64,000 nt of DNA, from contig JASEEU010000004.1 of assembly GCA_030019445.1 (NCBI GenBank), forward strand, positions 62,001 through 126,000, given 5' to 3'. A model generated the notes under the pieces. It did not search any database. It was not told the DNA's origin and saw only the letters and a list, made by a program, of their open reading frames with translations. Positions 1-64,000 of this stretch are shown piece by piece; position 1 is the first letter of the stretch, and every line of letters starts with the position of its first letter. Both the position numbers and the translations under genes were made by a program. This stretch comes from Anaerosomatales bacterium (GTDB lineage: Bacteria > Actinomycetota > Coriobacteriia > Anaerosomatales > Anaerosomataceae).

Positions 1-777
1 GTCGTGTTCTTCCTGAACCTCGCAGACGACCCGACCGTCGAGCGTATCCTGACGCCGCGTTGCGCGCTGACCGTGGCCGAGTATCTTGCGTTCGAGAAGG
101 GCCTCCAGGTGCTCGTCGTCCTCTCGGACATGACGAACTACTGCGAGGCGCTGCGCGAGGTCTCGACCGCCCGCGAAGAGGTCCCCGGTCGCCGTGGCTA
201 TCCCGGCTACATGTACACGGACCTCTCGACGATCTATGAGCGCGCGGGCCGTATCAAGGGCAACAAGGGCTCGGTGACGCAGTTGCCCATCCTGACGATG
301 CCCGACGACGACATCACGCACCCGATCCCGGACCTCACCGGCTACATCACCGAGGGTCAGATCGTGCTCTCGCGGCACCTGCACCGCCGCGGCGTCTATC
401 CTCCGATCGACGTGCTCCCCTGCCTGTCGAGGCTCATGAACCTCGGCATCGGTGAAGGCAAGACCCGTGAGGACCACCGGGCGGTCGCCAACCAGCTCTA
501 CGCCGCATACGCGCAAGGCCGCGACCTGCGGCGCCTCGTGGCGATCGTCGGTGAGGAAGCGCTGTCCGACACCGACCGCCGCTATCTGCACTTCGCCGAT
601 GCGTTCGAGAAACACATCATCGGCCAGGGCGAGAGCGGGCGATCCATCGAGCAGACGCTGTCGATCGGCTGGGAGCTCATGTCCGAGCTGCCGATGGGCG
701 AGCTCAAGCGCGTGCGTGACTTCATCGACAAGTACCATCCGACGGCCGGCGAGCAGGCCGCAGCAGAGAAGAACTGA
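1..777 (+). CDS. ntpB: V/A-type ATP synthase subunit B, C-terminal part (5' end outside window)
   Basis: The reading frame is open from base 1, so only the last 258 residues are visible. Subunit B is the regulatory, non-catalytic nucleotide-binding subunit of the peripheral A3B3 head of A/V-type rotary ATPases. The visible part carries the family's block around residues 60-85 ([20 protein letters not shown]), the downstream [11 protein letters not shown] segment and the [18 protein letters not shown] region. The protein ends normally at about the family's usual C-terminus. Subunit D follows after a 35-bp gap, the usual B-D order. Family assignment is secure. Whether the complex makes ATP or pumps ions, and whether it uses H+ or Na+, cannot be judged here. 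Confidence 0.96.
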
Positions 778-812
778 CGACCCGCTCGCGACGAACCGGA
801 GGAGGTGGGTAG

Positions 813-1466
813 ATGGAGGAAGTCCGGCCGACACGATCAGAGCTGCTGGAGCGCAAGCAGCAGATCACGCTTGCCGAGCAGGGCATGGACCTGCTCAAGC
901 AGAAGCGCGATGCGCTGCTCATCGAGTTCATGTCCGTCATGGACGAGACGCTCCGGCTCAGCAATGACCTGCAGCGGACGGTCTCCGAAGCCCAGTACAG
1001 CCTGGCGATCGCCAAGGCCGTCGACGGCGTGGTGTCGGTGCGCTCGGCGGCGATGGCCACTCGTGGCGAGATCACCATCGACATGACCGGTACGAAGATC
1101 ATGGGCGTGTCGGTCCCGGTCGTGACCAAGGGCGAGAGCCCCGTGCGCTCGTCGTTCACACGCGGATACGCCATCACGGGCGTCTCATCACGTATCGATG
1201 AGACCGCCGACAAGTTCGAGCGGATCCTGGACGTCATCATCGAGTACGCCGATATCGAGACCCGCCTCAAGCGGCTCGGTGAGGAGATCCAGAAGACGAA
1301 CCGGCGCGTGAACGCCCTCGAGCAGGTGACGGTCCCCGCGCTGCGGGAGCAGGTGGCGTATATCCGCCAGGCGCTTGACGAACGCGCACGCGAGGATCTC
1401 TTCAGGCTGAAGAAGGTCAAGAAGAAGATCGAGCGACGGGAGGCGGAGCGCAGGCAGGTCGGCTGA
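813..1466 (+). CDS. ntpD: V/A-type ATP synthase subunit D (central stalk)
   Basis: This 217-residue protein is the central-stalk rotor subunit that couples the A3B3 head to the membrane ring. The N-terminus has the typical PTRSELLERKQQITLAEQG start and a long helix. The middle (about residues 70-125) is the more globular part, and the C-terminal helix is rich in Arg and Lys, giving the expected antiparallel coiled coil. Length matches the family. The ATG has a strong GGAGGAGG ribosome-binding site at about 798-806. It is the last gene of the ATPase operon in this orientation, since the next gene is convergent. Nothing is odd about it. Confidence 0.95.
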   Translation: MEEVRPTRSELLERKQQITLAEQGMDLLKQKRDALLIEFMSVMDETLRLSNDLQRTVSEAQYSLAIAKAVDGVVSVRSAAMATRGEITIDMTGTKIMGVSVPVVTKGESPVRSSFTRGYAITGVSSRIDETADKFERILDVIIEYADIETRLKRLGEEIQKTNRRVNALEQVTVPALREQVAYIRQALDERAREDLFRLKKVKKKIERREAERRQVG

Positions 1467-1572
1467 GCTTCGCTCGCTCGCTCGTCACAGTGTGGGGCGG
1501 TGCCGCCTACCGGGGGGTGTCTGGCGCCGTCCCGCGCCTATTCTAGGCGAAGATCGCGCATACGGACACGAC

Positions 1573-1600
1573 GATGGCCGCCTCCCGGGGGGCGGCCATC
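1573..1600. terminator. Hairpin between convergent genes, probable bidirectional terminator
   Basis: A perfect 10-bp inverted repeat (GATGGCCGCC / GGCGGCCATC) with an 8-nt loop lies between ntpD and the convergent hypothetical gene. Neither side has a good T-run, so efficiency is uncertain. Position and perfect pairing are the arguments. Confidence 0.55.
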
Positions 1601-1624
1601 GGCCTTCTCGGTCATGTGTCGAGA

Positions 1625-1969
1625 TCAGACGCTGCGGGCGCGGATGATGTCACCGGCCCGCTCCAGCGACTCGACCGTGTTCTTGGGGTCGGAGCGCAGG
1701 CCCTGCGCGATCTCGATGAGCGCGCGCACGTCATCGGAGTCGAGCTTGCTGAAGTGCAGGTCATCCCAGTCGGCCCGCTTCTCGAAGGCCCAGAGCTCGC
1801 CGATGATCCAGCGAAGGTCGTCGAGCTCGTGCTGTGTGAAGAAGCTCCACGCGGTCTTCAGTCCTTGACGGAGCCGGTCGAGCGAGCGCTCGATCGCCTT
1901 CTCCTTGCGGAGCTGGAACGCACGCATTCCGATGTCCTCGTCCGTGAGGTCGGGGCGGTTCGGACTCAT
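1625..1969 (-). CDS. Conserved-looking hypothetical protein, 114 aa
   Basis: I do not recognise this family. The 114-residue product is soluble, charged and predicted mostly helical, with a basic N-terminal third (RKEKAIERSLDRLRQ) and an acidic C-terminal half containing a W-rich centre (AWSFF, LRWIIGELWAFEKRADW). There is no signal peptide, membrane segment or cysteine. The ATG at 1969 is chosen over the longer open frame because AGGAGGTGA lies 7-14 bases upstream of it. It is divergent from the nitroreductase, and its 3' end faces the ATPase operon. The good ribosome-binding site and normal codon use support a real gene; function is unknown. Confidence 0.75.
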   Translation of the reverse strand: MSPNRPDLTDEDIGMRAFQLRKEKAIERSLDRLRQGLKTAWSFFTQHELDDLRWIIGELWAFEKRADWDDLHFSKLDSDDVRALIEIAQGLRSDPKNTVESLERAGDIIRARSV

Positions 1970-2033
1970 GTAGCTCACCTCCTGACTGGTGGATTCCACA
2001 TCGGGGCGGCCGACTCCTGCTCGGCAGGCGATG

Positions 2034-2063
2034 TTGTCGCTCCGCGAGCGGCTCACCTAGAAT
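2034..2063 (+). promoter_or_regulatory. Putative sigma-70 promoter of the nitroreductase gene
   Basis: TTGTCG and TAGAAT are separated by 18 bp, with the start codon about 52 bp after the -10 box. The -10 is strong and the -35 only half matches consensus. TAGAAT recurs as the -10 before groES and guaB3. Confidence 0.45.
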
Positions 2064-2115
2064 GGACTGGCGGGCCGCACGGGCTCGTGTGCGATCCACG
2101 ATGCGAAGGAGCCGC

Positions 2116-2631
2116 ATGGAGTTCTCCGAGGTCGTCTCACGGCGACGCAGCGTCCGGCACTTCGATGCCAAGCGGACGGTCTCCGATGAAGACCTCCGGG
2201 AGCTCCTGTCAGCTGCCGTCACGGCGCCGAGCGCCGGCAACATCCAGCCCTGGCGCTTCGTCGTCGTACGGTCGAAGGAGGCGCGCCAACGGCTGGCTGC
2301 GGCGCTGTCGCAACGATGGGCCACGAACGCGCCGGTATCCATCGTCGTCTGCGTGGACCCGCGACCGTGCGCCGCGCGCTACGGCGACCGCGGCGAGTAT
2401 CTGTACGCGATCCAGGACACCGCGGCGGCTGCCGAGAACATCCTGCTGGCGGCCGTCGACCGGGGGCTCGCATCCTGCTGGGTGGGCGCGTTCGACGACG
2501 GGGCGGTCGCTGAGGCCATCGGGGTGTCCGCTCCGGTGACGCCGGTCGCGATCCTGCCCATCGGCTACTCGGCCGAGTCGGCGGGCAAGCCGGGCCGCCG
2601 TCCGCTGGACGAGATCGTGACCTGGCTCTGA
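2116..2631 (+). CDS. Nitroreductase-family FMN oxidoreductase
   Basis: This 171-residue protein has the nitroreductase fold signature: RRRSVRHF near residue 10 (phosphate of FMN), APSAGNIQPWRF at about residues 38-49, and the GLASCWVGAF segment in the C-terminal half. Such enzymes transfer electrons from NAD(P)H through FMN to nitro compounds, quinones or other acceptors, usually as dimers in the cytoplasm. The length is at the short end of the family. The ATG at 2116 is preceded by AAGGAG; a longer upstream in-frame start would overlap the -10 box. It lies 18 bp upstream of the uracil-DNA glycosylase gene and may be co-transcribed. The physiological substrate cannot be deduced. Confidence 0.9.
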   Translation: MEFSEVVSRRRSVRHFDAKRTVSDEDLRELLSAAVTAPSAGNIQPWRFVVVRSKEARQRLAAALSQRWATNAPVSIVVCVDPRPCAARYGDRGEYLYAIQDTAAAAENILLAAVDRGLASCWVGAFDDGAVAEAIGVSAPVTPVAILPIGYSAESAGKPGRRPLDEIVTWL

Positions 2632-2649
2632 GAGGAGGCCGCGGCAGTC

Positions 2650-3405
2650 GTGACCGATGCGAGCCGGATGCCGGACCGCGCGCGGCTGGGCGCGGTCGCC
2701 GACCTCGATGAGCTGTGCGCGTTCATCGGCGATTGCCGGAGATGTCGGCTGGCCGAGACGCGCACGACGCTCGTGTTCGGTGTCGGCGATCCCGGTGCCG
2801 ACCTGCTCTTCATCGGCGAGGCGCCCGGCAAGAACGAGGACCTGAAAGGCGAGCCCTTCGTCGGTGCCGCGGGCAGGTTGCTCGACGAGCTTCTCGGCAG
2901 CATCGGCCTCCATCGTTCCGAGGTGTACATCGCCAACGTGCTCAAGTGTCGGCCGCCGGGGAACCGCGATCCGCAGGCCGATGAGATCGAGACGTGTACC
3001 CCGTTCCTGGCGGAACAGGTGCGGCTCATCGACCCGCTCGTGATCGCGACGCTCGGCAACTTCGCGACGCGCTATGTGCTGGGGACCGACGCAGGCATCA
3101 CCCGGCTCCGCGGGAGGCTCTTCGAGGTCGACGGCCGCCGGGTCGTGCCCATCTACCATCCGGCGGCGGCGCTGTACTCGCCCGACAAGCGCGGGGTGCT
3201 GTTCGACGACTTCCGGCGTCTCGCGACCGTCATGCAGTGGGCGCGCGAAGGGCGTCCGGTGGCTCCGACGGCCCGGCTGTCGGCGGGCCACGAAGACTGG
3301 CTCGAGGTCTTCGCCGATCCCTCCGGAGGCGCCGAGCGGTCCGCTGGCGAACACGAAGCGGACGCCGGCGAGGGTGCGCCCGCCGACCAGCAGAAGCTCT
3401 TCTGA
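2650..3405 (+). CDS. Uracil-DNA glycosylase, family 4 (Fe-S type)
   Basis: This enzyme excises uracil arising in DNA by cytosine deamination. The 251-residue product has the family-4 layout: C29 and C32 (CRRC), C100 in LKCRPPGNRDP and C116, the four ligands expected for the [4Fe-4S] cluster. GEAPG at 57-61 is the catalytic motif and the IYHPAA motif sits near 168-173. The last 50 residues are acidic, low complexity and probably disordered. The GTG start has GAGGAGG about 11 bp upstream. The stop codon lies 2 bp before tsaE, so it is probably in the same transcript as the t6A genes. The family is clear; the UdgX subtype motif KRRIH is absent. Confidence 0.93.
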   Translation: MTDASRMPDRARLGAVADLDELCAFIGDCRRCRLAETRTTLVFGVGDPGADLLFIGEAPGKNEDLKGEPFVGAAGRLLDELLGSIGLHRSEVYIANVLKCRPPGNRDPQADEIETCTPFLAEQVRLIDPLVIATLGNFATRYVLGTDAGITRLRGRLFEVDGRRVVPIYHPAAALYSPDKRGVLFDDFRRLATVMQWAREGRPVAPTARLSAGHEDWLEVFADPSGGAERSAGEHEADAGEGAPADQQKLF

Positions 3406-3409
3406 CGAC

Positions 3410-3898
3410 ATGACCTCCCACGTCTTCATCAGCCGTTCCGCCGAACAGACCCGCGACTTGGGCCGCGCGCTCGCGGCGGCGCTCCGACCCGACGACGTCG
3501 TCACGCTCACCGGGGATCTCGGGGCGGGGAAGACCTGCCTGGCCCAGGGTGTCGCGGCGGGTCTTGGAGTGACCGAGGCCGTGACGAGCCCGACGTTCAA
3601 CATCCTGCTCGAACATCGCGGCAGCCTGACGCTCTACCACTTCGACCTGTACCGTCTCGAGCGTGCCGACCAGCTCGAGGACATCGCCTTCTGGGAGACG
3701 CTCGAGGCGGGCGGCGCATCCCTGATCGAGTGGGGCGAGCGATTCCCCGGGGCGTTGCCCGACGACCACCTGGCCGTCGTCATCACCATCGAGCCCGATG
3801 GCAGTCGGAAGCTGGTCCCGGAGCCACGCGGCCCGCGCGCGGCGGGACTGCTCGAGCGCTGGGAGCACGCAGCCGGCTGGACGGGGGTGGGCGCGTGA
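3410..3898 (+). CDS. tsaE: tRNA t6A synthesis ATPase TsaE
   Basis: TsaE is the P-loop ATPase that cycles the TsaB-TsaD complex during N6-threonylcarbamoylation of A37 in ANN-decoding tRNAs. The 162-residue protein has Walker A GDLGAGKT at 35-42, the TSPTFNI switch at about 59-65, the HFDLYR motif and the LIEWGERF segment, all hallmarks of the family. The length is normal. The ATG follows the glycosylase stop codon by 2 bp. Its own stop overlaps the tsaB GTG (GTGA), so the genes are translationally coupled. TsaC, which makes threonylcarbamoyl-AMP, is not in this window. Confidence 0.95.
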   Translation: MTSHVFISRSAEQTRDLGRALAAALRPDDVVTLTGDLGAGKTCLAQGVAAGLGVTEAVTSPTFNILLEHRGSLTLYHFDLYRLERADQLEDIAFWETLEAGGASLIEWGERFPGALPDDHLAVVITIEPDGSRKLVPEPRGPRAAGLLERWEHAAGWTGVGA

Positions 3899-4671
3899 CC
3901 CGGGTCCTCGCGTTCGACACCGCGACCGAGCACATCGCGATCGCGGTCGCCGACATCACTCCCGACGCCATCCGCGTCGAGGCACAGCGTGACTTCTCGG
4001 CACCACGCGCGGCGCTTTCGGCGCTGCTGCCGGGCGTGCGTGACCTCCTCGCGGATTCGGGGATCGCCCCTGCATCGCTCGACGCCATCGCCGTCGGGCG
4101 CGGTCCGGGCTCGTTCACCGGCGTTCGCATCGGCGTCGCGTCGGCGAAGGGGCTCGCGCAGGGACTCGGCGTACCGCTCGTAGGGTTCGGTACCCTGGAT
4201 GCCGTCGCATGGCGCCAGCAAGGCCATGAGGGCCTCGTGGCGGTCGTCGGGGACGCGATGCGGGGCGAGGTCTATCCGGCCCTGTTCCGGCTGACAGCGG
4301 ACGCCTGCGAGCGCCTGGAGGCGGATCGGGTGGTGCGCCCGACGGAGGCCGCCGAGATGTGGGCCGCGCGCATCGCGGAACCGGTGCTGCTCGCCGGCGA
4401 CGGGCTCGCGAAGCACGCCGACGTCTTCACCGACGCGCTCGGCGATCGCGCGTCGGTCGCTCCCGAGGCGTGTTGGACGCCGGACGGTCGCAGCGTCGCG
4501 TTCGCCGTCGCCCATGCCGCCGGGCCGCCGGACGTGCGTGGCGTCACCCGTCGCTCCCGCGCCGAGGCGTACACCTACGCGCATCCGGCACTGCTGCTGC
4601 CGATCTACACCCGGCTGTCCGATGCCGAGGAGGCCGAGAAGGTCCGCCGGGCTCGGAGCGAGGCGCCATGA
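3895..4671 (+). CDS. tsaB: tRNA t6A synthesis scaffold TsaB
   Basis: TsaB is the ASKHA-fold partner of TsaD and is required for threonylcarbamoyl transfer to tRNA. The 258-residue product begins with the phosphate-1 segment LAFDTATEHIAIAV and has AVGRGPGSFTGVRIG at about residues 63-77, the classic TsaB signature. The C-terminal region is typical of the longer bacterial forms. The GTG start overlaps the tsaE stop by 4 bp, and the stop overlaps the rimI-tsaD ATG (ATGA). GGGGGTGG lies upstream as a plausible ribosome-binding site. No unusual residues were noticed. Confidence 0.94.
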   Translation: MTRVLAFDTATEHIAIAVADITPDAIRVEAQRDFSAPRAALSALLPGVRDLLADSGIAPASLDAIAVGRGPGSFTGVRIGVASAKGLAQGLGVPLVGFGTLDAVAWRQQGHEGLVAVVGDAMRGEVYPALFRLTADACERLEADRVVRPTEAAEMWAARIAEPVLLAGDGLAKHADVFTDALGDRASVAPEACWTPDGRSVAFAVAHAAGPPDVRGVTRRSRAEAYTYAHPALLLPIYTRLSDAEEAEKVRRARSEAP

Positions 4672-6164
4672 GCGTCCGTCTGCGCCCGATGACGCCCGCC
4701 GACCTGCCGGCCGTGCTCGCCATCGAGCGGGCGAGCTTCTCGGCGCCCTGGTCCGAACGGCTCTTCGCCGAGGAGCTCGAGCGGACGGCGATCGATCGTG
4801 CATGGATCGTCGCGGAGCGTGACGGCGCGATCATCGGCTACGGCGGCCTCATGGTCCTCGGCCCCGAAGCGCATGTCATGAACCTCGCGGTCGTCGAGAG
4901 CGCGCGCGGCAGCGGCGTCGCGCGTGAGCTCGCGCTCGAACTGATGGCGATCGCGGTCGCGCGGGGAGCGCGGCGTCTGACGCTCGAGGTCCGTGAGCGC
5001 AACGCAGCCGCGCGGCGGCTCTACGAGTCGCTCGGCTTCACGCAGGCAGGCACGCGACCCGGCTACTACGCGGACACCGGCGAGGACGCGCTCATCATGT
5101 GGACAGGCGAGCTGACGCCGGCGCACGTCTCGGCCATGCGCGCTGCCGATGCCGGGACCGATCTCGTGCTGGCTATCGAGACCTCGTGCGACGAGACCGC
5201 GGCGGCGGTCATGCGGGGCGGACGGGAGCTGCTCTCGAGCGTCGTCGCCACGCAGGTGGACTTCCACGCCCGTTTCGGCGGGGTGGTGCCCGAGATCGCC
5301 TCGCGCAAGCACACCGAGGCGATCGTGGGTGTGGCCGAGGAGGCCCTCGCCCGGGCGGGCGTGTCGCTCGGGGACCTCGATGCGCTTGCGGTGACGCGCG
5401 GACCGGGGCTCATCGGCGCGCTGGTGGTGGGCGTCGCGTACGCGAAGGGACTCGCGCTCGCCACGGGGCTGCCCCTCGTCGGGGTGAACCACCTCGAGGG
5501 GCACATCTTCGCGAATCGGCTGGCCGACCCCGAACTCGAAGCGCCACTGCTCGCTCTGCTTGTCTCGGGAGGGCACACCGCGATCGTGCACGTCCCCGAG
5601 TGGGGACGGTACGAGGTCCTCGGCCAGACGCTCGACGACGCCGCGGGTGAGGCGTTCGACAAGGTGGCCAAGGTGCTCGGACTCGGCTACCCGGGCGGGC
5701 CGGCCATCGCGCGCCTGGCCGGCGAGGGCGATCCCGCTGCCGTCGACTTCCCGCGCGCGATGATGCGATCGGGCGACTACGACTTCTCGCTCTCAGGGCT
5801 GAAGACCGCAGTGATCACCTACGTCGACCGGGAACGTCGGGCGGGACGTGACGTGCGACTGCCCGACGTGGCGGCATCCTTCCAGGCGGCGGTGGTGGAC
5901 GTCCAGATCGCCAAGACGGTGCGAGCGGCGCTCGAGCGTGGCGTGGAGTGGGTCTGCCTCGCGGGGGGCGTCGCGGCGAACGCGGCGCTGCGGGAAGGTC
6001 TGCGGGCGGAGCTGGCCGAGCACGGCATCCGGCTCTCGGTCCCGCCCTTCGACCTCTGCACCGACAACGCGGCGATGATCGCGGCGGCGGCTCATTTCCG
6101 ACTGCGGCGCGGGGGTTTTCTCGGACTCGAGGCCGAGGCGACGGCGAGTCTTCCGCTTGACTAG
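4668..6164 (+). CDS. tsaD: RimI-TsaD fusion: ribosomal-protein N-acetyltransferase plus t6A transferase
   Basis: One uninterrupted frame of 498 residues encodes two enzymes. Residues 1-150 are a GNAT domain of the RimI type (MNLAVVESARGSGVAREL acetyl-CoA loop; NAAARRLYESLGF), which acetylates the N-terminal Ala of ribosomal protein bS18. Residues 164-498 are TsaD: LAIETSCDE near 168-176, SRKHTEAI, the metal-binding HxxxH at H275/H279, and LAGGVAANAALRE near the C-terminus. TsaD transfers the threonylcarbamoyl group to tRNA A37. No stop codon and no ribosome-binding site separates the halves. An in-frame ATG at 5136 (residue 157) could be an internal start but has no Shine-Dalgarno sequence. 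The ATG overlaps the tsaB stop. Confidence 0.93.
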   Translation: MSVRLRPMTPADLPAVLAIERASFSAPWSERLFAEELERTAIDRAWIVAERDGAIIGYGGLMVLGPEAHVMNLAVVESARGSGVARELALELMAIAVARGARRLTLEVRERNAAARRLYESLGFTQAGTRPGYYADTGEDALIMWTGELTPAHVSAMRAADAGTDLVLAIETSCDETAAAVMRGGRELLSSVVATQVDFHARFGGVVPEIASRKHTEAIVGVAEEALARAGVSLGDLDALAVTRGPGLIGALVVGVAYAKGLALATGLPLVGVNHLEGHIFANRLADPELEAPLLALLVSGGHTAIVHVPEWGRYEVLGQTLDDAAGEAFDKVAKVLGLGYPGGPAIARLAGEGDPAAVDFPRAMMRSGDYDFSLSGLKTAVITYVDRERRAGRDVRLPDVAASFQAAVVDVQIAKTVRAALERGVEWVCLAGGVAANAALREGLRAELAEHGIRLSVPPFDLCTDNAAMIAAAAHFRLRRGGFLGLEAEATASLPLD

Positions 6165-6245
6165 GTACTTTTTTCCACGGCAAGGGGCATAATTAAGGAA
6201 TCGGCGTCACGAGGGGTCGCTTGTGCGACCGGAGGGAGGACAGCG

Positions 6246-7790
6246 GTGGGAACACGATTGATGAGGGTGGCCAGCGCCGTGCTGGCCATCGCGCTCGTGG
6301 GGGCACTGGCACTGCCGGGCCTCGCGCTCGCCAAGGACAAGGGCGGCGGCGTGAGCACCGAAGATGTGATGTTCGTCCCGGCCGACAGCTGGGAGTCGGA
6401 CGATAGCACGGCCACCGCGAAGGTGCTCCCCGCGGTAAGCAGGCACACGCTGCACGTCCTCGGCGACGAGGACTGGATGAAGTTCTCGATCACCGAGGAC
6501 GACACGCCTGTGGTGTTCGAGACGCAGATCACGGGCGGCAACGACAGCTTCGATATGTACATGTACCTGTACGAGCTGAACGCTGACGGCACGATCACCG
6601 AGGTCACGAGCTCCGACGATCACACCTACTGGGACGCGTACTCGCAGCAGATCATGGAGTACCTGGACGCGGGCGACTACCTGCTGCTCGTCGAGGGCTA
6701 CTCGGATGAAGACACCGGTATGTACGACCTGTACTGGGCGAAGGGTTACGCGCGTCGCATCTACGGCGCGAACCGCTACGACACGGCCGTCGAGGTCTCC
6801 CGCCTGATGTATCAGCAGGCGTCTGTCGACATCGACTGGGGCTTCGACCTCGGGGGCTTCGTCATCGCGAGCGGGACGGATCCGGCCGACGGCATCGCCG
6901 GCTCGCTCCTCGCGAGCATGATCGACTCACCGCTCCTGCTCGCCGGTCCGGGCGGACTGAGCGCCAAGACGCAGGCCGAGATCACGAGGGCGCTCATGCC
7001 CGAGGTGTACTACGACGGTGAGTCGCTCACCATCTACATCCTCGGCGGGACGAGCGCGGTCCCGTCGCTGGTGGAGGCGCAGCTCAAGGCGTTGCCGCTC
7101 ATCAAGACGGCGATCGCGGCCGAGCAGCTCGAGATCGTGCGGATCTCGGGCACCGATCGCTACGACACAGCGGCGAAGGTCGCCAAGGTGTATGACGACA
7201 ACGCAGGTGTGAGCTCCACGGCGTACATCGTGAACGGCGAGGCGTGGGCCGACGCCCTCGCGGTCGCCGCGCCGGCGGTCTACAACAGCAGTGCGATCCT
7301 CGAAGTCACGGGCACCGGGATCCCCGCGGCGACGCTGAAGGCGTTCGATGACCTCGGCATCACCGACGTGGTCGTCGTCGGTGGCGAGGCCGTGGTCAGC
7401 CCCGGCGTGTACGCCGGGCTCGAGGCGCGCTTCGGCGCCGCCAGCGTCGACCGTATCGCGGGCGCCAACCGGTATGCGACCGCGTACAAGGTGGCCGTGC
7501 ATGCCGTCGATACGGTGGGGCTGGACTACGATCAGTTCGTGCTCGTCGGAGGCGAGAACTTCGCCGACGCGATGCTCGCGGGCCCGATGACCTATGGGTA
7601 CGTGGGCGAGAACGGCACGTACGCCCCGATCCTTCTGACCCCGGCAGCCTCGTTGGCGCCGCAGGTCAAGATGTTCATGGACGACTACGGGACACCCGAC
7701 TACCTCTGCTACGTCCTCGGCGGCCCTGCTGCCGTGAGCGATGCGGCGATGGGGCAGCTGAACGCGTATCGAGTGATCGCAGCTCCGTAG
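6246..7790 (+). CDS. Secreted PPC-like plus triple CWB2 cell-wall protein
   Basis: This 514-residue protein has a signal peptide at residues 1-29 ending ALA. A beta-rich region at about 50-165, resembling a pre-peptidase C-terminal (PPC) domain (HTLHVLGDEDWMKFSI, LDAGDYLLLVEGYS), follows. Three cell-wall-binding type 2 repeats begin at RIYGANRYDTA (171), RISGTDRYDTA (299) and RIAGANRYATA (403). CWB2 triplets bind secondary cell-wall polymers in Gram-positive bacteria and anchor the protein outside the membrane. The GTG at 6246 is chosen for GGAGGGAGGA 6-15 bases upstream; an ATG at 6261 is an alternative. A terminator follows. No catalytic domain is visible, so an adhesive or structural surface role is inferred. 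Confidence 0.9.
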   Translation: MGTRLMRVASAVLAIALVGALALPGLALAKDKGGGVSTEDVMFVPADSWESDDSTATAKVLPAVSRHTLHVLGDEDWMKFSITEDDTPVVFETQITGGNDSFDMYMYLYELNADGTITEVTSSDDHTYWDAYSQQIMEYLDAGDYLLLVEGYSDEDTGMYDLYWAKGYARRIYGANRYDTAVEVSRLMYQQASVDIDWGFDLGGFVIASGTDPADGIAGSLLASMIDSPLLLAGPGGLSAKTQAEITRALMPEVYYDGESLTIYILGGTSAVPSLVEAQLKALPLIKTAIAAEQLEIVRISGTDRYDTAAKVAKVYDDNAGVSSTAYIVNGEAWADALAVAAPAVYNSSAILEVTGTGIPAATLKAFDDLGITDVVVVGGEAVVSPGVYAGLEARFGAASVDRIAGANRYATAYKVAVHAVDTVGLDYDQFVLVGGENFADAMLAGPMTYGYVGENGTYAPILLTPAASLAPQVKMFMDDYGTPDYLCYVLGGPAAVSDAAMGQLNAYRVIAAP

Positions 7791-7817
7791 CAAGCACTCG
7801 AGTTCGACGGTTCGCCT

Positions 7818-7849
7818 GACGGCCCCGCCGGTCAACCGGCGGGGCCGTC
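7818..7849 (+). terminator. Strong hairpin terminator after the CWB2 gene
   Basis: A perfect 14-bp GC-rich inverted repeat (starting GACGGCCCCGCCGG) with a TCAA tetraloop lies 28 bp after the stop. There is no long T-run, but in high-GC actinobacteria such hairpins commonly terminate transcription. Confidence 0.7.
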
Positions 7850-7902
7850 GTCGCGCGCAGCACGATGTGAGTGCGGGCGCATCAGATTATTGCCGCCGGG
7901 TC

Positions 7903-7931
7903 TTGCGCCTGTCAGAGCGTCGTCGTAGAAT
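7903..7931 (+). promoter_or_regulatory. Putative housekeeping promoter of groESL
   Basis: TTGCGC and TAGAAT are separated by 17 bp. The expected transcription start is near 7938, immediately before the CIRCE element, so bound HrcA would block it. Confidence 0.55.
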
Positions 7932-7940
7932 CGCCAACGG

Positions 7941-7967
7941 TTAGCACTCGGGGGTCGAGAGTGCCAA
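7941..7967 (+). promoter_or_regulatory. CIRCE operator (HrcA site)
   Basis: TTAGCACTC, a 9-bp spacer and GAGTGCCAA match the CIRCE consensus (TTAGCACTC-N9-GAGTGCTAA) at 17 of 18 arm positions. HrcA binding here represses groESL until heat or misfolded protein titrates GroEL. hrcA itself is not in the window. Confidence 0.95.
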
Positions 7968-8075
7968 CGCTCCGGTCCAACCCCGGTCGGGAACGGGTAC
8001 GTACCAAGGTGCGTCCCCGACCGCGGAGACGGCATACAGGGACGGTTCGAGACGAGGAACACAGGAGGGTAGAGC

Positions 8076-8369
8076 ATGAATCTGAAGCCGCTGTTCGACA
8101 ACGTCGTCGTCAAGCCGGCGAAGGCCGAGGAGACCGTGAAGTCGGGTATCATCATCCCCGACTCGGCCAAGGAGAAGCCCACGAAGGGTGAGGTCGTCGC
8201 CGTCGGCGAGGGCCGCTTCGACGAGGCAGGCGAGAAGCGCATCCCCATGGACGTCAAGGTCGGCGACGTCGTCATGTACAAGGAGTGGGGCAAGACGTCG
8301 GTCAAGGTGGATGGCGAGGAGTACTACATCATGTCGCAGAACGACATCCTCGCCGTTCTCGAGGGGTAG
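8076..8369 (+). CDS. groES: Co-chaperonin GroES
   Basis: The 97-residue protein is the 10-kDa lid of the GroEL cage. It has the usual start LKPLFDNVVVKP, the mobile-loop region around residues 17-33 (ETVKSGIIIPDSAKEKP) and the C-terminal ILAVLEG. The length is standard. The ATG is preceded by AGGAGGGTAG. The mRNA leader is about 140 nt long and carries the CIRCE inverted repeat at its 5' end. It is co-transcribed with groEL after a 53-bp gap. Confidence 0.97.
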   Translation: MNLKPLFDNVVVKPAKAEETVKSGIIIPDSAKEKPTKGEVVAVGEGRFDEAGEKRIPMDVKVGDVVMYKEWGKTSVKVDGEEYYIMSQNDILAVLEG

Positions 8370-8404
8370 AGACATCGACCTCGGCAGATGGCCGAGACAG
8401 CTGA

Positions 8405-10048
<1,644 letters not shown>

Positions 10049-10068
10049 GGTCTCGCCTCTGGCGACCG

Positions 10069-10101
10069 GGGTCCCGGGCCGATCGGCCCGGGGCCCTTTT
10101 T
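10069..10101 (+). terminator. Intrinsic terminator of groESL
   Basis: A 12-bp stem (GGGTCCCGGGCC / GGCCCGGGGCCC, one G-U pair) with a GATC loop is followed directly by TTTTT. This is a textbook rho-independent terminator. Confidence 0.92.
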
Positions 10102-10253
10102 CGTGTGCGACGCGGCGACGAACGGCTACTAAGACAAAACGAAAGGAAGCCCTATCAAGTCTAAAGGCAGCATGTGCCGATAAACGGTGCATGGCCCGAT
10201 ATCAGGGCGACATCGGCGCCCGACCTTCGTCCGGCAACGAAGGGAGCACGACC
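10102..10253 (+). other. Structured, A-rich leader of the diguanylate cyclase gene
   Basis: This 152-bp gap is clearly less GC-rich than its surroundings between 10130 and 10185. It can form a 9-bp hairpin with an ATAAA loop at about 10170-10192 (two G-U pairs), a GCCC/GGGC hairpin at about 10193-10208 and a GGGCG/CGCCC hairpin after it. A short GGCAGC...GTGCC stretch recalls part of class-I c-di-GMP riboswitches, but the conserved GCAAACC and GACGCAAAGCC parts are missing. I cannot assign it to a known RNA class. Confidence 0.4.
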
Positions 10254-12143
10254 ATGCGTTTCAGACATCGCATCTTGTTCATGGCCGCTACCAGCGCTGT
10301 CGTGGTGGCGGTCGCGGCGTCGCTCGCCGCGCTCTACCTCGTGCGGGCGAACGAGTCGTTCGTGCGCGCTCAGGACGCCGAGCAGACCGCGCATGCGGTG
10401 CTCATCGCTCCTGCGACCGACGCGGCTCACAGCGCCGAGCGCTACGCTGCCTCTGGCGACGCCGAAGACGCCGCCCGCTTCGAGCGCGCCCTCGCCACGG
10501 CACGGGCTGCGGTGGCGGCCCCGGTGGCTCCCGGGGACATCGAGCGAGCGACGGACGCTGAGGCCCGGCTCGAACGCCTGCAGCGCGAGCTCGACGACCT
10601 GGCCGAAGCGGTGCCGGTCGGCGGGGGCCGGCAGGAAGCCGCGGACGCCGCCCGGACGCTGGCCGCGAGCGATGCGGTGCACGAGGCCGCCGAAGAGCTC
10701 GAGGCGTCGTTCTCGGCGCAGAGCGCTGACGCGGCTGCCGCCGTACGCGGCGCTGCGCTGCGCGTGATCACCCTCATCGCCGGGCTCGCGGCGCTCGGTC
10801 TCGTCGGTATCTCGGTCGCCGCCGTGTACGCGACCCGCTCGGTCCGGCGACCCCTTGCGGCGCTGCGCGCCGCAGTCGCACGCATGGAGGCGGGCAACCT
10901 CGAGGGTCCGGTGGCCGTGACGGGGCGCGATGAGATCGGGGAGCTCGCCTCGGCGTTCGAGGCGATGCGCGGCAGCCTGCGCTCGGCCCTCGCCGACCTC
11001 GAGCAGGAGATCGAGGAGCGGCGGCTGACCGAGGAGGCGCTGGCCGAGAGCAACCATGAGATGGGCGTGTGGCTCCACGAGGTGGAGAAGACGAGCGAGG
11101 CCGTCCGTGAGATGGCGGCAATGAGCCAGACCCTGCAGGCCGACCTCAGCGTGGAGGAGGGGCTTTCGGTCATCGCCGCGTATGCCGAGCGCCTCTTCCC
11201 TGAGCTGACCGGCGCCGTCTACCTCCGCGAGGACCTCGGCGACGAGGAGTCCCCGCTCGTCAGGCGCGACGGATGGGGCTCGGCGGATATGATGGCCGAG
11301 ACGTACGCGCGCCATGAGTGCTGGTCGCTTCGTTCGGGGCGGCCGCTGCAGATCTGGGGCGGCGCACGCGCGCTCGGCGTATGCGCCCACGCGCCCGAGG
11401 GCACCGACTGCTACGCGTGCATCCCGCTCGTGGCGCACGGAGAGGTCTTCGGCACGCTCGTCATGGAGGGTTGCCTCGACTCGGCGGCGCTTCCCGCCCG
11501 CGGCATCGCCGCCGATAGCGCCGAGACGATGCAGATCAGCTTCGCGGAGCATGTCGCCCTTGCGCTTGCCAACCTCCGCTTCCGCGAGCGGCTCAAGCAG
11601 GAGTCGCTCACCGACCACCTCACAGGTCTCCACAACCGGCGCGCCCTCGAGGACGCGCTGGGGCGCGAGGCCGCGCGTGCGCGGCGGGACGGGAGCGCGC
11701 TCGCCATCGCCATGATCGACGTCGATCGCTTCAAGGAGTACAACGACGTGCATGGCCACGAGGCCGGCGATCGGGTGCTGGCGGCGGTGGGGGGCTTCCT
11801 GAAGTCCCGGACGAGGGCGGGGGACCTGGCGTGCCGCTACGGCGGTGAGGAGTTCGTCCTCGCCTGGCCCGGGATGACGCTTGAGAACGCGTACGCGCGC
11901 GCCGAGCAGCTGCGGCAGGCGATCGCCGACCTGCGCGTCACTCACGAGGGCACGGAGCTGCGACCGGTGACCGTCTCGGTGGGCATCGCCACGTTCCCCG
12001 ACCACGGCGTGACCGGAGAGGCCCTCCTCGCGGCCGCCGACGTGGCGCTCTACGAGGCGAAGGCCGAGGGGCGCGACCGCGTGGTCGTGGCGGAGCTCGT
12101 CGCCTGCGCAGTCGAGCGAGAGGTGACGCTCAGCGGGCAGTGA
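10254..12143 (+). CDS. Membrane diguanylate cyclase (HAMP-GAF-GGDEF)
   Basis: The 629-residue protein synthesises the second messenger c-di-GMP from two GTP. It has a membrane helix at 8-30 and an extracytoplasmic Ala/Glu-rich helical sensor at about 31-168. A second membrane helix (170-192), HAMP (about 193-246), a coiled-coil linker and a GAF-like domain (about 295-440) containing HECWSLRSGRP and several Cys/His residues follow. The GGDEF domain (about 450-615) has an intact GGEEF active site at 530-534. R521-A-G-D524, five residues before it, is a product-inhibition I-site. The ATG at 10254 has GAAGGGAG 8 bp upstream. The input signal is unknown. Confidence 0.92.
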   Translation: MRFRHRILFMAATSAVVVAVAASLAALYLVRANESFVRAQDAEQTAHAVLIAPATDAAHSAERYAASGDAEDAARFERALATARAAVAAPVAPGDIERATDAEARLERLQRELDDLAEAVPVGGGRQEAADAARTLAASDAVHEAAEELEASFSAQSADAAAAVRGAALRVITLIAGLAALGLVGISVAAVYATRSVRRPLAALRAAVARMEAGNLEGPVAVTGRDEIGELASAFEAMRGSLRSALADLEQEIEERRLTEEALAESNHEMGVWLHEVEKTSEAVREMAAMSQTLQADLSVEEGLSVIAAYAERLFPELTGAVYLREDLGDEESPLVRRDGWGSADMMAETYARHECWSLRSGRPLQIWGGARALGVCAHAPEGTDCYACIPLVAHGEVFGTLVMEGCLDSAALPARGIAADSAETMQISFAEHVALALANLRFRERLKQESLTDHLTGLHNRRALEDALGREAARARRDGSALAIAMIDVDRFKEYNDVHGHEAGDRVLAAVGGFLKSRTRAGDLACRYGGEEFVLAWPGMTLENAYARAEQLRQAIADLRVTHEGTELRPVTVSVGIATFPDHGVTGEALLAAADVALYEAKAEGRDRVVVAELVACAVEREVTLSGQ

Positions 12144-12152
12144 GGCGGCTGC

Positions 12153-12806
12153 TCAGAGCACTCCGAGGCCGTCGAGGAGGAAGCGTCCACCGAGATAGAC
12201 GAGGAACGCAGCGCACACACCGATCACGACGCGGTACGCCGTGTCGCCGAGCAGCGTGCGTCCCGAGTGTACCGCGCTGATGACGAAGCCGTACCACGCT
12301 ACGTCGGCGAGCTGGTGGCCGATGAAGAACGCCGCGACTCCGACGGGACCGATCGCGAGCCCGTCGAGCGCGAGCTTGACGCCGATCGTCGCCCACCAGA
12401 GCGTCCAGTACGGATTCGAGAGGCTCACGGCCGCTCCGTGGAGCACCGGGCCGAGGCGTGACGGGCGGCGCTCCTCGGCAGCCTGGGTGTGGATGGTCCC
12501 GCGGATGGCGCCGTTGACGAGCCCCGCGCCCATCCAGAGCAGGAAAGCGCCGCCGACGACGGCCATGACCGCGTGCACGGTCGGCCGCGCCAGCAGCTGT
12601 TGGAGCCCGAACGCGAATCCGACGAGCAGGATCCCCTCGAGCGCCGCGTGGCCTACGAGCATGAGGAACGCGGGGCCCCGACCCTCCCGGATCGTCCGCG
12701 TCACCGTCACCGTCAGATAGGGTCCGGGCGCCATCGCTCCGGTGAGGCCGATGAGGAATGCGGCCCCGCCCAGGCTGATGGCGCTCGTGAGGGTCTCGGC
12801 GGACAT
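12153..12806 (-). CDS. LysE/RhtB-family amino-acid or metabolite exporter
   Basis: This 217-residue membrane protein has six predicted helices. The family motif GLTGAMAPGPYLTVTVTRTI lies near residues 20-40 and the second-half motif SLSNPYWTLWW in the middle. LysE-type carriers export amino acids or related small molecules using ion gradients. The ATG at 12806 is chosen because CATAAT lies exactly 6 bp upstream, implying a leaderless mRNA that starts at or next to the A of the ATG. The longer GTG start at 12827 would sit upstream of that -10 box, and neither start has a Shine-Dalgarno sequence. It is divergent from ychF. The substrate is not predictable. Confidence 0.88.
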   Translation of the reverse strand: MSAETLTSAISLGGAAFLIGLTGAMAPGPYLTVTVTRTIREGRGPAFLMLVGHAALEGILLVGFAFGLQQLLARPTVHAVMAVVGGAFLLWMGAGLVNGAIRGTIHTQAAEERRPSRLGPVLHGAAVSLSNPYWTLWWATIGVKLALDGLAIGPVGVAAFFIGHQLADVAWYGFVISAVHSGRTLLGDTAYRVVIGVCAAFLVYLGGRFLLDGLGVL

Positions 12807-12812
12807 GCAGCG

Positions 12813-12818
12813 ATTATG
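12813..12818 (-). promoter_or_regulatory. -10 box of the lysE-type gene, leaderless geometry
   Basis: CATAAT on the minus strand is followed by CGCTGC and then the ATG. A 6-bp gap between the -10 box and the start codon places transcription initiation at the start codon. Confidence 0.5.
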
Positions 12819-12851
12819 GCAGACCACCGGGTCCGGGACCCCGGCGAGTGC

Positions 12852-12857
12852 TATACT
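12852..12857 (+). promoter_or_regulatory. -10 box of ychF
   Basis: TATACT lies 34 bp before the GTG start. No convincing -35 is visible 17 bp upstream. GAGAGGAAG before the start gives this gene an ordinary leadered mRNA. Confidence 0.45.
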
Positions 12858-12890
12858 CCGCGTTGCTCATCGGCAGAGAGGAAGCAACGC

Positions 12891-13955
12891 GTGTCGCTCT
12901 CCATCGGTATCGTCGGCCTCCCCAACGTGGGGAAGTCCACGCTGTTCACCGCGCTCACCCGCAAGCAGGTGGATGCGGCGAACTACCCCTTCGCGACCAT
13001 CGAGCCCAACGTCGGCGTCGTGCCGGTGCCCGATCCGCGTCTCGATCGGATCGCTGAGATCGTCCGGCCCGAGAAGGTCGTACCCGCGACGGTGGAGTTC
13101 GTCGACATCGCCGGCCTCGTGAAGGGTGCGAACGAGGGGGAGGGGCTCGGCAACCAGTTCCTCGCCAACATCCGCGAGACCGATGCGATCGCCGAGGTCG
13201 TCCGCTACTTCACCGACGAGAACGTCATCCACGTGGACGGCAGGGTCGATCCGGCCTCGGATGTCGAGACGATCAAGACCGAGCTGGTCCTCGCCGACCT
13301 CGGCACGGTGGAACGCGCGCTTCCGCGGCTCGAGAAGGAAGCGAAGCGCGACGCCGAGGCCGCCGGCCGGCTGGAAGCCGCGCGTCGCATGCATGCCTGG
13401 CTGGCCGAGGGACACCGGGCGCGGACGATCGAGATGACGGACGCCGAGCGCGCGGCGCTGCGCGACCTGCACCTGCTCACGATGAAGCCGATGCTCTACA
13501 TCGCGAATGTCGACGAGTCGGACATCGGCGGGACGTTCGAGGCTATCGACGGTGTCGTGCCCGTGCCGATCTGCGCCAAGATCGAGGCCGAGATGGCCGA
13601 GCTCGAATCCGGGGAGCTCGCCGAGTACCTCGAGATGGAAGGGCTCGCGGAGCCGGGCCTGAACGCGCTCATCAGGGAAGCGTACCGTCTGCTCGGCCTG
13701 CAGAGTTTCTTCACAGCAGGGCCGAAAGAAGCGCGCGCGTGGACCGTCCGGCAGGGCGCGACCGCGCCCGAAGCGGCGGGCGTCATCCACACGGACTTCC
13801 AGAGGGGCTTCATCAAGGCCGAGGTCGTGGCGTACGAGGACTTCGTCGCTCTCGGCGGCGAGAAGGGCGCGCGTGAGGCGGGCAAGCTGCGCGTCGAGGG
13901 CAAGGAGTACGTGGTCGCCGACGGCGACGTCATGCACTTCCGGTTCAACGTCTAG
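12891..13955 (+). CDS. ychF: Ribosome-associated Obg-family ATPase YchF
   Basis: The 354-residue product belongs to the universally conserved YchF/OLA1 group, which hydrolyses ATP rather than GTP. It binds ribosomes and has been linked to translation and oxidative-stress responses. [11 protein letters not shown] at 8-18 is the P-loop and [18 protein letters not shown] the switch region. [20 protein letters not shown] contains G3, and a C-terminal TGS domain ends in [14 protein letters not shown]. The G4 region ([10 protein letters not shown]) lacks the NKxD of true GTPases, as usual for YchF. The GTG start has GAGAGGAAG 7-15 bp upstream. The length is close to the family norm. Confidence 0.97.
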
Positions 13956-13964
13956 CGAGCGCCG

Positions 13965-15728
13965 CTACTCGGCCGTGACCGTCGCGTCGCCGGTCTCGAG
14001 CAACTCGGCCGGCGTGCCTGCGGCTGTGACCGCGGGGGGCGGCGTCCGTCGCGCCTTCAGCAGCTCCCATTCGAGCAGGTGCGTGAGGACGCCCGGTCCG
14101 CCGACCATCGTCCATCCGGCGATGCGGTCGCTCCTGTGAAGCACCCACGCCCGCGTCTGCTTGCCCAGGTAACGCGCGCCGCACAGCACGACCGGCTGCC
14201 CCCGCTTGGCGGCGAGCGCCCCCGCGACGAGCGCGTCGGGGAAGTTCTCGCCGGTGGCCACGAGCGGAGAGAGCTCGCCCTCCACGTAGAAGCGCTTGAG
14301 CACCGCGACGTTCGTGTCGTAACGGTCGGCGCCCCACAATCGGGTGACTCTCACGCGCTCGTCGAGCGCGATCTTCACGTCGCGGCTGACGACAGCGGGT
14401 CCCCCGACGATGACGGCCGAGGTGACCTCCGCGGAGTGGGCCGAGAGGTACGCGGCGACGTGCGGCGACACGCGGTCCGTCTCGGTCAGCAGTATCGGCA
14501 TGCCGAGCGTGCCGGAGAACGCCGAGGCGGAGACCGCATCGGGGTATGCCGTGCCCGAGACGATCGATACGCCCATGCCGGGCGTGGTGCCGACCTCCTC
14601 GGCGATGAGCGCCGCTGTCTCGAAGCGATCGCGGCCCGCGATCCGGCGGACCGCGTCCGGCGACAGTCCACCCGCGTCGGCGGCGGCGTCGACCACCGCC
14701 CGTGCGACCGCCGCGGTCCCGCCGAGCACCACGATCCCGGATGGGCCGAGCCGCTCGACCGCAGCGGCCACGGCCGCGTGCGGCGTACGGGCGGGCGTCA
14801 ACAAGACCGGAGCGTCGAGCTTGGCCGAGAGGGGCGCGGCGGCGAGCGAGTCGGGCCACACCTCGCCCGAGGCGAGGATCACCGTCTGAGCGCCGTGCGG
14901 CCATCCGGCGAGCGCCGCCTGGGCCGCTGTCACGTACCGGTCTGCGCCCTGGATGCGGGGCTCGATGGCGGTGTAGGGGTTGCTCGCCATGTAGCGGTCG
15001 ACGCCGTTCGCGATGCCGATGGCGACCTTGGTGCGGAACGCGGGGGAGAGCAGCCTGGCTCGATCGGCCGAGCTCGAGAGGAACGCGGCCTCGATGAGCG
15101 CCGCGGGCATGTTCGCCCACCGGATGACGTAGTAGCCCACGTCGTCCACGCCGCGGTCCGTGGTGCCGGCGACCCGCACGATCTCCTGCTGCACGAGCGT
15201 CGCCAAGCGCTTGGAGAGCACGGCGTCGGTAGCCGTCTCCCAGCTGTTGTAGTATGTCTCGGTCCCGGTCGCCGAACCGCCGGCGTTGTTGTGGATCGAG
15301 ATGAAGAGGTCGGCGCCGAACAGGTTGGCCTTGTCGCAGCGCGCCTGCAGGTCGTCGTAAGGGATGGGGTAGGCGCCGGTCTCCCCGTCCGCGTAGAGGA
15401 AGTAGGTCTCCTCGGCATCGTCCCAGTGCCACGTCGCGATGTCCCGCTTGTTCACCGTGACGTCGCCCGTCCGGCTCAGAGCGACGGTGTGTCCCCGTGC
15501 CTGGAGTACGCGCCGGGTCTCGAGGCCGAGCAGGAGGTTGACGTACTGCTCCTCCACGCCGGCGTAGACCGCGCCGGGGTAGGCGCCGCCGTGACCGGGG
15601 TCGATGAAGACGCGCGCGGCGAGCGCGGCGGACGGGTGTGCGAGGACGAGGAGCGCGACCGCCATGCCGACGAGCGTCGTATGAGCGGCGGCCCGCATGC
15701 GTGCTGCGACTGAGTGCTGCGACTGCAT
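13965..15728 (-). CDS. Secreted N-acetylmuramoyl-L-alanine amidase with CWB2 repeats
   Basis: This 587-residue autolysin-like enzyme cleaves the bond between muramic acid and the peptide stem of peptidoglycan. The signal peptide is at about 1-38. The Amidase_3 domain (about 39-247) shows all zinc and catalytic residues: H46 in DPGHGG, an Glu at 59/60, H146 in SIHNN and E213 in LIEAAF. From residue 258 three CWB2 repeats (RIQGADRY, RIAGRDRF, RLWGADRY) anchor it to the wall. The ATG has AGGAGGAA close upstream. It is convergent with ychF, with 9 bp between the stops. Likely roles are cell separation or wall turnover. Confidence 0.94.
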   Translation of the reverse strand: MQSQHSVAARMRAAAHTTLVGMAVALLVLAHPSAALAARVFIDPGHGGAYPGAVYAGVEEQYVNLLLGLETRRVLQARGHTVALSRTGDVTVNKRDIATWHWDDAEETYFLYADGETGAYPIPYDDLQARCDKANLFGADLFISIHNNAGGSATGTETYYNSWETATDAVLSKRLATLVQQEIVRVAGTTDRGVDDVGYYVIRWANMPAALIEAAFLSSSADRARLLSPAFRTKVAIGIANGVDRYMASNPYTAIEPRIQGADRYVTAAQAALAGWPHGAQTVILASGEVWPDSLAAAPLSAKLDAPVLLTPARTPHAAVAAAVERLGPSGIVVLGGTAAVARAVVDAAADAGGLSPDAVRRIAGRDRFETAALIAEEVGTTPGMGVSIVSGTAYPDAVSASAFSGTLGMPILLTETDRVSPHVAAYLSAHSAEVTSAVIVGGPAVVSRDVKIALDERVRVTRLWGADRYDTNVAVLKRFYVEGELSPLVATGENFPDALVAGALAAKRGQPVVLCGARYLGKQTRAWVLHRSDRIAGWTMVGGPGVLTHLLEWELLKARRTPPPAVTAAGTPAELLETGDATVTAE

Positions 15729-16046
15729 CGTTCCTCCTGCGAGCAGAAGGGTGCTTCTCGGCCATTAAAGCACACGCCGGCCGGCCGTTCAGTGACGTGG
15801 GCAACGAATCCGGCGCTGCCGGTTCACTATCCGGCGGCGCTCCACTAGAATGTCTCCACCGGGGGCGTACCGGCCGCGGCGCTCGCAGACGCGAGCAGCC
15901 CATATGCAGCTCACATCGGACCAGGCAGTTCGCTGCGGAATCCCGCGAGGACATGACGCCTGGTCTTGTCGTACACCGACAGCCCCCGCCGCATGCGACG
16001 ACAGACCGCCGGACACGGCGTGAGACGAAGGAGGCACGCACCGCTC
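15729..16046. other. Divergent regulatory region between the amidase and guaB3
   Basis: This 318-bp region holds the amidase ribosome-binding site and a minus-strand TTTAAT -10 candidate (15764-15769). It also carries the guaB3 promoter and a roughly 190-nt guaB3 leader. The leader includes a small GCTCGC/GCGAGC hairpin near 15881-15896. No known purine-sensing riboswitch pattern was recognised. Confidence 0.5.
15823..15851 (+). promoter_or_regulatory. Putative promoter of guaB3-guaA
   Basis: TTCACT and TAGAAT are separated by 17 bp. The same TAGAAT -10 is seen before groES. The start codon is about 195 bp downstream, leaving a long leader. Confidence 0.5.
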
Positions 16047-17222
16047 ATGGAAGTCGAGATCGGACGTGGAAAGACGGCCCGACGGGCCTATGGCTTCGAC
16101 GACATCGCCATCGTTCCCTCACGCAGGACGCGCGACCCGCGCGACGTGGACATCCACTGGGAGTTCACGTACCGGGGCAAGGAGTACTCCTTCGGTCTGC
16201 CGGTGCTCGCCTCGGCCATGGACGGCGTGGTCGATCCCGCGTTCGCCGGCGTGATGGGCAAGCTCGGCGGCCTCGCGGTGCTCAACCTCGAGGGCATCCA
16301 GACGCGCTACGAGGACCCCTCGGCGCAGCTGGACGCCATCGCCTCGTTCGATAACGAGGAAGCCACCGCCAGGATGCAGGAGATCTATGCCGCCGAGGAT
16401 GTGAAGCCCGAGCTCGTCACGCGGCGCGTCGCCGAGATCAAGGAGCAGGGCGTGCTCGCCGCGGCGAGCCTGACCCCCCAGAACGTCGAGCGCTACATCG
16501 AGGCCGCGCTCGCCGGCGGCCTGGACATCCTCATCATCCAGGGAACGGTCGTCTCGGCGGAGCACGTGTCGAGCTACGATAAGCCGCTGGACCTCAACAC
16601 GTTCATCCGCGACCTGGACATCCCCGTCATCGTCGGCGGCTGCTGCAGCTACCAGGGCGCGCTGCACCTGATGCGCACCGGCGCCGTCGGCGTCCTCGTG
16701 GGCGTCGGCCCCGGCCACGCCTGCACGTCGCGTCGCGTGCTCGGGATCGGCGTCCCGCAGTGCACCGCGGTCGCTGACGCCGCAGCGGCACGCATGCGGC
16801 ACCTCGACGAGACGGGCGTCTACTGCCACGTCATCGCTGACGGCGGCATGCGCACCGGCGGCGATCTCGCGAAGGCCATCGCGTGCGGCGCCGACAGCGT
16901 GATGATCGGGTCCCCGCTGGCGGCGGCGGCCGAGGCGCCGGGTCGCGGCTACCACTGGGGCATGGCGACGTTCCATCCCGACCTGCCGCGCGGCACGCGC
17001 GTGTACGCCGGCCAGAAGGGGACGCTCGAGGAGGTCCTCGTGGGACCCGCTCGCCAGAACGACGGCACGCTCAACCTCTGCGGCGGGCTGAAGACGTCGA
17101 TGGCCACGTGCGGCTACGAGAACCTCAAGACCTTCCAGAAGGCCGAAGTCATGGTGGCGCCCGCCCTGCAGACCGAGGGCAAGGCGCTGCAGCAGGCGCA
17201 GCGCGTCGGCATGGGCCGGTAG
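16047..17222 (+). CDS. guaB3: GuaB3-family IMP dehydrogenase/GMP reductase-related enzyme
   Basis: The 391-residue product starts with the GuaB3 signature EIGRGKTARRAYGFDDIAIVPSRRTRDP and has a TIM barrel without CBS domains. The nucleotide loop GVGPGHACTSR carries the catalytic Cys (about residue 231), and a C-terminal flap ends in QRVGMGR. Actinobacteria usually have this paralogue beside classical IMP dehydrogenase. As I recall, GuaB3 enzymes have been shown to act as GMP reductases in cyanobacteria, so the older 'IMP dehydrogenase' label is uncertain. The ATG at 16047 has AAGGAGG 12 bp upstream; the longer open frame adds residues unlike the family. It lies 9 bp from guaA. Confidence 0.9.
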   Translation: MEVEIGRGKTARRAYGFDDIAIVPSRRTRDPRDVDIHWEFTYRGKEYSFGLPVLASAMDGVVDPAFAGVMGKLGGLAVLNLEGIQTRYEDPSAQLDAIASFDNEEATARMQEIYAAEDVKPELVTRRVAEIKEQGVLAAASLTPQNVERYIEAALAGGLDILIIQGTVVSAEHVSSYDKPLDLNTFIRDLDIPVIVGGCCSYQGALHLMRTGAVGVLVGVGPGHACTSRRVLGIGVPQCTAVADAAAARMRHLDETGVYCHVIADGGMRTGGDLAKAIACGADSVMIGSPLAAAAEAPGRGYHWGMATFHPDLPRGTRVYAGQKGTLEEVLVGPARQNDGTLNLCGGLKTSMATCGYENLKTFQKAEVMVAPALQTEGKALQQAQRVGMGR

Positions 17223-17231
17223 GGCGCGCGG

Positions 17232-18782
<1,551 letters not shown>

Positions 18783-18802
18783 AAACCTATCCGGATCCGC
18801 GG

Positions 18803-18823
18803 ACGCCGGCCATGTGCCGGCGT
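18803..18823 (+). terminator. Hairpin after guaA
   Basis: A perfect 8-bp stem ACGCCGGC / GCCGGCGT with a CATGT loop lies 20 bp after guaA. There is no T-run, so it may only partly separate guaA from the aromatic genes. Confidence 0.45.
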
Positions 18824-18857
18824 TCGGCGCACGACGGTCGACGACGGAGTGAGGGCC

Positions 18858-19136
18858 ATGGCTGACGAGCGAACCGACGAGGTCCAGGAGCGCATCGCGG
18901 AACTGCGGGCGCAGATCGACCAGGTGGACTGCCGGCTGGTGAAACTGCTGAACGAGCGGGCGGAGCTTGCTCTGGCGATCCGAGAGCTGAAGCCCAAGGT
19001 GAACTGGGGCCTGTACGACCCGAAGCGCGAGGAGCAGATCTTCGGCAACCTGTCGGCATGCAACGACGGGCCGCTGTTCGATGACAACCTGCGCGAGATC
19101 TACGAGGCGGTCCTCCACGTCATGAAGGAGCTCTGA
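18858..19136 (+). CDS. Chorismate mutase, AroQ type
   Basis: The 92-residue all-helical protein is a stand-alone AroQ-class chorismate mutase, converting chorismate to prephenate for Phe and Tyr synthesis. The first helix has the substrate-binding pattern LRAQIDQVDCRLVKLLNERAEL, followed by an IRELK segment and an R-E-E-Q helix (YDPKREEQIF). Length fits the minimal AroQ domain. The ATG at 18858 has GGAGTGAGG upstream; a GTG 9 bp earlier is less well placed. It is immediately upstream of DAHP synthase (5-bp gap). Separately encoded mutase and DAHP synthase in such pairs often form a feedback-regulated complex; that is an inference here. Confidence 0.88.
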   Translation: MADERTDEVQERIAELRAQIDQVDCRLVKLLNERAELALAIRELKPKVNWGLYDPKREEQIFGNLSACNDGPLFDDNLREIYEAVLHVMKEL

Positions 19137-19141
19137 GGAGC

Positions 19142-19939
19142 GTGGGCGGGGATGCGCGTGCGATCGGGGCGGTGGAGCGCGACGGTGCACGCGTCACGAT
19201 CATCGCGGGGCCGTGCTCCATCGAGAGCCGCGAGCAGATCATGGAGGTCGCCGCGGTCGCGGCCGAGCTCGGCATCAGGGTCCTGCGGGGCGGAGCATAC
19301 AAACCCCGCACGTCTCCTTACTCGTTCCAGGGGATGGAGGAGGAGGGGCTCAAGCTGCTCGCCGAGGCGGGCGAGCGCTACGGCCTGCTGACGTGCACCG
19401 AGGTGATCGACTCGGCGCATGCCGAGCTGGTGGACTCCTATGTCGATATCCTGCAGGTCGGCACCCGCAACATGGCCAACTTCTCGCTCCTGAAGCGCCT
19501 CGGCGCGGTGACGGCCGACAGCGGGAAGCCGGTGCTGTTCAAGCGCGGCATGGCGGCGACCATCGAGGAGTGGCTGGCCGCAAGCGAGTACATCACGATG
19601 AGCGGGAACCCCAACGTTATCCTGTGCGAGCGCGGCATCAGGACCTTTGAGACGTCCACCCGCTTCACCCTCGATATCACCGCCGTCCCCGTGGTCAAGA
19701 AGCTCTCGACCCTTCCGATCGTCGTCGACGCATCACATCCGGTGGGGCAGGCGGACCTCGTGCCGGCCGTGTGCCGGGCGGCCGTGGCCATCGGTGCCGA
19801 CGGCCTGATGGTCGAAGCGCATCCCAACCCGCGCAAGGCGCTCTCGGACGGGCCCCAGTCGCTCGATCTGCCCAGATTAAGGAGCCTGGTTGACGAGCTC
19901 GCGCCTGTGGCACAATCAGTAGGACGCGAGGTCTCCTGA
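19142..19939 (+). CDS. aroF: 3-deoxy-7-phosphoheptulonate synthase (DAHPS, type I beta)
   Basis: This enzyme condenses phosphoenolpyruvate and erythrose-4-phosphate, the first step of the shikimate pathway. The 265-residue TIM-barrel protein has IIAGPCSIES at 20-29, LRGGAYKPRTSPYSFQG, LQVGTRNMANF, PVLFKRGMAAT and the metal-binding IVVDASHPVGQ. This is the short form without an N-terminal ferredoxin-like or chorismate mutase regulatory domain; the mutase is encoded just upstream. The GTG start at 19142 has a Shine-Dalgarno sequence only 1 bp away and another about 12 bp away. A GTG at 19172 is an alternative, so the first ten residues are uncertain. Confidence 0.94.
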   Translation: MGGDARAIGAVERDGARVTIIAGPCSIESREQIMEVAAVAAELGIRVLRGGAYKPRTSPYSFQGMEEEGLKLLAEAGERYGLLTCTEVIDSAHAELVDSYVDILQVGTRNMANFSLLKRLGAVTADSGKPVLFKRGMAATIEEWLAASEYITMSGNPNVILCERGIRTFETSTRFTLDITAVPVVKKLSTLPIVVDASHPVGQADLVPAVCRAAVAIGADGLMVEAHPNPRKALSDGPQSLDLPRLRSLVDELAPVAQSVGREVS

Positions 19940-20003
19940 CGCATCCCGGCACGCGAATCGCTCGCATCACCCGCAAGGACTGCCCGCCTTGGAGGTGAAC
20001 CAC

Positions 20004-20213
20004 GTGGTGCACCCATCACCGCTCGGCCGATTCTGCGCCCACTGCGGCGCCGAGGGCGAGATGCGTATCGGCATCTGTGCCGAATGCGGTGCGCCGGTGT
20101 GCGCCAAGTGCGGGAACATCCAGCACGTGGGGGGCGAGCGCAAGCCGATGCACGATCTCTGCCTGAAGCACAGCGAGGACTCCGGCTTCTCGATGATCAA
20201 GTTCGTGAAGTAG
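20004..20213 (+). CDS. Small zinc-ribbon-like protein, 69 aa
   Basis: The product has three CxxC pairs (C11/C14, C25/C28, C33/C36) followed by His and a last DLCLKH, so it probably binds one or two zinc ions. There is no signal peptide or membrane helix. I do not recognise a named family. The GTG at 20004 is preferred because GGAGGTGA, a full match to the 16S anti-Shine-Dalgarno, ends 6 bp before it; a second GTG follows directly. It lies 64 bp downstream of aroF and may be on the same transcript. Function unknown; small zinc ribbons of this kind often mediate protein or nucleic-acid contacts. Confidence 0.75.
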   Translation: MVHPSPLGRFCAHCGAEGEMRIGICAECGAPVCAKCGNIQHVGGERKPMHDLCLKHSEDSGFSMIKFVK

Positions 20214-20545
20214 GAGGCCGACGCGCGTCTCCTCGGCCCTGTCGAAGGTACGGTCGCCGGCCGGGTGGCGCCACAGGGCGACTTATGTTAATATGAGTGA
20301 GCTGGCCCGCGGCTTCGGCGTGCGGGCCGCATGGTGTCCGGGGACGGATCGCCCGTAGGCGGGTAGAATCCCCTGAGACATCAGCGACCAGGTTGGGTGG
20401 GTACCCTGTGCCGGGCGTTCCGGCACTCTTCCGGCGGGCGTGCTTCGTCCCGCCCGCATCGCGGCGAAGGCGCTCGCGCCACGCGCGTCCCCCCACCGAA
20501 GGCGAAGCAGCGACGATGTTCGTCGCACGCGACCGGAGGTGATGC
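20214..20545 (+). other. Long structured leader upstream of the betaine-transport operon
   Basis: This 332-bp gap has -10-like boxes TAATAT (20289-20294) and TAGAAT (20364-20369). Starting from the second, a roughly 170-nt leader would contain GGGTGGGTACCC and a perfect 7-bp hairpin GTGCCGG/CCGGCAC at 20408-20426. A 6-bp hairpin GGCGGG/CCCGCC at about 20433-20454 follows. The GGGTGG...TACC stretch superficially recalls a T-box but lacks the rest of that motif. No known osmotic riboswitch, including the c-di-AMP type, was recognised. The proV ribosome-binding site (GGAGGTGAT) ends the region. Confidence 0.45.
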
Positions 20546-21793
20546 ATGAACACGCTCAGAGCAGAGGGTCTGTACAAGATCTTCGGCCGGCGGGCCCCTG
20601 AAGCGCTGGCGATGCTGCGCGAAGGGCACGACCGTGAAGCGGTCCAGCAGGCGACCGACACCGTCCCGGCGGTGATCGACGCCTCGTTCGAGGTGCAGCC
20701 CGGCGAGATCTTCGTCGTCATGGGGCTCTCGGGCTCGGGCAAGTCCACGCTCGTGCGCATGCTGAATCGCATGCATCCGGCCACGGCCGGCCGGGTGCTC
20801 ATCGGCGATATCGATGTGACCTCGCTCGCCCCGCCGGAGCTCCGCGCCCTGCGCGCCGAGAAGATCAGCATGGTCTTCCAGCACTTCGGGCTCTTCCCGC
20901 ATCGCACCGTCCTCGAGAACGCGATGTGGGGCCTTGAGGTCCGCAAGGTGCCCGAGGCGGAGCGCCGCACGCGCGCGGCGGAGGCGCTCGAGCTCGTTGG
21001 GCTCGGGGGCTGGGGCGATTCCTACCCCGGGGAGCTGTCCGGGGGCATGCAGCAGCGCGTCGGACTGGCGCGCGCGATCGCGACCGATGCCGACATCCTG
21101 CTCATGGATGAGGCCTTCTCGGCGCTCGACCCGCTCATCCGCAGCGAGATGCAGGAGCAGCTCGTCGAGCTGCAGCAGAACCTGCACAAGACGATCATCT
21201 TCATCACCCACGACCTCAATGAGGCGATGTTCCTCGGCGACCGCATCGCGGTCATGAAAGACGGCCGTATCGTGCAGATCGGTACCACCGAGGAGATCCT
21301 GCAGGATCCCGCGAACGACTACGTCGAAGCGTTCGTCCAGGACGTGGACCGCTCGCGTGTGCTGACGGCGTCTGCGGTCATGGAGGAGCCCATCGCGACG
21401 ATCCTGCGACGCGAGGGTCCGAAGGCCGCGCTCAAGCGTATGCGCGAGCGCCAGGTAAGCGCGCTCTACGTCGTCGACCCCGGCCGGCGTCTCGTGGGCG
21501 CCACCCTCGACGACGAGGTCATCGAGGCGATCATGGGCGGCGAGCATCACCTCGAGAACATCACGCATACCGATGTGCCGGTGGTCGATCCCGACACACC
21601 GCTCAACGAGTTGCTGATGCCCTCGGCCCAGAGCCGGCTCCCGCTCGCGGTCGTCAAGGACGGCAAGCTGCTCGGCGTCATCCCGCGCGTGACGCTCCTG
21701 GCCGCGCTCGGCGGCGTGCGTCGGTCCAACGGCACGGAGGTGCCGCAGGTCGACGTGCCCGGTGACGACGACCGGGAGGAGGCGGGCGCATGA
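20546..21793 (+). CDS. proV: Glycine betaine/proline ABC transporter ATPase (ProV/OpuAA)
   Basis: The 415-residue ATPase energises uptake of quaternary ammonium osmolytes. Walker A GLSGSGKST lies near residue 70, the signature is LSGGMQQRVGLARA and Walker B is ILLMDEAFSALD. It also has the conserved EGLYKIFGR start and the VFQHFGLFPHRTVLEN block typical of ProV. Residues from about 275 onward form paired CBS domains, which in OpuA sense ionic strength or c-di-AMP. The ATG has GGAGGTGAT 5-13 bp upstream. The stop overlaps the permease start (ATGATGA). Regulation at the RNA level is possible, given the long leader. Confidence 0.95.
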   Translation: MNTLRAEGLYKIFGRRAPEALAMLREGHDREAVQQATDTVPAVIDASFEVQPGEIFVVMGLSGSGKSTLVRMLNRMHPATAGRVLIGDIDVTSLAPPELRALRAEKISMVFQHFGLFPHRTVLENAMWGLEVRKVPEAERRTRAAEALELVGLGGWGDSYPGELSGGMQQRVGLARAIATDADILLMDEAFSALDPLIRSEMQEQLVELQQNLHKTIIFITHDLNEAMFLGDRIAVMKDGRIVQIGTTEEILQDPANDYVEAFVQDVDRSRVLTASAVMEEPIATILRREGPKAALKRMRERQVSALYVVDPGRRLVGATLDDEVIEAIMGGEHHLENITHTDVPVVDPDTPLNELLMPSAQSRLPLAVVKDGKLLGVIPRVTLLAALGGVRRSNGTEVPQVDVPGDDDREEAGA

Positions 21794-22644
21794 TGACACT
21801 CACCGACTTCAGGATCCCGATCGGCGACTGGGTCGACACGGGCGTTGAGTGGCTCACCGACAACGCGGAGTGGCTGTTCAGCGCTATCAGCGATGCGCTC
21901 GGCGGTCTGATCGACCTGCTCGAGGCCGCGCTGCTCTGGCCGCCTCCGCTCGTCCTCGTGATCCTGCTCGCGGCGGTCGCCCTGATCGTACGCAACTGGC
22001 GGTTCGGGTTGTTCGCGGGTGCATCGTTCGCGCTCGTGGCGATGATGGGCCTGTGGGACGACGCGATGTCGACCCTCGCGCTCGTGCTCGTGGCGAGCCT
22101 CGCCGCGGTGCTCATCGGTCTGCCGCTCGGCATACTGGCGGCCCGCAAGGACGGCTTCAGCGCGTTCGTGCGGCCGGTGCTCGACTTCATGCAGACGATG
22201 CCGTCGTTCGTCTACCTGATCCCGGCGATCGTCTTCTTCGGCATCGGCAAGGTGCCCGGTGCCGTGGCGACGCTCGTGTTCTCGATGCCGCCGGTGGTGC
22301 GGCTCACCGAGCTCGGTCTGCGACAGGTGGACCGCGAGGTGGTCGAGGCCGGAGAGGCGTTCGGCGCCGCCCCGCGCAAGATACTGACATCCATCCAGAT
22401 CCCCCTCGCCCTGCCGACCATCATGGCGGGCGTCAACCAGACCATCATGCTCGCACTCTCCATGGTGGTGATCGCGGGCATCGTCGGCGCCGGAGGGCTC
22501 GGTGCAGTGGTGTTCCGGGGCGTGACCCGGCTCAACGTGGGCCTCGGGTTCGAGGGTGGATTGAGCGTCGTGATCCTTGCGATCTTCCTGGATCGGATCA
22601 CGGCCGCGTTCGGCGATCGCGCGTCCAGGCGGACGTCGCACTAG
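21790..22644 (+). CDS. proW: Glycine betaine/proline ABC transporter permease (ProW/OpuAB)
   Basis: The 284-residue inner-membrane permease has a soluble amphipathic N-terminal stretch (1-45) and about seven membrane helices. The binding-protein-dependent transport (EAA) loop is EAGEAFGAAPRKILTSIQIPLALPTIMAG, split here as EAGEAFGAAP and IQIPLALPTIMAG. The block FMQTMPSFVYLIPAIVFFGIG, spanning about residues 137-157, is diagnostic of ProW. Start codons ATG-ATG at 21790 and 21793 are both possible; the first overlaps the proV stop. The next gene, for the binding lipoprotein, begins 46 bp downstream with its own ribosome-binding site. Confidence 0.95.
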   Translation: MMTLTDFRIPIGDWVDTGVEWLTDNAEWLFSAISDALGGLIDLLEAALLWPPPLVLVILLAAVALIVRNWRFGLFAGASFALVAMMGLWDDAMSTLALVLVASLAAVLIGLPLGILAARKDGFSAFVRPVLDFMQTMPSFVYLIPAIVFFGIGKVPGAVATLVFSMPPVVRLTELGLRQVDREVVEAGEAFGAAPRKILTSIQIPLALPTIMAGVNQTIMLALSMVVIAGIVGAGGLGAVVFRGVTRLNVGLGFEGGLSVVILAIFLDRITAAFGDRASRRTSH

Positions 22645-22690
22645 CCGCACGCATGTACTGAACGGACGACAGAAGGAGGACTGTGACCAG

Positions 22691-23614
22691 ATGACCATCG
22701 CAACCAAACGGTCGAGCCGGCTGTGGATCAGCCTGGCGCTCGTCGCCATGCTGCTGATGGCGTCGGTGGCGCTCACCGGGTGCAACGGTGAGGGCGACGA
22801 CGGCGCCGGCGGTGACGCCGAGAAGGGCACCATCCACATCGGCTGGATCCCGTGGGATGAGGACATCGCGGCCACGTACCTGTGGAAGCGCATCCTGGAG
22901 GACGAGGGCTACACGGTAGAGTTGACGCAGCTCGACGTGGCGCCGGTCTACTCCGGGCTTGCCGCGGGCGACCTGGACCTGTTCCTGGACGCCTGGCTGC
23001 CCCAGACGCACTCGGACTACTGGGCCGAGTACGGCGGGGACCTCGAGGATCTGGCGGTCTGGTACGACAACGGTGCGCTGACGCTCGCCGTGCCGACGTA
23101 CGTGGATCTCGACAGCATCGGTGACCTCGACGGTAACGCCGACATGTTCGACGGGCAGATCATCGGCATCGAGCCGGGTGCGGGTCTCACGCGCGTGACG
23201 CGCGAAGAGGCCATGCCGGGCTACGGCCTTGACGATGAGTACACGCTCGTCGAGGGCAGCACGACCGCGATGCTGGCCGAGCTCGATCGCGCCACCAGCA
23301 ACGAGGAGCCCATCGTCGTGACGCTGTGGCACCCGCACTGGGCGTACAGCGCGTATGACATCAAGGACCTCGAGGACCCCCAGGGCCTCATGGGTGAGGC
23401 CGAGGAGATGCACGCGCTCGCGCGCAACGGATTCTCCACGGACTTCCCTGAGGTCGCCGAGTGGATCTCGAACTTCGAGATGTCTGACGAGGCGCTTGCC
23501 TCGCTCGAGCAGCTCGTGATCAACGAGTACGGCAGCGGCCAGGAAGAGGCCGCCGTCGAGGAGTGGCTGAGCGATCCCGACAACCAGGCGCTCGTCGACA
23601 GCTGGCTCCAGTAG
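22691..23614 (+). CDS. proX: Glycine betaine-type substrate-binding lipoprotein (ProX/OpuAC)
   Basis: The 307-residue protein carries a lipoprotein signal ending LTGC (C31), an acidic Gly/Asp-rich linker and an OpuAC-type binding domain. Tryptophan-rich motifs that form the aromatic cage for trimethylammonium groups are visible: IGWIPWDED near residue 52, FLDAWLPQTH near 100 and VTLWHPHWAY near 215. It is anchored outside the membrane and delivers substrate to ProW. AGGAGGA lies about 11 bp before the ATG. A strong hairpin follows the gene, closing the proVWX operon. Substrate could be glycine betaine, proline betaine or carnitine. Confidence 0.94.
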   Translation: MTIATKRSSRLWISLALVAMLLMASVALTGCNGEGDDGAGGDAEKGTIHIGWIPWDEDIAATYLWKRILEDEGYTVELTQLDVAPVYSGLAAGDLDLFLDAWLPQTHSDYWAEYGGDLEDLAVWYDNGALTLAVPTYVDLDSIGDLDGNADMFDGQIIGIEPGAGLTRVTREEAMPGYGLDDEYTLVEGSTTAMLAELDRATSNEEPIVVTLWHPHWAYSAYDIKDLEDPQGLMGEAEEMHALARNGFSTDFPEVAEWISNFEMSDEALASLEQLVINEYGSGQEEAAVEEWLSDPDNQALVDSWLQ

Positions 23615-23633
23615 CGGCTGACATGCCCCACCC

Positions 23634-23665
23634 ACGAGGCCCCGGCATCCCCGCCGGGGCCTCGT
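23634..23665 (+). terminator. Terminator hairpin after proX
   Basis: A 13-bp perfect stem (ACGAGGCCCCGGC / GCCGGGGCCTCGT) with an ATCCCC loop lies 20 bp after the stop. There is no T-run, as for several terminators in this genome. Confidence 0.7.
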
Positions 23666-23699
23666 CGCATCCGGGCTTCTTGGCGGGGCGGACGCCGTG

Positions 23700-23705
23700 T
23701 ACACT
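23700..23705 (+). promoter_or_regulatory. -10 box of the pcrA-type gene, very short leader
   Basis: TACACT lies 9 bp before the ATG at 23715. The mRNA would start within a few bases of the start codon, and no Shine-Dalgarno sequence is present. Confidence 0.45.
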
Positions 23706-23714
23706 AGTGACCCC

Positions 23715-25970
23715 ATGAGCGTGAACCTCACCGATCTCAACCCCGCGCAGCGCGACGCCGTGCTTGCCACCGAAGGGCCCCTGCTCGTCTTGGCGGGCGC
23801 CGGTTCGGGCAAGACGCGCGTGCTCACGCACCGGATCGCCCACATCGTGGGCGATCTTGGCGTGTCGCCGGCGGAGGTGCTCGCCATCACCTTCACCAAC
23901 AAGGCGGCCGCCGAGATGCGCACACGTCTCGAGGGCCTCATCGGCCCGGCTGCCCGCACGATGTGGGTGATGACGTTCCACGCCATGTGCGTGCGCATCC
24001 TGCGCGCGGACGCGCACCGGCTCGGCTTCACCCGCTCGTTCTCCATCTACGACGCGGACGACACCAAGCGCATGATCACCGCTGCGATGGGCGAGCTCGA
24101 CATCGACACCAAGAAGTATCCCGTCAAGATGATCGCAGGACGCATCTCGGCAGCGAAGAGCGAGCTCAAGACGCCCGAGGCGATGGCCGAGGAAGCCGTC
24201 ATGCCGCCGCACAAGAAGGCAGCGAAGGTCTACGGGCTCTACCAGCAACGCTTGCGCGAGGCGAACGCGATGGACTTCGACGACCTCCTCATGCTCACCC
24301 ACCGTTTGTTCGAGCAGGAGCCCGGCGTCCTCGGGTTCTACCAGGGCCGGTTCCGCTACATCCACGTCGACGAGTACCAGGACACCAATCACGTGCAGTA
24401 CTCGCTGCTCGGCCAGCTCGCCGGCGGGCACCGCAACCTCATGGTCGTCGGCGATGACGACCAGTCGATCTACTCGTGGCGCGGAGCCGACATCCGCAAC
24501 ATCCTCGAGTTCGAGCAGGACTTCCCCGACGCGAAGGTCATCAAGCTCGAGCAGAACTACCGGTCTACCGAGACGATTCTCGCCGTGGCTAACGCTGTGG
24601 TGGCCAACAACAAGGGTCGCAAGGCCAAGACGCTCTGGACGGCCAACGCCGGTGGCGAGTCCATCACGCGCTACGTGGCTACCGACGAGCGTGACGAGGC
24701 CCGCTTCATCGCCGAGGAGATCGAGCGCCTGCTCAGGGCCGAGCACCGCCACTACGCCGACTTCGCGGTCTTCTACCGCACCAACGCGCAGTCGCGGGTG
24801 ATCGAGGACGTCTTCCTGCGTGCCGGCGTCCCGTACCAGCTCGTGGGAGGCACGAGGTTCTTCGAGCGCGCGGAGATCAAGGACGTCATGGCGTGGCTGC
24901 GCGCGGTGGTCAATCCTGCGGACACGCAGTCGATGGAACGGCTGCTCGCTAAGCGGCCGGGCATCGGCAAGACCACCATCGAGACGCTGGCGTTCCGCGC
25001 GCGCGAAGAGGGGGTCACGCTCTCCGAGGCGGTCGCACGCGGCGCGGACGAGGGGTGGCTCTCGACGGCGCCCGCACGCCGGGTGGCCGAGACCGCCGCC
25101 GCTCTCGACGAGGCGCGCTCGGACGGGGAGGGCACGCTGCGCGAGCGTGTCGAGCGGATCGTGCACATCTCCGGGCTCATTTCGGCTCTGGAGGCCGAGC
25201 AGACGAGCGAGGCGGACGGCCGCATCGAGAACATCCGCGAGTTCTTCGGCGTCGTGGATGAGTACGACGAGACGCACGAAGAGCCCGAGCAGCGGACGCT
25301 CGACGCGCTGCTCGAGTGGGTCGCCTTGCGGTCGGACGTCGATCAGCTTGCCGAGAACGACCCGATGCGCGCCGAGAGCGGCACCGTGACGCTCATGACC
25401 CTGCATACCGCCAAAGGGCTCGAATACCCCGTCGTCTTCCTTGCCGGCATGGAGGACACGCTCTTCCCGCACGCGAACAGCATGTTCGACCCGGAGGGGC
25501 TCGAAGAGGAGCGCCGGCTGTGCTACGTGGGCATCACGCGCGCCCGGGAGCGCCTGTACCTCACGCATGCGCAGCGGCGGACGATCTTCGGCACGTCCCA
25601 GTACAACCCGCCCAGCCGCTTCTTCGCCGAGATGCCCGAGGAGCACCTGCGGACCGAGGGACTCGGCTCGGCCGGATTCGGGGCGTCGGCTCCGGGAAGG
25701 GGACGCGGCGATCGCGGCGGGTCGGTCCGATGGGGCGGGCATGCGCACAAGGCACATGAAGGAGGCCGCGTCTTCGGCTCGGGCACGCCGCGCGCACGCA
25801 AGGCCGAGCCCGAGCTCGTCCTGCAGGCCGGAGACCGCGTGGAGCACAAGGTCTTCGGGAAGGGGCGGGTCGTGAGCGTGACCGGGGACAAGGTCGCGGT
25901 CGACTTCGGCGCTCACGGGACGAAGAAGCTCCTTTTGGGTTACGCTCCCATACGGAAGCTCGACGGCTAG
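23715..25970 (+). CDS. pcrA: UvrD/PcrA-type DNA helicase
   Basis: The 751-residue superfamily-1 helicase unwinds DNA 3' to 5' and functions in repair and replication-fork maintenance. It shows the Q-motif LNPAQRDAV and Walker A AGAGSGKT (K33). FTNKAA, VDEYQDTN (motif II), GDDDQSIYSWRGA (motif III), the TLHTAKGLEYPVVFL motif V region and GITRARERLYL (motif VI) follow. The C-terminal 45 residues (GDRVEHKVFGKGRVVSV) form the Tudor-like RNA-polymerase-binding module typical of PcrA. The ATG at 23715 is preferred over an upstream GTG that lies before the -10 box. Length fits PcrA. Confidence 0.95.
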   Translation: MSVNLTDLNPAQRDAVLATEGPLLVLAGAGSGKTRVLTHRIAHIVGDLGVSPAEVLAITFTNKAAAEMRTRLEGLIGPAARTMWVMTFHAMCVRILRADAHRLGFTRSFSIYDADDTKRMITAAMGELDIDTKKYPVKMIAGRISAAKSELKTPEAMAEEAVMPPHKKAAKVYGLYQQRLREANAMDFDDLLMLTHRLFEQEPGVLGFYQGRFRYIHVDEYQDTNHVQYSLLGQLAGGHRNLMVVGDDDQSIYSWRGADIRNILEFEQDFPDAKVIKLEQNYRSTETILAVANAVVANNKGRKAKTLWTANAGGESITRYVATDERDEARFIAEEIERLLRAEHRHYADFAVFYRTNAQSRVIEDVFLRAGVPYQLVGGTRFFERAEIKDVMAWLRAVVNPADTQSMERLLAKRPGIGKTTIETLAFRAREEGVTLSEAVARGADEGWLSTAPARRVAETAAALDEARSDGEGTLRERVERIVHISGLISALEAEQTSEADGRIENIREFFGVVDEYDETHEEPEQRTLDALLEWVALRSDVDQLAENDPMRAESGTVTLMTLHTAKGLEYPVVFLAGMEDTLFPHANSMFDPEGLEEERRLCYVGITRARERLYLTHAQRRTIFGTSQYNPPSRFFAEMPEEHLRTEGLGSAGFGASAPGRGRGDRGGSVRWGGHAHKAHEGGRVFGSGTPRARKAEPELVLQAGDRVEHKVFGKGRVVSVTGDKVAVDFGAHGTKKLLLGYAPIRKLDG

Positions 25971-25992
25971 CGACGCCGCGGAAGGACAGCCG

Positions 25993-27627
25993 ATGGGACC
26001 GATCCTCGTCTTCGGCCACCGCAACCCGGACAACGACTCGCTGTGTTCGGCGGTGGCCTACGCCCATCTGAAGAATCGCACCGACGCATCCGCCGTCTAC
26101 GTCCCCGCGCGCCTCGGACCGGTGCCGCCCGAGTCCGCATGGGTGTTCGAGCGATTCGCAGTGGACCTGCCCGATGAGATCGACCACGTGCACACGCGCG
26201 TGCGCGATGCGATGACGACCGACGTCTTCACGGTCCGTCCCGAGCAGGACATGCTGTCGGCGGGCAGGCTCATGCGCGAGCGCAGGGTGCGGGCACTGCC
26301 GGTCGTGGGAGATGACGGGAGCGTCCGTGGGCTCGTCAACGACAGGATCCTCGCCGAGCGCTACATCGATGAGACCGCGGTCGTCGGTTTCAGCGAGCTG
26401 CCGGTCACGGTCGGCCAGCTCGTCGCGACGCTCGGCGGCCGGCTGCTCGCCGGCGACGCGAGCACCGTGCTCTCCGGTGGTGTCGCCATCGGCGCGATGG
26501 AGCCGGAGACGATGCTCGGCTACCTCAAGCCCGGTGACACCCTCATCGTCGGCGACCGACGGCGGACGCAGCCGATGGCGCTGGAGGCGGGTGTCGCGTG
26601 CCTCGTCGTGACGGGCGGGCGCGAACCGGAGCCCGACGTCCTCGAGATCGCGGAGCGCACGGGGGCAGCGGTCGTCTCGGCGCCGCATGACACCTACGCC
26701 ACCGCGCGCCTCGTGAACCTGTCGCACGCGGTGGGCGCGGTGATGGACACCACCGTGCTGCAGGTGCATCCGGACACGCTGCTTGCCGACGCCACCGAAG
26801 ACCTTGTCGACTCGCCGCACCGCGAGGTCCTCGTCACCGACGAAGAGGGCGCGCTTGCGGGCATCCTCACCCGGACGAACCTCGCCCGGGGACTGCGCCG
26901 CCGCGTCATCCTCGTCGATCACAACGAGCTGGCGCAGTCAGCGCCGGGCGTTGAGAACGCCGAGGTGGTGGAGATCGTGGACCACCACCGCGTGGGCGAC
27001 GTCCAGACCGCGGCCCCCATCCTCTTCCTCAACCTCCCGGTGGGCTCCACCGCGACCATCGTCGCCGAGCGCTATCGCGAGCTTGACGTGGACGTCCCCG
27101 AGCAGATGGCGGGCCTGCTGCTCTCGGCGGTCCTGTCCGACACCGTCCTGCTCAAGTCGCCCACGACGACGCCGACCGACGTCGATGTCGCCGAGCGCCT
27201 GGCGTCGATCGCACGCGTGGACGTCGAGTCGTTCGGTATGGAGATGTTCCGCGCACGCTCGGCTACGGTCGCGTTCTCCACCGAGCGGACCGTGGAGTCC
27301 GACCTCAAAGAGTACCGGCTCGGCGACGCGCTCGTCGCGGTCGGCCAGGTCGAGACGGTCGACGCGGGGTCGGTGCTGGAGCACCGGGACGCCCTGCTCG
27401 GCCACATGGCGGCGCTCGCCGAGGCACGGCGCTACGACCTACTGATGCTGCTCGTGACCGACGTCGTCCGCGAGGGCAGCGAGGTCCTTGCGGTCGGTAA
27501 GACGCGCATCGCCGAGCGGGCGCTCGGCATCGACCTGTCGGGGGGATCGGCGTGGATGGACGGCGTACTGTCCCGCAAGAAGCAGATCGCGGCGCGCCTC
27601 GTGGAAGCGTCGGGCACCGACCGATGA
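25993..27627 (+). CDS. ppaC: CBS-domain manganese-dependent inorganic pyrophosphatase (family II)
   Basis: The 544-residue enzyme hydrolyses pyrophosphate. The DHH domain is split by regulatory modules: GHRNPDND (8-15), then a CBS domain (about 68-125), a DRTGG domain (about 130-240) and a second CBS domain (about 245-295). The enzyme resumes with VILVDHNE and EIVDHHRVGD. A DHHA2 domain with the substrate-binding SRKKQ near the C-terminus completes it. In characterised homologues CBS and DRTGG domains bind AMP, ATP or diadenosine polyphosphates and tune activity. The motif reads NPDND rather than the common NPDTD. GAAGGACA precedes the ATG. The stop overlaps the next start (ATGA). Confidence 0.94.
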   Translation: MGPILVFGHRNPDNDSLCSAVAYAHLKNRTDASAVYVPARLGPVPPESAWVFERFAVDLPDEIDHVHTRVRDAMTTDVFTVRPEQDMLSAGRLMRERRVRALPVVGDDGSVRGLVNDRILAERYIDETAVVGFSELPVTVGQLVATLGGRLLAGDASTVLSGGVAIGAMEPETMLGYLKPGDTLIVGDRRRTQPMALEAGVACLVVTGGREPEPDVLEIAERTGAAVVSAPHDTYATARLVNLSHAVGAVMDTTVLQVHPDTLLADATEDLVDSPHREVLVTDEEGALAGILTRTNLARGLRRRVILVDHNELAQSAPGVENAEVVEIVDHHRVGDVQTAAPILFLNLPVGSTATIVAERYRELDVDVPEQMAGLLLSAVLSDTVLLKSPTTTPTDVDVAERLASIARVDVESFGMEMFRARSATVAFSTERTVESDLKEYRLGDALVAVGQVETVDAGSVLEHRDALLGHMAALAEARRYDLLMLLVTDVVREGSEVLAVGKTRIAERALGIDLSGGSAWMDGVLSRKKQIAARLVEASGTDR

Positions 27628-28304
27628 GAGGGCTCCTGCCTGCCGAGAGCTGGCGGCGGGACCCGCGTGCCGGGGTGCTCGTCATCGTGGCGGGCGTGTC
27701 TGTCGCGGGGTTCGTAGCGCTCTCGATCGGACTGCTCGTCGCCCCCGCGTTCGCCGAGGTGGATGAGGCGGTCTCCTCGGCCATCAGGCTTGTGAGCGTG
27801 CCCGGCTCGTTCGCCGCGGCCCGCTTCTTCTCCTGGATCGGCGACTTCTGGCCGATGACGGTCCTCACGCTCGTGACCGCGGCCGCGCTGTGGGCCAAGG
27901 GGCGCCGCTCCGAGGCGCTCCTCGTGATCGTCACCGTGGCGCTCGGGGTGGCGCTAGGGCACGGCGTCAAGCTCGTCGTCCAGCGCGTGCGACCCGCGCT
28001 CGAACACGCGCGTATCGCCATCCCGGGCACGTACGCGTTCCCGTCGGGGCACGCGCTGGCGAGCACGCTCTACTTCGGCATCGTCGGCTTCGTCGTCGCG
28101 CTCACGGAGCGCCGTCTCAGGCACAGCGCGCTCGTCGTCGGGGCGTGCCTCGCCATCGCCGTCCTCGTCGGTCTGAGCCGCGTGTACCTCGGCGTGCACT
28201 ACCTCGGGGACGTGGTCGGCGCCTGGCTGCTCGGCGCCGCATGGCTCGCGACCATGGTGCTCGTCGGGGCCTCCTGGGGCGCTGGTCGTCCCGAGCGCCC
28301 CTAG
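27624..28304 (+). CDS. PAP2-family membrane phosphatase
   Basis: This 226-residue integral membrane protein has about six helices and all three PAP2 motifs: KLVVQRVRP, YAFPSGHALAS and SRVYLGVHYLGDVVGA. These form the phosphate-binding and nucleophile sites on the outer face of the membrane. Family members dephosphorylate undecaprenyl pyrophosphate, phosphatidic acid or phosphatidylglycerol phosphate. Translation is coupled to the pyrophosphatase by an ATGA overlap. Its stop overlaps by 4 bp the end of the convergent histidine kinase gene, leaving no room for a terminator. Undecaprenyl pyrophosphate recycling is plausible but unproven. Confidence 0.9.
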   Translation: MRGLLPAESWRRDPRAGVLVIVAGVSVAGFVALSIGLLVAPAFAEVDEAVSSAIRLVSVPGSFAAARFFSWIGDFWPMTVLTLVTAAALWAKGRRSEALLVIVTVALGVALGHGVKLVVQRVRPALEHARIAIPGTYAFPSGHALASTLYFGIVGFVVALTERRLRHSALVVGACLAIAVLVGLSRVYLGVHYLGDVVGAWLLGAAWLATMVLVGASWGAGRPERP

Positions 28305-30061
28305 CGGGCGCGCGGGAGCACGAGCGCGACCGTGGTGCCGCGCCCCTCCTCGGAAGCGATATCGACCCTGCCACCGCTCCGCTCGGCCACGTGGCGGACG
28401 AGCGCGAGCCCCAGGCCGGTTCCGCCGCTCTCGCGCGACCGGGCCCGGTCCACCCGGTAGAAGCGTTCGAACACTCGCGGGAGATCGGCCGCGGGGATGC
28501 CGATGCCGGTGTCCGAGACGCGCACGACGAGGGTGCCCTTCTCGGCCGAGACGGCGACACCCACCGAGCCCCGCTCGGTGTAGGCGATGGCGTTGGCCAG
28601 GAGGTTGTCGAGGGCTATCGCGACGTCGGTGGGGTCGGCGGCGGCGTAGACGTCCTCACCGGGGACGGCGGCGAAGTCCGCGTTGAGCGCCAGGCCCTTC
28701 TCGCCGGCTGCGCGCCGGTGCGCGGCGAGCGAGAGGTCGACTGCCTGTCGCATGTCGGTCACCGCGTCGGGAGCGGGAGCGGCTTCGAGGCGCGAGAGGT
28801 CGAGCAGGTCGAGCACGAGGTGCTGCAGGCGGGAGGACTCGTCCCGGATCTGCCGCATGAAGGTGAGCGCCTGCTCGGTGTCGCCGTCGGAGGCCGCGGC
28901 GTCGGCAGCCTCGGCCAGCAGCTGGATCGCCGAGGCCGGCGTCTTGAGCTCGTGCGACGCGTTCGCCACGAAGTCCCGGCGCACGCTGTCGAGGCGCATC
29001 CGGTCCGTCGTGTCGCTGACGACCACCAGATGCTGCCCGCGACCGTCCGCCTCGCCGAGCGGCACGACCGTGAGCCGCTGATAGCGCTGGAGCGGATCGG
29101 GACCGAGCTCACGGACGACCGTCCCGGGTCCTTCGAGCGCTTCACGGATGGCCGAGACGAGCCCGGCGGGAAGCCCGGTCTGCTCGAGCGCGGCGCGCGC
29201 GACACCTGACGGGGAGCGGGAGAGGGCGTCTGCGCCCGCGTTGGCGACGCGCACGAGGTCGCCGTCGAGCAGCATGACCGCGTCGGTGAGGCCGTCCAGC
29301 ACCGCGCGCAGGTTCTCGCGCTCGGCCTCCAGCGCGCCGATCCGCTCGCGTAGCTGCGCTCGCAGTCCTGAGAGCGCGTCGGAGAGCGGCGCGAGGGCGC
29401 CGCGCTCGTCGGGCACGTGCGCCGCGAGGTCACCGGCGGCCATGGCGCACGCCGACCGCGCCAGGCGCTCGACCGGCGCCGCAGCGGTGGAGGTCATGCG
29501 CGCCGCGAGCGCCAGCGCGAGGACGAGCGCCGCACCGAGGAGGACGAGGCCCGTGCTGCGCGCCTGTGCCGAGAGCTGACGGATGCGCTCGAGCGACTCC
29601 GCCACACGCACGGCCACGCGCTCGCCCGCCAGCTCAGCCGGCACGGCGACGTACATCTGGTCGATGCCGAGGGTGGCCGAGCGGCGCACGTCGTGGCCGA
29701 CCGCACCGCCGAGCGCGGCGCTGACCTCGGGCCGGTCAGCGTGGTTCTCCATGACCGCCGGGTCCTCGTCGCTGTCTGCGAGAACGCGTCCGTCGGCCGC
29801 GACCACGGTCATCCGCAGATCGGTCCGCGACACGATCTCCTCGACGAGCGGTCCTGTCGGGCGTCCCGTCTCGGCAAGCGCCACGGCGCCCGCTTGTGCC
29901 ACGCTCGTGAGCTGCCCCCGCTGCTGGTCGATCACCGCGTCGGTGAGCGGGCCGTAGAGGCTCCACGCCCACAGAACGGCGAAGAGCGCGACCAGCACGA
30001 CGTAGCCCGCCGCGAGGCGGAAGCGGTAGGATGTCGTCCATCGCCGCGCGGGGCGCGTCAC
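28301..30061 (-). CDS. phoR: PhoR-like sensor histidine kinase
   Basis: The 586-residue kinase has membrane helices at about 15-34 and 170-188 with an extracytoplasmic PAS-like sensor between them. HAMP (about 190-240), a PAS domain (about 250-350) and the HisKA dimerisation domain with phosphoacceptor H370 in ANASHELKTP follow. HATPase_c has the N-box LLANAIAYT, G1 DTGIGIP and G2 GGTGLGLAL. The GTG start overlaps the response-regulator stop (GTGA). Its location beside pstSCAB, divergent across a Pho-box-like array, argues for phosphate starvation signalling. No phoU is present in the window. Confidence 0.9.
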   Translation of the reverse strand: MTRPARRWTTSYRFRLAAGYVVLVALFAVLWAWSLYGPLTDAVIDQQRGQLTSVAQAGAVALAETGRPTGPLVEEIVSRTDLRMTVVAADGRVLADSDEDPAVMENHADRPEVSAALGGAVGHDVRRSATLGIDQMYVAVPAELAGERVAVRVAESLERIRQLSAQARSTGLVLLGAALVLALALAARMTSTAAAPVERLARSACAMAAGDLAAHVPDERGALAPLSDALSGLRAQLRERIGALEAERENLRAVLDGLTDAVMLLDGDLVRVANAGADALSRSPSGVARAALEQTGLPAGLVSAIREALEGPGTVVRELGPDPLQRYQRLTVVPLGEADGRGQHLVVVSDTTDRMRLDSVRRDFVANASHELKTPASAIQLLAEAADAAASDGDTEQALTFMRQIRDESSRLQHLVLDLLDLSRLEAAPAPDAVTDMRQAVDLSLAAHRRAAGEKGLALNADFAAVPGEDVYAAADPTDVAIALDNLLANAIAYTERGSVGVAVSAEKGTLVVRVSDTGIGIPAADLPRVFERFYRVDRARSRESGGTGLGLALVRHVAERSGGRVDIASEEGRGTTVALVLPRAR

Positions 30062-30771
30062 TCGGGCTCACCCGCCCCGGTACGCTCGTGCGGCTCGAAG
30101 CGGTACCCCACACCGTGGACGGTGTGCACGTAGTCATAGGCCGAGTGCTCGTCGAGCGCCTGGCGCAAGCGGCGGATGTGCACGTCGATGGTTCGGGATG
30201 ACGGCAGGAAGTCGTACCCCCACACGTCGCGGGCCAGTTGCTGGCGCGACATGAGCCGACCCTCGTGGGTGGCCATCGCAAGCAGCAGCTGGAACTCCTT
30301 CAGGCGCAGTCTCACGGGGGTCCCGGCCACGGAGAGCCGGAGCTCGCTCGGCTCGATGCGCAGGTCTCCGGTCTCGATCACGTCGTCGGTCCTGAGCACC
30401 GTGCGCTCGCGCACGCGACGCAGGTTCGCCCGCACGCGGGCGAGCAGCTCTTCCATGGAGAACGGCTTGGTGATGTAGTCGTCGGCGCCAGCGTCCAGGC
30501 CGCGGACCTTGTCGCGCTCCTGGTCGAGGGCGGTGACCATGATGATGGCGACGTCGTGGTCTTCTCGGCGGACCTGCTCGGCGAAGGAGTACCCGTCGAC
30601 GCCCGGCAGCATGAGATCGAGCAGGATGAGGTCGGGGAGCTCCGCGCGCGCACGGGCGAGCCCCTCGGCGCCGTCGGCCGCGGTGAGCGTGTCGAAGCCG
30701 GCACGCCTGAGCGCGTAGTCGACGGTCTGTCTGATGATCGGGTCGTCCTCCACGACCAGCACGGTCGCCAT
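30058..30771 (-). CDS. phoP: PhoP/PhoB-like response regulator (OmpR family)
   Basis: The 237-residue regulator has a receiver domain with acidic pocket VVEDD at 6-10, phosphoacceptor D52 in LLDLMLPG and the conserved Lys in ITKPFSM. A C-terminal winged helix (about 135-230) carries the recognition segment SSRTIDVHIRRLRQAL and ends with VHGVGYRF. The ATG at 30771 is chosen because GAGGAG lies 8 bp upstream and the domain starts right there; the longer open frame crosses the promoter region. It is co-transcribed with the kinase. It probably binds the 11-bp-spaced repeats at 30842-30880 to activate pstSCAB. Confidence 0.93.
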   Translation of the reverse strand: MATVLVVEDDPIIRQTVDYALRRAGFDTLTAADGAEGLARARAELPDLILLDLMLPGVDGYSFAEQVRREDHDVAIIMVTALDQERDKVRGLDAGADDYITKPFSMEELLARVRANLRRVRERTVLRTDDVIETGDLRIEPSELRLSVAGTPVRLRLKEFQLLLAMATHEGRLMSRQQLARDVWGYDFLPSSRTIDVHIRRLRQALDEHSAYDYVHTVHGVGYRFEPHERTGAGEPE

Positions 30772-30841
30772 GTTCGGGCTCCTCGGTTCCGGGGTCGCCG
30801 TACGGTCATCATGCCAGGGTCGACATGGAGGTAATAGCCAT

Positions 30842-30880
30842 TTAACAAAGACTTCACACAAGGGCGACAAGCATTTACAT
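30842..30880 (+). promoter_or_regulatory. Pho-box-like array, four direct repeats with 11-bp period
   Basis: TTAACA (30842), TTCACA (30853), GCGACA (30864) and TTACAT (30875) start exactly 11 bp apart. Three of the four fit the Gram-positive PhoP repeat TT(A/T/C)ACA at five or six positions. A weaker GTAATA sits one period upstream at 30831. The array lies between phoP and pstS and could serve both directions. A -10-like TACGCT (30911-30916) follows for pstS. Confidence 0.7.
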
Positions 30881-30974
30881 CCGTGCAACCACCGCCGGTC
30901 TGTCAGTACGTACGCTGGGATCGTCCGGCGGCGCTCTCGCCGGCGACCTGACTTCGACATGAGGAGAGGGATCG

Positions 30975-31856
30975 GTGAAGGTGAAGAGACTGCTTTCCAT
31001 CGGCCTGGTCGCGGCTCTGCTCGTCGGCGCGCTTGCGCTGACCGGCTGCGGCGCTGCCGAGGACGGCTCCGGCGAGGCCGGAGACGGTTCGGAGCTCTCG
31101 GGCACGATCGACATCCAGGGCTCGGACACGCTGCTGAACGTCGCGACCGCGTGGAGCGAGGGCTTCATGGACGCCAACCCGGGCGTCGACATCTCCGTGC
31201 AGGGCGGCGGCTCGGGCACGGGCATCGCGGCGCTCATCAACGGGACCGTCGACTTCGCCAATGCGTCGCGCGAGATCAAGGACGAGGAGCGCGAGGCGCT
31301 TGAGGCGCAGGGCGGCACCGTCGTGGAGCACCGGGTCGCGATCGACGGCATCGCCGTCATCGTGAACCCGGCCAACGGCGTGGCCGACCTCACGCTCGAG
31401 CAGCTCGGCCGGATCTACCGCGGCGAGATCACGAACTGGAAAGATGTCGGCGGCGCCGACGCGGAGATCGTGCTCCTGTCCCGCGATAGCTCCTCGGGCA
31501 CGTACGAGTACTTCAAGGAGGCGGTCGTGGCCGCCGATGACGAGAACGCCGAGTACGCGGCGAGCGCCAAGCTGCTGCCGTCGAACCAGGCCATCGTCGA
31601 AGAGGTCGTCGGCAACGAGGCGGCTATCGGCTACGTGGGTCTCGGCTATCTGTCGGATGACGTGCAGGTCGTGGCGATCGATGGCGTCGAAGCGTCGATC
31701 GAGACCGCGGCCGACGGCTCGTACCCCATCAGCCGCTACCTGTACATGTACAGCGACGGCGAGCCCGAGGGCGTCATGGCCGCCTACCTTGAGTGGATCC
31801 TGGGTTCGGAAGGTCAGCAGCTGGTCGCTGACGAGGGCTTCGTCCCGCTGCCATAG
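30975..31856 (+). CDS. pstS: Phosphate-binding lipoprotein PstS
   Basis: The 293-residue periplasmic-type binding protein has a lipoprotein signal ending LTGC (C25) and an acidic Gly-rich linker. The phosphate-cleft motifs are IQGSDTLLNVATAWSEGF, GGGSGTGIAALINGTVDFANASRE, LLSRDSSSGTYEYF and GYVGLGY. It captures phosphate outside the membrane for PstCAB. GTG is used as start with GAGGAGAGGG 6 bp upstream. It is the first gene of pstSCAB, under the Pho-box-like array. The length is normal. Confidence 0.96.
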   Translation: MKVKRLLSIGLVAALLVGALALTGCGAAEDGSGEAGDGSELSGTIDIQGSDTLLNVATAWSEGFMDANPGVDISVQGGGSGTGIAALINGTVDFANASREIKDEEREALEAQGGTVVEHRVAIDGIAVIVNPANGVADLTLEQLGRIYRGEITNWKDVGGADAEIVLLSRDSSSGTYEYFKEAVVAADDENAEYAASAKLLPSNQAIVEEVVGNEAAIGYVGLGYLSDDVQVVAIDGVEASIETAADGSYPISRYLYMYSDGEPEGVMAAYLEWILGSEGQQLVADEGFVPLP

Positions 31857-31858
31857 CA

Positions 31859-32788
31859 GTGACGAACACCCCGCCTCATCCGAGCGGACGGAGCCTCGGT
31901 CGTGCGACCACGCGTCGCGCGGCCGAGGCCGTCGTCCGCGGCATCATCTACGCGTGCGGCTGGATGGCGATCGTCATCCTCGCCGCTATCGCGCTCTTCC
32001 TCGTGTACAACGCCGGGCGCGCGCTCACCGAGGTCGGCCTCGGGACCATGCTGTCCGGCATTCAGTGGTACCCGACATCGGACCCTGGGAAGTTCGGCAT
32101 GCTGCCGCTCGTGCTCGGCTCGCTGCTCGTGACGGGCGTGGCGCTCGCTGTGGGCGTCCCGGTCGGCGTCGGGGCGGCCGTGTTCATCTCGGAGTTCGCC
32201 GGCCGGCGCCTCAAGGAGGTCATGAAGTCGGTCATCGAGTTCATGGCGGCGGTCCCGTCGGTGGTCTACGGCCTGATCGGCGTCGCGGTCCTCATCCCCC
32301 TGGTCAAAGACGTCTTCGACCTCTCAAGCGGGCTCACGGCGCTCGCCGGCGGCATCGTGCTCGGCGTCATGTCCGTTCCCACGATCGTCTCGATCTCCGA
32401 AGACGCGCTGCACGCCGTTCCGGATGACCTTCGGCACGGCTCGGCGGCGCTCGGCAACACGCGCTGGCAGACCACGTTCAAGGTCACGCTTCCCTCGGCC
32501 AGCTCGGGCATCTTCGCGGCGGTCATGCTGGGGCTCGGGCGCGCCATCGGCGAGACCATGGCCGTCCTCATGCTCACCGGCAACGCGGCGGTCATGCCGA
32601 CGAGCCTCTTCGACTCGGTGCGGACGATGACCGGGACGATCGCCGCCGAGATGGGCGAGGTCGTCCAGGGCGGCCTCCACTACTCGGTGCTCTTCACCGT
32701 CGGCCTCGTCCTGTTCGCGATCACGTTCGGCATCAATCTGGCCGCCGACCTGGTGCTCGAACGGCAGCGGAAGCGGTGGCGCCGATGA
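31859..32788 (+). CDS. pstC: Phosphate ABC transporter permease PstC
   Basis: This 309-residue inner-membrane permease has six predicted helices. It carries the PstC signature [21 protein letters not shown] after the first helix, [14 protein letters not shown], and the EAA-like loop [21 protein letters not shown]. The [17 protein letters not shown] block is diagnostic of phosphate permeases. The GTG start lies 2 bp after the pstS stop, so translation is probably coupled. The C-terminus overlaps the pstA ATG. Confidence 0.95.
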
Positions 32789-33651
32789 TGAGCCGCGCCA
32801 GGACGCGACAGGCCCGGGTCGCCGAGACGATCGCGCGCGGGGTCATGGGCGCTATGGCCGCCTCGGTCATAGCCGTGGCGCTCTTCGTGCTTGCCTACAT
32901 CGTCTACCAGGGTGTCGGCGCGATCGACTGGCAGTTCCTTACCGACGTGCCCCGCGACCGTGGACGCGCGGGCGGCATCTACCCGGTCATCATCGGCACC
33001 GTGTACGTGGTCACGGCGACGGCGGCGTTCACGCTTCCCGTGGGCGTGCTCGCCGGGATCTACCTGTCGGAGTACGCGCCGCGCAACCTGGCGACGCGCG
33101 CCATACGCCTCGCCATCACGAACATGGCCGGCGTCCCTTCGATCGTCTACGGCCTGTTCGGCCTTGCGGCGTTCGTGCTCGCTGCAGGCATCGGCCGCTC
33201 GGTCCTCGCGGCTGCGCTGACGCTCACCTGCATGACGCTGCCCGTGGTGATCACCGCCACCGAGGAGGCGCTGCGCCAGATACCGCAGGACATCAGGCAG
33301 GCGTCCCTGGCGCTCGGCGCTACGAAACTGCGCACCATCTACAAGGTGGTGTTGCCGGCCGCCGCTCCGGGCATCGTCACCGGGTCGATCCTCGGCCTTG
33401 CGCGTGCCGCGGGCGAGACGGCCCCCATCCTGTTCACCGGCGCGGTGTTCCAGATGCGACAGACGCCGGACTCGCCGCTCTCGCAGTTCATGGCGCTCCC
33501 CTATCACATCTACGCCCAGGTCACATCGGTTCCCGACTGGAACCGCACGCTCGTGTGGGGGACGGTGCTCGTGCTTGTGGCAGGGGTGAGCATCGTCAGC
33601 ATGGTCGCCGCGGCGTGGCGTTCGGTACAGAGGAGGAAGATCAAGTGGTAA
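32785..33651 (+). CDS. pstA: Phosphate ABC transporter permease PstA
   Basis: The 288-residue partner of PstC has six predicted membrane helices. It carries the PstA features [54 protein letters not shown] and [15 protein letters not shown]. The ATG at 32785 overlaps the pstC stop (ATGATGA); a GTG at 32776 is less likely. It encodes the ribosome-binding site of pstB within its last codons (AGGAGGAAG at 33630-33638). Confidence 0.95.
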
Positions 33652-34514
33652 GCGTGCTCAGCATCGCAGATGAGGGAACCGCGGCTATCGTCGTGCCGCG
33701 CCCGAGCGTCGATGACCGGACCGCGGGGATCGCTGAAAGCGCTCGCGGCAGCTTCACGCTGGCGGACGTCTCGGTCGCCTACGGTGACGACCTGGTGATC
33801 GAGGGGGTGGACATGGAGATCCCCTCGCGCGCCGTGACGGCGCTCATCGGGCCGTCGGGCTGCGGCAAGTCGACGCTGCTTCGCTGCCTGAACCGCATGA
33901 ACGACGAGCTCGGCACGGTGCGCGTCGGCGGTACGATCACGCTCGACGGGCAGGACATCATGCGCAGGGAGGTCGACCCTGTCGAGTTGAGGATGCGCGT
34001 CGGTCAGGTGTTCCAGCGACCGAACCCGTTCCCGATGAGCATCTACGACAACGTCGCCTTCGGTCCTCGGACGCAGGGCATCCGCCGGCGCGCCGACCTT
34101 GACGCGCTCGTCGAGGAGTCGCTTCGCGGTGCCGCGCTCTGGGACGAGGTGCGCAAGAGCCTCAAGAAGCACGCGTTCGAGCTCTCGGGCGGCCAGCAGC
34201 AACGGCTGTGCATCGCCCGGGCTCTGGCCACCAAGCCCGAGGTCGTGTTGATGGACGAGCCCGCGTCAGCGCTCGATCCCATCTCCACGCAGCAGATCGA
34301 GGATACGATCGCCGAGCTGAAGTCCTCGGTCACCATCGTCATCGTCACGCACAACATGCAGCAGGCTGCCCGGATATCCGACCGCACCGCGTTCATGCTG
34401 CGGGAGAGCCTTGAGGAGCCAGCGCACCTGATCGAGGTCGGGGAGACGAAGAAGATGTTCACGAACCCTGACGACAAGCGTACGGAGTCCTATATCACGG
34501 GGCGCTTCGGGTAG
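33645..34514 (+). CDS. pstB: Phosphate ABC transporter ATPase PstB
   Basis: The 289-residue ATPase has an N-terminal extension of about 30 residues. Walker A is GPSGCGKST, and the PstB-specific stretch [10 protein letters not shown] follows. [20 protein letters not shown], signature [16 protein letters not shown] and Walker [13 protein letters not shown] follow, with H-loop [10 protein letters not shown]. It powers phosphate import. The GTG start has AGGAGG 9 bp upstream, inside pstA, and overlaps its stop region by 7 bp. It is the last gene of the operon; the phosphate-signalling gene phoU, often next, is absent here. Confidence 0.97.
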
Positions 34515-34536
34515 GCCGCACCGGCTGAGAAAAGGA

Positions 34537-34568
34537 AACGAGGCGCGTGGGGGGATACGCGCCTCGTT
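34537..34568. terminator. Bidirectional terminator between pstB and the MFS gene
   Basis: A 12-bp perfect stem AACGAGGCGCGT / ACGCGCCTCGTT has an 8-nt loop. On the plus strand it is followed by CATTT. On the minus strand it is followed by TTTCCTTTTC, a good T-rich tract for the gene ending at 34655. Confidence 0.85.
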
Positions 34569-34654
34569 CATTTGAGCGGCGTGCCCCGCGTCCGAGGGGG
34601 GAGGGGTTGCGGGTCGCTCTGCTCGACCATCAGGAAAGCAACGCCTGTGCCAAA

Positions 34655-35995
34655 CTAGGCCGCATCCGCCGACGTGTCTTCGAGCATGCCCGGTCGCGCC
34701 ACGAGCAGCAGCGCGTATGCGATGAGCACGACCGACCCCGTGAGGATCGCCCGGCTGGGCGTGATCAGGTCGCCGAGCCAGCCGAAGGCGAGCGCGCCGA
34801 ACGGCATCACGCCCATGAAGCTCAGCACGAACAGCGACATCACGCGACCCCGGATGGCCGGCGGCACCGCGGTCTGGAGGTTGGTGTTGATGCTGGAGAC
34901 GCACGCCAGGAACGCCGCACCCATGACGAGGAGCACGCCGAGCGCGATCCACAGCGTGCGTGTGAGCGACAGCGCCAGCGCGCCGACGGCCATGACGAGA
35001 AGCCCGTAACGGATGACGGACTCGCGCCGGAAATCGGGCGGCAGGCTCGCGACGGCGAGCGCGCCGACGAGCGCACCGGCGCCATTGGTCCCCATGAGCG
35101 CCGAGTAGCCGGTGCTCGACAGCCCGAACACCTCGGCGGCCACCGCGGGGAGCAGCGTGGCGAAGGGCATCCCGAAGATCGTCAGCATCAGCGCGCTGAC
35201 GAGGTGCATGCGCACCCGGCGGTGCTGACGGGCATACGTCAGCCCCGCCATGATGCGGTGCCACGAGGTCTCGCCGGCGCGGCGCTCGGCGCGCTCCTGA
35301 CGCGGCCGGATGACCGCCAGGGCCCAGATGACGAACAAGAAGCTCACCGCGTTCACATAGAAGACGGCGGTGAGTCCCAGCGACTCTCGTGCGCCGAAAG
35401 CCGCAAGGACGACGGCCGCGAGCATGGGTCCGACGAGCCGGGCGGCGTTGAACTGCGCCGAAGAGAGCGCGATGGCGTTGAGCAGCGACGAGCGAGGGAC
35501 GAGGTCGGGCACCATCGCCTGCCAGGCGGGGAACATGAACGCCGAGACGATGCCGCCGGCCAGGGTGAGGCCGTAGATCCACGTCATGGTGATCGTGCTG
35601 GACTGGTTCAGCGCGCCGAACGCGAATGCCTGGAGCATCAGAAGGGCCTGCGCGCCGATGAGCAGCTTGCGCCGGTCGAGATGGTCCGCGAGCGTGCCGG
35701 TGAAGATGGTGAGCACGAACACCGGGATCCCGGCGAGGAACTGCACGGCGCCCAGGCTCGAGGACGAGCGTGTGAGCGCGTACACCAGCCAGCCGAGAGC
35801 GACCTGCTGCATCCACGTGCCTGTGTTCGAGAGCACGGCGCCGACGAAGAAGTACGAGTAGTCGCGATAGCGGAACGACTCGAACGTGCGGATCCCGCGC
35901 AGCAGCCGCCGCGGCGGGCCCGAGACATCCGCCTCATACGTCGCCGTGTCATGAGGCAAGGGGCACTGCTTCTGCTGTTCTTCAGTCTCGGTCAC
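34655..35995 (-). CDS. MFS transporter, enterobactin-exporter-like (MFS_3) family
   Basis: The 446-residue membrane protein has about twelve helices. It begins with a soluble N-terminal tail (about 1-40) and the characteristic RTFESFRYRDYSYFFVGAVLSNTGTWMQ entry, within which FRYRDYSYFF and TGTWMQQVALGW are family-typical. A cytoplasmic loop LADHLDRRKLL is the MFS motif A. Family members export siderophores, macrolides or other small molecules by proton antiport. GGGGAG precedes the GTG start. A terminator hairpin lies on each side. The substrate cannot be told from sequence. Confidence 0.9.
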   Translation of the reverse strand: MTETEEQQKQCPLPHDTATYEADVSGPPRRLLRGIRTFESFRYRDYSYFFVGAVLSNTGTWMQQVALGWLVYALTRSSSSLGAVQFLAGIPVFVLTIFTGTLADHLDRRKLLIGAQALLMLQAFAFGALNQSSTITMTWIYGLTLAGGIVSAFMFPAWQAMVPDLVPRSSLLNAIALSSAQFNAARLVGPMLAAVVLAAFGARESLGLTAVFYVNAVSFLFVIWALAVIRPRQERAERRAGETSWHRIMAGLTYARQHRRVRMHLVSALMLTIFGMPFATLLPAVAAEVFGLSSTGYSALMGTNGAGALVGALAVASLPPDFRRESVIRYGLLVMAVGALALSLTRTLWIALGVLLVMGAAFLACVSSINTNLQTAVPPAIRGRVMSLFVLSFMGVMPFGALAFGWLGDLITPSRAILTGSVVLIAYALLLVARPGMLEDTSADAA

Positions 35996-36020
35996 GTATT
36001 CGCTCCCCGACGAGAGACGA

Positions 36021-36052
36021 ACGCTGCCCCGGCCGCGGGGCCGGGGCAGCGT
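36021..36052 (-). terminator. Terminator of the glutamate-synthase-like gene
   Basis: A 14-bp perfect stem (ACGCTGCCCCGGCC / GGCCGGGGCAGCGT) has a 4-nt loop. It lies 27 bp past the stop of the leftward gene; the next minus-strand bases are TCGTCTCTC. Confidence 0.75.
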
Positions 36053-36079
36053 GTGCGACGCTGAGATGCGAGTATACGC

Positions 36080-37672
36080 CTACTCGCTGATGATGCGCAT
36101 GGCCTCTTCGCGCTGGACGTCCATCACGTACTCGAGTCCGGAGACCGAGGCGGCTTCCTCGGTGAGGGCGAACACGTCGCTGCGGGCGATGGACGGGATG
36201 TCGAACTTGCGGCTCCCGCTCATCAGCTGCTGCAGGCCGACCTTGAGCTTGTCGGCGAAGGTGTAGAGCGCGATGGCGCCAAGCGGCATCGAATCCACCT
36301 CGTTGCCGAACTCAGCCTTGAGCGTCTCGTAGCTGACGAAGATCTCCTCCTTGCTCGTGCCGAACTCGGAGACCGTCTTGGGCAGGTTCTCCTCTTTCAT
36401 CCAGAGCTCGATGTTCTTGCCCACGAAGCCGGGGATCATGAGCGCGCGGCCCATGCAGACGGCCTTGGTGTGCGGCGAGCCCATCGCGAGGACCTTGTAC
36501 ACGTGGTCTTCAGTGGAGAAGCCGCCGGCGATCGCGATGTCGGGGATGTAGGCGCCGTCGCGCTCGCGCAGCTTGTTCACGAGCTCGTTGGTCATGCACT
36601 GCAGGTAGAAGGTCGGGATGCCCCACTCCTCCATCATGCGCCACGGGCTCATGCCGGTGCCGCCGGGGGCGCCGTCGATCGTCAGCAGGTCGATGTGCGC
36701 GTTCGAGGCCCACTTGATGGCCATCGCGAGCTCGCGCATGCCATAGGCGCCGGTCTTGAGCGTGACGCGCTTGGCGCCGAGCCCGCGGAGTCGATCGACC
36801 TCGGCGTAGAACGACTCCTCGTCGATGAAGCCAAGCCGGCTGTGACGCTCGAACTGGCGGATGGCGCCGTCCTGGTACGCCGCCTGGATGGCCGGATCGC
36901 TCGGGTCGGGCGTGACGAGGTAGCCGCGACGCTGCAGCTCCAGCGCCCGCTCGAGGTCGTTCACCTTGATCTCGCCGCCGATGCACTTGGCGCCCTGGCC
37001 CCACTTGAGCTCGACGGTCTCCACGCCGAGCTTGTCGATCACGTACTCGGCCACACCAAGGCGGGTGTCTTCGACGTTCATCTGGACGAGCACGTCGCCA
37101 TAGCCCTGATGGTAGCGGCGGTAGTTCTCGATACGGCGCTCCATGTCAGGCGCCTTGGTGACCTTGCCGTTCTCGTCGCGCTCGAGCTGCGGGTCGATGC
37201 CGCAGACGTTCTCGCCGCACACGAGCGAGATCCCGCTGATGGCGGCGCCCACGGCGAAGTGCTCCCAGTTCTTACGGGCGATCTCCGTGGAGCCGAGCGC
37301 GCCCGTGAAGACCGGTACCTTCATCTTGACCTTGTTCTGGTAGCCGAACTCGGTCTCGGTGTTCGCGTTGGGGAAGAGCGTGTTGTCCGGTGTGCCTACC
37401 GCGCCGCCGGGCAGGCCCTCGGCTCCGAGGGCGTAGCCCATGATGTTCAGGTGCGAGTAGTCGATGGGGTAGTCCTTGTCTCCGCCCGCGGTGATCTCGC
37501 CGAAGGGACCGGGGTAGATCACCTCTCGGCCACGGAACGAAGCCTTGAAGACCTCGCAGTTGCCGCGACACCCGTCGACGCACCGGGTGCAGATGCCGGA
37601 TGCGGGAGAGACGTCGCGGGATCGGTTGGACGTTTGCGTGGCTTCGTTGGCATTGGGACGCTGCAGTGTCAT
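36080..37672 (-). CDS. Glutamate-synthase-like FMN/Fe-S protein
   Basis: The 530-residue protein matches the FMN-binding synthase domain of glutamate synthase without the amidotransferase domain. An N-terminal cluster C28-x2-C31-x3-C35-x3-C39 probably binds [4Fe-4S]. The barrel includes KWGQGAKCIGGEIKV, the FMN-binding LLTIDGAPGGTGMSPWRMM and AGGFSTEDHVYKV. Related archaeal and anaerobe proteins pair with separately encoded glutaminase and electron-transfer subunits, none of which is in the window. The ATG at 37672 has AGGGGGTAAG upstream, and TACAAT (37721-37726) is a good minus-strand -10. It is divergent from glutamine synthetase, suggesting a role in ammonium assimilation; the exact reaction is inferred. 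Confidence 0.88.
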   Translation of the reverse strand: MTLQRPNANEATQTSNRSRDVSPASGICTRCVDGCRGNCEVFKASFRGREVIYPGPFGEITAGGDKDYPIDYSHLNIMGYALGAEGLPGGAVGTPDNTLFPNANTETEFGYQNKVKMKVPVFTGALGSTEIARKNWEHFAVGAAISGISLVCGENVCGIDPQLERDENGKVTKAPDMERRIENYRRYHQGYGDVLVQMNVEDTRLGVAEYVIDKLGVETVELKWGQGAKCIGGEIKVNDLERALELQRRGYLVTPDPSDPAIQAAYQDGAIRQFERHSRLGFIDEESFYAEVDRLRGLGAKRVTLKTGAYGMRELAMAIKWASNAHIDLLTIDGAPGGTGMSPWRMMEEWGIPTFYLQCMTNELVNKLRERDGAYIPDIAIAGGFSTEDHVYKVLAMGSPHTKAVCMGRALMIPGFVGKNIELWMKEENLPKTVSEFGTSKEEIFVSYETLKAEFGNEVDSMPLGAIALYTFADKLKVGLQQLMSGSRKFDIPSIARSDVFALTEEAASVSGLEYVMDVQREEAMRIISE

Positions 37673-37720
37673 CTGGCTTACCCCCTGGGGAACGCGCACA
37701 CGGCCGGACGGATTTCGGCT

Positions 37721-37726
37721 ATTGTA
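37721..37726 (-). promoter_or_regulatory. -10 box of the glutamate-synthase-like gene
   Basis: TACAAT on the minus strand, with TTTCAG 17 bp upstream as a weak -35 (37744-37749). The GlnR-like array overlaps this promoter core. Confidence 0.5.
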
Positions 37727-37761
37727 ACCTGATAGAAATGCGACTGAAACGGCGCAGAAAA
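37724..37761 (+). promoter_or_regulatory. GlnR-like site array, four 5-mers with 11-bp period
   Basis: GTAAC (37724), GAAAT (37735), GAAAC (37746) and GAAAA (37757) start exactly 11 bp apart with 6-bp spacers. This matches the actinobacterial GlnR pattern gTnAc-n6-GaAAc as two adjacent a/b site pairs. The array lies between the divergent glutamate-synthase-like and glutamine synthetase genes, the expected place for nitrogen control. No glnR gene is in the window, so the cognate regulator is inferred. Confidence 0.6.
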
Positions 37762-37789
37762 GCAACCATCGCGGATACGGGGTACGCAC

Positions 37790-39118
37790 ATGCCTGAGCA
37801 GCTGAAACAGGACGTCATCAAGGCGATCAAGGACCAGAAGATCGAGTTCATCCATCTCTGGTTCACCGACGTGCTCGGCTTCCTGAAGAGCTTCACGATC
37901 GATGTCGAGGAGCTTGAGCTCGCGATGACCGAGGGGATGGGCTTCGACGGCAGCTCCATCCAGGGGTTCGCGCGCATCCAGGAGTCCGACATGATCGCCA
38001 TGCCGGACGCCACGACCCTGCAGATCCTGCCGTGGCGGCAGAAGGGCGCGCTGGTGGCCACGATGTTCTGCGACATCCTGCGGCCGGACGGCTCGTACTA
38101 CGAGGCCGATCCGCGCTACGTGCTGCGGCGCAACCTCGAGCGGGCCGCGGAGATGGGCTTCTCGTTCTTCATCGGCCCTGAGCTCGAGTACTACTACCTG
38201 CGTGGCGAGGCGAACCCCGAGGTGCTCGACCGCGCGACCTACTTCGACCAGACGACCCGGGACCTCGCCATCGACCTGCGCAAGGACACCGTGCGCGCGC
38301 TCAAGCGCTTCGGCATCCAGGTGGAGTACAGCCACCACGAGGTCGGCCCGAGCCAGCACGAGATCGACCTGCGCTACTGCGAGGCGCTCAAGATGGCCGA
38401 CAACGTCATGACGTACCGGCTCGTGGTCAAGGAGATCGCGCAGATGAACGACGTCTACGCGACCTTCATGCCCAAGCCGCTGTTCGGCGAGGCGGGAAGC
38501 GGCATGCACGTGCACCAGTCGCTATTCAGGGACGGCAAGAACGCGTTCTACGACGCCGATGACGAGTATCACCTCTCGGACATCGCCAAGTCCTACATCG
38601 CGGGGCTGCTCACGCACGCACGCGAGATCTGCGCGGTCACCAACCAGTGGGTCAACTCGTACAAGCGGCTGGTCTCAGGCTACGAGGCGCCGGTCTACAT
38701 CTGCTGGGCGCACCGCAACCGCTCGGCGCTCGTGCGCGTGCCCATGTACAAGCCGGGGAAGGAGAACGCCACGCGCATCGAGCTGCGCTCGCCGGATCCC
38801 GCGTGCAACCCGTATCTAGCGTTCGCCGTCATGCTCGCTGCCGGCCTGGACGGCATCGAGAAGGGCCTGACCTTGCCCGCCGACGTGACCGACGACGTGT
38901 ATGAGATGACCGCCGAGGAGCGCGCCGGGCTCGGCATCGCGCAGCTGCCCGAGGACTTGTCCGAAGCTATCTCGGCCATGGAGGAGAGCGCGCTCGTCCG
39001 TGATGCGCTCGGGGAGCAGGTCTTCCACTGGTTCGTCCGCAACAAGCGGATGGAGTGGAACGACTACCGCACGCGGGTCACGCCCTACGAGCTTGAGCAG
39101 TACCTGCCGTTGCTGTAG
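37790..39118 (+). CDS. glnA: Glutamine synthetase type I
   Basis: The 442-residue dodecameric enzyme makes glutamine from glutamate, ammonia and ATP. It has the GFDGSSIQGFARIQESDM loop, the metal-site EVGPSQHEIDLRY, the FMPKPLFGEAGSGMHVHQS block and the latch NRSALVRVP. Residues around RIELRSPDPACNPYLAFA complete the active site. The length, and the absence of the adenylylation loop with its Tyr of the longer beta form, place it in the alpha subgroup, usually controlled by feedback and transcription. The ribosome-binding site is weak (GGGG 5-9 bp upstream). The GlnR-like array lies 29-66 bp before the start. Confidence 0.97.
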   Translation: MPEQLKQDVIKAIKDQKIEFIHLWFTDVLGFLKSFTIDVEELELAMTEGMGFDGSSIQGFARIQESDMIAMPDATTLQILPWRQKGALVATMFCDILRPDGSYYEADPRYVLRRNLERAAEMGFSFFIGPELEYYYLRGEANPEVLDRATYFDQTTRDLAIDLRKDTVRALKRFGIQVEYSHHEVGPSQHEIDLRYCEALKMADNVMTYRLVVKEIAQMNDVYATFMPKPLFGEAGSGMHVHQSLFRDGKNAFYDADDEYHLSDIAKSYIAGLLTHAREICAVTNQWVNSYKRLVSGYEAPVYICWAHRNRSALVRVPMYKPGKENATRIELRSPDPACNPYLAFAVMLAAGLDGIEKGLTLPADVTDDVYEMTAEERAGLGIAQLPEDLSEAISAMEESALVRDALGEQVFHWFVRNKRMEWNDYRTRVTPYELEQYLPLL

Positions 39119-39124
39119 GTCCGC

Positions 39125-39130
39125 TATACT
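39125..39130 (+). promoter_or_regulatory. -10 box of the fluoride-riboswitch/crcB transcript
   Basis: TATACT lies 9 bp upstream of the aptamer's first stem, so transcription would start right at the riboswitch. No clear -35 is visible. Confidence 0.5.
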
Positions 39131-39138
39131 CGACGGAC

Positions 39139-39189
39139 GGGCGATGGAGCTCGCCCGACCCAACCGCCGCAGTGCTGATGGCTCCTGCC
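39139..39189 (+). ncRNA. Fluoride riboswitch (crcB motif) aptamer
   Basis: GGGCGATGGAGCTCGCCC forms the first hairpin with the conserved GATGG entry. The internal AACCGCC and the 3' GCTGATGGCTCCT follow in the order and spacing of the crcB motif. GGAG in the first loop can pair with CTCC in the 3' tail, the known pseudoknot. Fluoride binding stabilises this fold and keeps the tail from entering the terminator directly downstream. The gene controlled is crcB, the fluoride channel. Confidence 0.93.
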
Positions 39190-39219
39190 CCACACCGGGG
39201 CAGGAGCCTGTCTTGTCTT
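39180..39219 (+). terminator. Riboswitch expression-platform terminator
   Basis: GGCTCCTGCCCC / GGGGCAGGAGCC forms a 12-bp stem with a 5-nt loop followed by TGTCTTGTCTT. Its 5' arm overlaps the aptamer's 3' tail, so aptamer and terminator are mutually exclusive. Confidence 0.88.
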
Positions 39220-39232
39220 GAAGGGAGTCCGT

Positions 39233-39607
39233 GTGGCCGATATCGCGCTCGTCGCCGCAGGCGGAGCGGTCGGTGCCGTGCTGCGTTACGCGATCGGCGG
39301 CGTCATCGCATCGCGGGCGGGCACGGCATTCCCGTGGCACACGCTCGTGGTCAACGTGCTCGGCGCGTTCCTGCTCGGGCTGTTGATGGCGCTCTCGGCC
39401 GAGAGGGCGCTGCTCGGGCCGTCGTGGCGCACGGTGCTCGGCATCGGGGTGCTCGGCGGCTTCACGACGTTCTCCACGCTCGCCTACGAGAGCGTCCGCC
39501 TCATGGAGCAGGGACTGCCGACGGCCGGGCTGCTGAACGTCTTTGGCAGCGCGCTACTCGGCCTCATCGCCGTCATCGCCGGTCTCGGCCTCGGTCGCGC
39601 GCTCTAA
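39233..39607 (+). CDS. crcB: Fluoride channel CrcB (Fluc)
   Basis: The 124-residue, four-helix protein is a Fluc-type fluoride exporter that works as an antiparallel dimer. Visible motifs are GGAVGAVLRYAIGG at about 8-21, the pore-lining TLVVNVLGAFLLG with its conserved Asn, and GGFTTFSTLAYES, which holds the Phe-box and the central Na+ site. GTG at 39233 is chosen because AAGGGAG ends 5 bp upstream; an upstream in-frame TTG is less likely. It is preceded by a fluoride riboswitch. The last 54 bp overlap the convergent brkB-like gene. Confidence 0.95.
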   Translation: MADIALVAAGGAVGAVLRYAIGGVIASRAGTAFPWHTLVVNVLGAFLLGLLMALSAERALLGPSWRTVLGIGVLGGFTTFSTLAYESVRLMEQGLPTAGLLNVFGSALLGLIAVIAGLGLGRAL

Positions 39608-40483
39608 GCGATCGCTGCGGGAACCGTGCGTGTACGCCCAGACGTGCGTGAACTCGGCGCCGAAGAGCGCGAGCTGCGAGGAGAAGTTGACCCACACGAG
39701 GAGCACGACGACCGACCCGGCGGCGCCGTACGCCGAGCCGGGGCTCGCCTGCGTGAAGTAGAGGCCGAGCGCCAGCCTGCCCAGCGTGAACAGCAGCGAC
39801 GTGATGGCCGCGCCGAGCCAGACGTCCTTCCACCCGATGGACGTGCGCGGGAGGTAGCGGTAGACGATCGCGAACAAGACCGTGATCAGCAGCACCGAGA
39901 CCACGAAGTCGAGCACCCGGAGCGTACCCGACCCGAGCGTGAGCAGCGGAGCGAGGTGCGTCGCCGCTACGGTGATCGCGCTGGAGGCCGCGAGCGAGGC
40001 GAGCAGGAGACCGCCCACCGCGAGCACCATCAGGAACGCCGCGAGGTTCTGTCTTCCGAGCGCCGAGAGACCCCACTTCACCTGCGTCCAGAGATCGCCG
40101 TCCGGCGGCTCGTCCGGCGGGATGTCCCACATGCGATCGAACGCCGTGCGCAGCTGTCGGAAGACGCGCATGGCGCCGAAGATCGCGACGGCGATCGCGG
40201 CGGCCGACGTGAGCGTGCTCAGCGTCGGGAGGTCCGCCACGGAGAGGAGCTCGCGCGCTACGCCGCGGCCGAGTTCGCCGGCGAGCACCTCGGCCTGTGA
40301 GAGCACCTGCTCGGTGACGGTCGCGCGCCCCAGCACGCGCCCCGCGACGCTCACGAGCACGACGAGGAGCGGCGCCACCGAGAGCAGCGTGTAGTAGGTG
40401 AGCGCGGCGGCGATCTGCGGCGCGCCGTCGGTGCGCCACTCGTCGTACGTCCGCTTGATGAGGTCGAGGATCGTGTCCTTCAT
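39554..40483 (-). CDS. YihY/BrkB-family membrane protein
   Basis: The 309-residue protein has about six membrane helices. Its N-terminal cytoplasmic segment LIKRTYDEWRTDGAPQIAAALTYYTLLSVAPLL, within which DGAPQIAAALTYYTLLS is family-typical, is followed later by RYLPRTSIGWKDVWLGA and GAAGSVVVLLVWVNFSSQ. YihY/BrkB proteins were once called ribonuclease BN in error. They are conserved membrane proteins of uncertain transport function. The C-terminus is acidic. The ATG at 40483 fits the family's N-terminus; the ribosome-binding site is weak. Its 3' end overlaps crcB by 54 bp in antisense. Confidence 0.9.
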   Translation of the reverse strand: MKDTILDLIKRTYDEWRTDGAPQIAAALTYYTLLSVAPLLVVLVSVAGRVLGRATVTEQVLSQAEVLAGELGRGVARELLSVADLPTLSTLTSAAAIAVAIFGAMRVFRQLRTAFDRMWDIPPDEPPDGDLWTQVKWGLSALGRQNLAAFLMVLAVGGLLLASLAASSAITVAATHLAPLLTLGSGTLRVLDFVVSVLLITVLFAIVYRYLPRTSIGWKDVWLGAAITSLLFTLGRLALGLYFTQASPGSAYGAAGSVVVLLVWVNFSSQLALFGAEFTHVWAYTHGSRSDRLERATEAETGDDGDEAE

Positions 40484-40559
40484 GGGTAGAACCCTACCAT
40501 GCGCGGCATGCAGGGCCGCGCTTCGCACGTTCGTCAGCAGGCCCGCGACAGGGGGCGCG

Positions 40560-41561
40560 ATGCCGTACGCCGTCCGCCGGATATGGAACCCAGCGCTCTT
40601 CCAGGGCGGTGGTCGGAACCGTCGCTACTTCGAGGGCTGGTACTTCAAGATGCACGGACCCGATGGCGCGCGTCCTATGGCTGTCATACCCGGTCTCGCC
40701 CTGGCGGCTGACGGCACGGGCCATGCGTTCGTCCAGTTGATCGACGACGCGGGCGCCACGTCGTACTTCGAGTACGCCCTCGAGGACTTCGCGTACTCGC
40801 GCCGTCGCTTCGAGGTCACGGTGGGGCCGAACGCGTTCAGCGAGTCGGGGATGTCGCTGGACCTTGCAGGACCGGAGGGGCATGTCATGGCCGAGATCGA
40901 GTTCGGCGACTGGTCACCGTGGCCGGTCACCGCTCTGTCGCCGGGAATCATGGGCTGGTACCGCTTCGTCCCCTTCATGGAGACGTACCACGGCGTGCTG
41001 TCGATGGACCACTCGGTCCGGGGCGTGGTCTCCCGTGACGGGAGCGAGACCCGTTACGACGGTGGACGCGGCTATACCGAGAAGGACTGGGGTCGGTCGT
41101 TCCCCAGCGCGTGGTTGTGGGCGCAGTGCAACGCCTTCGAACGCGAGGGCGTCTCCGTGACCGTCTCGTTGGCGCACATCCCGTGGCTGCGAGGCTCGTT
41201 CGTCGGGTACATCGCCGGCGTGCTCCTCGACGGGGAGCTCCACCGGTTCACGACGTATGGCAGAGCCCGGCTGGGGCACCTGAGCGTCGGGGAGACCGGC
41301 GCCGAGGTGGTTCTGGCCGCGGACGGTCACGAGCTCGTCGTCAGCCTCGAGGGCGCGGCTCCGGGACAGCTGCGCGGCCCGCTGCTCGGCGCGATGAGCG
41401 AGACCGTCCGCGAGACGATCGCCGGTCGCATGCGCGTCCGACTCTCGCGGGTCGCCGGAGGCGGGACGGAGGAGTTGCTCGACGTGCGGAGCGAACGGGC
41501 GGCCTTCGAACTCATGGACCCGCACGGCACGCTATCCGCGACGCACACACCCGAGCGATAA
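40560..41561 (+). CDS. Tocopherol cyclase-like domain protein
   Basis: The 333-residue protein resembles the tocopherol cyclase family: an early NPALFQGGGRNRRYFEGWYFK, a central MDHSVRGVV stretch, and YTEKDWGRSFPSAWLWAQCN, a hallmark block near residues 170-190. The fold is expected to be a two-part lipocalin-like beta barrel. True tocopherol cyclase acts on plastid quinols in phototrophs; an anaerobic actinobacterium has no tocopherol, so another hydrophobic substrate, perhaps an isoprenoid quinone or lipid, is likely. There is no signal peptide. The ATG at 40560 has AGGGGGCGCG upstream. It appears to be a single-gene unit, divergent from the BrkB gene. Confidence 0.8.
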   Translation: MPYAVRRIWNPALFQGGGRNRRYFEGWYFKMHGPDGARPMAVIPGLALAADGTGHAFVQLIDDAGATSYFEYALEDFAYSRRRFEVTVGPNAFSESGMSLDLAGPEGHVMAEIEFGDWSPWPVTALSPGIMGWYRFVPFMETYHGVLSMDHSVRGVVSRDGSETRYDGGRGYTEKDWGRSFPSAWLWAQCNAFEREGVSVTVSLAHIPWLRGSFVGYIAGVLLDGELHRFTTYGRARLGHLSVGETGAEVVLAADGHELVVSLEGAAPGQLRGPLLGAMSETVRETIAGRMRVRLSRVAGGGTEELLDVRSERAAFELMDPHGTLSATHTPER

Positions 41562-41665
41562 CCGCTCAGGGCGCATTAACGACCGTTCATCTGTCTGGGG
41601 TCAAGCCACTCTCCCTGTCTGCCGAGACAAACGGTATCAGGCGTCAACCGAACGGCGCACAGGGA

Positions 41666-41905
41666 ATGAGGGCGGACACGGTGGCGGAACTCTGCAAATA
41701 TGCGGTCGCATGCCCGGTCTTCAACAACGCGCTTCGCAGGATGCCGCATACAGCCCTGCGTTATCGCGAGCGGTACTGCCGGGCGCGCTTCTTCGAGTGC
41801 GCGCGGTTCGAGCTTGCCGAGACGATCGGCGCGGACCACGTGCCCCCGATGCTGCTGCCCAACCAGTACGCGGAGGCAGCCGACCTCACGCTCGCGCTCG
41901 ACTAG
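41666..41905 (+). CDS. Small Cys-rich protein, 79 aa
   Basis: This 79-residue soluble protein has cysteines in the order ELCKYAVACPVF, YCRARFFECARF and ends VPPMLLPNQ followed by a short acidic helix. The CPxF ... YC ... CARx ... VPxxLxPN arrangement resembles a short domain I recall from other anaerobes, both free-standing and at the ends of signalling proteins, and could bind a metal or Fe-S cluster. I know no assigned function. ATG at 41666 has AGGGA very close; GTG at 41681 is an alternative start. It is convergent with the CWB2 gene 6 bp away. Confidence 0.65.
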   Translation: MRADTVAELCKYAVACPVFNNALRRMPHTALRYRERYCRARFFECARFELAETIGADHVPPMLLPNQYAEAADLTLALD

Positions 41906-41911
41906 CGGTCG

Positions 41912-43492
41912 CTACTCGGCCTCGGGCGGGTAGGCGGTCATGAGCTCGAGCGTGCCGAGGTCGGCGAGCGGTGCTTTGCCGAGCACCGCGGACTCCACCG
42001 GATGGGGCGTGGCCCGGCCCTCCATGGCGTCGAGCGCGCCCGACGCACCGTCCGCCGCCGAGAACGACCGGATCCCTTCGTCGATGTCGTAGACATCCGT
42101 GCCGAGCGCCGCGTGCGCGGCGGACATGCTGCCGGCGCTGATAGCCCCTGTGCCGCCATAGACGTCGAGCTCGAGCACGTACGGCCCGAACGCCCCGAGC
42201 GCGATGCGGGCCCCCGCCGGAAGGCGGTCTGCGGGGGTGAGCAGCACCGACCCGCGCAGCATGCCCATCACGATCCCGCCGGCGAGCGCATCCGGGTAGC
42301 GGTCGCCGTTCGCGATCCCGAGGACGTCGAACGGCCAGTTCGCGCCGAAGGCGACGGTCGCGATGGCCGAGGTCTCGTAGCGATCGGCGCCCGCGATGCG
42401 GGCGTAGCTCACCTGCTGGTCGACGCTCGTGCCGGCGAACTCCTGGATCACCCGCTGCTCGACCGCGGCCGTGCCGCCCATGACGTAGAGGACGTCCGCA
42501 CCCTTCTTGGACATCGCGTTCCATGCCCTGGTCACGGCTGCGGGCACGTTGGACTTCTGGGTGAGCAGGATCGGATAGCCGTACGTCGTCGCGTGGGGCG
42601 CCGCGCTGAGCGCGTCGGCGAACGAGTCGCCGCGGCAGACGAACGCGACCGTGTCCTCGCCGATACGGTCCTGGTAGCGGTAGACGATCTGGGCGGCTGT
42701 ATCGTAGCGGTTCGAACCGGCGATGCGTGTGACCGTCGGTGCCGACGGAAGCTTCAGGGTCTTGAGGCGGTCCGCCACACCTTCTGACACCGCCGCCGTG
42801 CCGCCGATGATGATGACCTTTGACGGCTTGAGCCGCTCGATCTCCGCCGCCACCACGGGCGGCAGGGAGTCGCGGGCCGTGAGCAGCAGCGGAGCGCTCT
42901 CGGCATGTGCCACGAACGAGGCGCAGAGCGCATCGGCGAAGCCCTCTCCCGAGGCGAGCAGGAGCGTTCCTGTCGGCAGCCCGTCGGGGAAGGTCGAGCG
43001 CACGGCCTGCACCGCGGTGGCGTAGCGGTCAGCGCCCGCCACGCGCACTGTGCGTTCGGCCTTCAGGCGGACGAGCGGGACGAGGCTGGCGTCGGCGGTG
43101 TACGTGGCGCCGAGGGTGGGGGAGACGCCGTAGCTGCGCTGTACCGGCAGACCCCGCTGCGGGAAGGTCATGTCGCGGTAGATGCCGGAGCGGTCGACGA
43201 ACGCGAGGATCCACGGGCCCGCCGAGGGCACGGTCACCTCGTACGTGCCGTCCGGCGCGGAGGTCACCGTGTGGGCGGGCGTGCTCGTCGTCTCGGCCCA
43301 GGCGGCCTCCCACGGCCAGACCTCGACATCGATCCCGCCGAGCGGCACACCGGTCTCGTATTCGGTGACGGTCCCGGCGAAGACGGCCGCGTCCGGCGCC
43401 ACCGCGGCCGCGGTCCCGGGCACGGACGCCACCAGGACGGAAGCGATGAGCGCGCGAGCGATCAGGCGGCGCGAGCGCATGCGAACGGCCAT
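41912..43492 (-). CDS. Secreted Ig/transthyretin-like plus triple CWB2 protein
   Basis: The 526-residue protein has a signal peptide (about 1-30). A carboxypeptidase-regulatory-like beta-sandwich (about 36-110; GTVTEYETGVPLGGIDVEVWP, DGTYEVTVP) follows, then three CWB2 repeats starting at RVAGADRYATA (150), RIAGSNRYDTA and RIAGADRYETS. The small sandwich domain is a common spacer or stalk module in surface proteins. No enzyme domain is visible. GAGGGGGA lies just upstream of the ATG at 43492. The downstream small hypothetical gene is in the opposite direction of growth but same strand, upstream of this gene. Wall anchoring is inferred from CWB2. Confidence 0.9.
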   Translation of the reverse strand: MAVRMRSRRLIARALIASVLVASVPGTAAAVAPDAAVFAGTVTEYETGVPLGGIDVEVWPWEAAWAETTSTPAHTVTSAPDGTYEVTVPSAGPWILAFVDRSGIYRDMTFPQRGLPVQRSYGVSPTLGATYTADASLVPLVRLKAERTVRVAGADRYATAVQAVRSTFPDGLPTGTLLLASGEGFADALCASFVAHAESAPLLLTARDSLPPVVAAEIERLKPSKVIIIGGTAAVSEGVADRLKTLKLPSAPTVTRIAGSNRYDTAAQIVYRYQDRIGEDTVAFVCRGDSFADALSAAPHATTYGYPILLTQKSNVPAAVTRAWNAMSKKGADVLYVMGGTAAVEQRVIQEFAGTSVDQQVSYARIAGADRYETSAIATVAFGANWPFDVLGIANGDRYPDALAGGIVMGMLRGSVLLTPADRLPAGARIALGAFGPYVLELDVYGGTGAISAGSMSAAHAALGTDVYDIDEGIRSFSAADGASGALDAMEGRATPHPVESAVLGKAPLADLGTLELMTAYPPEAE

Positions 43493-43581
43493 CGGGTCCC
43501 CCTCTGCGACGGTACGACGTGTCCTGTGCCAGTGTAGCCGAGGGGTGTGGCGCGGGGAATCGCGCCGCGGCGCCGGTCGCG

Positions 43582-43827
43582 CTACTCGAACGTCCCGAGC
43601 GTGCTGCCCCACCCGTGGCCGGTGATGGCCGAGTTGAGCTGGTCGCAGAGGCGCTGCCGGGTGTACGTGCCGGGCGGAAGCAGGTCGAGCAGGCCGAGCA
43701 CCTCGGCGGGCAGGTCGGCGACGTGCGCGCGCGTGATGATCTCCAGGCGCGGCGCGCGGTGCGCGGACGCGAACACCGCGTCGATCACGCGGGCGAGGGA
43801 CTCGTGGGTGTCATCGGGGAAGCGCAT
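43582..43827 (-). CDS. Hypothetical protein, 81 aa, leaderless start
   Basis: I do not recognise this 81-residue soluble protein. The sequence has an N-terminal helix (DTHESLARVIDAVFAS), a helical middle (ADLPAEVLGLLDLLPPGTYTRQRLCDQLNSA) and a Gly/Thr-rich end. The middle resembles small proteins that sense pH or act as helical adaptors, but this is weak. The ATG at 43827 has no Shine-Dalgarno sequence. TACCAT lies 7 bp upstream, giving the leaderless geometry seen at other genes here. It sits 37 bp downstream of thrC on the same strand. Confidence 0.6.
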   Translation of the reverse strand: MRFPDDTHESLARVIDAVFASAHRAPRLEIITRAHVADLPAEVLGLLDLLPPGTYTRQRLCDQLNSAITGHGWGSTLGTFE

Positions 43828-43834
43828 GCGGTAG

Positions 43835-43840
43835 ATGGTA
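43835..43840 (-). promoter_or_regulatory. -10 box for the 81-aa gene, leaderless geometry
   Basis: TACCAT on the minus strand is followed by CTACCGC and the ATG. The 7-bp spacing implies initiation at the start codon. Confidence 0.4.
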
Positions 43841-43864
43841 GCGCAGCGGGCGTCGCGAAGCCCG

Positions 43865-45403
43865 CTACCCCAGCCACGCCCGGACCGCTCGCTCGACGCC
43901 GTCGCGGCCGGCGTCCACCACGTCGGTGAATCGCTCGGCCGCGGCATCGAGCTCAGCGAGCGCGCGCGGCACGCGCGCGCCGTCGCCGGCGAGTGCCTGC
44001 ACCTCGGCCAGCAGCTGGACGCCGGACAGCCCGGCGACCTCGGCGGGAAGCGCGTCGTCGTACGCCACACCCGTGAGCGCCTTGTAGACGTCGGCGCCGA
44101 ACTTGGCCCAGTGCGCCGTGGAGACCACGAGCACCGGGTTCTGGTCGCGCAGCCGCTCGGCGACCTCCCACGCCACGGCGGTGTGCGGGTCCATGAGGTA
44201 GCCGGTCTCCTCGAACACGCGACGGATGACGGCGAGGCTCTCGTCGTTGCGAACCCAGTCGCCGATGAACGTTGCGCGCATCGCGCCGAACGTCTCGCGG
44301 TCCACGCGGAAGCGGCCTGTCTCGGCCAGCTCGGCCATCCACGCGCGCACGTGCGTCGGCCCGGCGAGGTGGAAGAGGAGCCGCTCGAGGTTGGAGCTGA
44401 TGAGGATGTCCATGCTCGGGCTGGGGGTGGTGACGAACGCGCGCCCGGAGATGTCGTAGGTGCCTGTGGCGATGAAGTCCGCGAGCACGTTGTTCTCGTT
44501 GCTGGCGCACAGCAGCCGGTCGATGGGGACGCCGATCTGCTTGGCGTAGTACGCGCCCAGGATGTTGCCGAAGTTCCCGGTGGGCACGCACACGTCGATC
44601 GGCTCGCCCGCCACGACGCCGCCGGACGCCACCATGTCGGCGTACGCGCTCACGTAGTAGACGATCTGCGGGAGCAGCCTGCCCCAGTTGATCGAGTTGG
44701 CCGAGGAGAGCCTGAGGTTCTTCTCGGCATGGAGCGCCTCGTTGAAGGCCTCGTCGTTGAAGGCCGCCTTGACCGCGTTCTGGCAGTCGTCGAAGTTGCC
44801 GCGCACGCCGAAGACGCCCACGTTGTCGCCGCGCTGCGTGACCATCTGCTTGCGCTGGATGTCCGAGACGCCCTCGGCGGGGTAGAAGACGACGATGCCG
44901 GTGTGCGCGCGGTCGGCGAAGCCCTCGAGCGCCGCCTTGCCCGTGTCGCCGGAGGTCGCCACGAGGATGAGGAAGTCGTCTGCGAGCTCGCCCGCCTGCT
45001 GCTTGCGCTCCACCGCTTCGGCGAAGAACAACGGCATGCACTGCAGCGCCATGTCCTTGAACGCGCTCGTGGGGCCGTGCCAGAGCTCGAGCACGTGCAT
45101 CCCCGCCACGACCTCCACAAGCGGCGCGATGCGCTCGTCGTCGAAGTTCTGCGCGTACGCGCGCTGCATGAGCGTGTCGATCCGCTCGGCCGGCAGGTCC
45201 ACGCCGAAGCGCGAGAACAGCGCGGCGGCCCGCCGCCAGTACGGCCAGTCGCCGAACGAGAGGACCTCGGGCAGCGTGAGCTCGGGCAGCCGCTCGGGGA
45301 CGTAGAGGCCGCCGCCGTGCGCGATGCCCTTCACGACGACGTCGGAGAACGTCGGGCGCGTGACGTCGCGGTCACGGGTGTCGAGGTAGAGCGTCTCTTT
45401 CAT
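43865..45403 (-). CDS. thrC: Threonine synthase
   Basis: The 512-residue PLP enzyme converts O-phosphohomoserine to threonine. It belongs to the longer bacterial/fungal class, with N-terminal LYLDTRDRDVTRPTFSD and GGLYVPERLPEL. The PLP lysine is K116 in HGPTSAFKDMALQ, and the phosphate loop is VATSGDTGKAALEGF. LSSANSINWGRLLPQIVYYVSAY and VPTGNFGNILGAYYAKQ are also present. The ATG at 45403 is preceded by TATCCT exactly 6 bp upstream with no Shine-Dalgarno sequence, so the mRNA is probably leaderless. No homoserine dehydrogenase or canonical homoserine kinase is nearby; see the ApgM gene at 48695. Confidence 0.96.
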   Translation of the reverse strand: MKETLYLDTRDRDVTRPTFSDVVVKGIAHGGGLYVPERLPELTLPEVLSFGDWPYWRRAAALFSRFGVDLPAERIDTLMQRAYAQNFDDERIAPLVEVVAGMHVLELWHGPTSAFKDMALQCMPLFFAEAVERKQQAGELADDFLILVATSGDTGKAALEGFADRAHTGIVVFYPAEGVSDIQRKQMVTQRGDNVGVFGVRGNFDDCQNAVKAAFNDEAFNEALHAEKNLRLSSANSINWGRLLPQIVYYVSAYADMVASGGVVAGEPIDVCVPTGNFGNILGAYYAKQIGVPIDRLLCASNENNVLADFIATGTYDISGRAFVTTPSPSMDILISSNLERLLFHLAGPTHVRAWMAELAETGRFRVDRETFGAMRATFIGDWVRNDESLAVIRRVFEETGYLMDPHTAVAWEVAERLRDQNPVLVVSTAHWAKFGADVYKALTGVAYDDALPAEVAGLSGVQLLAEVQALAGDGARVPRALAELDAAAERFTDVVDAGRDGVERAVRAWLG

Positions 45404-45409
45404 GCGAGC

Positions 45410-45415
45410 AGGATA
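45410..45415 (-). promoter_or_regulatory. -10 box of thrC, leaderless geometry
   Basis: TATCCT on the minus strand, then GCTCGC, then ATG. This has the same arrangement as at 12813. Confidence 0.5.
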
Positions 45416-45494
45416 GCAGAGCACGGGCACGCACGGCGCGGCCGCACGCCGTCGTGCCGCTGTGGGACAATGACCGCGGAGAGGAGGCGGGGGC

Positions 45495-46010
45495 ATGACC
45501 GAACGCGGTCGACGCATCGTGCTCGTGGCGCACTGCCTGCTGAACGTGAACGCGCGCGTCCCCGGGCTTGCGGGCTACGCGGGCGTGCATCCGCTCATCG
45601 GCACGCTGGCCGAGAAAGGATACGGCATCGTGCAGCTCCCGTGCCCTGAAGTGCTGGCCGAGGGCCTGGACCGTGCTCCGGCGCCCGTGGAGACCTACGA
45701 CACGCCGGCCTTCCGAGACCTGTGCGACCGGCTGGCCGCCGACGTGGAGGCGCTCTGCGACGCCTACCGCGCGGCGGGCGTCGAGGTGGCGCTCGTCGTC
45801 GGCGTAGAAGGCAGCCCGAGCTGCGGCGTGTGCGTCACGAACGTGTCCGCCGCAGATGGGGAAGGCACCGTCCGAGTGCCCGGGTGCGGCGTGTTCGCGC
45901 GGGCGCTTCGCGAGCGGCTCGCGGCGTCGGGCGTGCGCTTCTCGGCCATCGACAATCGCGACGAAGACCTCGGTGTGACACGCGTGCTCCGGGAGCTCGA
46001 CGCGCGGTAG
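45495..46010 (+). CDS. TudS-related (DUF523-like) putative desulfidase
   Basis: The 171-residue protein fits the CD3072-type TudS-related group: LVAHCLLNVNARVPGLAGY near residue 10-28, IVQLPCPEVLAEGLDR with the second conserved Cys, and GVEGSPSCGVCVTN with the third. Related TudS enzymes use a [4Fe-4S] cluster bound by three Cys to remove sulfur from thiouracil or similar thio-compounds; only the three Cys pattern is seen here. The ATG has GGAGAGGAGG upstream. It is divergent from thrC. A short hairpin overlaps its stop codon. Substrate unknown. Confidence 0.78.
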   Translation: MTERGRRIVLVAHCLLNVNARVPGLAGYAGVHPLIGTLAEKGYGIVQLPCPEVLAEGLDRAPAPVETYDTPAFRDLCDRLAADVEALCDAYRAAGVEVALVVGVEGSPSCGVCVTNVSAADGEGTVRVPGCGVFARALRERLAASGVRFSAIDNRDEDLGVTRVLRELDAR

Positions 46011-46019
46011 GACCGCGCG
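46001..46019. terminator. Hairpin between convergent TudS-like and CWB2 genes
   Basis: CGCGCGG / CCGCGCG form a 7-bp stem whose 5-nt loop contains the TAG stop codon of the TudS-like gene. A GGGCCC palindrome follows. Confidence 0.4.
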
Positions 46020-46043
46020 CCGGGCCCGGTGCGAGCCTCGCAG

Positions 46044-47993
46044 CTACTTGAGGCGACCGCCGAGGTCGTTTCTCACCGCATCGCTCACGGCGGCGGTACC
46101 GCCGAAGACGTCGAGGCTGCCGAAGCGGTAGTCGTTTCGAGTGAAGTACGCGCTCACGGCGGCGGGGACCGTCGTCGGCGCGGTCAGCACGAGCGGGCTC
46201 CCGAAGTAGCCGCAGGCGGCGCCTCCCGCCAGCGCATCGGCGTAGGAGAGGCCGGTGGCGATCCCGATCATGTCGAGGTCGAGCCAGCCGACAGCGACGC
46301 CCGCCTCGGCGCACGCCACCGCCGTGGCGTACCGGTCGGGGCCGGACCACCGTTGCGTGGCGCTGCCGCCGTTGGCGATGACGAGCGTGTCGATCGCGGC
46401 CTTGGTGTCGGCCGACACCGCTGCCGTCCCGCCGGCGATGTAGCCTTCCCGGATAGGGGCGAACCGGATGATGTTGGCTGCGGCGCCCGGTAGCGTGTCC
46501 GGTTCGACGAGCACGATGGGCGCCTGCAGCGCGTAGGCGTGAGGCGCGACGGCGAGGGCGTCGGGGAACTCATCGCCGCGCACGAAGAACGCACGGTCGC
46601 CGAAGCCGCTCTCCGAGGCGTTGTTCATGTAGTCGACGATCCGGAACGCGACGATCCGCGCGGTCTCGTAGCGGTTGGCGCCGGAGAGCTCTTCGACGTG
46701 GTACGCGCTCTTGAGCGTGGTGCGGACGGCGCTTCCGATGACCGCCGGACCGCCGACGATCCACACCGTCGGGTCGCCCATCGCCTGGATGGTCGCGGCG
46801 ACATCGGCCGGCAAGTGGTCACCCGGAGTGAGCAGCAGCGGGCACTCCAGGGCGCCCGCGAGCCCGGAGGCGCAGAGCGCATCGGGGAAGTCCTCGCCGC
46901 TCGCGATGACGAAGTGGTCCGTGCCGTAGTAGTGCTCGTTGCGGATCGCCACCGCCGTGGAGTAGCGGTTGGCGCCGGCGACGCGGTTCACGAGCGGCGC
47001 TGCCGAGGAGAGCTTGATGTCGTCGTCCTGCTCATAGACGACACGCCTCCCGAATGCCTCGGGCGTGATCTGGATGCCGGTGCCCGTGGCGACGGGATGG
47101 TGCGTCGTGATCTCCTCGGCCCAGTACGTGTAGATGTCAGGCGTGCCGCTGCGCTCGTCCTGGAACGGGATGATGTCCCGTGACCGGGTCGGATACTGCT
47201 GGATACCTGGCAGGTTGGCCGTGTACGCCAGGGTCCCGGTGGACAGGATGCCCGAGACGATGTTCTTGTCGCCCGGCGTGGCGTTGCTCCACTCGGTCCA
47301 TGAGGCGACATCGCCGAACAGGCACGTGTCGGCGATGCTGGTGGTACCCGAGTTGACCTGCCGGACGGTGATCTCGTTGCCCGTGTCGACGTTGTAGACG
47401 TACACGCCCCATGTGCCGGCGACCTTGTCGTCGTAGTAGACGATGCGCCGCTTGTCCACGGTGACGCCGTTGGGGTGGGACACGCCGGGGACCGTGCCCG
47501 TCTCGCCGGTCGCAAGGTCGCGCCAGCGGATGTTGCGGGGCGTCACGGGGCTGTCCATCCACGCGACGAGCGTCCCGTCGATGTCAGGCCCGACGTCATC
47601 GGTCCCGTTGGCCGTGAGCGTGACCGTGGAGTCCTCTTCGATGTTGTACGCCTTGATCTCAGCGTCCCCCGCGGCGTCGTCCATGTAGACGACCCACGGC
47701 TCCGCGATGCGCGGGTTCGACTGGTTGCCGGCGCCGGACAACGAGCGGGTGGTGCCTGTCTTGAGGTCGTAGACGATCACGTCGATGCCGTTGCCGGGGA
47801 GGAGTACCGACGACCAGGAGTAGACGAGGTACCGTCCGTCCAGGTCCGGTACGGCCTCCGAGGAGAGGAGCCCGTTGCTCGTGATCGATCGCACCGTGAA
47901 CGGCAACGCGGCGAGTGCTGTGGACGGGACGAGCAGGCTTGCGATCAGCGCGCAGCAGAGCAGCGCGCACCAGCGGCGGATACGGATACGCAT
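46044..47993 (-). CDS. Secreted TolB-like beta-propeller plus triple CWB2 protein
   Basis: The 649-residue protein has a signal peptide (about 1-29). A repeat region (about 35-330) of TolB/WD40-like blades shows the recurring pattern 'LVYS', 'WVVYMDD', 'LVAWMD', 'RIVYYDD', 'VVYEQDD'. Three CWB2 repeats start at RVAGANRYSTA (338), ELSGANRYETA and RWSGPDRYATA. Propellers of this type usually bind proteins or sugars, so a wall-anchored recognition protein is likely. AGGGGG lies just upstream of the ATG at 47993. A longer in-frame start exists but lies before the ribosome-binding site. Confidence 0.9.
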   Translation of the reverse strand: MRIRIRRWCALLCCALIASLLVPSTALAALPFTVRSITSNGLLSSEAVPDLDGRYLVYSWSSVLLPGNGIDVIVYDLKTGTTRSLSGAGNQSNPRIAEPWVVYMDDAAGDAEIKAYNIEEDSTVTLTANGTDDVGPDIDGTLVAWMDSPVTPRNIRWRDLATGETGTVPGVSHPNGVTVDKRRIVYYDDKVAGTWGVYVYNVDTGNEITVRQVNSGTTSIADTCLFGDVASWTEWSNATPGDKNIVSGILSTGTLAYTANLPGIQQYPTRSRDIIPFQDERSGTPDIYTYWAEEITTHHPVATGTGIQITPEAFGRRVVYEQDDDIKLSSAAPLVNRVAGANRYSTAVAIRNEHYYGTDHFVIASGEDFPDALCASGLAGALECPLLLTPGDHLPADVAATIQAMGDPTVWIVGGPAVIGSAVRTTLKSAYHVEELSGANRYETARIVAFRIVDYMNNASESGFGDRAFFVRGDEFPDALAVAPHAYALQAPIVLVEPDTLPGAAANIIRFAPIREGYIAGGTAAVSADTKAAIDTLVIANGGSATQRWSGPDRYATAVACAEAGVAVGWLDLDMIGIATGLSYADALAGGAACGYFGSPLVLTAPTTVPAAVSAYFTRNDYRFGSLDVFGGTAAVSDAVRNDLGGRLK

Positions 47994-48105
47994 GACAGAC
48001 CCCCTCGGCTTCAGTGCCCCTCTTGAGGGTGCGTACCCGTGTTCGGCCCGCATCTGCGCTCCGTCCGCCGGGAGATGCACGGTGTGTCCCGCTCAGGTCC
48101 GGGAA

Positions 48106-48624
48106 TCAGCCGTTCGGTGGCTCCACGACGCGTTCCATCAGCAGGCCGTCGCGCCACGTGCCGTCTCCCGTGCGCTCGTAGCGGCGCATGACGCCGACGC
48201 GGCGGAAGCCTGCCTTCTCGTACGCGCGGATCGCGCGGGCGTTGTCGGCGGCGGGGTCGAGCGTGAAGCGATGGTGCCCCCGCTCGGTGGCGAGCGCGTC
48301 CATGACGAGCGTGAGCGCCCGGGGGCCGATGCCCCTGCCCACCGCGTCGGCGAAGAGCGTGATGTCGAGCTGGGCGTGCCGGTAGTAGGGATCGTCCTCC
48401 TCGGTCACGATCAGCACGCCGACGACCCTGCCGCCCGCCTCGATGACATGCGCCGCCGTCGCGGGATCCGTGAGCCAGCGGGCTATCTCCCCGGCGTCCT
48501 CGGTCCACCACGGGGATGCGATCGGGTCGGTCGATATCCGGCGCGCGAGCTCGACCGCGCGGTCCGCGGGGAGCGGGCGCAGCGCGAGATCGCCTTCGGC
48601 GAGCAGTTCGAACGGGGCGCCCAC
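48106..48624 (-). CDS. GNAT-family N-acetyltransferase
   Basis: The 172-residue protein is a GNAT acetyltransferase, closest in style to the RimJ/RimL and AAC(6') branch: ALRPLPADRAVELARR at the start, IEAGGRVVGVLIV, the acetyl-CoA loop ADAVGRGIGPRALTLV, and the late DNARAIRAYEKAGFRRVG. Such enzymes acetylate protein N-termini, aminoglycosides or small metabolites. Drug resistance cannot be inferred from this alone. The GTG at 48624 is chosen for GGGAGGAGA about 5 bp upstream. It is divergent from the ApgM gene. Confidence 0.85.
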   Translation of the reverse strand: MGAPFELLAEGDLALRPLPADRAVELARRISTDPIASPWWTEDAGEIARWLTDPATAAHVIEAGGRVVGVLIVTEEDDPYYRHAQLDITLFADAVGRGIGPRALTLVMDALATERGHHRFTLDPAADNARAIRAYEKAGFRRVGVMRRYERTGDGTWRDGLLMERVVEPPNG

Positions 48625-48694
48625 GGCGTCTCCTCCCGTCTCGACGTGCGGTACTCTGTTGGATGATATCCCCGCGAGAGGCAAGGTGACCCGC

Positions 48695-49882
48695 ATGAAG
48701 CACGTCGTGCTGATCTGTGACGGCGCCGCCGGCTGGCCCCTGCCGGAGCTCGGTGGCATGACGACGCTCGAGGCGGCCCAGACGCCGCATCTGGATGCGA
48801 TGGCGGCCGCCGGGCTCGTGGGGATGGCGCAGACCGTGCCTCCCGGCACCGAGCCGTCCTCCTCGGCCGCATGCACATCGATCCTCGGCTACGATCCGGT
48901 GCGCGACGCGGTCGGTCGCGGCGCTATCGAGGCGGCGAGCATGGGTATCACGCTCGCGCCGGACGAGGTGGCGCTGCGCGTGAACCTCGTGGCGATCCGG
49001 GACGGGCTCATGGCGTCGTACTCCTGCGGGCACATCACCACCGAGGAGTCGCGCGCGATCGTGGCGGACCTGCAGATGGCGCTCGGTGACGAGACCTCCA
49101 CGTTCCATCCGGGCGTCGCGTACCGGCACATCCTCGTCGTGCGCGGCCACACCGGGCTGACCGACCTCGGCTACACGCCGCCGCACGACATCTCCGACAA
49201 GCCGGTCGATGGCGAGTACCCGCGGGGGGAGGGCGCTTGGGTGCTGCTGGACCTGATGGAACGCGCGCGTCCGGTGCTCGCCGCCTCGGCGGCCAACCGC
49301 GCCCGCGCCGCGCGCGGGGAGGTGGCGGCGACCGATATCTGGCCGTTCTGGCCGGGCGTGGCGGCCGGCGGGCTCGTTCCCTTCTCGGAGAAGTGGGGCC
49401 TTGGCGCGGCGATGACGTCAGGCGTCGACCTCCTCAACGGGCTCGCGGTGCTCCTGGGAATCGACCGGCTCGACATCGAGGGCGTGACGGATGGCCACGA
49501 CAACGACTATGCGGCGCAGGCCGAGGGCGCGATCGCGGCGCTCGGCGACCACGACCTCGTGGTCGTGCACGTCGAGTCGCCCGATGAGGAGGGCCACGCG
49601 GGCGACGCGGCGGGCAAAGTGGCGGCGATCGAGGCCATAGACCGCGAGATCGCGGCGCGCCTGCGCGAGCTGCGCGATGTCCGCATCCTGGCGATGCCTG
49701 ACCACCCCACGCCGGTCGCGCTCAAGACGCACGTGGGGGAGGCCGTGCCGTTCGTGTTGTGGGGGCCGGGCGTGCCGCCTTCGGGCGCCGCCGGCTTCAA
49801 CGAGACGGCATGCTCGGCGGGCATGCCCGTCGATCCCGGGCACGAGGTCATGCGCCTGCTCGTCCACGGTCCGGGAGCCTAG
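48695..49882 (+). CDS. apgM: ApgM-family phosphoglycerate mutase or homoserine-kinase-like enzyme
   Basis: The 395-residue protein is an alkaline-phosphatase-superfamily member of the archaeal-type cofactor-independent phosphoglycerate mutase group: LICDGAAGWPLPELGG with the metal Asp, PGTEPSSSAACTSILGYDP with the nucleophile Ser, DGHDNDYAAQAEGA, HVESPDEEGHAGD and AMPDHPTPVALKTH with metal ligands. It could catalyse 3- to 2-phosphoglycerate conversion. I also recall family members acting as alternative homoserine kinases in some bacteria; thrC 3.3 kb away makes that worth testing. AAGGTGA lies 5 bp before the ATG, and TACTCT (48652-48657) is a possible -10. Confidence 0.88.
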   Translation: MKHVVLICDGAAGWPLPELGGMTTLEAAQTPHLDAMAAAGLVGMAQTVPPGTEPSSSAACTSILGYDPVRDAVGRGAIEAASMGITLAPDEVALRVNLVAIRDGLMASYSCGHITTEESRAIVADLQMALGDETSTFHPGVAYRHILVVRGHTGLTDLGYTPPHDISDKPVDGEYPRGEGAWVLLDLMERARPVLAASAANRARAARGEVAATDIWPFWPGVAAGGLVPFSEKWGLGAAMTSGVDLLNGLAVLLGIDRLDIEGVTDGHDNDYAAQAEGAIAALGDHDLVVVHVESPDEEGHAGDAAGKVAAIEAIDREIAARLRELRDVRILAMPDHPTPVALKTHVGEAVPFVLWGPGVPPSGAAGFNETACSAGMPVDPGHEVMRLLVHGPGA

Positions 49883-49973
49883 GCGGGGCGTCGCGCCGGA
49901 GTGATCGAGCGCGTGCGAGGTCCATGCTCCGGGTATCTCCTCTCCGTGAGTGCCCCGACCCGGGAGTGACGCC

Positions 49974-50789
49974 ATGCCGCATGCCATCTGGAACGGCTCC
50001 GTGAGCTTCGGTCTCGTGACCGTGCCCGTCTCCCTGCACGCCGCCGAGGAGCGCAATGACCTCACGTTCAAGCTGCTCGACAGCCGCAACATGGCGCCTG
50101 TCAAGCAGGAGCGGGTGAACTCGGTCACCGGCGACCCGGTCCCGTGGGAGGAGGTCGTCAAAGGCTACGAGTACGAGACGGGCCGCTACGTGGTGGTCAC
50201 CGACGAGGACTTCCGCGCCGCCGATGTCGAAGCGACGCAGACCATCGACGTGCTCGCCATGGTGCATGCCGAGACGATCCCGCTCACCTACTACGACAAG
50301 CCCTACTACCTCGTGCCGGCCACCAAGGCGGCCCGGAAGCCCTACGCGCTGCTGCGCGCGGCGCTCGTCGATTCCGGCTACGTGGGCGTCGCGAGCGTCG
50401 TCATCCGCACGAGGCAGCACCTTGCGGCCCTCGTCGTTCGCGGCGACGCGCTCGTCCTCGACCTGCTGCGCTGGCCGCACGAGTTGCGCGGGACCGACGA
50501 CCTCGACATCCCCGGCACCGACCTCGATGAGCTCGGCGTGACCGACAAGGAGGTGGCGCTCGCCGGTCAGCTTGTGGACGCGCTCGCGACGGAATGGGAG
50601 CCGGAGCGCTACGTCGACACCTATCGCCAGCGGCTCCTCGCGCTCATCGAGCGGAAGGTGGAGACGGGGACGGTGGAGGCACCGCCGGAGCCAGCCGAGC
50701 GGCCCGAGCAGCCCGGAGAGCTCGTCGACATGACGGAGCTGCTCAAACGCAGCCTCGAGAAGGCTTCCGCGGATGCGAAGGGCGCCTGA
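49974..50789 (+). CDS. ku: Non-homologous end-joining protein Ku
   Basis: The 271-residue bacterial Ku forms a homodimeric ring on DNA ends and recruits LigD. It begins IWNGSVSFGLVTVPVSLH and has KQERVNSVTGDPVPWEEVVKGYEYE, within which VNSVTGDPVPWEE is typical. PYYLVPATKAARKPYALLRAAL follows in the ring core. The C-terminal 35 residues are acidic/Pro-rich and then basic. GGGAGTGAC precedes the ATG. ligD follows after 3 bp, so the two are co-expressed. Confidence 0.96.
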   Translation: MPHAIWNGSVSFGLVTVPVSLHAAEERNDLTFKLLDSRNMAPVKQERVNSVTGDPVPWEEVVKGYEYETGRYVVVTDEDFRAADVEATQTIDVLAMVHAETIPLTYYDKPYYLVPATKAARKPYALLRAALVDSGYVGVASVVIRTRQHLAALVVRGDALVLDLLRWPHELRGTDDLDIPGTDLDELGVTDKEVALAGQLVDALATEWEPERYVDTYRQRLLALIERKVETGTVEAPPEPAERPEQPGELVDMTELLKRSLEKASADAKGA

Positions 50790-50792
50790 GCG

Positions 50793-53306
50793 ATGGGGCT
50801 TGAGGAGTACGACGCCAAGCGCGACTTCGACAAGACGCCCGAGCCGAGCGGCGGCACACCGGGCGAAGGCCGGCCGATCTTCGTCGTGCAGAAGCACGAC
50901 GCGAGCCGGCTGCACTACGACTTCCGGTTGCAGGTCGGCGACGTGCTCGCCAGCTGGGCGGTGCCCAAGGGGCCGAGCCTCGATCCCGCCCAGAAGCGCC
51001 TGGCCGTCCACGTGGAGGACCATCCGCTCGACTACGCGGGATTCGAGGGCGTGATCCCGCGGGGCGAGTACGGCGGCGGCACCGTCATGGTGTGGGACCG
51101 GGGCACCTACGAGCCGCGCAACGGCGACCCGGCAGAGGCGATCGACGGCGGCGAGATCAAGGTCGAACTGCACGGCGAGAAGCTCACGGGCGGATTCGTG
51201 CTCGTCCACATGAAGGGCCGCGACGGCAAGGACGGTCGCGAGAACTGGCTGCTCATCAAGGAGCGCGACGAGCACGTGCGCGAGGACGGAGACGTGCTTG
51301 CCGAGAAGCCCGATTCGGCGCTGAGCGGGCGCTCGATGGCCGAGATCGAGGCCGATGGCGAGGAATCGGGCGACGAGTCGGCCGGGGAGGACGAGGATGC
51401 CGACCCGTCCTCGGTTCCCGGCGCCCGCGCGGCGCCGGCGCCGGAGCGGATCGACCCCGAGCTTGCCCGCCTCACCTCGACGCCACCCGAGGGCGAGGGG
51501 TGGCTGCACGAGATCAAGCTCGACGGCTATCGGACGCTCATCCACGTGAGCGACGGGCGGGCGCGCTTCTACACGCGTAGCGGCGCGGAGTGGACGGATC
51601 GCTTCTCGGCGCTCGTCGCTGACGCGGCCGCGCTGCCCGTCGGGGAGGCGTGGCTCGACGGGGAAGTCGTCGTCGTGCGCTCCGACGGGTCGACATCGTT
51701 CGGTGCTCTGCAGGCCGAGCTCGCGCGCGGGCGCGACGCCGACCTGCGCTGCTTCGCGTTCGACCTCCTCTACCTCGACGGCTACGACCTGCGCGACGCG
51801 CCGCTCATCGAGCGGAAGCGGCTGCTGGCGCGCGTGCTCGGCGCCGGTCGCGGGCGGATCAGCTACCTCGACCACGTGCGCGGGCAGGGCCCGGGATTCC
51901 TCGAGGCCGCGTGCGTGCACGCGCTCGAAGGTTCGATCAGCAAGCGGGTCGACGCACCGTACCGCGCGGGGCGAGGCGGCGACTGGCGCAAGCACAAATG
52001 CCGCACGCGCGAGGAGTTCGCGGTGATCGGCTTCACCGAGCCCTCGAGCGGCGGCGCGGGGCTCGGCGCGCTCGCGCTCGCGAGCGCATCGCCGTCGGGC
52101 GCGCTCGCCTATGCGGGGCGCGTCGGCACGGGCTGGGACGACGAGGAGTCCCGCAAGCTGCGCACGACGCTCGAGGAGCGCGAGGCCGCCGAGCCGGTGG
52201 TCGAGGTGCCGGATGCCGAGGCGCGGGGCGTGCGATGGGTCCGCCCGGAGCTCACGGTGGACGTCGAGTTCGCCGAGTGGACCGACGCAGGCCGATTGCG
52301 GCATCCCGCGTACGTCGGCATGCACGGTGCGGCACCGGTGGGCGCGGGCCCATCCTCCGATCCGCCGGGGGGGAGCGGAGCGGACGCGAGCGGCGAGAGC
52401 GACGATGCCGAAGCGCGGGTCGCCGGCGTGCGCCTGACGCATCCGGACCGCGTCCTCTTCGCCGAGCAGGGCATCACCAAGCGACAGCTCGCTGAGTACT
52501 ACGAGCAGGTCGCCGAGCACGTCTTACCGCACCTGCGCGGCCGCCCGCTCGTGCTCGTCCGCTGCCCCCAAGGCGCCGACGGGTCGTGTTTCTACCAGAA
52601 AGACGTCTCACAGGGATTCCCGTCGAGCGTGGGGCGCCTCGAGGTCAGCCACGAAGAGGGCCCGGTCCGCTACGCGCTCGTCGACGACCTTGAGGGCCTG
52701 CTCGCGCTCGTGCAGCTCGGGGTGCTGGAGATACACACGTGGGGCGCGCCCGCCGCGGACATCGAACGCCCCGACCGGCTCACGTTCGACCTGGACCCGG
52801 GACCCGACGTAGCATGGAGCGCCGTCGTCGACGCGGCGCTCGACGTCCGCGCCCGGCTCGAGGTGCTCGGCCTGGACGCGTTCGCCAAGACCACCGGCGG
52901 CAAGGGGCTGCACGTCGTGACGCCGATCGCGCCGGACCGCGGGTGGGGCGAGGCGCGCGATCTCGCGCGGGCCGTCGTGGAGGCGATCGCCGCCGAGAAG
53001 CCCGAGCGCTACACCACCAACCCGCGCAAGGAACGGCGGGGCGGCAAGGTGTTCCTCGACTACATCCGTAACACGCGCGGAGCGACGGCGGTGGCCGCAT
53101 ACTCGACGCGCGCCAAGCCGGGTGCGACGGTCTCGTTCCCGGTGCGGTGGGACGAGATCGAGGCGGGCGTGCGGTCCGACGGGTACACCGTGCGCAACAC
53201 GCCGTACCGTCTGCGGGCGCTCGGCACAGACCCCTGGGTCGGCTACGAGGATGCGCGCGTGACGGTCACGGACGCCATGCTGCGTGAAGCCGGCGTCGGG
53301 GTCTGA
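50793..53306 (+). CDS. ligD: Multifunctional end-joining DNA ligase LigD
   Basis: The 837-residue protein joins three enzymes in PE-LIG-POL order. Residues 1-165 are the 3'-phosphoesterase (FVVQKHDASRLHYDFRLQ; HPLDYAGFEGVIPRGEYGGG). An acidic linker (185-215) leads to the ATP-dependent ligase, about 218-520, with adenylation Lys K242 in EIKLDGYR. Residues about 555-837 are the primase-like polymerase (LTHPDRVLF; catalytic Asp pair in FDLDPGPD; TTGGKGLHVV). Ligase motif IV reads EGSISKR instead of the common EGVVAKR, which is unusual. No strong ribosome-binding site is seen, so translation may couple to ku. Its stop is one base from the convergent ABC gene's stop. Confidence 0.96.
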   Translation: MGLEEYDAKRDFDKTPEPSGGTPGEGRPIFVVQKHDASRLHYDFRLQVGDVLASWAVPKGPSLDPAQKRLAVHVEDHPLDYAGFEGVIPRGEYGGGTVMVWDRGTYEPRNGDPAEAIDGGEIKVELHGEKLTGGFVLVHMKGRDGKDGRENWLLIKERDEHVREDGDVLAEKPDSALSGRSMAEIEADGEESGDESAGEDEDADPSSVPGARAAPAPERIDPELARLTSTPPEGEGWLHEIKLDGYRTLIHVSDGRARFYTRSGAEWTDRFSALVADAAALPVGEAWLDGEVVVVRSDGSTSFGALQAELARGRDADLRCFAFDLLYLDGYDLRDAPLIERKRLLARVLGAGRGRISYLDHVRGQGPGFLEAACVHALEGSISKRVDAPYRAGRGGDWRKHKCRTREEFAVIGFTEPSSGGAGLGALALASASPSGALAYAGRVGTGWDDEESRKLRTTLEEREAAEPVVEVPDAEARGVRWVRPELTVDVEFAEWTDAGRLRHPAYVGMHGAAPVGAGPSSDPPGGSGADASGESDDAEARVAGVRLTHPDRVLFAEQGITKRQLAEYYEQVAEHVLPHLRGRPLVLVRCPQGADGSCFYQKDVSQGFPSSVGRLEVSHEEGPVRYALVDDLEGLLALVQLGVLEIHTWGAPAADIERPDRLTFDLDPGPDVAWSAVVDAALDVRARLEVLGLDAFAKTTGGKGLHVVTPIAPDRGWGEARDLARAVVEAIAAEKPERYTTNPRKERRGGKVFLDYIRNTRGATAVAAYSTRAKPGATVSFPVRWDEIEAGVRSDGYTVRNTPYRLRALGTDPWVGYEDARVTVTDAMLREAGVGV

Positions 53307-53307
53307 G

Positions 53308-55097
53308 TCACTCCTCGGCGAACTGCGCGGCGTGCAGGCGGGCGAAGATGCCGTCTTCCGCGAGCAGCCCGGCGTACGTGCCTTGCTCGGCGATGACGCC
53401 GTCGTCGATCACCACGATGCGGTCGGCCGAGCGGATCGTCGAGAGGCGGTGCGCTATCACGAGCGCCGTGCGGTCCGCAAGCACCTCGGAGAGCGCCTGC
53501 TGGATCAGCAGCTCCGTGCGGGTGTCTACCGAGGAGGTCGCTTCGTCCAGGATGAGCAGCGCTGGGTCGGCGAGCACGGCGCGCGCGAATGAGAGCAGCT
53601 GCCGCTGTCCGACCGAGAGCGTGGAGCCCCGCTCGCCGATCCGGGTGTCGAAGCCGTCGGGGAGCCGTTCGATGAAGTCGGTCGCACGGGCGACGTCGGC
53701 GGCGGCGCGGACCTCGGCGTCGGAGGCGTCCAGGCGCCCGTAGCGGATGTTCTCGGCCACCGTGCCGCTGAACAGGAACGGGTCTTGGAGGACGACGCCG
53801 AGATTGGCGCGGAGAGAGGCGAGTGTGATCTCGCGCAGGTCGTGCCCGTCGAGCGTCACGCGGCCTTCGGTGGGGTCGTAGAAGCGCGCGATGAGGTTGG
53901 CGAGCGTCGTCTTGCCGGCGCCGGTGGCCCCGACGATGGCGATGGTCTCGCCGGGCTCGATGGCGAGGTCGACGTCATGCAGGACGACCGGCCCGTCGCC
54001 GTAGTGGAACGAGACGCCCTCGAACGCCACGGCGCCCGTCACGCGGCCGATCGCGACGGCGTCGGGGGCGTCGGTCACCTCGGACTCGGTGTCCATGAGC
54101 GCGAAGACGCGCTCGCTGCCGGCGAGCGCCGCCTGCGTCTCGGCATACAGGCCCGAGAGCTGCGTCACGCCGTTGAAGAACGAGCGGGCGTAGTTGAAGA
54201 AGGCGACCACGACGCCGATGGTGACCAGGTCGCGCGCCGCCATGAAGCCTCCGAGGCCGGCGATGAGCGCGGTGGCGCTGGCCGAGATGACCGCGAGCGC
54301 CGGAGAGAACGCCGAGGAGACCGCCGAGGCGGTCACGTTGGCGTCGCGGTTGAGCGCGTTGCGCTGCTCGAACGCCGAGCGGTTCCGCCCCGTGCGGACG
54401 TAGGCCTGCGCGACCTTGATGCCGGCGAGCTCCTCGGCAAGCGTCGAGGAGACGTCGCCGATCGACTCCTGCCGCCGGCGGAACGCGCGGCGCGCTACGA
54501 GGCCGAACAGCCGCGTTGTGCCGATCATGACCGGGACGACCGCGACCGTGGCGAGCGCGAGACGCCAGTCCACGAGCAGCATGCCGGTGAGCGTGGCGGC
54601 CACGCCGAGCCCGGCGCCGATCACGCGGCGAAAGCCCTGCGCCAGGAAGCGGTTGATCTGCTCGATGTCGTTGATGAGCCGGCTCATCAGATCGCCGGAC
54701 TCGGTACGCTCGAAGAACGCGACCGAGAGTCGTTGCACGGCCGCGAACACGTCCTCGCGGACGTCGTAGAGCGCCTTCTGGCCGACGATCCCCAGCTCGA
54801 GGATCTGCATGCGCTGCGACCACCACCCCGCGATGGACGAGACGATGAGCGCGGCGACCGGCAGCGTGAGCGCGCCGGCGTCACGTCCGGCGTCGCGCGC
54901 CGCGACCGCGGTGTCGACGACCCAGCCGATGATGGCGGGGCCGGCCGATGAGTTCGCCGCCGAGAAGACCACCCAGAACACGGCGAACGCGAGCTGTCCG
55001 CGATGCGCTGACAGGTACCGCGTGAGGCGCCTGAGCGTCGGCCACGCGGCGGCGGGACGCTCCTTCTTGGCGAGCGATCGGAGGGAGGCGCGAGCCA

Positions 55098-55098
<1 letters not shown>
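53308..55098 (-). CDS. ABC exporter half-transporter, subunit with the intact ATP site
   Basis: The 596-residue half-transporter has an N-terminal six-helix exporter domain (about 30-320) and a C-terminal ATPase. Walker A is GATGAGKTT, Walker B LLILDEATSSVD with the catalytic Glu, and the switch His is in IAHRLSTI. The signature is LSVGQ rather than LSGGQ. With its partner (55098-56885) it forms a heterodimeric exporter of the TM287/288-BmrCD kind. The ATG overlaps the partner's stop (ATGA), and AGGAGGGCG precedes it inside that gene. Substrates of such pairs are often lipophilic drugs, lipids or peptides. Confidence 0.92.
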
Positions 55099-56885
<1,787 letters not shown>

Positions 56886-56921
56886 CCCCGGGGAGCGGAA
56901 CTCGTGTGACCAGGATAGCGC

Positions 56922-56992
56922 AGCGGGCCGCCGGGAGGCGGCCCGCTCGGGGAGGGAGAGGGTGGCCGGGACCTGAGGGGGAGGTCCCGGCC
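56922..56992 (-). terminator. Two tandem hairpins after the SHOCT gene
   Basis: GGCCGGGACCT / AGGTCCCGGCC (56964-56992) and AGCGGGCCGCC / GGCGGCCCGCT (56922-56947) are each perfect 11-bp stems with 7-nt and 4-nt loops. Lying between the SHOCT gene and the ABC operon on the same strand, they probably terminate the former. Confidence 0.7.
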
Positions 56993-57008
56993 CGCGCAGG
57001 AGAGGGGG

Positions 57009-57332
57009 TCAGCTTCTGAGAGCCTCGGCGATCGTCGTGTACTGCTCGGCGTCGATCTCGCCCCTGGCGAGGCGCTCCCGGGCGATGCGCAGCGCCTCGT
57101 CCATCGCCGGGGTGGTTCGCGTCCCGGTATCGATCGGAACCGCGCCGGACGTCGTGCGGCTCCGGCGCGTCACGGCCCACACGACGAGCGCGATGACGAC
57201 CGCGAGCACCACCAGGAAGCCGACCGCCACGACGATCCCGCCGAAGGGGAAGCCTTCGACCGCGCGTTCCGCGAGAGGTCGGCCCATCCGCCCGTACGGG
57301 CTGAGGCGTCCTACCTGTGCGAGTGCGTCCAT
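57009..57332 (-). CDS. Small single-span membrane protein with SHOCT domain
   Basis: The 107-residue protein has one membrane helix (about 30-53) followed by RRSR and a short linker. A C-terminal SHOCT domain (about 76-106; ALRIARERLARGEIDAEQYTTIAEAL) follows. SHOCT is a two-helix module found at protein ends and thought to mediate oligomerisation. AAGGAG lies 6 bp before the ATG. Such proteins are frequent in actinobacteria and often have no known role. It is the first gene upstream of the ABC exporter operon, separated by two hairpins. Confidence 0.85.
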   Translation of the reverse strand: MDALAQVGRLSPYGRMGRPLAERAVEGFPFGGIVVAVGFLVVLAVVIALVVWAVTRRSRTTSGAVPIDTGTRTTPAMDEALRIARERLARGEIDAEQYTTIAEALRS

Positions 57333-57418
57333 GCTCTGCTCCTTTCAGGCTTGCCTGTAAGGAGTGTGCCGTGCGCGTATGGACCGCCCGTGACCGCGGT
57401 GTGCAGAAGTGATGGAGG

Positions 57419-58420
57419 TCAGGCCTCGCCGAGCGGCTCCTCGGCGGCGAGCGCGACCTCGGCGACCGGCATCGGGGCGGGGAGCTCCGCGGGGCGCGTC
57501 GGCGCGGTCGTGGTGAGCGCGACGCCGGAGACGATGACGACCATGCCCGCCAGCACCCACCCGTCCACGGGCTCGGGGGGCACAAGGCCGAGGGTGCCGG
57601 CGGTCCAGCCGAGGAAGACGGCGATGACCGGGTTCACGTAGGCGTACGTCATGACCTTGGACGCGGGCGCATTGCGCAGCAGCCAGACGAACGCGGTGAA
57701 CGCCACGCAGGAGCCCATGACGCTCAGGTAGGCGAGCGCGCCGACGCCCTTGGCGGTGAGGGTGACCTCTGGCCACTCGCCGGCGATCGTCCCGATGACG
57801 AGCAGGATCGATCCCGCGGTGAGCATCTCGTAGCCGGTCGCGACGAGCGCGTCGGTCTTGATGGGCTTGCGCTTGCTGATGATCGAGCCGGTGGTCCAGA
57901 GCCATGTGCCGAGGATCTGAAGCCCGACGCCGACGAGCTCCGCGGGCGTGCCGTGGATGCCGGTCAGACGCGGCGCAAGCAGGATGCCGAGACCGGCGAA
58001 GCCGACCACGAGACCCAGGTAGCCGCGCGCCGAGGGTCGGTCCATGCCCGGGACGACCGACTCGGCGAGCGCGACCCACAGCGGCAGCAACGCCACGATG
58101 AGCGCGGCGAGCCCGGAGGGGATGGTCCGCTCGGCCAGGAAGGTGAAGTACATCCCGCCGCACAGCAGGAAGATGCCGACGGTAGCGACGATGCGGTACT
58201 CGGAGAGCGGGATGCGGAGCCGGCGGCCGCGGAGGCGGGCGAAACCGAGCATCAGCAGTCCGGCGGGCACGAGGCGCAGCCCCGCGAAGAGCGAGGGGGG
58301 CAGCGCAGCATCGAGACCGACGCGGATGCCGAGGTAGGTCGAGCCCCAGACGACGTAGAGCGCGGCAAATGCGACGACGAGTTTGACCTTGTGCGGCCAG
58401 TTGAGCGGATTCAGCGACAT
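57419..58420 (-). CDS. EamA/DMT-family metabolite exporter
   Basis: The 333-residue membrane protein has ten helices in two EamA repeats: [21 protein letters not shown] at the first repeat's start ([13 protein letters not shown] is typical of the YedA/RhaT group) and [19 protein letters not shown] at the second. The [18 protein letters not shown] block near the end is also typical. The last 35 residues are Ala/Pro-rich and hydrophilic. Members export amino acids or other metabolites. GGAGGAGA precedes the ATG. It is divergent from the Nudix gene. The substrate is unknown. Confidence 0.9.
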
Positions 58421-58512
58421 TCGGTCTCCTCCGAGGTCAGGTCATGCCAGGGTACTCCTGCGCGCGCGGGGCAGGAAGAGGGCAGTCGCGACCGCTTCCC
58501 GCATCGCGGGGG

Positions 58513-58518
58513 TACACT
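58513..58518 (+). promoter_or_regulatory. -10 box of the Nudix gene, leaderless geometry
   Basis: TACACT is followed by GGTGTC and then the ATG at 58525, a 6-bp gap. There is no usable Shine-Dalgarno sequence. Confidence 0.5.
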
Positions 58519-58524
58519 GGTGTC

Positions 58525-58968
58525 ATGGCTTCGGGCGATCACGTTCGTCCGGCGGTGACCGCCGATGTCGTCGCGGTGCGCGAAGACGGCGACGGGCGCG
58601 AGGTGCTTCTCATCCGTCGCGGCAACGACCCCTTCCGCGGCCGCTGGGCGCTTCCCGGCGGCTTCCTCGACGCGCTCGAGGTACCGGAGCACGCGGCCCG
58701 TCGGGAACTCGAGGAGGAGACCGGTCTCGGGTGGGTCGGCCCCCTGCGGCTCGTCGGCGTGTATGGCGAGCCGGGCCGCGACCCGCGCGGGTGGACGATC
58801 TCGTGCGCGTACCTCGCCGCAGTGGGTGACGCCGACCTTGCCGTGCGTGGTGGCGATGACGCCGCCGAGGCCGCGTGGCACCGGGTCGACGCGCTCCCTG
58901 ACCTGGCGTTCGACCATGCCGTGATCGTGCGCGACACGCTCGCTCTGCTCGAGGATGACCCGGGATGA
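58525..58968 (+). CDS. Nudix hydrolase
   Basis: The 147-residue protein has a complete Nudix box, [18 protein letters not shown] followed by EEETGL, at about residues 50-73, matching Gx5Ex7REUxEExGU. An ADP-ribose-pyrophosphatase-like layout ([21 protein letters not shown]) suggests action on a nucleoside diphosphate derivative such as ADP-ribose, but 8-oxo-dGTP-type substrates are possible. The ATG at 58525 is supported by the leaderless -10 geometry. The stop overlaps the start of the next CWB2 gene (ATGA), an odd pairing of a cytoplasmic enzyme with a secreted protein. Confidence 0.92.
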
Positions 58969-61163
58969 ACGTCTCCAGAACGCGCCGCTGTGCCGCAGGG
59001 CTCGTCGTCGTCGCGCTACTGACCGCGCTCGCCGTGCCCGCGACGGTCGACGCACGTCCCGCTGCGACGCGCGCGATGAGCGCCGAAACCCCGGTCAGCC
59101 GCGTTGCTCCGACGCTCGAGCGGTGGCGTGTCACGCCGCCCGTGCATGCCGAGAAGGACGCGGGCCCCATCAGCGCGCTCGCGGCCGACGACGGGATCCC
59201 GGGCGTGCCGCTCGACTCCGTGAGCATGCTGCCGTCCCCGGTGATCAGCGGCAGCGTCGACGCCGCCACCGATGCCTGGGACGTGTTCTCGTTCCGTGCC
59301 GCGCCGGGAGAGCGGATCGTCGTCGACGCGGCTCCGACGTCCGCGACTTCGACGCTCGACATCCGCCTCGTGCTGTGGGGTCCGGGTGCGACGAGCGTCG
59401 GCAGCCTGTCGCTCCAGGAGAGCGACTTCTACGGCGCGGGTTCCGAGGAGTGGATCTGCTACACGATCCCCGGGAGCGCGCCGAAAGGGACGTACTACCT
59501 CGGAATCAACGCGTTCGCGGGCTCGGGCGGCTATGAAGCCGTATGGACGATCGACTCTCGTTCAGACGGCAACATACCCGGTGTGACGATGCCGATGGGC
59601 TCGTTCGTGGGGGATGTCGACACGGTCTATGACGCCGATGACGTCTTCGCGGTGGACCTGGGCGTCGGCCAGACGTTGGAGGCGACCGTGAGCGTCGATC
59701 CGGCGTCCACGGTGACGACGTATCTCTACGGTCCGGGCGCGACCGACGTGTGGTCGAGCGTCTTCCTTGACACGCAGACCGGCGATGAGGTCCACGTGAC
59801 TTACGCGCCGGGGCCCGGCGAGGCGGGCACGTACTACCTCGACGTCTCTGCCGACGACCAGGAGTACCTGCAGTACCAGGCAGAATGGACGACGACCGGG
59901 TCGAACATCCCGGGCGTGCCGCTGCCGCCATCCCCCGTCGCGCGCGCGGGTGCCCCGTCGCAGGTCTATGCCGTGGATCTTGTGTACGGCCAGACCTTCT
60001 CGGCCACGGTGGGCGTTCCGAACGGGCAGGCGGACCTGTACCTCTTCGGCCCTGGCGCCGTCGACGTGGACACCTCGGCGCCGCTCGTCGCGCGGACGGG
60101 GACGGCGACGAGCAAGAGCGTCGCCTACAGCGTGCCGGCCGACGGTGACGGACGCTACTACGTGTACGTCGACGTGCACGTGCCGGTCGAGTACACGATC
60201 ACCTGGTCGGCCCGGACCGATGTGAAGCGCGTCTACGGCTTCAACCGCTACGCCACGGCGGTGACGGTCTCGCAGCGTGACTTCCCGCACGGCTCGGACG
60301 TGGTGGTCGTCGCGACCGGCGCCAACTTCCCCGACGCGCTGGCGGCGGGCGGTCTCGCGGGTGCGTACGACGCGCCGATCCTGCTCGTCGAGCCGACGGC
60401 GTTGCCCTCCACGGTCGCTGCCGAGATCGTGCGGCTCAAGGCCACACGATGCTTCATCGTGGGCGGGCCGGCTGTGGTGAGCGACCGCGTGAGGAGCGCC
60501 ATCGATGCGCTCCCGGGCATGACGACACCGGTGCGCGTGGCGGGCTCGAACCGTTACGCGACCTCCGCCGAGGTCGCCAAGCGCGTCTTCACGCGGCAGG
60601 GCGTGCACTTCCTGGGGGTGGGCTGCCTCGCCCGGGGCGACGAGTACGCCGACGCGCTGGCGCTCGGACCGATCTCGTGGGGCGCCGTGCTTCCGGTCTT
60701 CCTGACCGAGCCGGGGGCGCTGCCCGGGCAGACCGAGTACGCGATGACGCTGCTTCCCGTCGACGCGGTGGCGATCGCCGGCGGCGCCGGCGCCGTGAGC
60801 GCGGGCGTCGAGTCACGTGTGGACACGCTGTTGGGCCCGGGCGATGACGTCGAACGGTTCGGGGGCTCGAACCGGTACGTGACCGCCGGGCTCATCGCGG
60901 ATTGGAGCGCGAGCAGTCCCTTCCTTGACTACCGCTTCGTCGGCATCGCCACGGGCACGAACTTCCCGGACGCCCTCGGCGGCGGCCCGGGATGCGCCAA
61001 GCGGGGCGGCGTGCTGCTCATGACCGACCCGGGCGCGCTCAGCGCGCCGACCGCCACGCGCCTGAGCGCCAAGGGCGCGATCATCACCGGCTGCCAGGTG
61101 TTCGGCGGGACGACCGCGATCCCAGACGCCACGCTCAAGGCCGTGGACGCGCGCATCCCGTGA
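58965..61163 (+). CDS. Large secreted protein: three PPC-like domains plus triple CWB2
   Basis: The 732-residue protein has a signal peptide (about 1-30). Three beta-sandwich modules of PPC type at about 78-197, 203-304 and 310-405 follow, each opened by an IPGV-P motif ([27 protein letters not shown]). Three CWB2 repeats start at [22 protein letters not shown] and [11 protein letters not shown]. The whole is an extracellular, wall-anchored stalk-like protein without a visible enzyme domain. It overlaps the Nudix gene by 4 bp. The next gene is a paralogue of the same layout, so the pair arose by duplication. Function beyond surface display is unknown. Confidence 0.9.
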
Positions 61164-61220
61164 TACGCTTGCGCTGGATCGGCCTGATGATGCTGACCAG
61201 TCGCCTGTGTGGAGGTCCGG

Positions 61221-63422
61221 ATGCGCTCTCGGCCCGTCGTGCTCTGCACCCTCCTGTCCGTGGTCACGTTCCTCGCGACGGGCGTGCCCACTGTCGTGGC
61301 GTCGCCGGAGCCCGCTGACGCCGGGCGTTGGCGCGCGATGGCGCCCGGTCCCAATGCAGCGACGGAGATCGAGCGGCTGCTCGATGGTGAGGGCGTGGCG
61401 CCGATCGGAGCCGCGGGTGAGATCACCGCGCAGGCCGCCGATGACGCGCTGCCGGGGATCGCGCTCGACGCGGAACCGCGGCCACCCCACGAGGTGACCG
61501 GCACCCTCTCGGCCACGGACGTTCGCGACATCTACTCGGTGTGGCTTGCCGAGGGCGAGCAACTCATCGTCCTGATGACCGGCACCGGCGCCGACTTCGA
61601 CCTCGAGCTGTGGAGCCCGGACACCGTGTCGCTCATCGTGCCGGACATCGTGGTGGAGTCGCGCGCTGCGGGGAGTTCGACCGAGCGCGTCTGCTACACG
61701 GTCTCTCCGCGCTTCGGTTCGGGGCGCTACCACATCGTCCCCACCGCGCTGGACGACGGATCCGGCGCCGGCAGCTATACCTTCGAGTGGAACGTGACGA
61801 GCCGCGCAGACGGCAACGTGCCGGGCGCTCCGACGCCGCTCGACGTGACGCGTGGTCGTGTGGACGCCCTCACCGATGCCAACGATGTCTTCCGGCTTCC
61901 CGCGGGGCCCGGCGCAGCGATCGAGGTCAGCCTGGTCGCCGACGATCCATCCGACACGCTCGTGCTGAGCCTCTACGAGCCCGATGACGAGGCGCTCGGT
62001 CCCACCGACGACATCTTTCACGGCAGCCGCGTCGCATTCTTGTCCGGCGCCGACGTGACGCTCACCTATGCTGTGCCCGCCGGGGAAGACGGTGTCTACT
62101 ACATCGACGTGGACGCCCTCGACGCCCTCGACGCCGGCTACACGCTCACGTGGACCGCGAGCGGACCGAACGTGCCGGGGGCGCCGGTGCCCTCCGCGCG
62201 CGTGACCGAGAGCGTCGCCGCGCCCGTGCTCCATCCGCTCGACATCCCGTACCCTGCGGTCTTGCGGGCGACGGCGGACGGCGTCACCACGGCGCGCGTG
62301 GAGCTGCGGCTGCTCGCCCGGGGAACGACCGATATCGCCACAGAGAAGGTGCTCGCGTCACAGACGGGACCAGGCGACCCCAAGAACCTCACCTGGACCG
62401 TCCCCGAAGGCGGTGACGGCTTGCACTACCTGGGGGTCACACCGCTCGTACCGGGAGACGTCACCACGTCGTGGTCGATCGATGTACGCTCGCTCAGGCT
62501 CGCCGGCTCGAATCGGTACCAGACCTCGGTCGCAGCTTCCCGCGATGCGTTCGCCGATGGGTCCGACACGGTGGTCATCGCGAGCGGAGCGGACTTCCCC
62601 GACGCCCTGGCCGCTTCAGGCCTGGCCGGAGCGTATGACGCCCCGGTCCTGCTCACGATGCCGACCGTCCTGCCCTCCGCCGTGCGTGAGGAGATCAGGC
62701 GACTGGGCGCTACGCGCTGCTTCGTCGTGGGCGGGAGCCGGGCCGTGGGCGGGTCGGTCCTCTCGGCCATCGACGCCCTGCCCGGCATGACCACGCCGGT
62801 GCGCCTCGCAGGGCCAGACCGGTACGCTACAGCAGCGGCCGTCGCGCGACAGGTGATCTCCCGGCGTGGGCCGCTCTACGATGGTACGGTGTTCGTTGCG
62901 CGGGGAGACGGCTTCGCCGATGCGCTCGCTGTCTCGCCGCTCGCGTGGTCGGCGGCGGCTCCGGTCGTGCTGACGGCGCCGGACGCGCTGCCACAGGCGA
63001 GCGCTGTCGTCCTTGAGGAGATCGGGGCCGACCGGGCGGTGCTCGCGGGCGGCTCGAGCGCGATCTCGGCAGCGGCAGAAGGCGCCATCGTGCGCATCAC
63101 GGGTCCGGCGACCCGGCTCGAGGGCTCCAACCGGTACGGCACCGCGACGGCTGTGGCGGCCTGGGGCGTCAACGAAGGGCTCGCCACCTACCGATACGTC
63201 GGCGTGGCGACCGGCGCGGGTTTCGCCGATGCGCTGGGTGGCGGGGTGGCGTGCGGCAAGCGTGGCGGGGTGCTGCTGCTCACCGACCCCGCCCGGCTCT
63301 CCCCGCCGACAGCGGCCACGATCGACGCTCCACGAGCGGGCATCGCTCGGCTGCGCGTGTTCGGTGGCGTCACCGCCGTGAGCGCATCGGTGCAGTCGGG
63401 GATCGACGCACTGCTGCGTTAG
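61221..63422 (+). CDS. Large secreted protein, PPC-like domains plus triple CWB2 (paralogue)
   Basis: The 733-residue protein repeats the layout of the preceding gene: signal peptide (about 1-28), three PPC-like modules opened by DDALPGIAL, DGNVPGAPT and GPNVPGAPV, and three CWB2 repeats (RLAGSNRYQTS, RLAGPDRYATA, RLEGSNRYGTA). Shared stretches such as [28 protein letters not shown] and [18 protein letters not shown] show recent duplication of the repeat half. The ATG at 61221 is chosen because GGAGGT ends 4 bp upstream; a GTG 12 bp earlier overlaps that site. It is followed directly by the T-box locus promoter. Confidence 0.9.
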   Translation: MRSRPVVLCTLLSVVTFLATGVPTVVASPEPADAGRWRAMAPGPNAATEIERLLDGEGVAPIGAAGEITAQAADDALPGIALDAEPRPPHEVTGTLSATDVRDIYSVWLAEGEQLIVLMTGTGADFDLELWSPDTVSLIVPDIVVESRAAGSSTERVCYTVSPRFGSGRYHIVPTALDDGSGAGSYTFEWNVTSRADGNVPGAPTPLDVTRGRVDALTDANDVFRLPAGPGAAIEVSLVADDPSDTLVLSLYEPDDEALGPTDDIFHGSRVAFLSGADVTLTYAVPAGEDGVYYIDVDALDALDAGYTLTWTASGPNVPGAPVPSARVTESVAAPVLHPLDIPYPAVLRATADGVTTARVELRLLARGTTDIATEKVLASQTGPGDPKNLTWTVPEGGDGLHYLGVTPLVPGDVTTSWSIDVRSLRLAGSNRYQTSVAASRDAFADGSDTVVIASGADFPDALAASGLAGAYDAPVLLTMPTVLPSAVREEIRRLGATRCFVVGGSRAVGGSVLSAIDALPGMTTPVRLAGPDRYATAAAVARQVISRRGPLYDGTVFVARGDGFADALAVSPLAWSAAAPVVLTAPDALPQASAVVLEEIGADRAVLAGGSSAISAAAEGAIVRITGPATRLEGSNRYGTATAVAAWGVNEGLATYRYVGVATGAGFADALGGGVACGKRGGVLLLTDPARLSPPTAATIDAPRAGIARLRVFGGVTAVSASVQSGIDALLR

Positions 63423-63427
63423 CTCGG

Positions 63428-63456
63428 TTGACAAGCGGTTCGACGCCCCGTATCTT
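63428..63456 (+). promoter_or_regulatory. Consensus-like sigma-70 promoter of the T-box transcript
   Basis: TTGACA and TATCTT are separated by exactly 17 bp. This is the best promoter match in the window; transcription should start near 63463. Confidence 0.8.
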
Positions 63457-63464
63457 CACGACAA

Positions 63465-63805
63465 TCTGCATAGCCTGCCGCAGATGGGGATGAGTAGGCG
63501 GCCCGGTAGGGCCACAGAGAGCCGGGAATGCTGCGAACCGGCGCCTGGAACGCCGCCGAACATGGCCCCGGAGGCATCCGGAGGAAACGCGGTCACGCGG
63601 AGTAATGCCGGACGGACGGCCCCGATACCATGGCCTACTGAGCATCGGACCCCCTCGGCGCATCGATCCCGCCCGCCGAGCGGAACGACACCACCGGTCC
63701 CGTGCTTGAACGAGGCCGTCGCGACGCGACGGCGAAGTCGGGTGGTACCGCGAAGGCAGACGCCTTTCGCCCTGACAGGGACTGTCGGGCGGGAGGCGTT
63801 TTCTC
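63465..63805 (+). ncRNA. T-box leader (tRNA-sensing, transcription attenuation)
   Basis: The leader has the T-box parts in order. Stem I has AGTA, the distal-loop motif ACAGAGAGCCGGG and GCTGCGAACCGG, and a 3' strand GAACATGGCCCCGGAG in which the specifier should lie. A long stem II/III region follows. The antiterminator carries the invariant GGGTGGTACCGCG (63740-63752), whose UGGU bulge would pair with a tRNA ending ACCA. GCGAAGGC / GCCTTTCGC builds the antiterminator stem. Uncharged tRNA would favour it over the terminator that follows. AUG at 63562-63564 is a possible methionine specifier; the register is not certain. Confidence 0.9.
63760..63802 (+). terminator. T-box terminator
   Basis: ACGCCTTTCGCCC pairs with GGGCGGGAGGCGT (two G-U pairs), extended by GACA/TGTC across a one-base bulge, and is followed by TTTT. 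Its 5' arm is shared with the antiterminator, so the two folds exclude each other. Confidence 0.88.
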
Positions 63806-63824
63806 GTACCTGGAGGTGATGGTC

Positions 63825-64000
63825 GTGGCCAAGAGCTGGGAGGAGATCAACTCCCGCATCGCGGCCGGCGAGGCGGTGGTGTTCACCGCCGAGGAGTTCG
63901 CTGAGCTCGCCCGAGATGAGGGCGTGTCAGCCGCCGCGAAGCGCGTGGACGTGGTGACGACGGGGACGTTCGGGCCGATGTGCTCGTCCGGCGTCGTGCT
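63825..64000 (+). CDS. HcyBio (DUF39) homocysteine-synthesis enzyme, N-terminal part
   Basis: Only the first 58 complete codons are inside the window. The sequence starts SWEEINSRIAAGEAVVFTAEEF and contains VDVVTTGTFGPMCSSG, a hallmark of the HcyBio/DUF39 family. In methanogens this family (with a NIL-ferredoxin partner) makes homocysteine from aspartate semialdehyde and sulfide; the conserved Cys near residue 53 (MCSSG here) carries the sulfur. GTG at 63825 is preferred because GGAGGTGA ends 5 bp upstream; an in-frame ATG at 63819 overlaps the ribosome-binding site. A T-box and terminator precede it. The partner gene would lie beyond the window. Confidence 0.88.
   Translation, partial: MAKSWEEINSRIAAGEAVVFTAEEFAELARDEGVSAAAKRVDVVTTGTFGPMCSSGVV

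Follow-up and report, generated by a model that had tools for sequence, protein, structure and literature searches.

A four-site array between glnA and a divergent gene in an Anaerosomatales genome is a probable operator of the orphan nitrogen regulator GlnR

Does the short spacer between glnA and a divergently transcribed glutamate-synthase-like gene in this Anaerosomatales genome carry an operator of GlnR, and which of the two genes would such an operator control? We examined the window, that is, the whole stretch of 64,000 nucleotides that was analysed, together with the rest of the genome and its relatives. The spacer occupies 37673-37789, 117 bp flanked by the start codons of the minus-strand gene (37672) and the plus-strand gene (37790). 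Direct reading confirms to the base the original prediction of four words exactly 11 bp apart in this divergent spacer, with GTAAC starting at 37724, GAAAT at 37735, GAAAC at 37746 and GAAAA at 37757. The features of the locus are the following:

36080-37672, minus strand: gene for a glutamate-synthase-like protein of 530 aa; CTRCVDGCRGNC motif at the N-terminus, Glu_synthase (PF01645) domain matched only in part
37681-37686, minus strand: Shine-Dalgarno-like AGGGGG of the minus-strand gene (direct reading)
37721-37726, minus strand: -10 element TACAAT of the minus-strand gene, ATTGTA on the plus strand (TACNAT almost unchanged across the alignment of 18 relatives)
37724-37728, plus strand: predicted GlnR site 1, the a-type word GTAAC, which shares positions with the minus-strand -10 (sequence and alignment)
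37735-37739, plus strand: predicted GlnR site 2, b-type GAAAT, GAAAC in most relatives (sequence and alignment)
37746-37750, plus strand: predicted GlnR site 3, b-type GAAAC (sequence and alignment)
37757-37761, plus strand: predicted GlnR site 4, GAAAA, GYAAY in most relatives (sequence and alignment)
37764-37769, plus strand: possible, weak -10 of glnA, AACCAT (suggested by YAAYAY at the equivalent position of relatives)
37779-37782, plus strand: Shine-Dalgarno-like GGGG of glnA (direct reading)
37790-39118, plus strand: glnA (glnA1), type I glutamine synthetase, 442 aa (TIGR00653 and genome comparison)

The spacer had been described as lying between two nitrogen-assimilation genes. For glnA1 this holds, its product matching the type I family TIGR00653 with 527.7 bits, where the cut-off is 429. 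The opposite gene has only a partial PF01645 match (residues 285-413, E 4.6e-15), and searches with its product returned no glutaminase domain match and no PDB relative by sequence. The canonical glutamate synthase FMN-domain match lies elsewhere (C4:2614-3714, E 6.8e-138), in a split gltB-type operon that also has glutaminase-like and GXGXG-type genes as judged by eye from the translations. Because the PF01645 match is partial, the glutaminase domain is missing and the canonical enzyme is encoded elsewhere, the divergent gene is best described as glutamate-synthase-like only, of uncertain function. The N-terminal motif of its product consists of four Cys. The split operon (G000:C4, L255 1680-6584) is headed by an HdrB-like iron-sulfur gene. 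Elsewhere in the window, 28301-34514 holds a phosphate set of a PhoR-like kinase, a PhoB-like regulator and pst transporter genes.

In a scan of the 64-kb window, the array had the maximum four-site score, 18/20, followed by an unrelated score of 14, and none of 60 dinucleotide-shuffled windows scored above 16. Its order is a-b-b-b. A sigma-54 promoter was sought in the spacer and not found, and a search of 37601-37800 for the MerR-type GlnR/TnrA operator TGTNAN7TNACA found none. A glutamine riboswitch before glnA is unlikely, as an Rfam search of 37400-38000 returned no RNA element.

Conservation was assessed in 27 family genomes, from which 25 glnA1 orthologues were compared, 18 of them with the same divergent gene. 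Close relatives keep the array upstream of glnA: among the 18 spacers between orthologues of both genes, 14 have a three-site score of at least 13/15 at period 11. At each of the periods 8-10 and 12-15 no more than one of the 18 does so, and shuffled spacers attain this score in 0.03%. In the aligned spacers the GTAAC, GAAAC and GAAA words are 72-100% conserved per column, and the gaps between them are poorly conserved. The minus-strand TACNAT is almost invariant beneath site 1, which bears out the earlier assignment of TACAAT as the -10 of the opposite gene; the -35 also claimed for that gene has no good consensus match, and only its -10 is clear. Of the 18 aligned spacers, 16 have site 1 on the divergent -10. 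In two relatives (L010 and L011) the entire array is displaced 5 bp from this -10 with GTAAC still in register; therefore, site 1 is not a mere by-product of the divergent -10. No fixed -10 could be established for glnA1 at the 10-bp spacing seen in the glnA2 and PII promoters.

In 7 of the 25 relatives, gdhA, recognized by eye, stands in the divergent position. Six of these have no in-register array, and one, L025, retains it; glnA can therefore do without the array. The glutamate-synthase-like gene was searched for in the six gdhA genomes G003, G004, G005, G011, G021 and G023, and no strong match was found (four had no match at all, and two had marginal ones with E near 5e-4). The glutamate-synthase-like gene and gdhA represent a gene swap at a common promoter beside glnA.

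A search for further copies of the boxes at other nitrogen genes had been suggested, and such copies were found before amtB, the PII gene, glnA2-glnR and the glutamate-synthase operon. The doublet GWAAY-n6-GAAAY has eight matches in the genome and one in the reversed control. Seven of the eight belong to glnA1 (two overlapping), glnA2-glnR, amtB (165 bp before the gene), the PII gene (92 bp before), the split glutamate-synthase operon and an amino-acid ABC operon; the eighth, by ATP synthase genes, is probably due to chance. The ABC operon is of the branched-chain amino-acid (Liv) type, and its doublet (G000:C17:138588, L256 1589-1771) lies about 180 bp upstream. The longer pattern GAAAC-n6-GAAAC-n10-TANNNT has 31 matches in the 27 family genomes and none in the reversed control. 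By position and the reading of several loci, 21 are at glnA2 and 10 at amtB or PII loci, one of the latter (G014:C32:99143) being placed by position only. At the gltB operon, a reversed GAAAC-n6-G(A/T)AAC is present in 20 of 26 genomes, about 150 bp upstream in the Anaerosomatales genome itself. Its distance to the -10 (TGCTATACT or TGCTAGAAT) takes one of two values, depending on the lineage, that differ by roughly a helical turn, a phasing that could also reflect activation there.

A GlnR operator calls up the matter of its regulator, and an OmpR-type GlnR was looked for among the ten OmpR-type C-terminal domains over the cut-off in the genome. The relevant genes are the following:

G000:C19:155102-155767: GlnR candidate gene, directly behind glnA2 (PF00486 match at C19:155114-155335)
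C19:155871-157190: glnA2, second glutamine synthetase gene, upstream of the glnR candidate

The candidate and the GlnR proteins of Mycobacterium tuberculosis and Amycolatopsis mediterranei are reciprocal best matches. Searched at full length against the genome, these two score 107 bits with the candidate and 92 and 98 with the next paralogue. Its best PDB matches are 8hih, 8hig and 8hml, which we take to be the GlnR structures reviewed for actinobacterial GlnR; PhoB is also among its PDB matches. In a quick tree against eight own paralogues, with own-genome paralogues as the sole outgroup, it joins actinomycete GlnR as a sister clade with support 100. The recognition segment GG(S/T/A)RTVDVHVRR(x)RAKLG is common to the candidate and known GlnRs, and among the regulators of this genome it is found in the candidate alone, which is also the one that known GlnRs match best. 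NCBIfam models gave only sub-cut-off matches, to other OmpR-type regulators. The glnR gene is flanked by glnA2 upstream and by methyltransferase-like and DNA polymerase I-like genes downstream, with no histidine kinase seen among these neighbors. The Ser/Thr and Lys of the receiver pocket needed for phosphorelay are missing in both Coriobacteriia and actinomycete GlnR, and most Coriobacteriia receivers have V/I/L for Ser/Thr and R/H for Lys. The receiver Asp (D50 of Streptomyces coelicolor) is kept in this genome and in 24 of 26 family members, whereas of the 78 GlnR sequences from other Coriobacteriia, beyond the family set (L136-L213), 56 have Glu at this position. By these comparisons, the protein that had been looked for is present: the genome encodes a predicted GlnR orthologue, an OmpR-type orphan with an atypical (degenerate) receiver.

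GlnR occurs in 26 of the 27 family genomes with 57-73% identity, always directly behind glnA2; the genome without the glnA2-glnR pair is 70% complete. Its named relatives include uncultured Coriobacteriia and Anaerosomatales as well as Gordonibacter, Adlercreutzia, Slackia and Raoultibacter. Where a locus extends sufficiently upstream, glnR is in most cases paired with a glnA, and boxes precede the paired glnA in a number of them, including those of Gordonibacter and Raoultibacter. In 30 other actinobacterial loci, a simple motif scan reaching 1.5 kb from glnR found no gene for a glutamine synthetase. GAAAC-n6-GAAAC precedes glnA2 in all 26 family genomes, and across 25 aligned cases TANNNT is well conserved 10 bp downstream of the boxes; the glnA2 promoter of the Anaerosomatales genome itself has no TANNNT at this spacing. 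Many glnA2 promoters (L042, L111-L135) also have TTCTC words about 11 bp apart upstream of the GAAAC boxes, possibly further degenerate or inverted sites.

Absence of a GlnR homologue, or an array unconserved beside kept flanking genes, had been named beforehand as grounds for abandoning GlnR control. Both searches were run, and they returned an orthologue and a conserved array. The array is, with high probability, an operator of GlnR, an orphan OmpR/PhoB-family nitrogen regulator encoded elsewhere in the genome; this reading is supported because the array is conserved, a GlnR orthologue was found and nitrogen genes carry the same boxes, all of which were computed here. Binding, the nitrogen signal and the direction of control are our reading of these sequences. 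Four GlnR DNA-binding domains would sit head to tail on one face of the DNA, each taking up an 11-bp helical turn and pointing at glnA. Under nitrogen limitation, GlnR would switch on glnA along with amtB, the PII genes and glnA2-glnR, whose own promoter has the same boxes and would thus provide positive feedback. Activation of glnA by the array is likely, since the four sites fit head-to-tail GlnR binding and point at glnA. In actinomycetes, the a and b sites of GlnR follow one another every 11 bp, and at a four-site promoter four head-to-tail protomers touch RNA polymerase, as described in PMC10704036.

Occupancy of site 1 over the divergent -10 would hinder RNA polymerase at the glutamate-synthase-like gene, so that the same binding plausibly represses this gene while glnA is activated. 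Binding of GlnR at the transcription start of Amycolatopsis ald represses, according to PMC4140684, and offers a precedent for the divergent gene. The strongest alternative keeps GlnR on the array and has it act on glnA only, the overlap with the divergent -10 having no regulatory role. We regard this as a substantial possibility, if short of an even one. It agrees with L010 and L011, in which the array is kept though moved off the divergent -10, and with L025, in which the array stands beside gdhA and not the glutamate-synthase-like gene. However, with site 1 on the -10 in most aligned spacers, occupancy should block polymerase, and reversed boxes occur at the canonical gltB operon as well.

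A second alternative is that another OmpR/PhoB-family regulator (MtrA- or PhoP-like) binds the boxes, either instead of GlnR or in competition with it. OmpR-family regulators commonly bind 11-bp direct repeats, and the genome has nine further OmpR-type C-terminal domains over the cut-off. In Streptomyces, MtrA and GlnR are reported to compete for nitrogen genes (PMC10704036). Against this, the boxes lie almost only at nitrogen genes, the glnA2-glnR promoter is itself boxed throughout the 26 genomes, and the recognition segment and ranking that single out the GlnR candidate are found in none of its paralogues; we therefore consider another regulator unlikely. Still less credible is that the repeats are mere core promoter elements (a -10 and degenerate -35s) of two divergent promoters, kept for polymerase. 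Site 1 does overlap the minus-strand -10, and site 4 of the relatives overlaps the possible glnA -10, but three to four GNAAY words stand in a strict 11-bp register that other periods do not show, the 5-bp displacement in L010 and L011 preserves that register, and the same words recur in different geometry at the glnA2, amtB, PII and gltB promoters. Chance repeats, for which only the shortness of five-base words speaks, are refuted by an array score unreached in shuffled windows, by conservation across genera and by the genome-wide counts, with their specificity for nitrogen genes.

Beyond this locus, we lean slightly toward a Coriobacteriia form of a GlnR that is ancestral to the phylum. It would comprise a self-activating glnA2-glnR pair, two GAAAC boxes that stand exactly 10 bp before TANNNT and substitute for a -35, and, among the Eggerthellaceae of the gut, receivers with Asp changed to Glu, the activity of which could not depend on Asp phosphorylation since the Asp itself is replaced.

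How far does this system resemble those already known? Bacillus GlnR/TnrA shares the name, the nitrogen role and a glnR beside glnA, but these MerR-family proteins of the glnRA operon are an unrelated protein family with an unrelated operator (TGTNAN7TNACA). Escherichia coli PhoB, of the same winged-helix family, binds the pho box, in which 11-bp direct repeats ahead of the -10 replace the -35. The b-b, 10 bp and TANNNT design is similar, whereas the recognition sequence and regulon differ and PhoB is phosphorylated by a kinase.

The closest likeness is to the GlnR regulon of Actinomycetes: an OmpR-type orphan regulator with a degenerate receiver, a and b sites with an 11-bp period, glnA, amtB, glnK and glutamate synthase as targets, and a four-site head-to-tail array, here predicted from sequence. 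GlnR is the nitrogen master regulator of Streptomyces and Mycobacterium; in these genera and Amycolatopsis its a and b sites are GTnAC and GAAAC separated by 6-bp gaps (PMC10704036). The a/b-site geometry of actinobacterial GlnR claimed in the original prediction stands for the 11-bp period; the consensus order a-b-a-b of Streptomyces is not seen here, where the sites are mostly b-b (glnA2, PII) or a-b-b-b (glnA1). This mismatch is not decisive for GlnR membership, because another box order, a1-b1-b2, is reported for Amycolatopsis nas in the same source. Also different here are the pairing of glnR with glnA2, the b-b, 10 bp and TANNNT arrangement common to two promoters, and the Glu in place of the receiver Asp in many Coriobacteriia.

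The GlnR system itself is already known, and its control in Coriobacteriia, a class that has received little study, appears to be undescribed: the open literature, which the search covered with few subscription papers, yielded no paper joining GlnR with Coriobacteriia or Eggerthella. Nitrogen control likewise appears undescribed in this class, which includes the common human gut genera Gordonibacter, Adlercreutzia and Slackia. The data provide a regulon with exact predicted operators and would extend the GlnR system to a deeply branching lineage of the phylum. The glnA2-glnR pairing, the make-up of the boxes and the Asp-to-Glu receivers are notable differences from known GlnR, and the last of these form a natural series for how GlnR senses nitrogen without a kinase.
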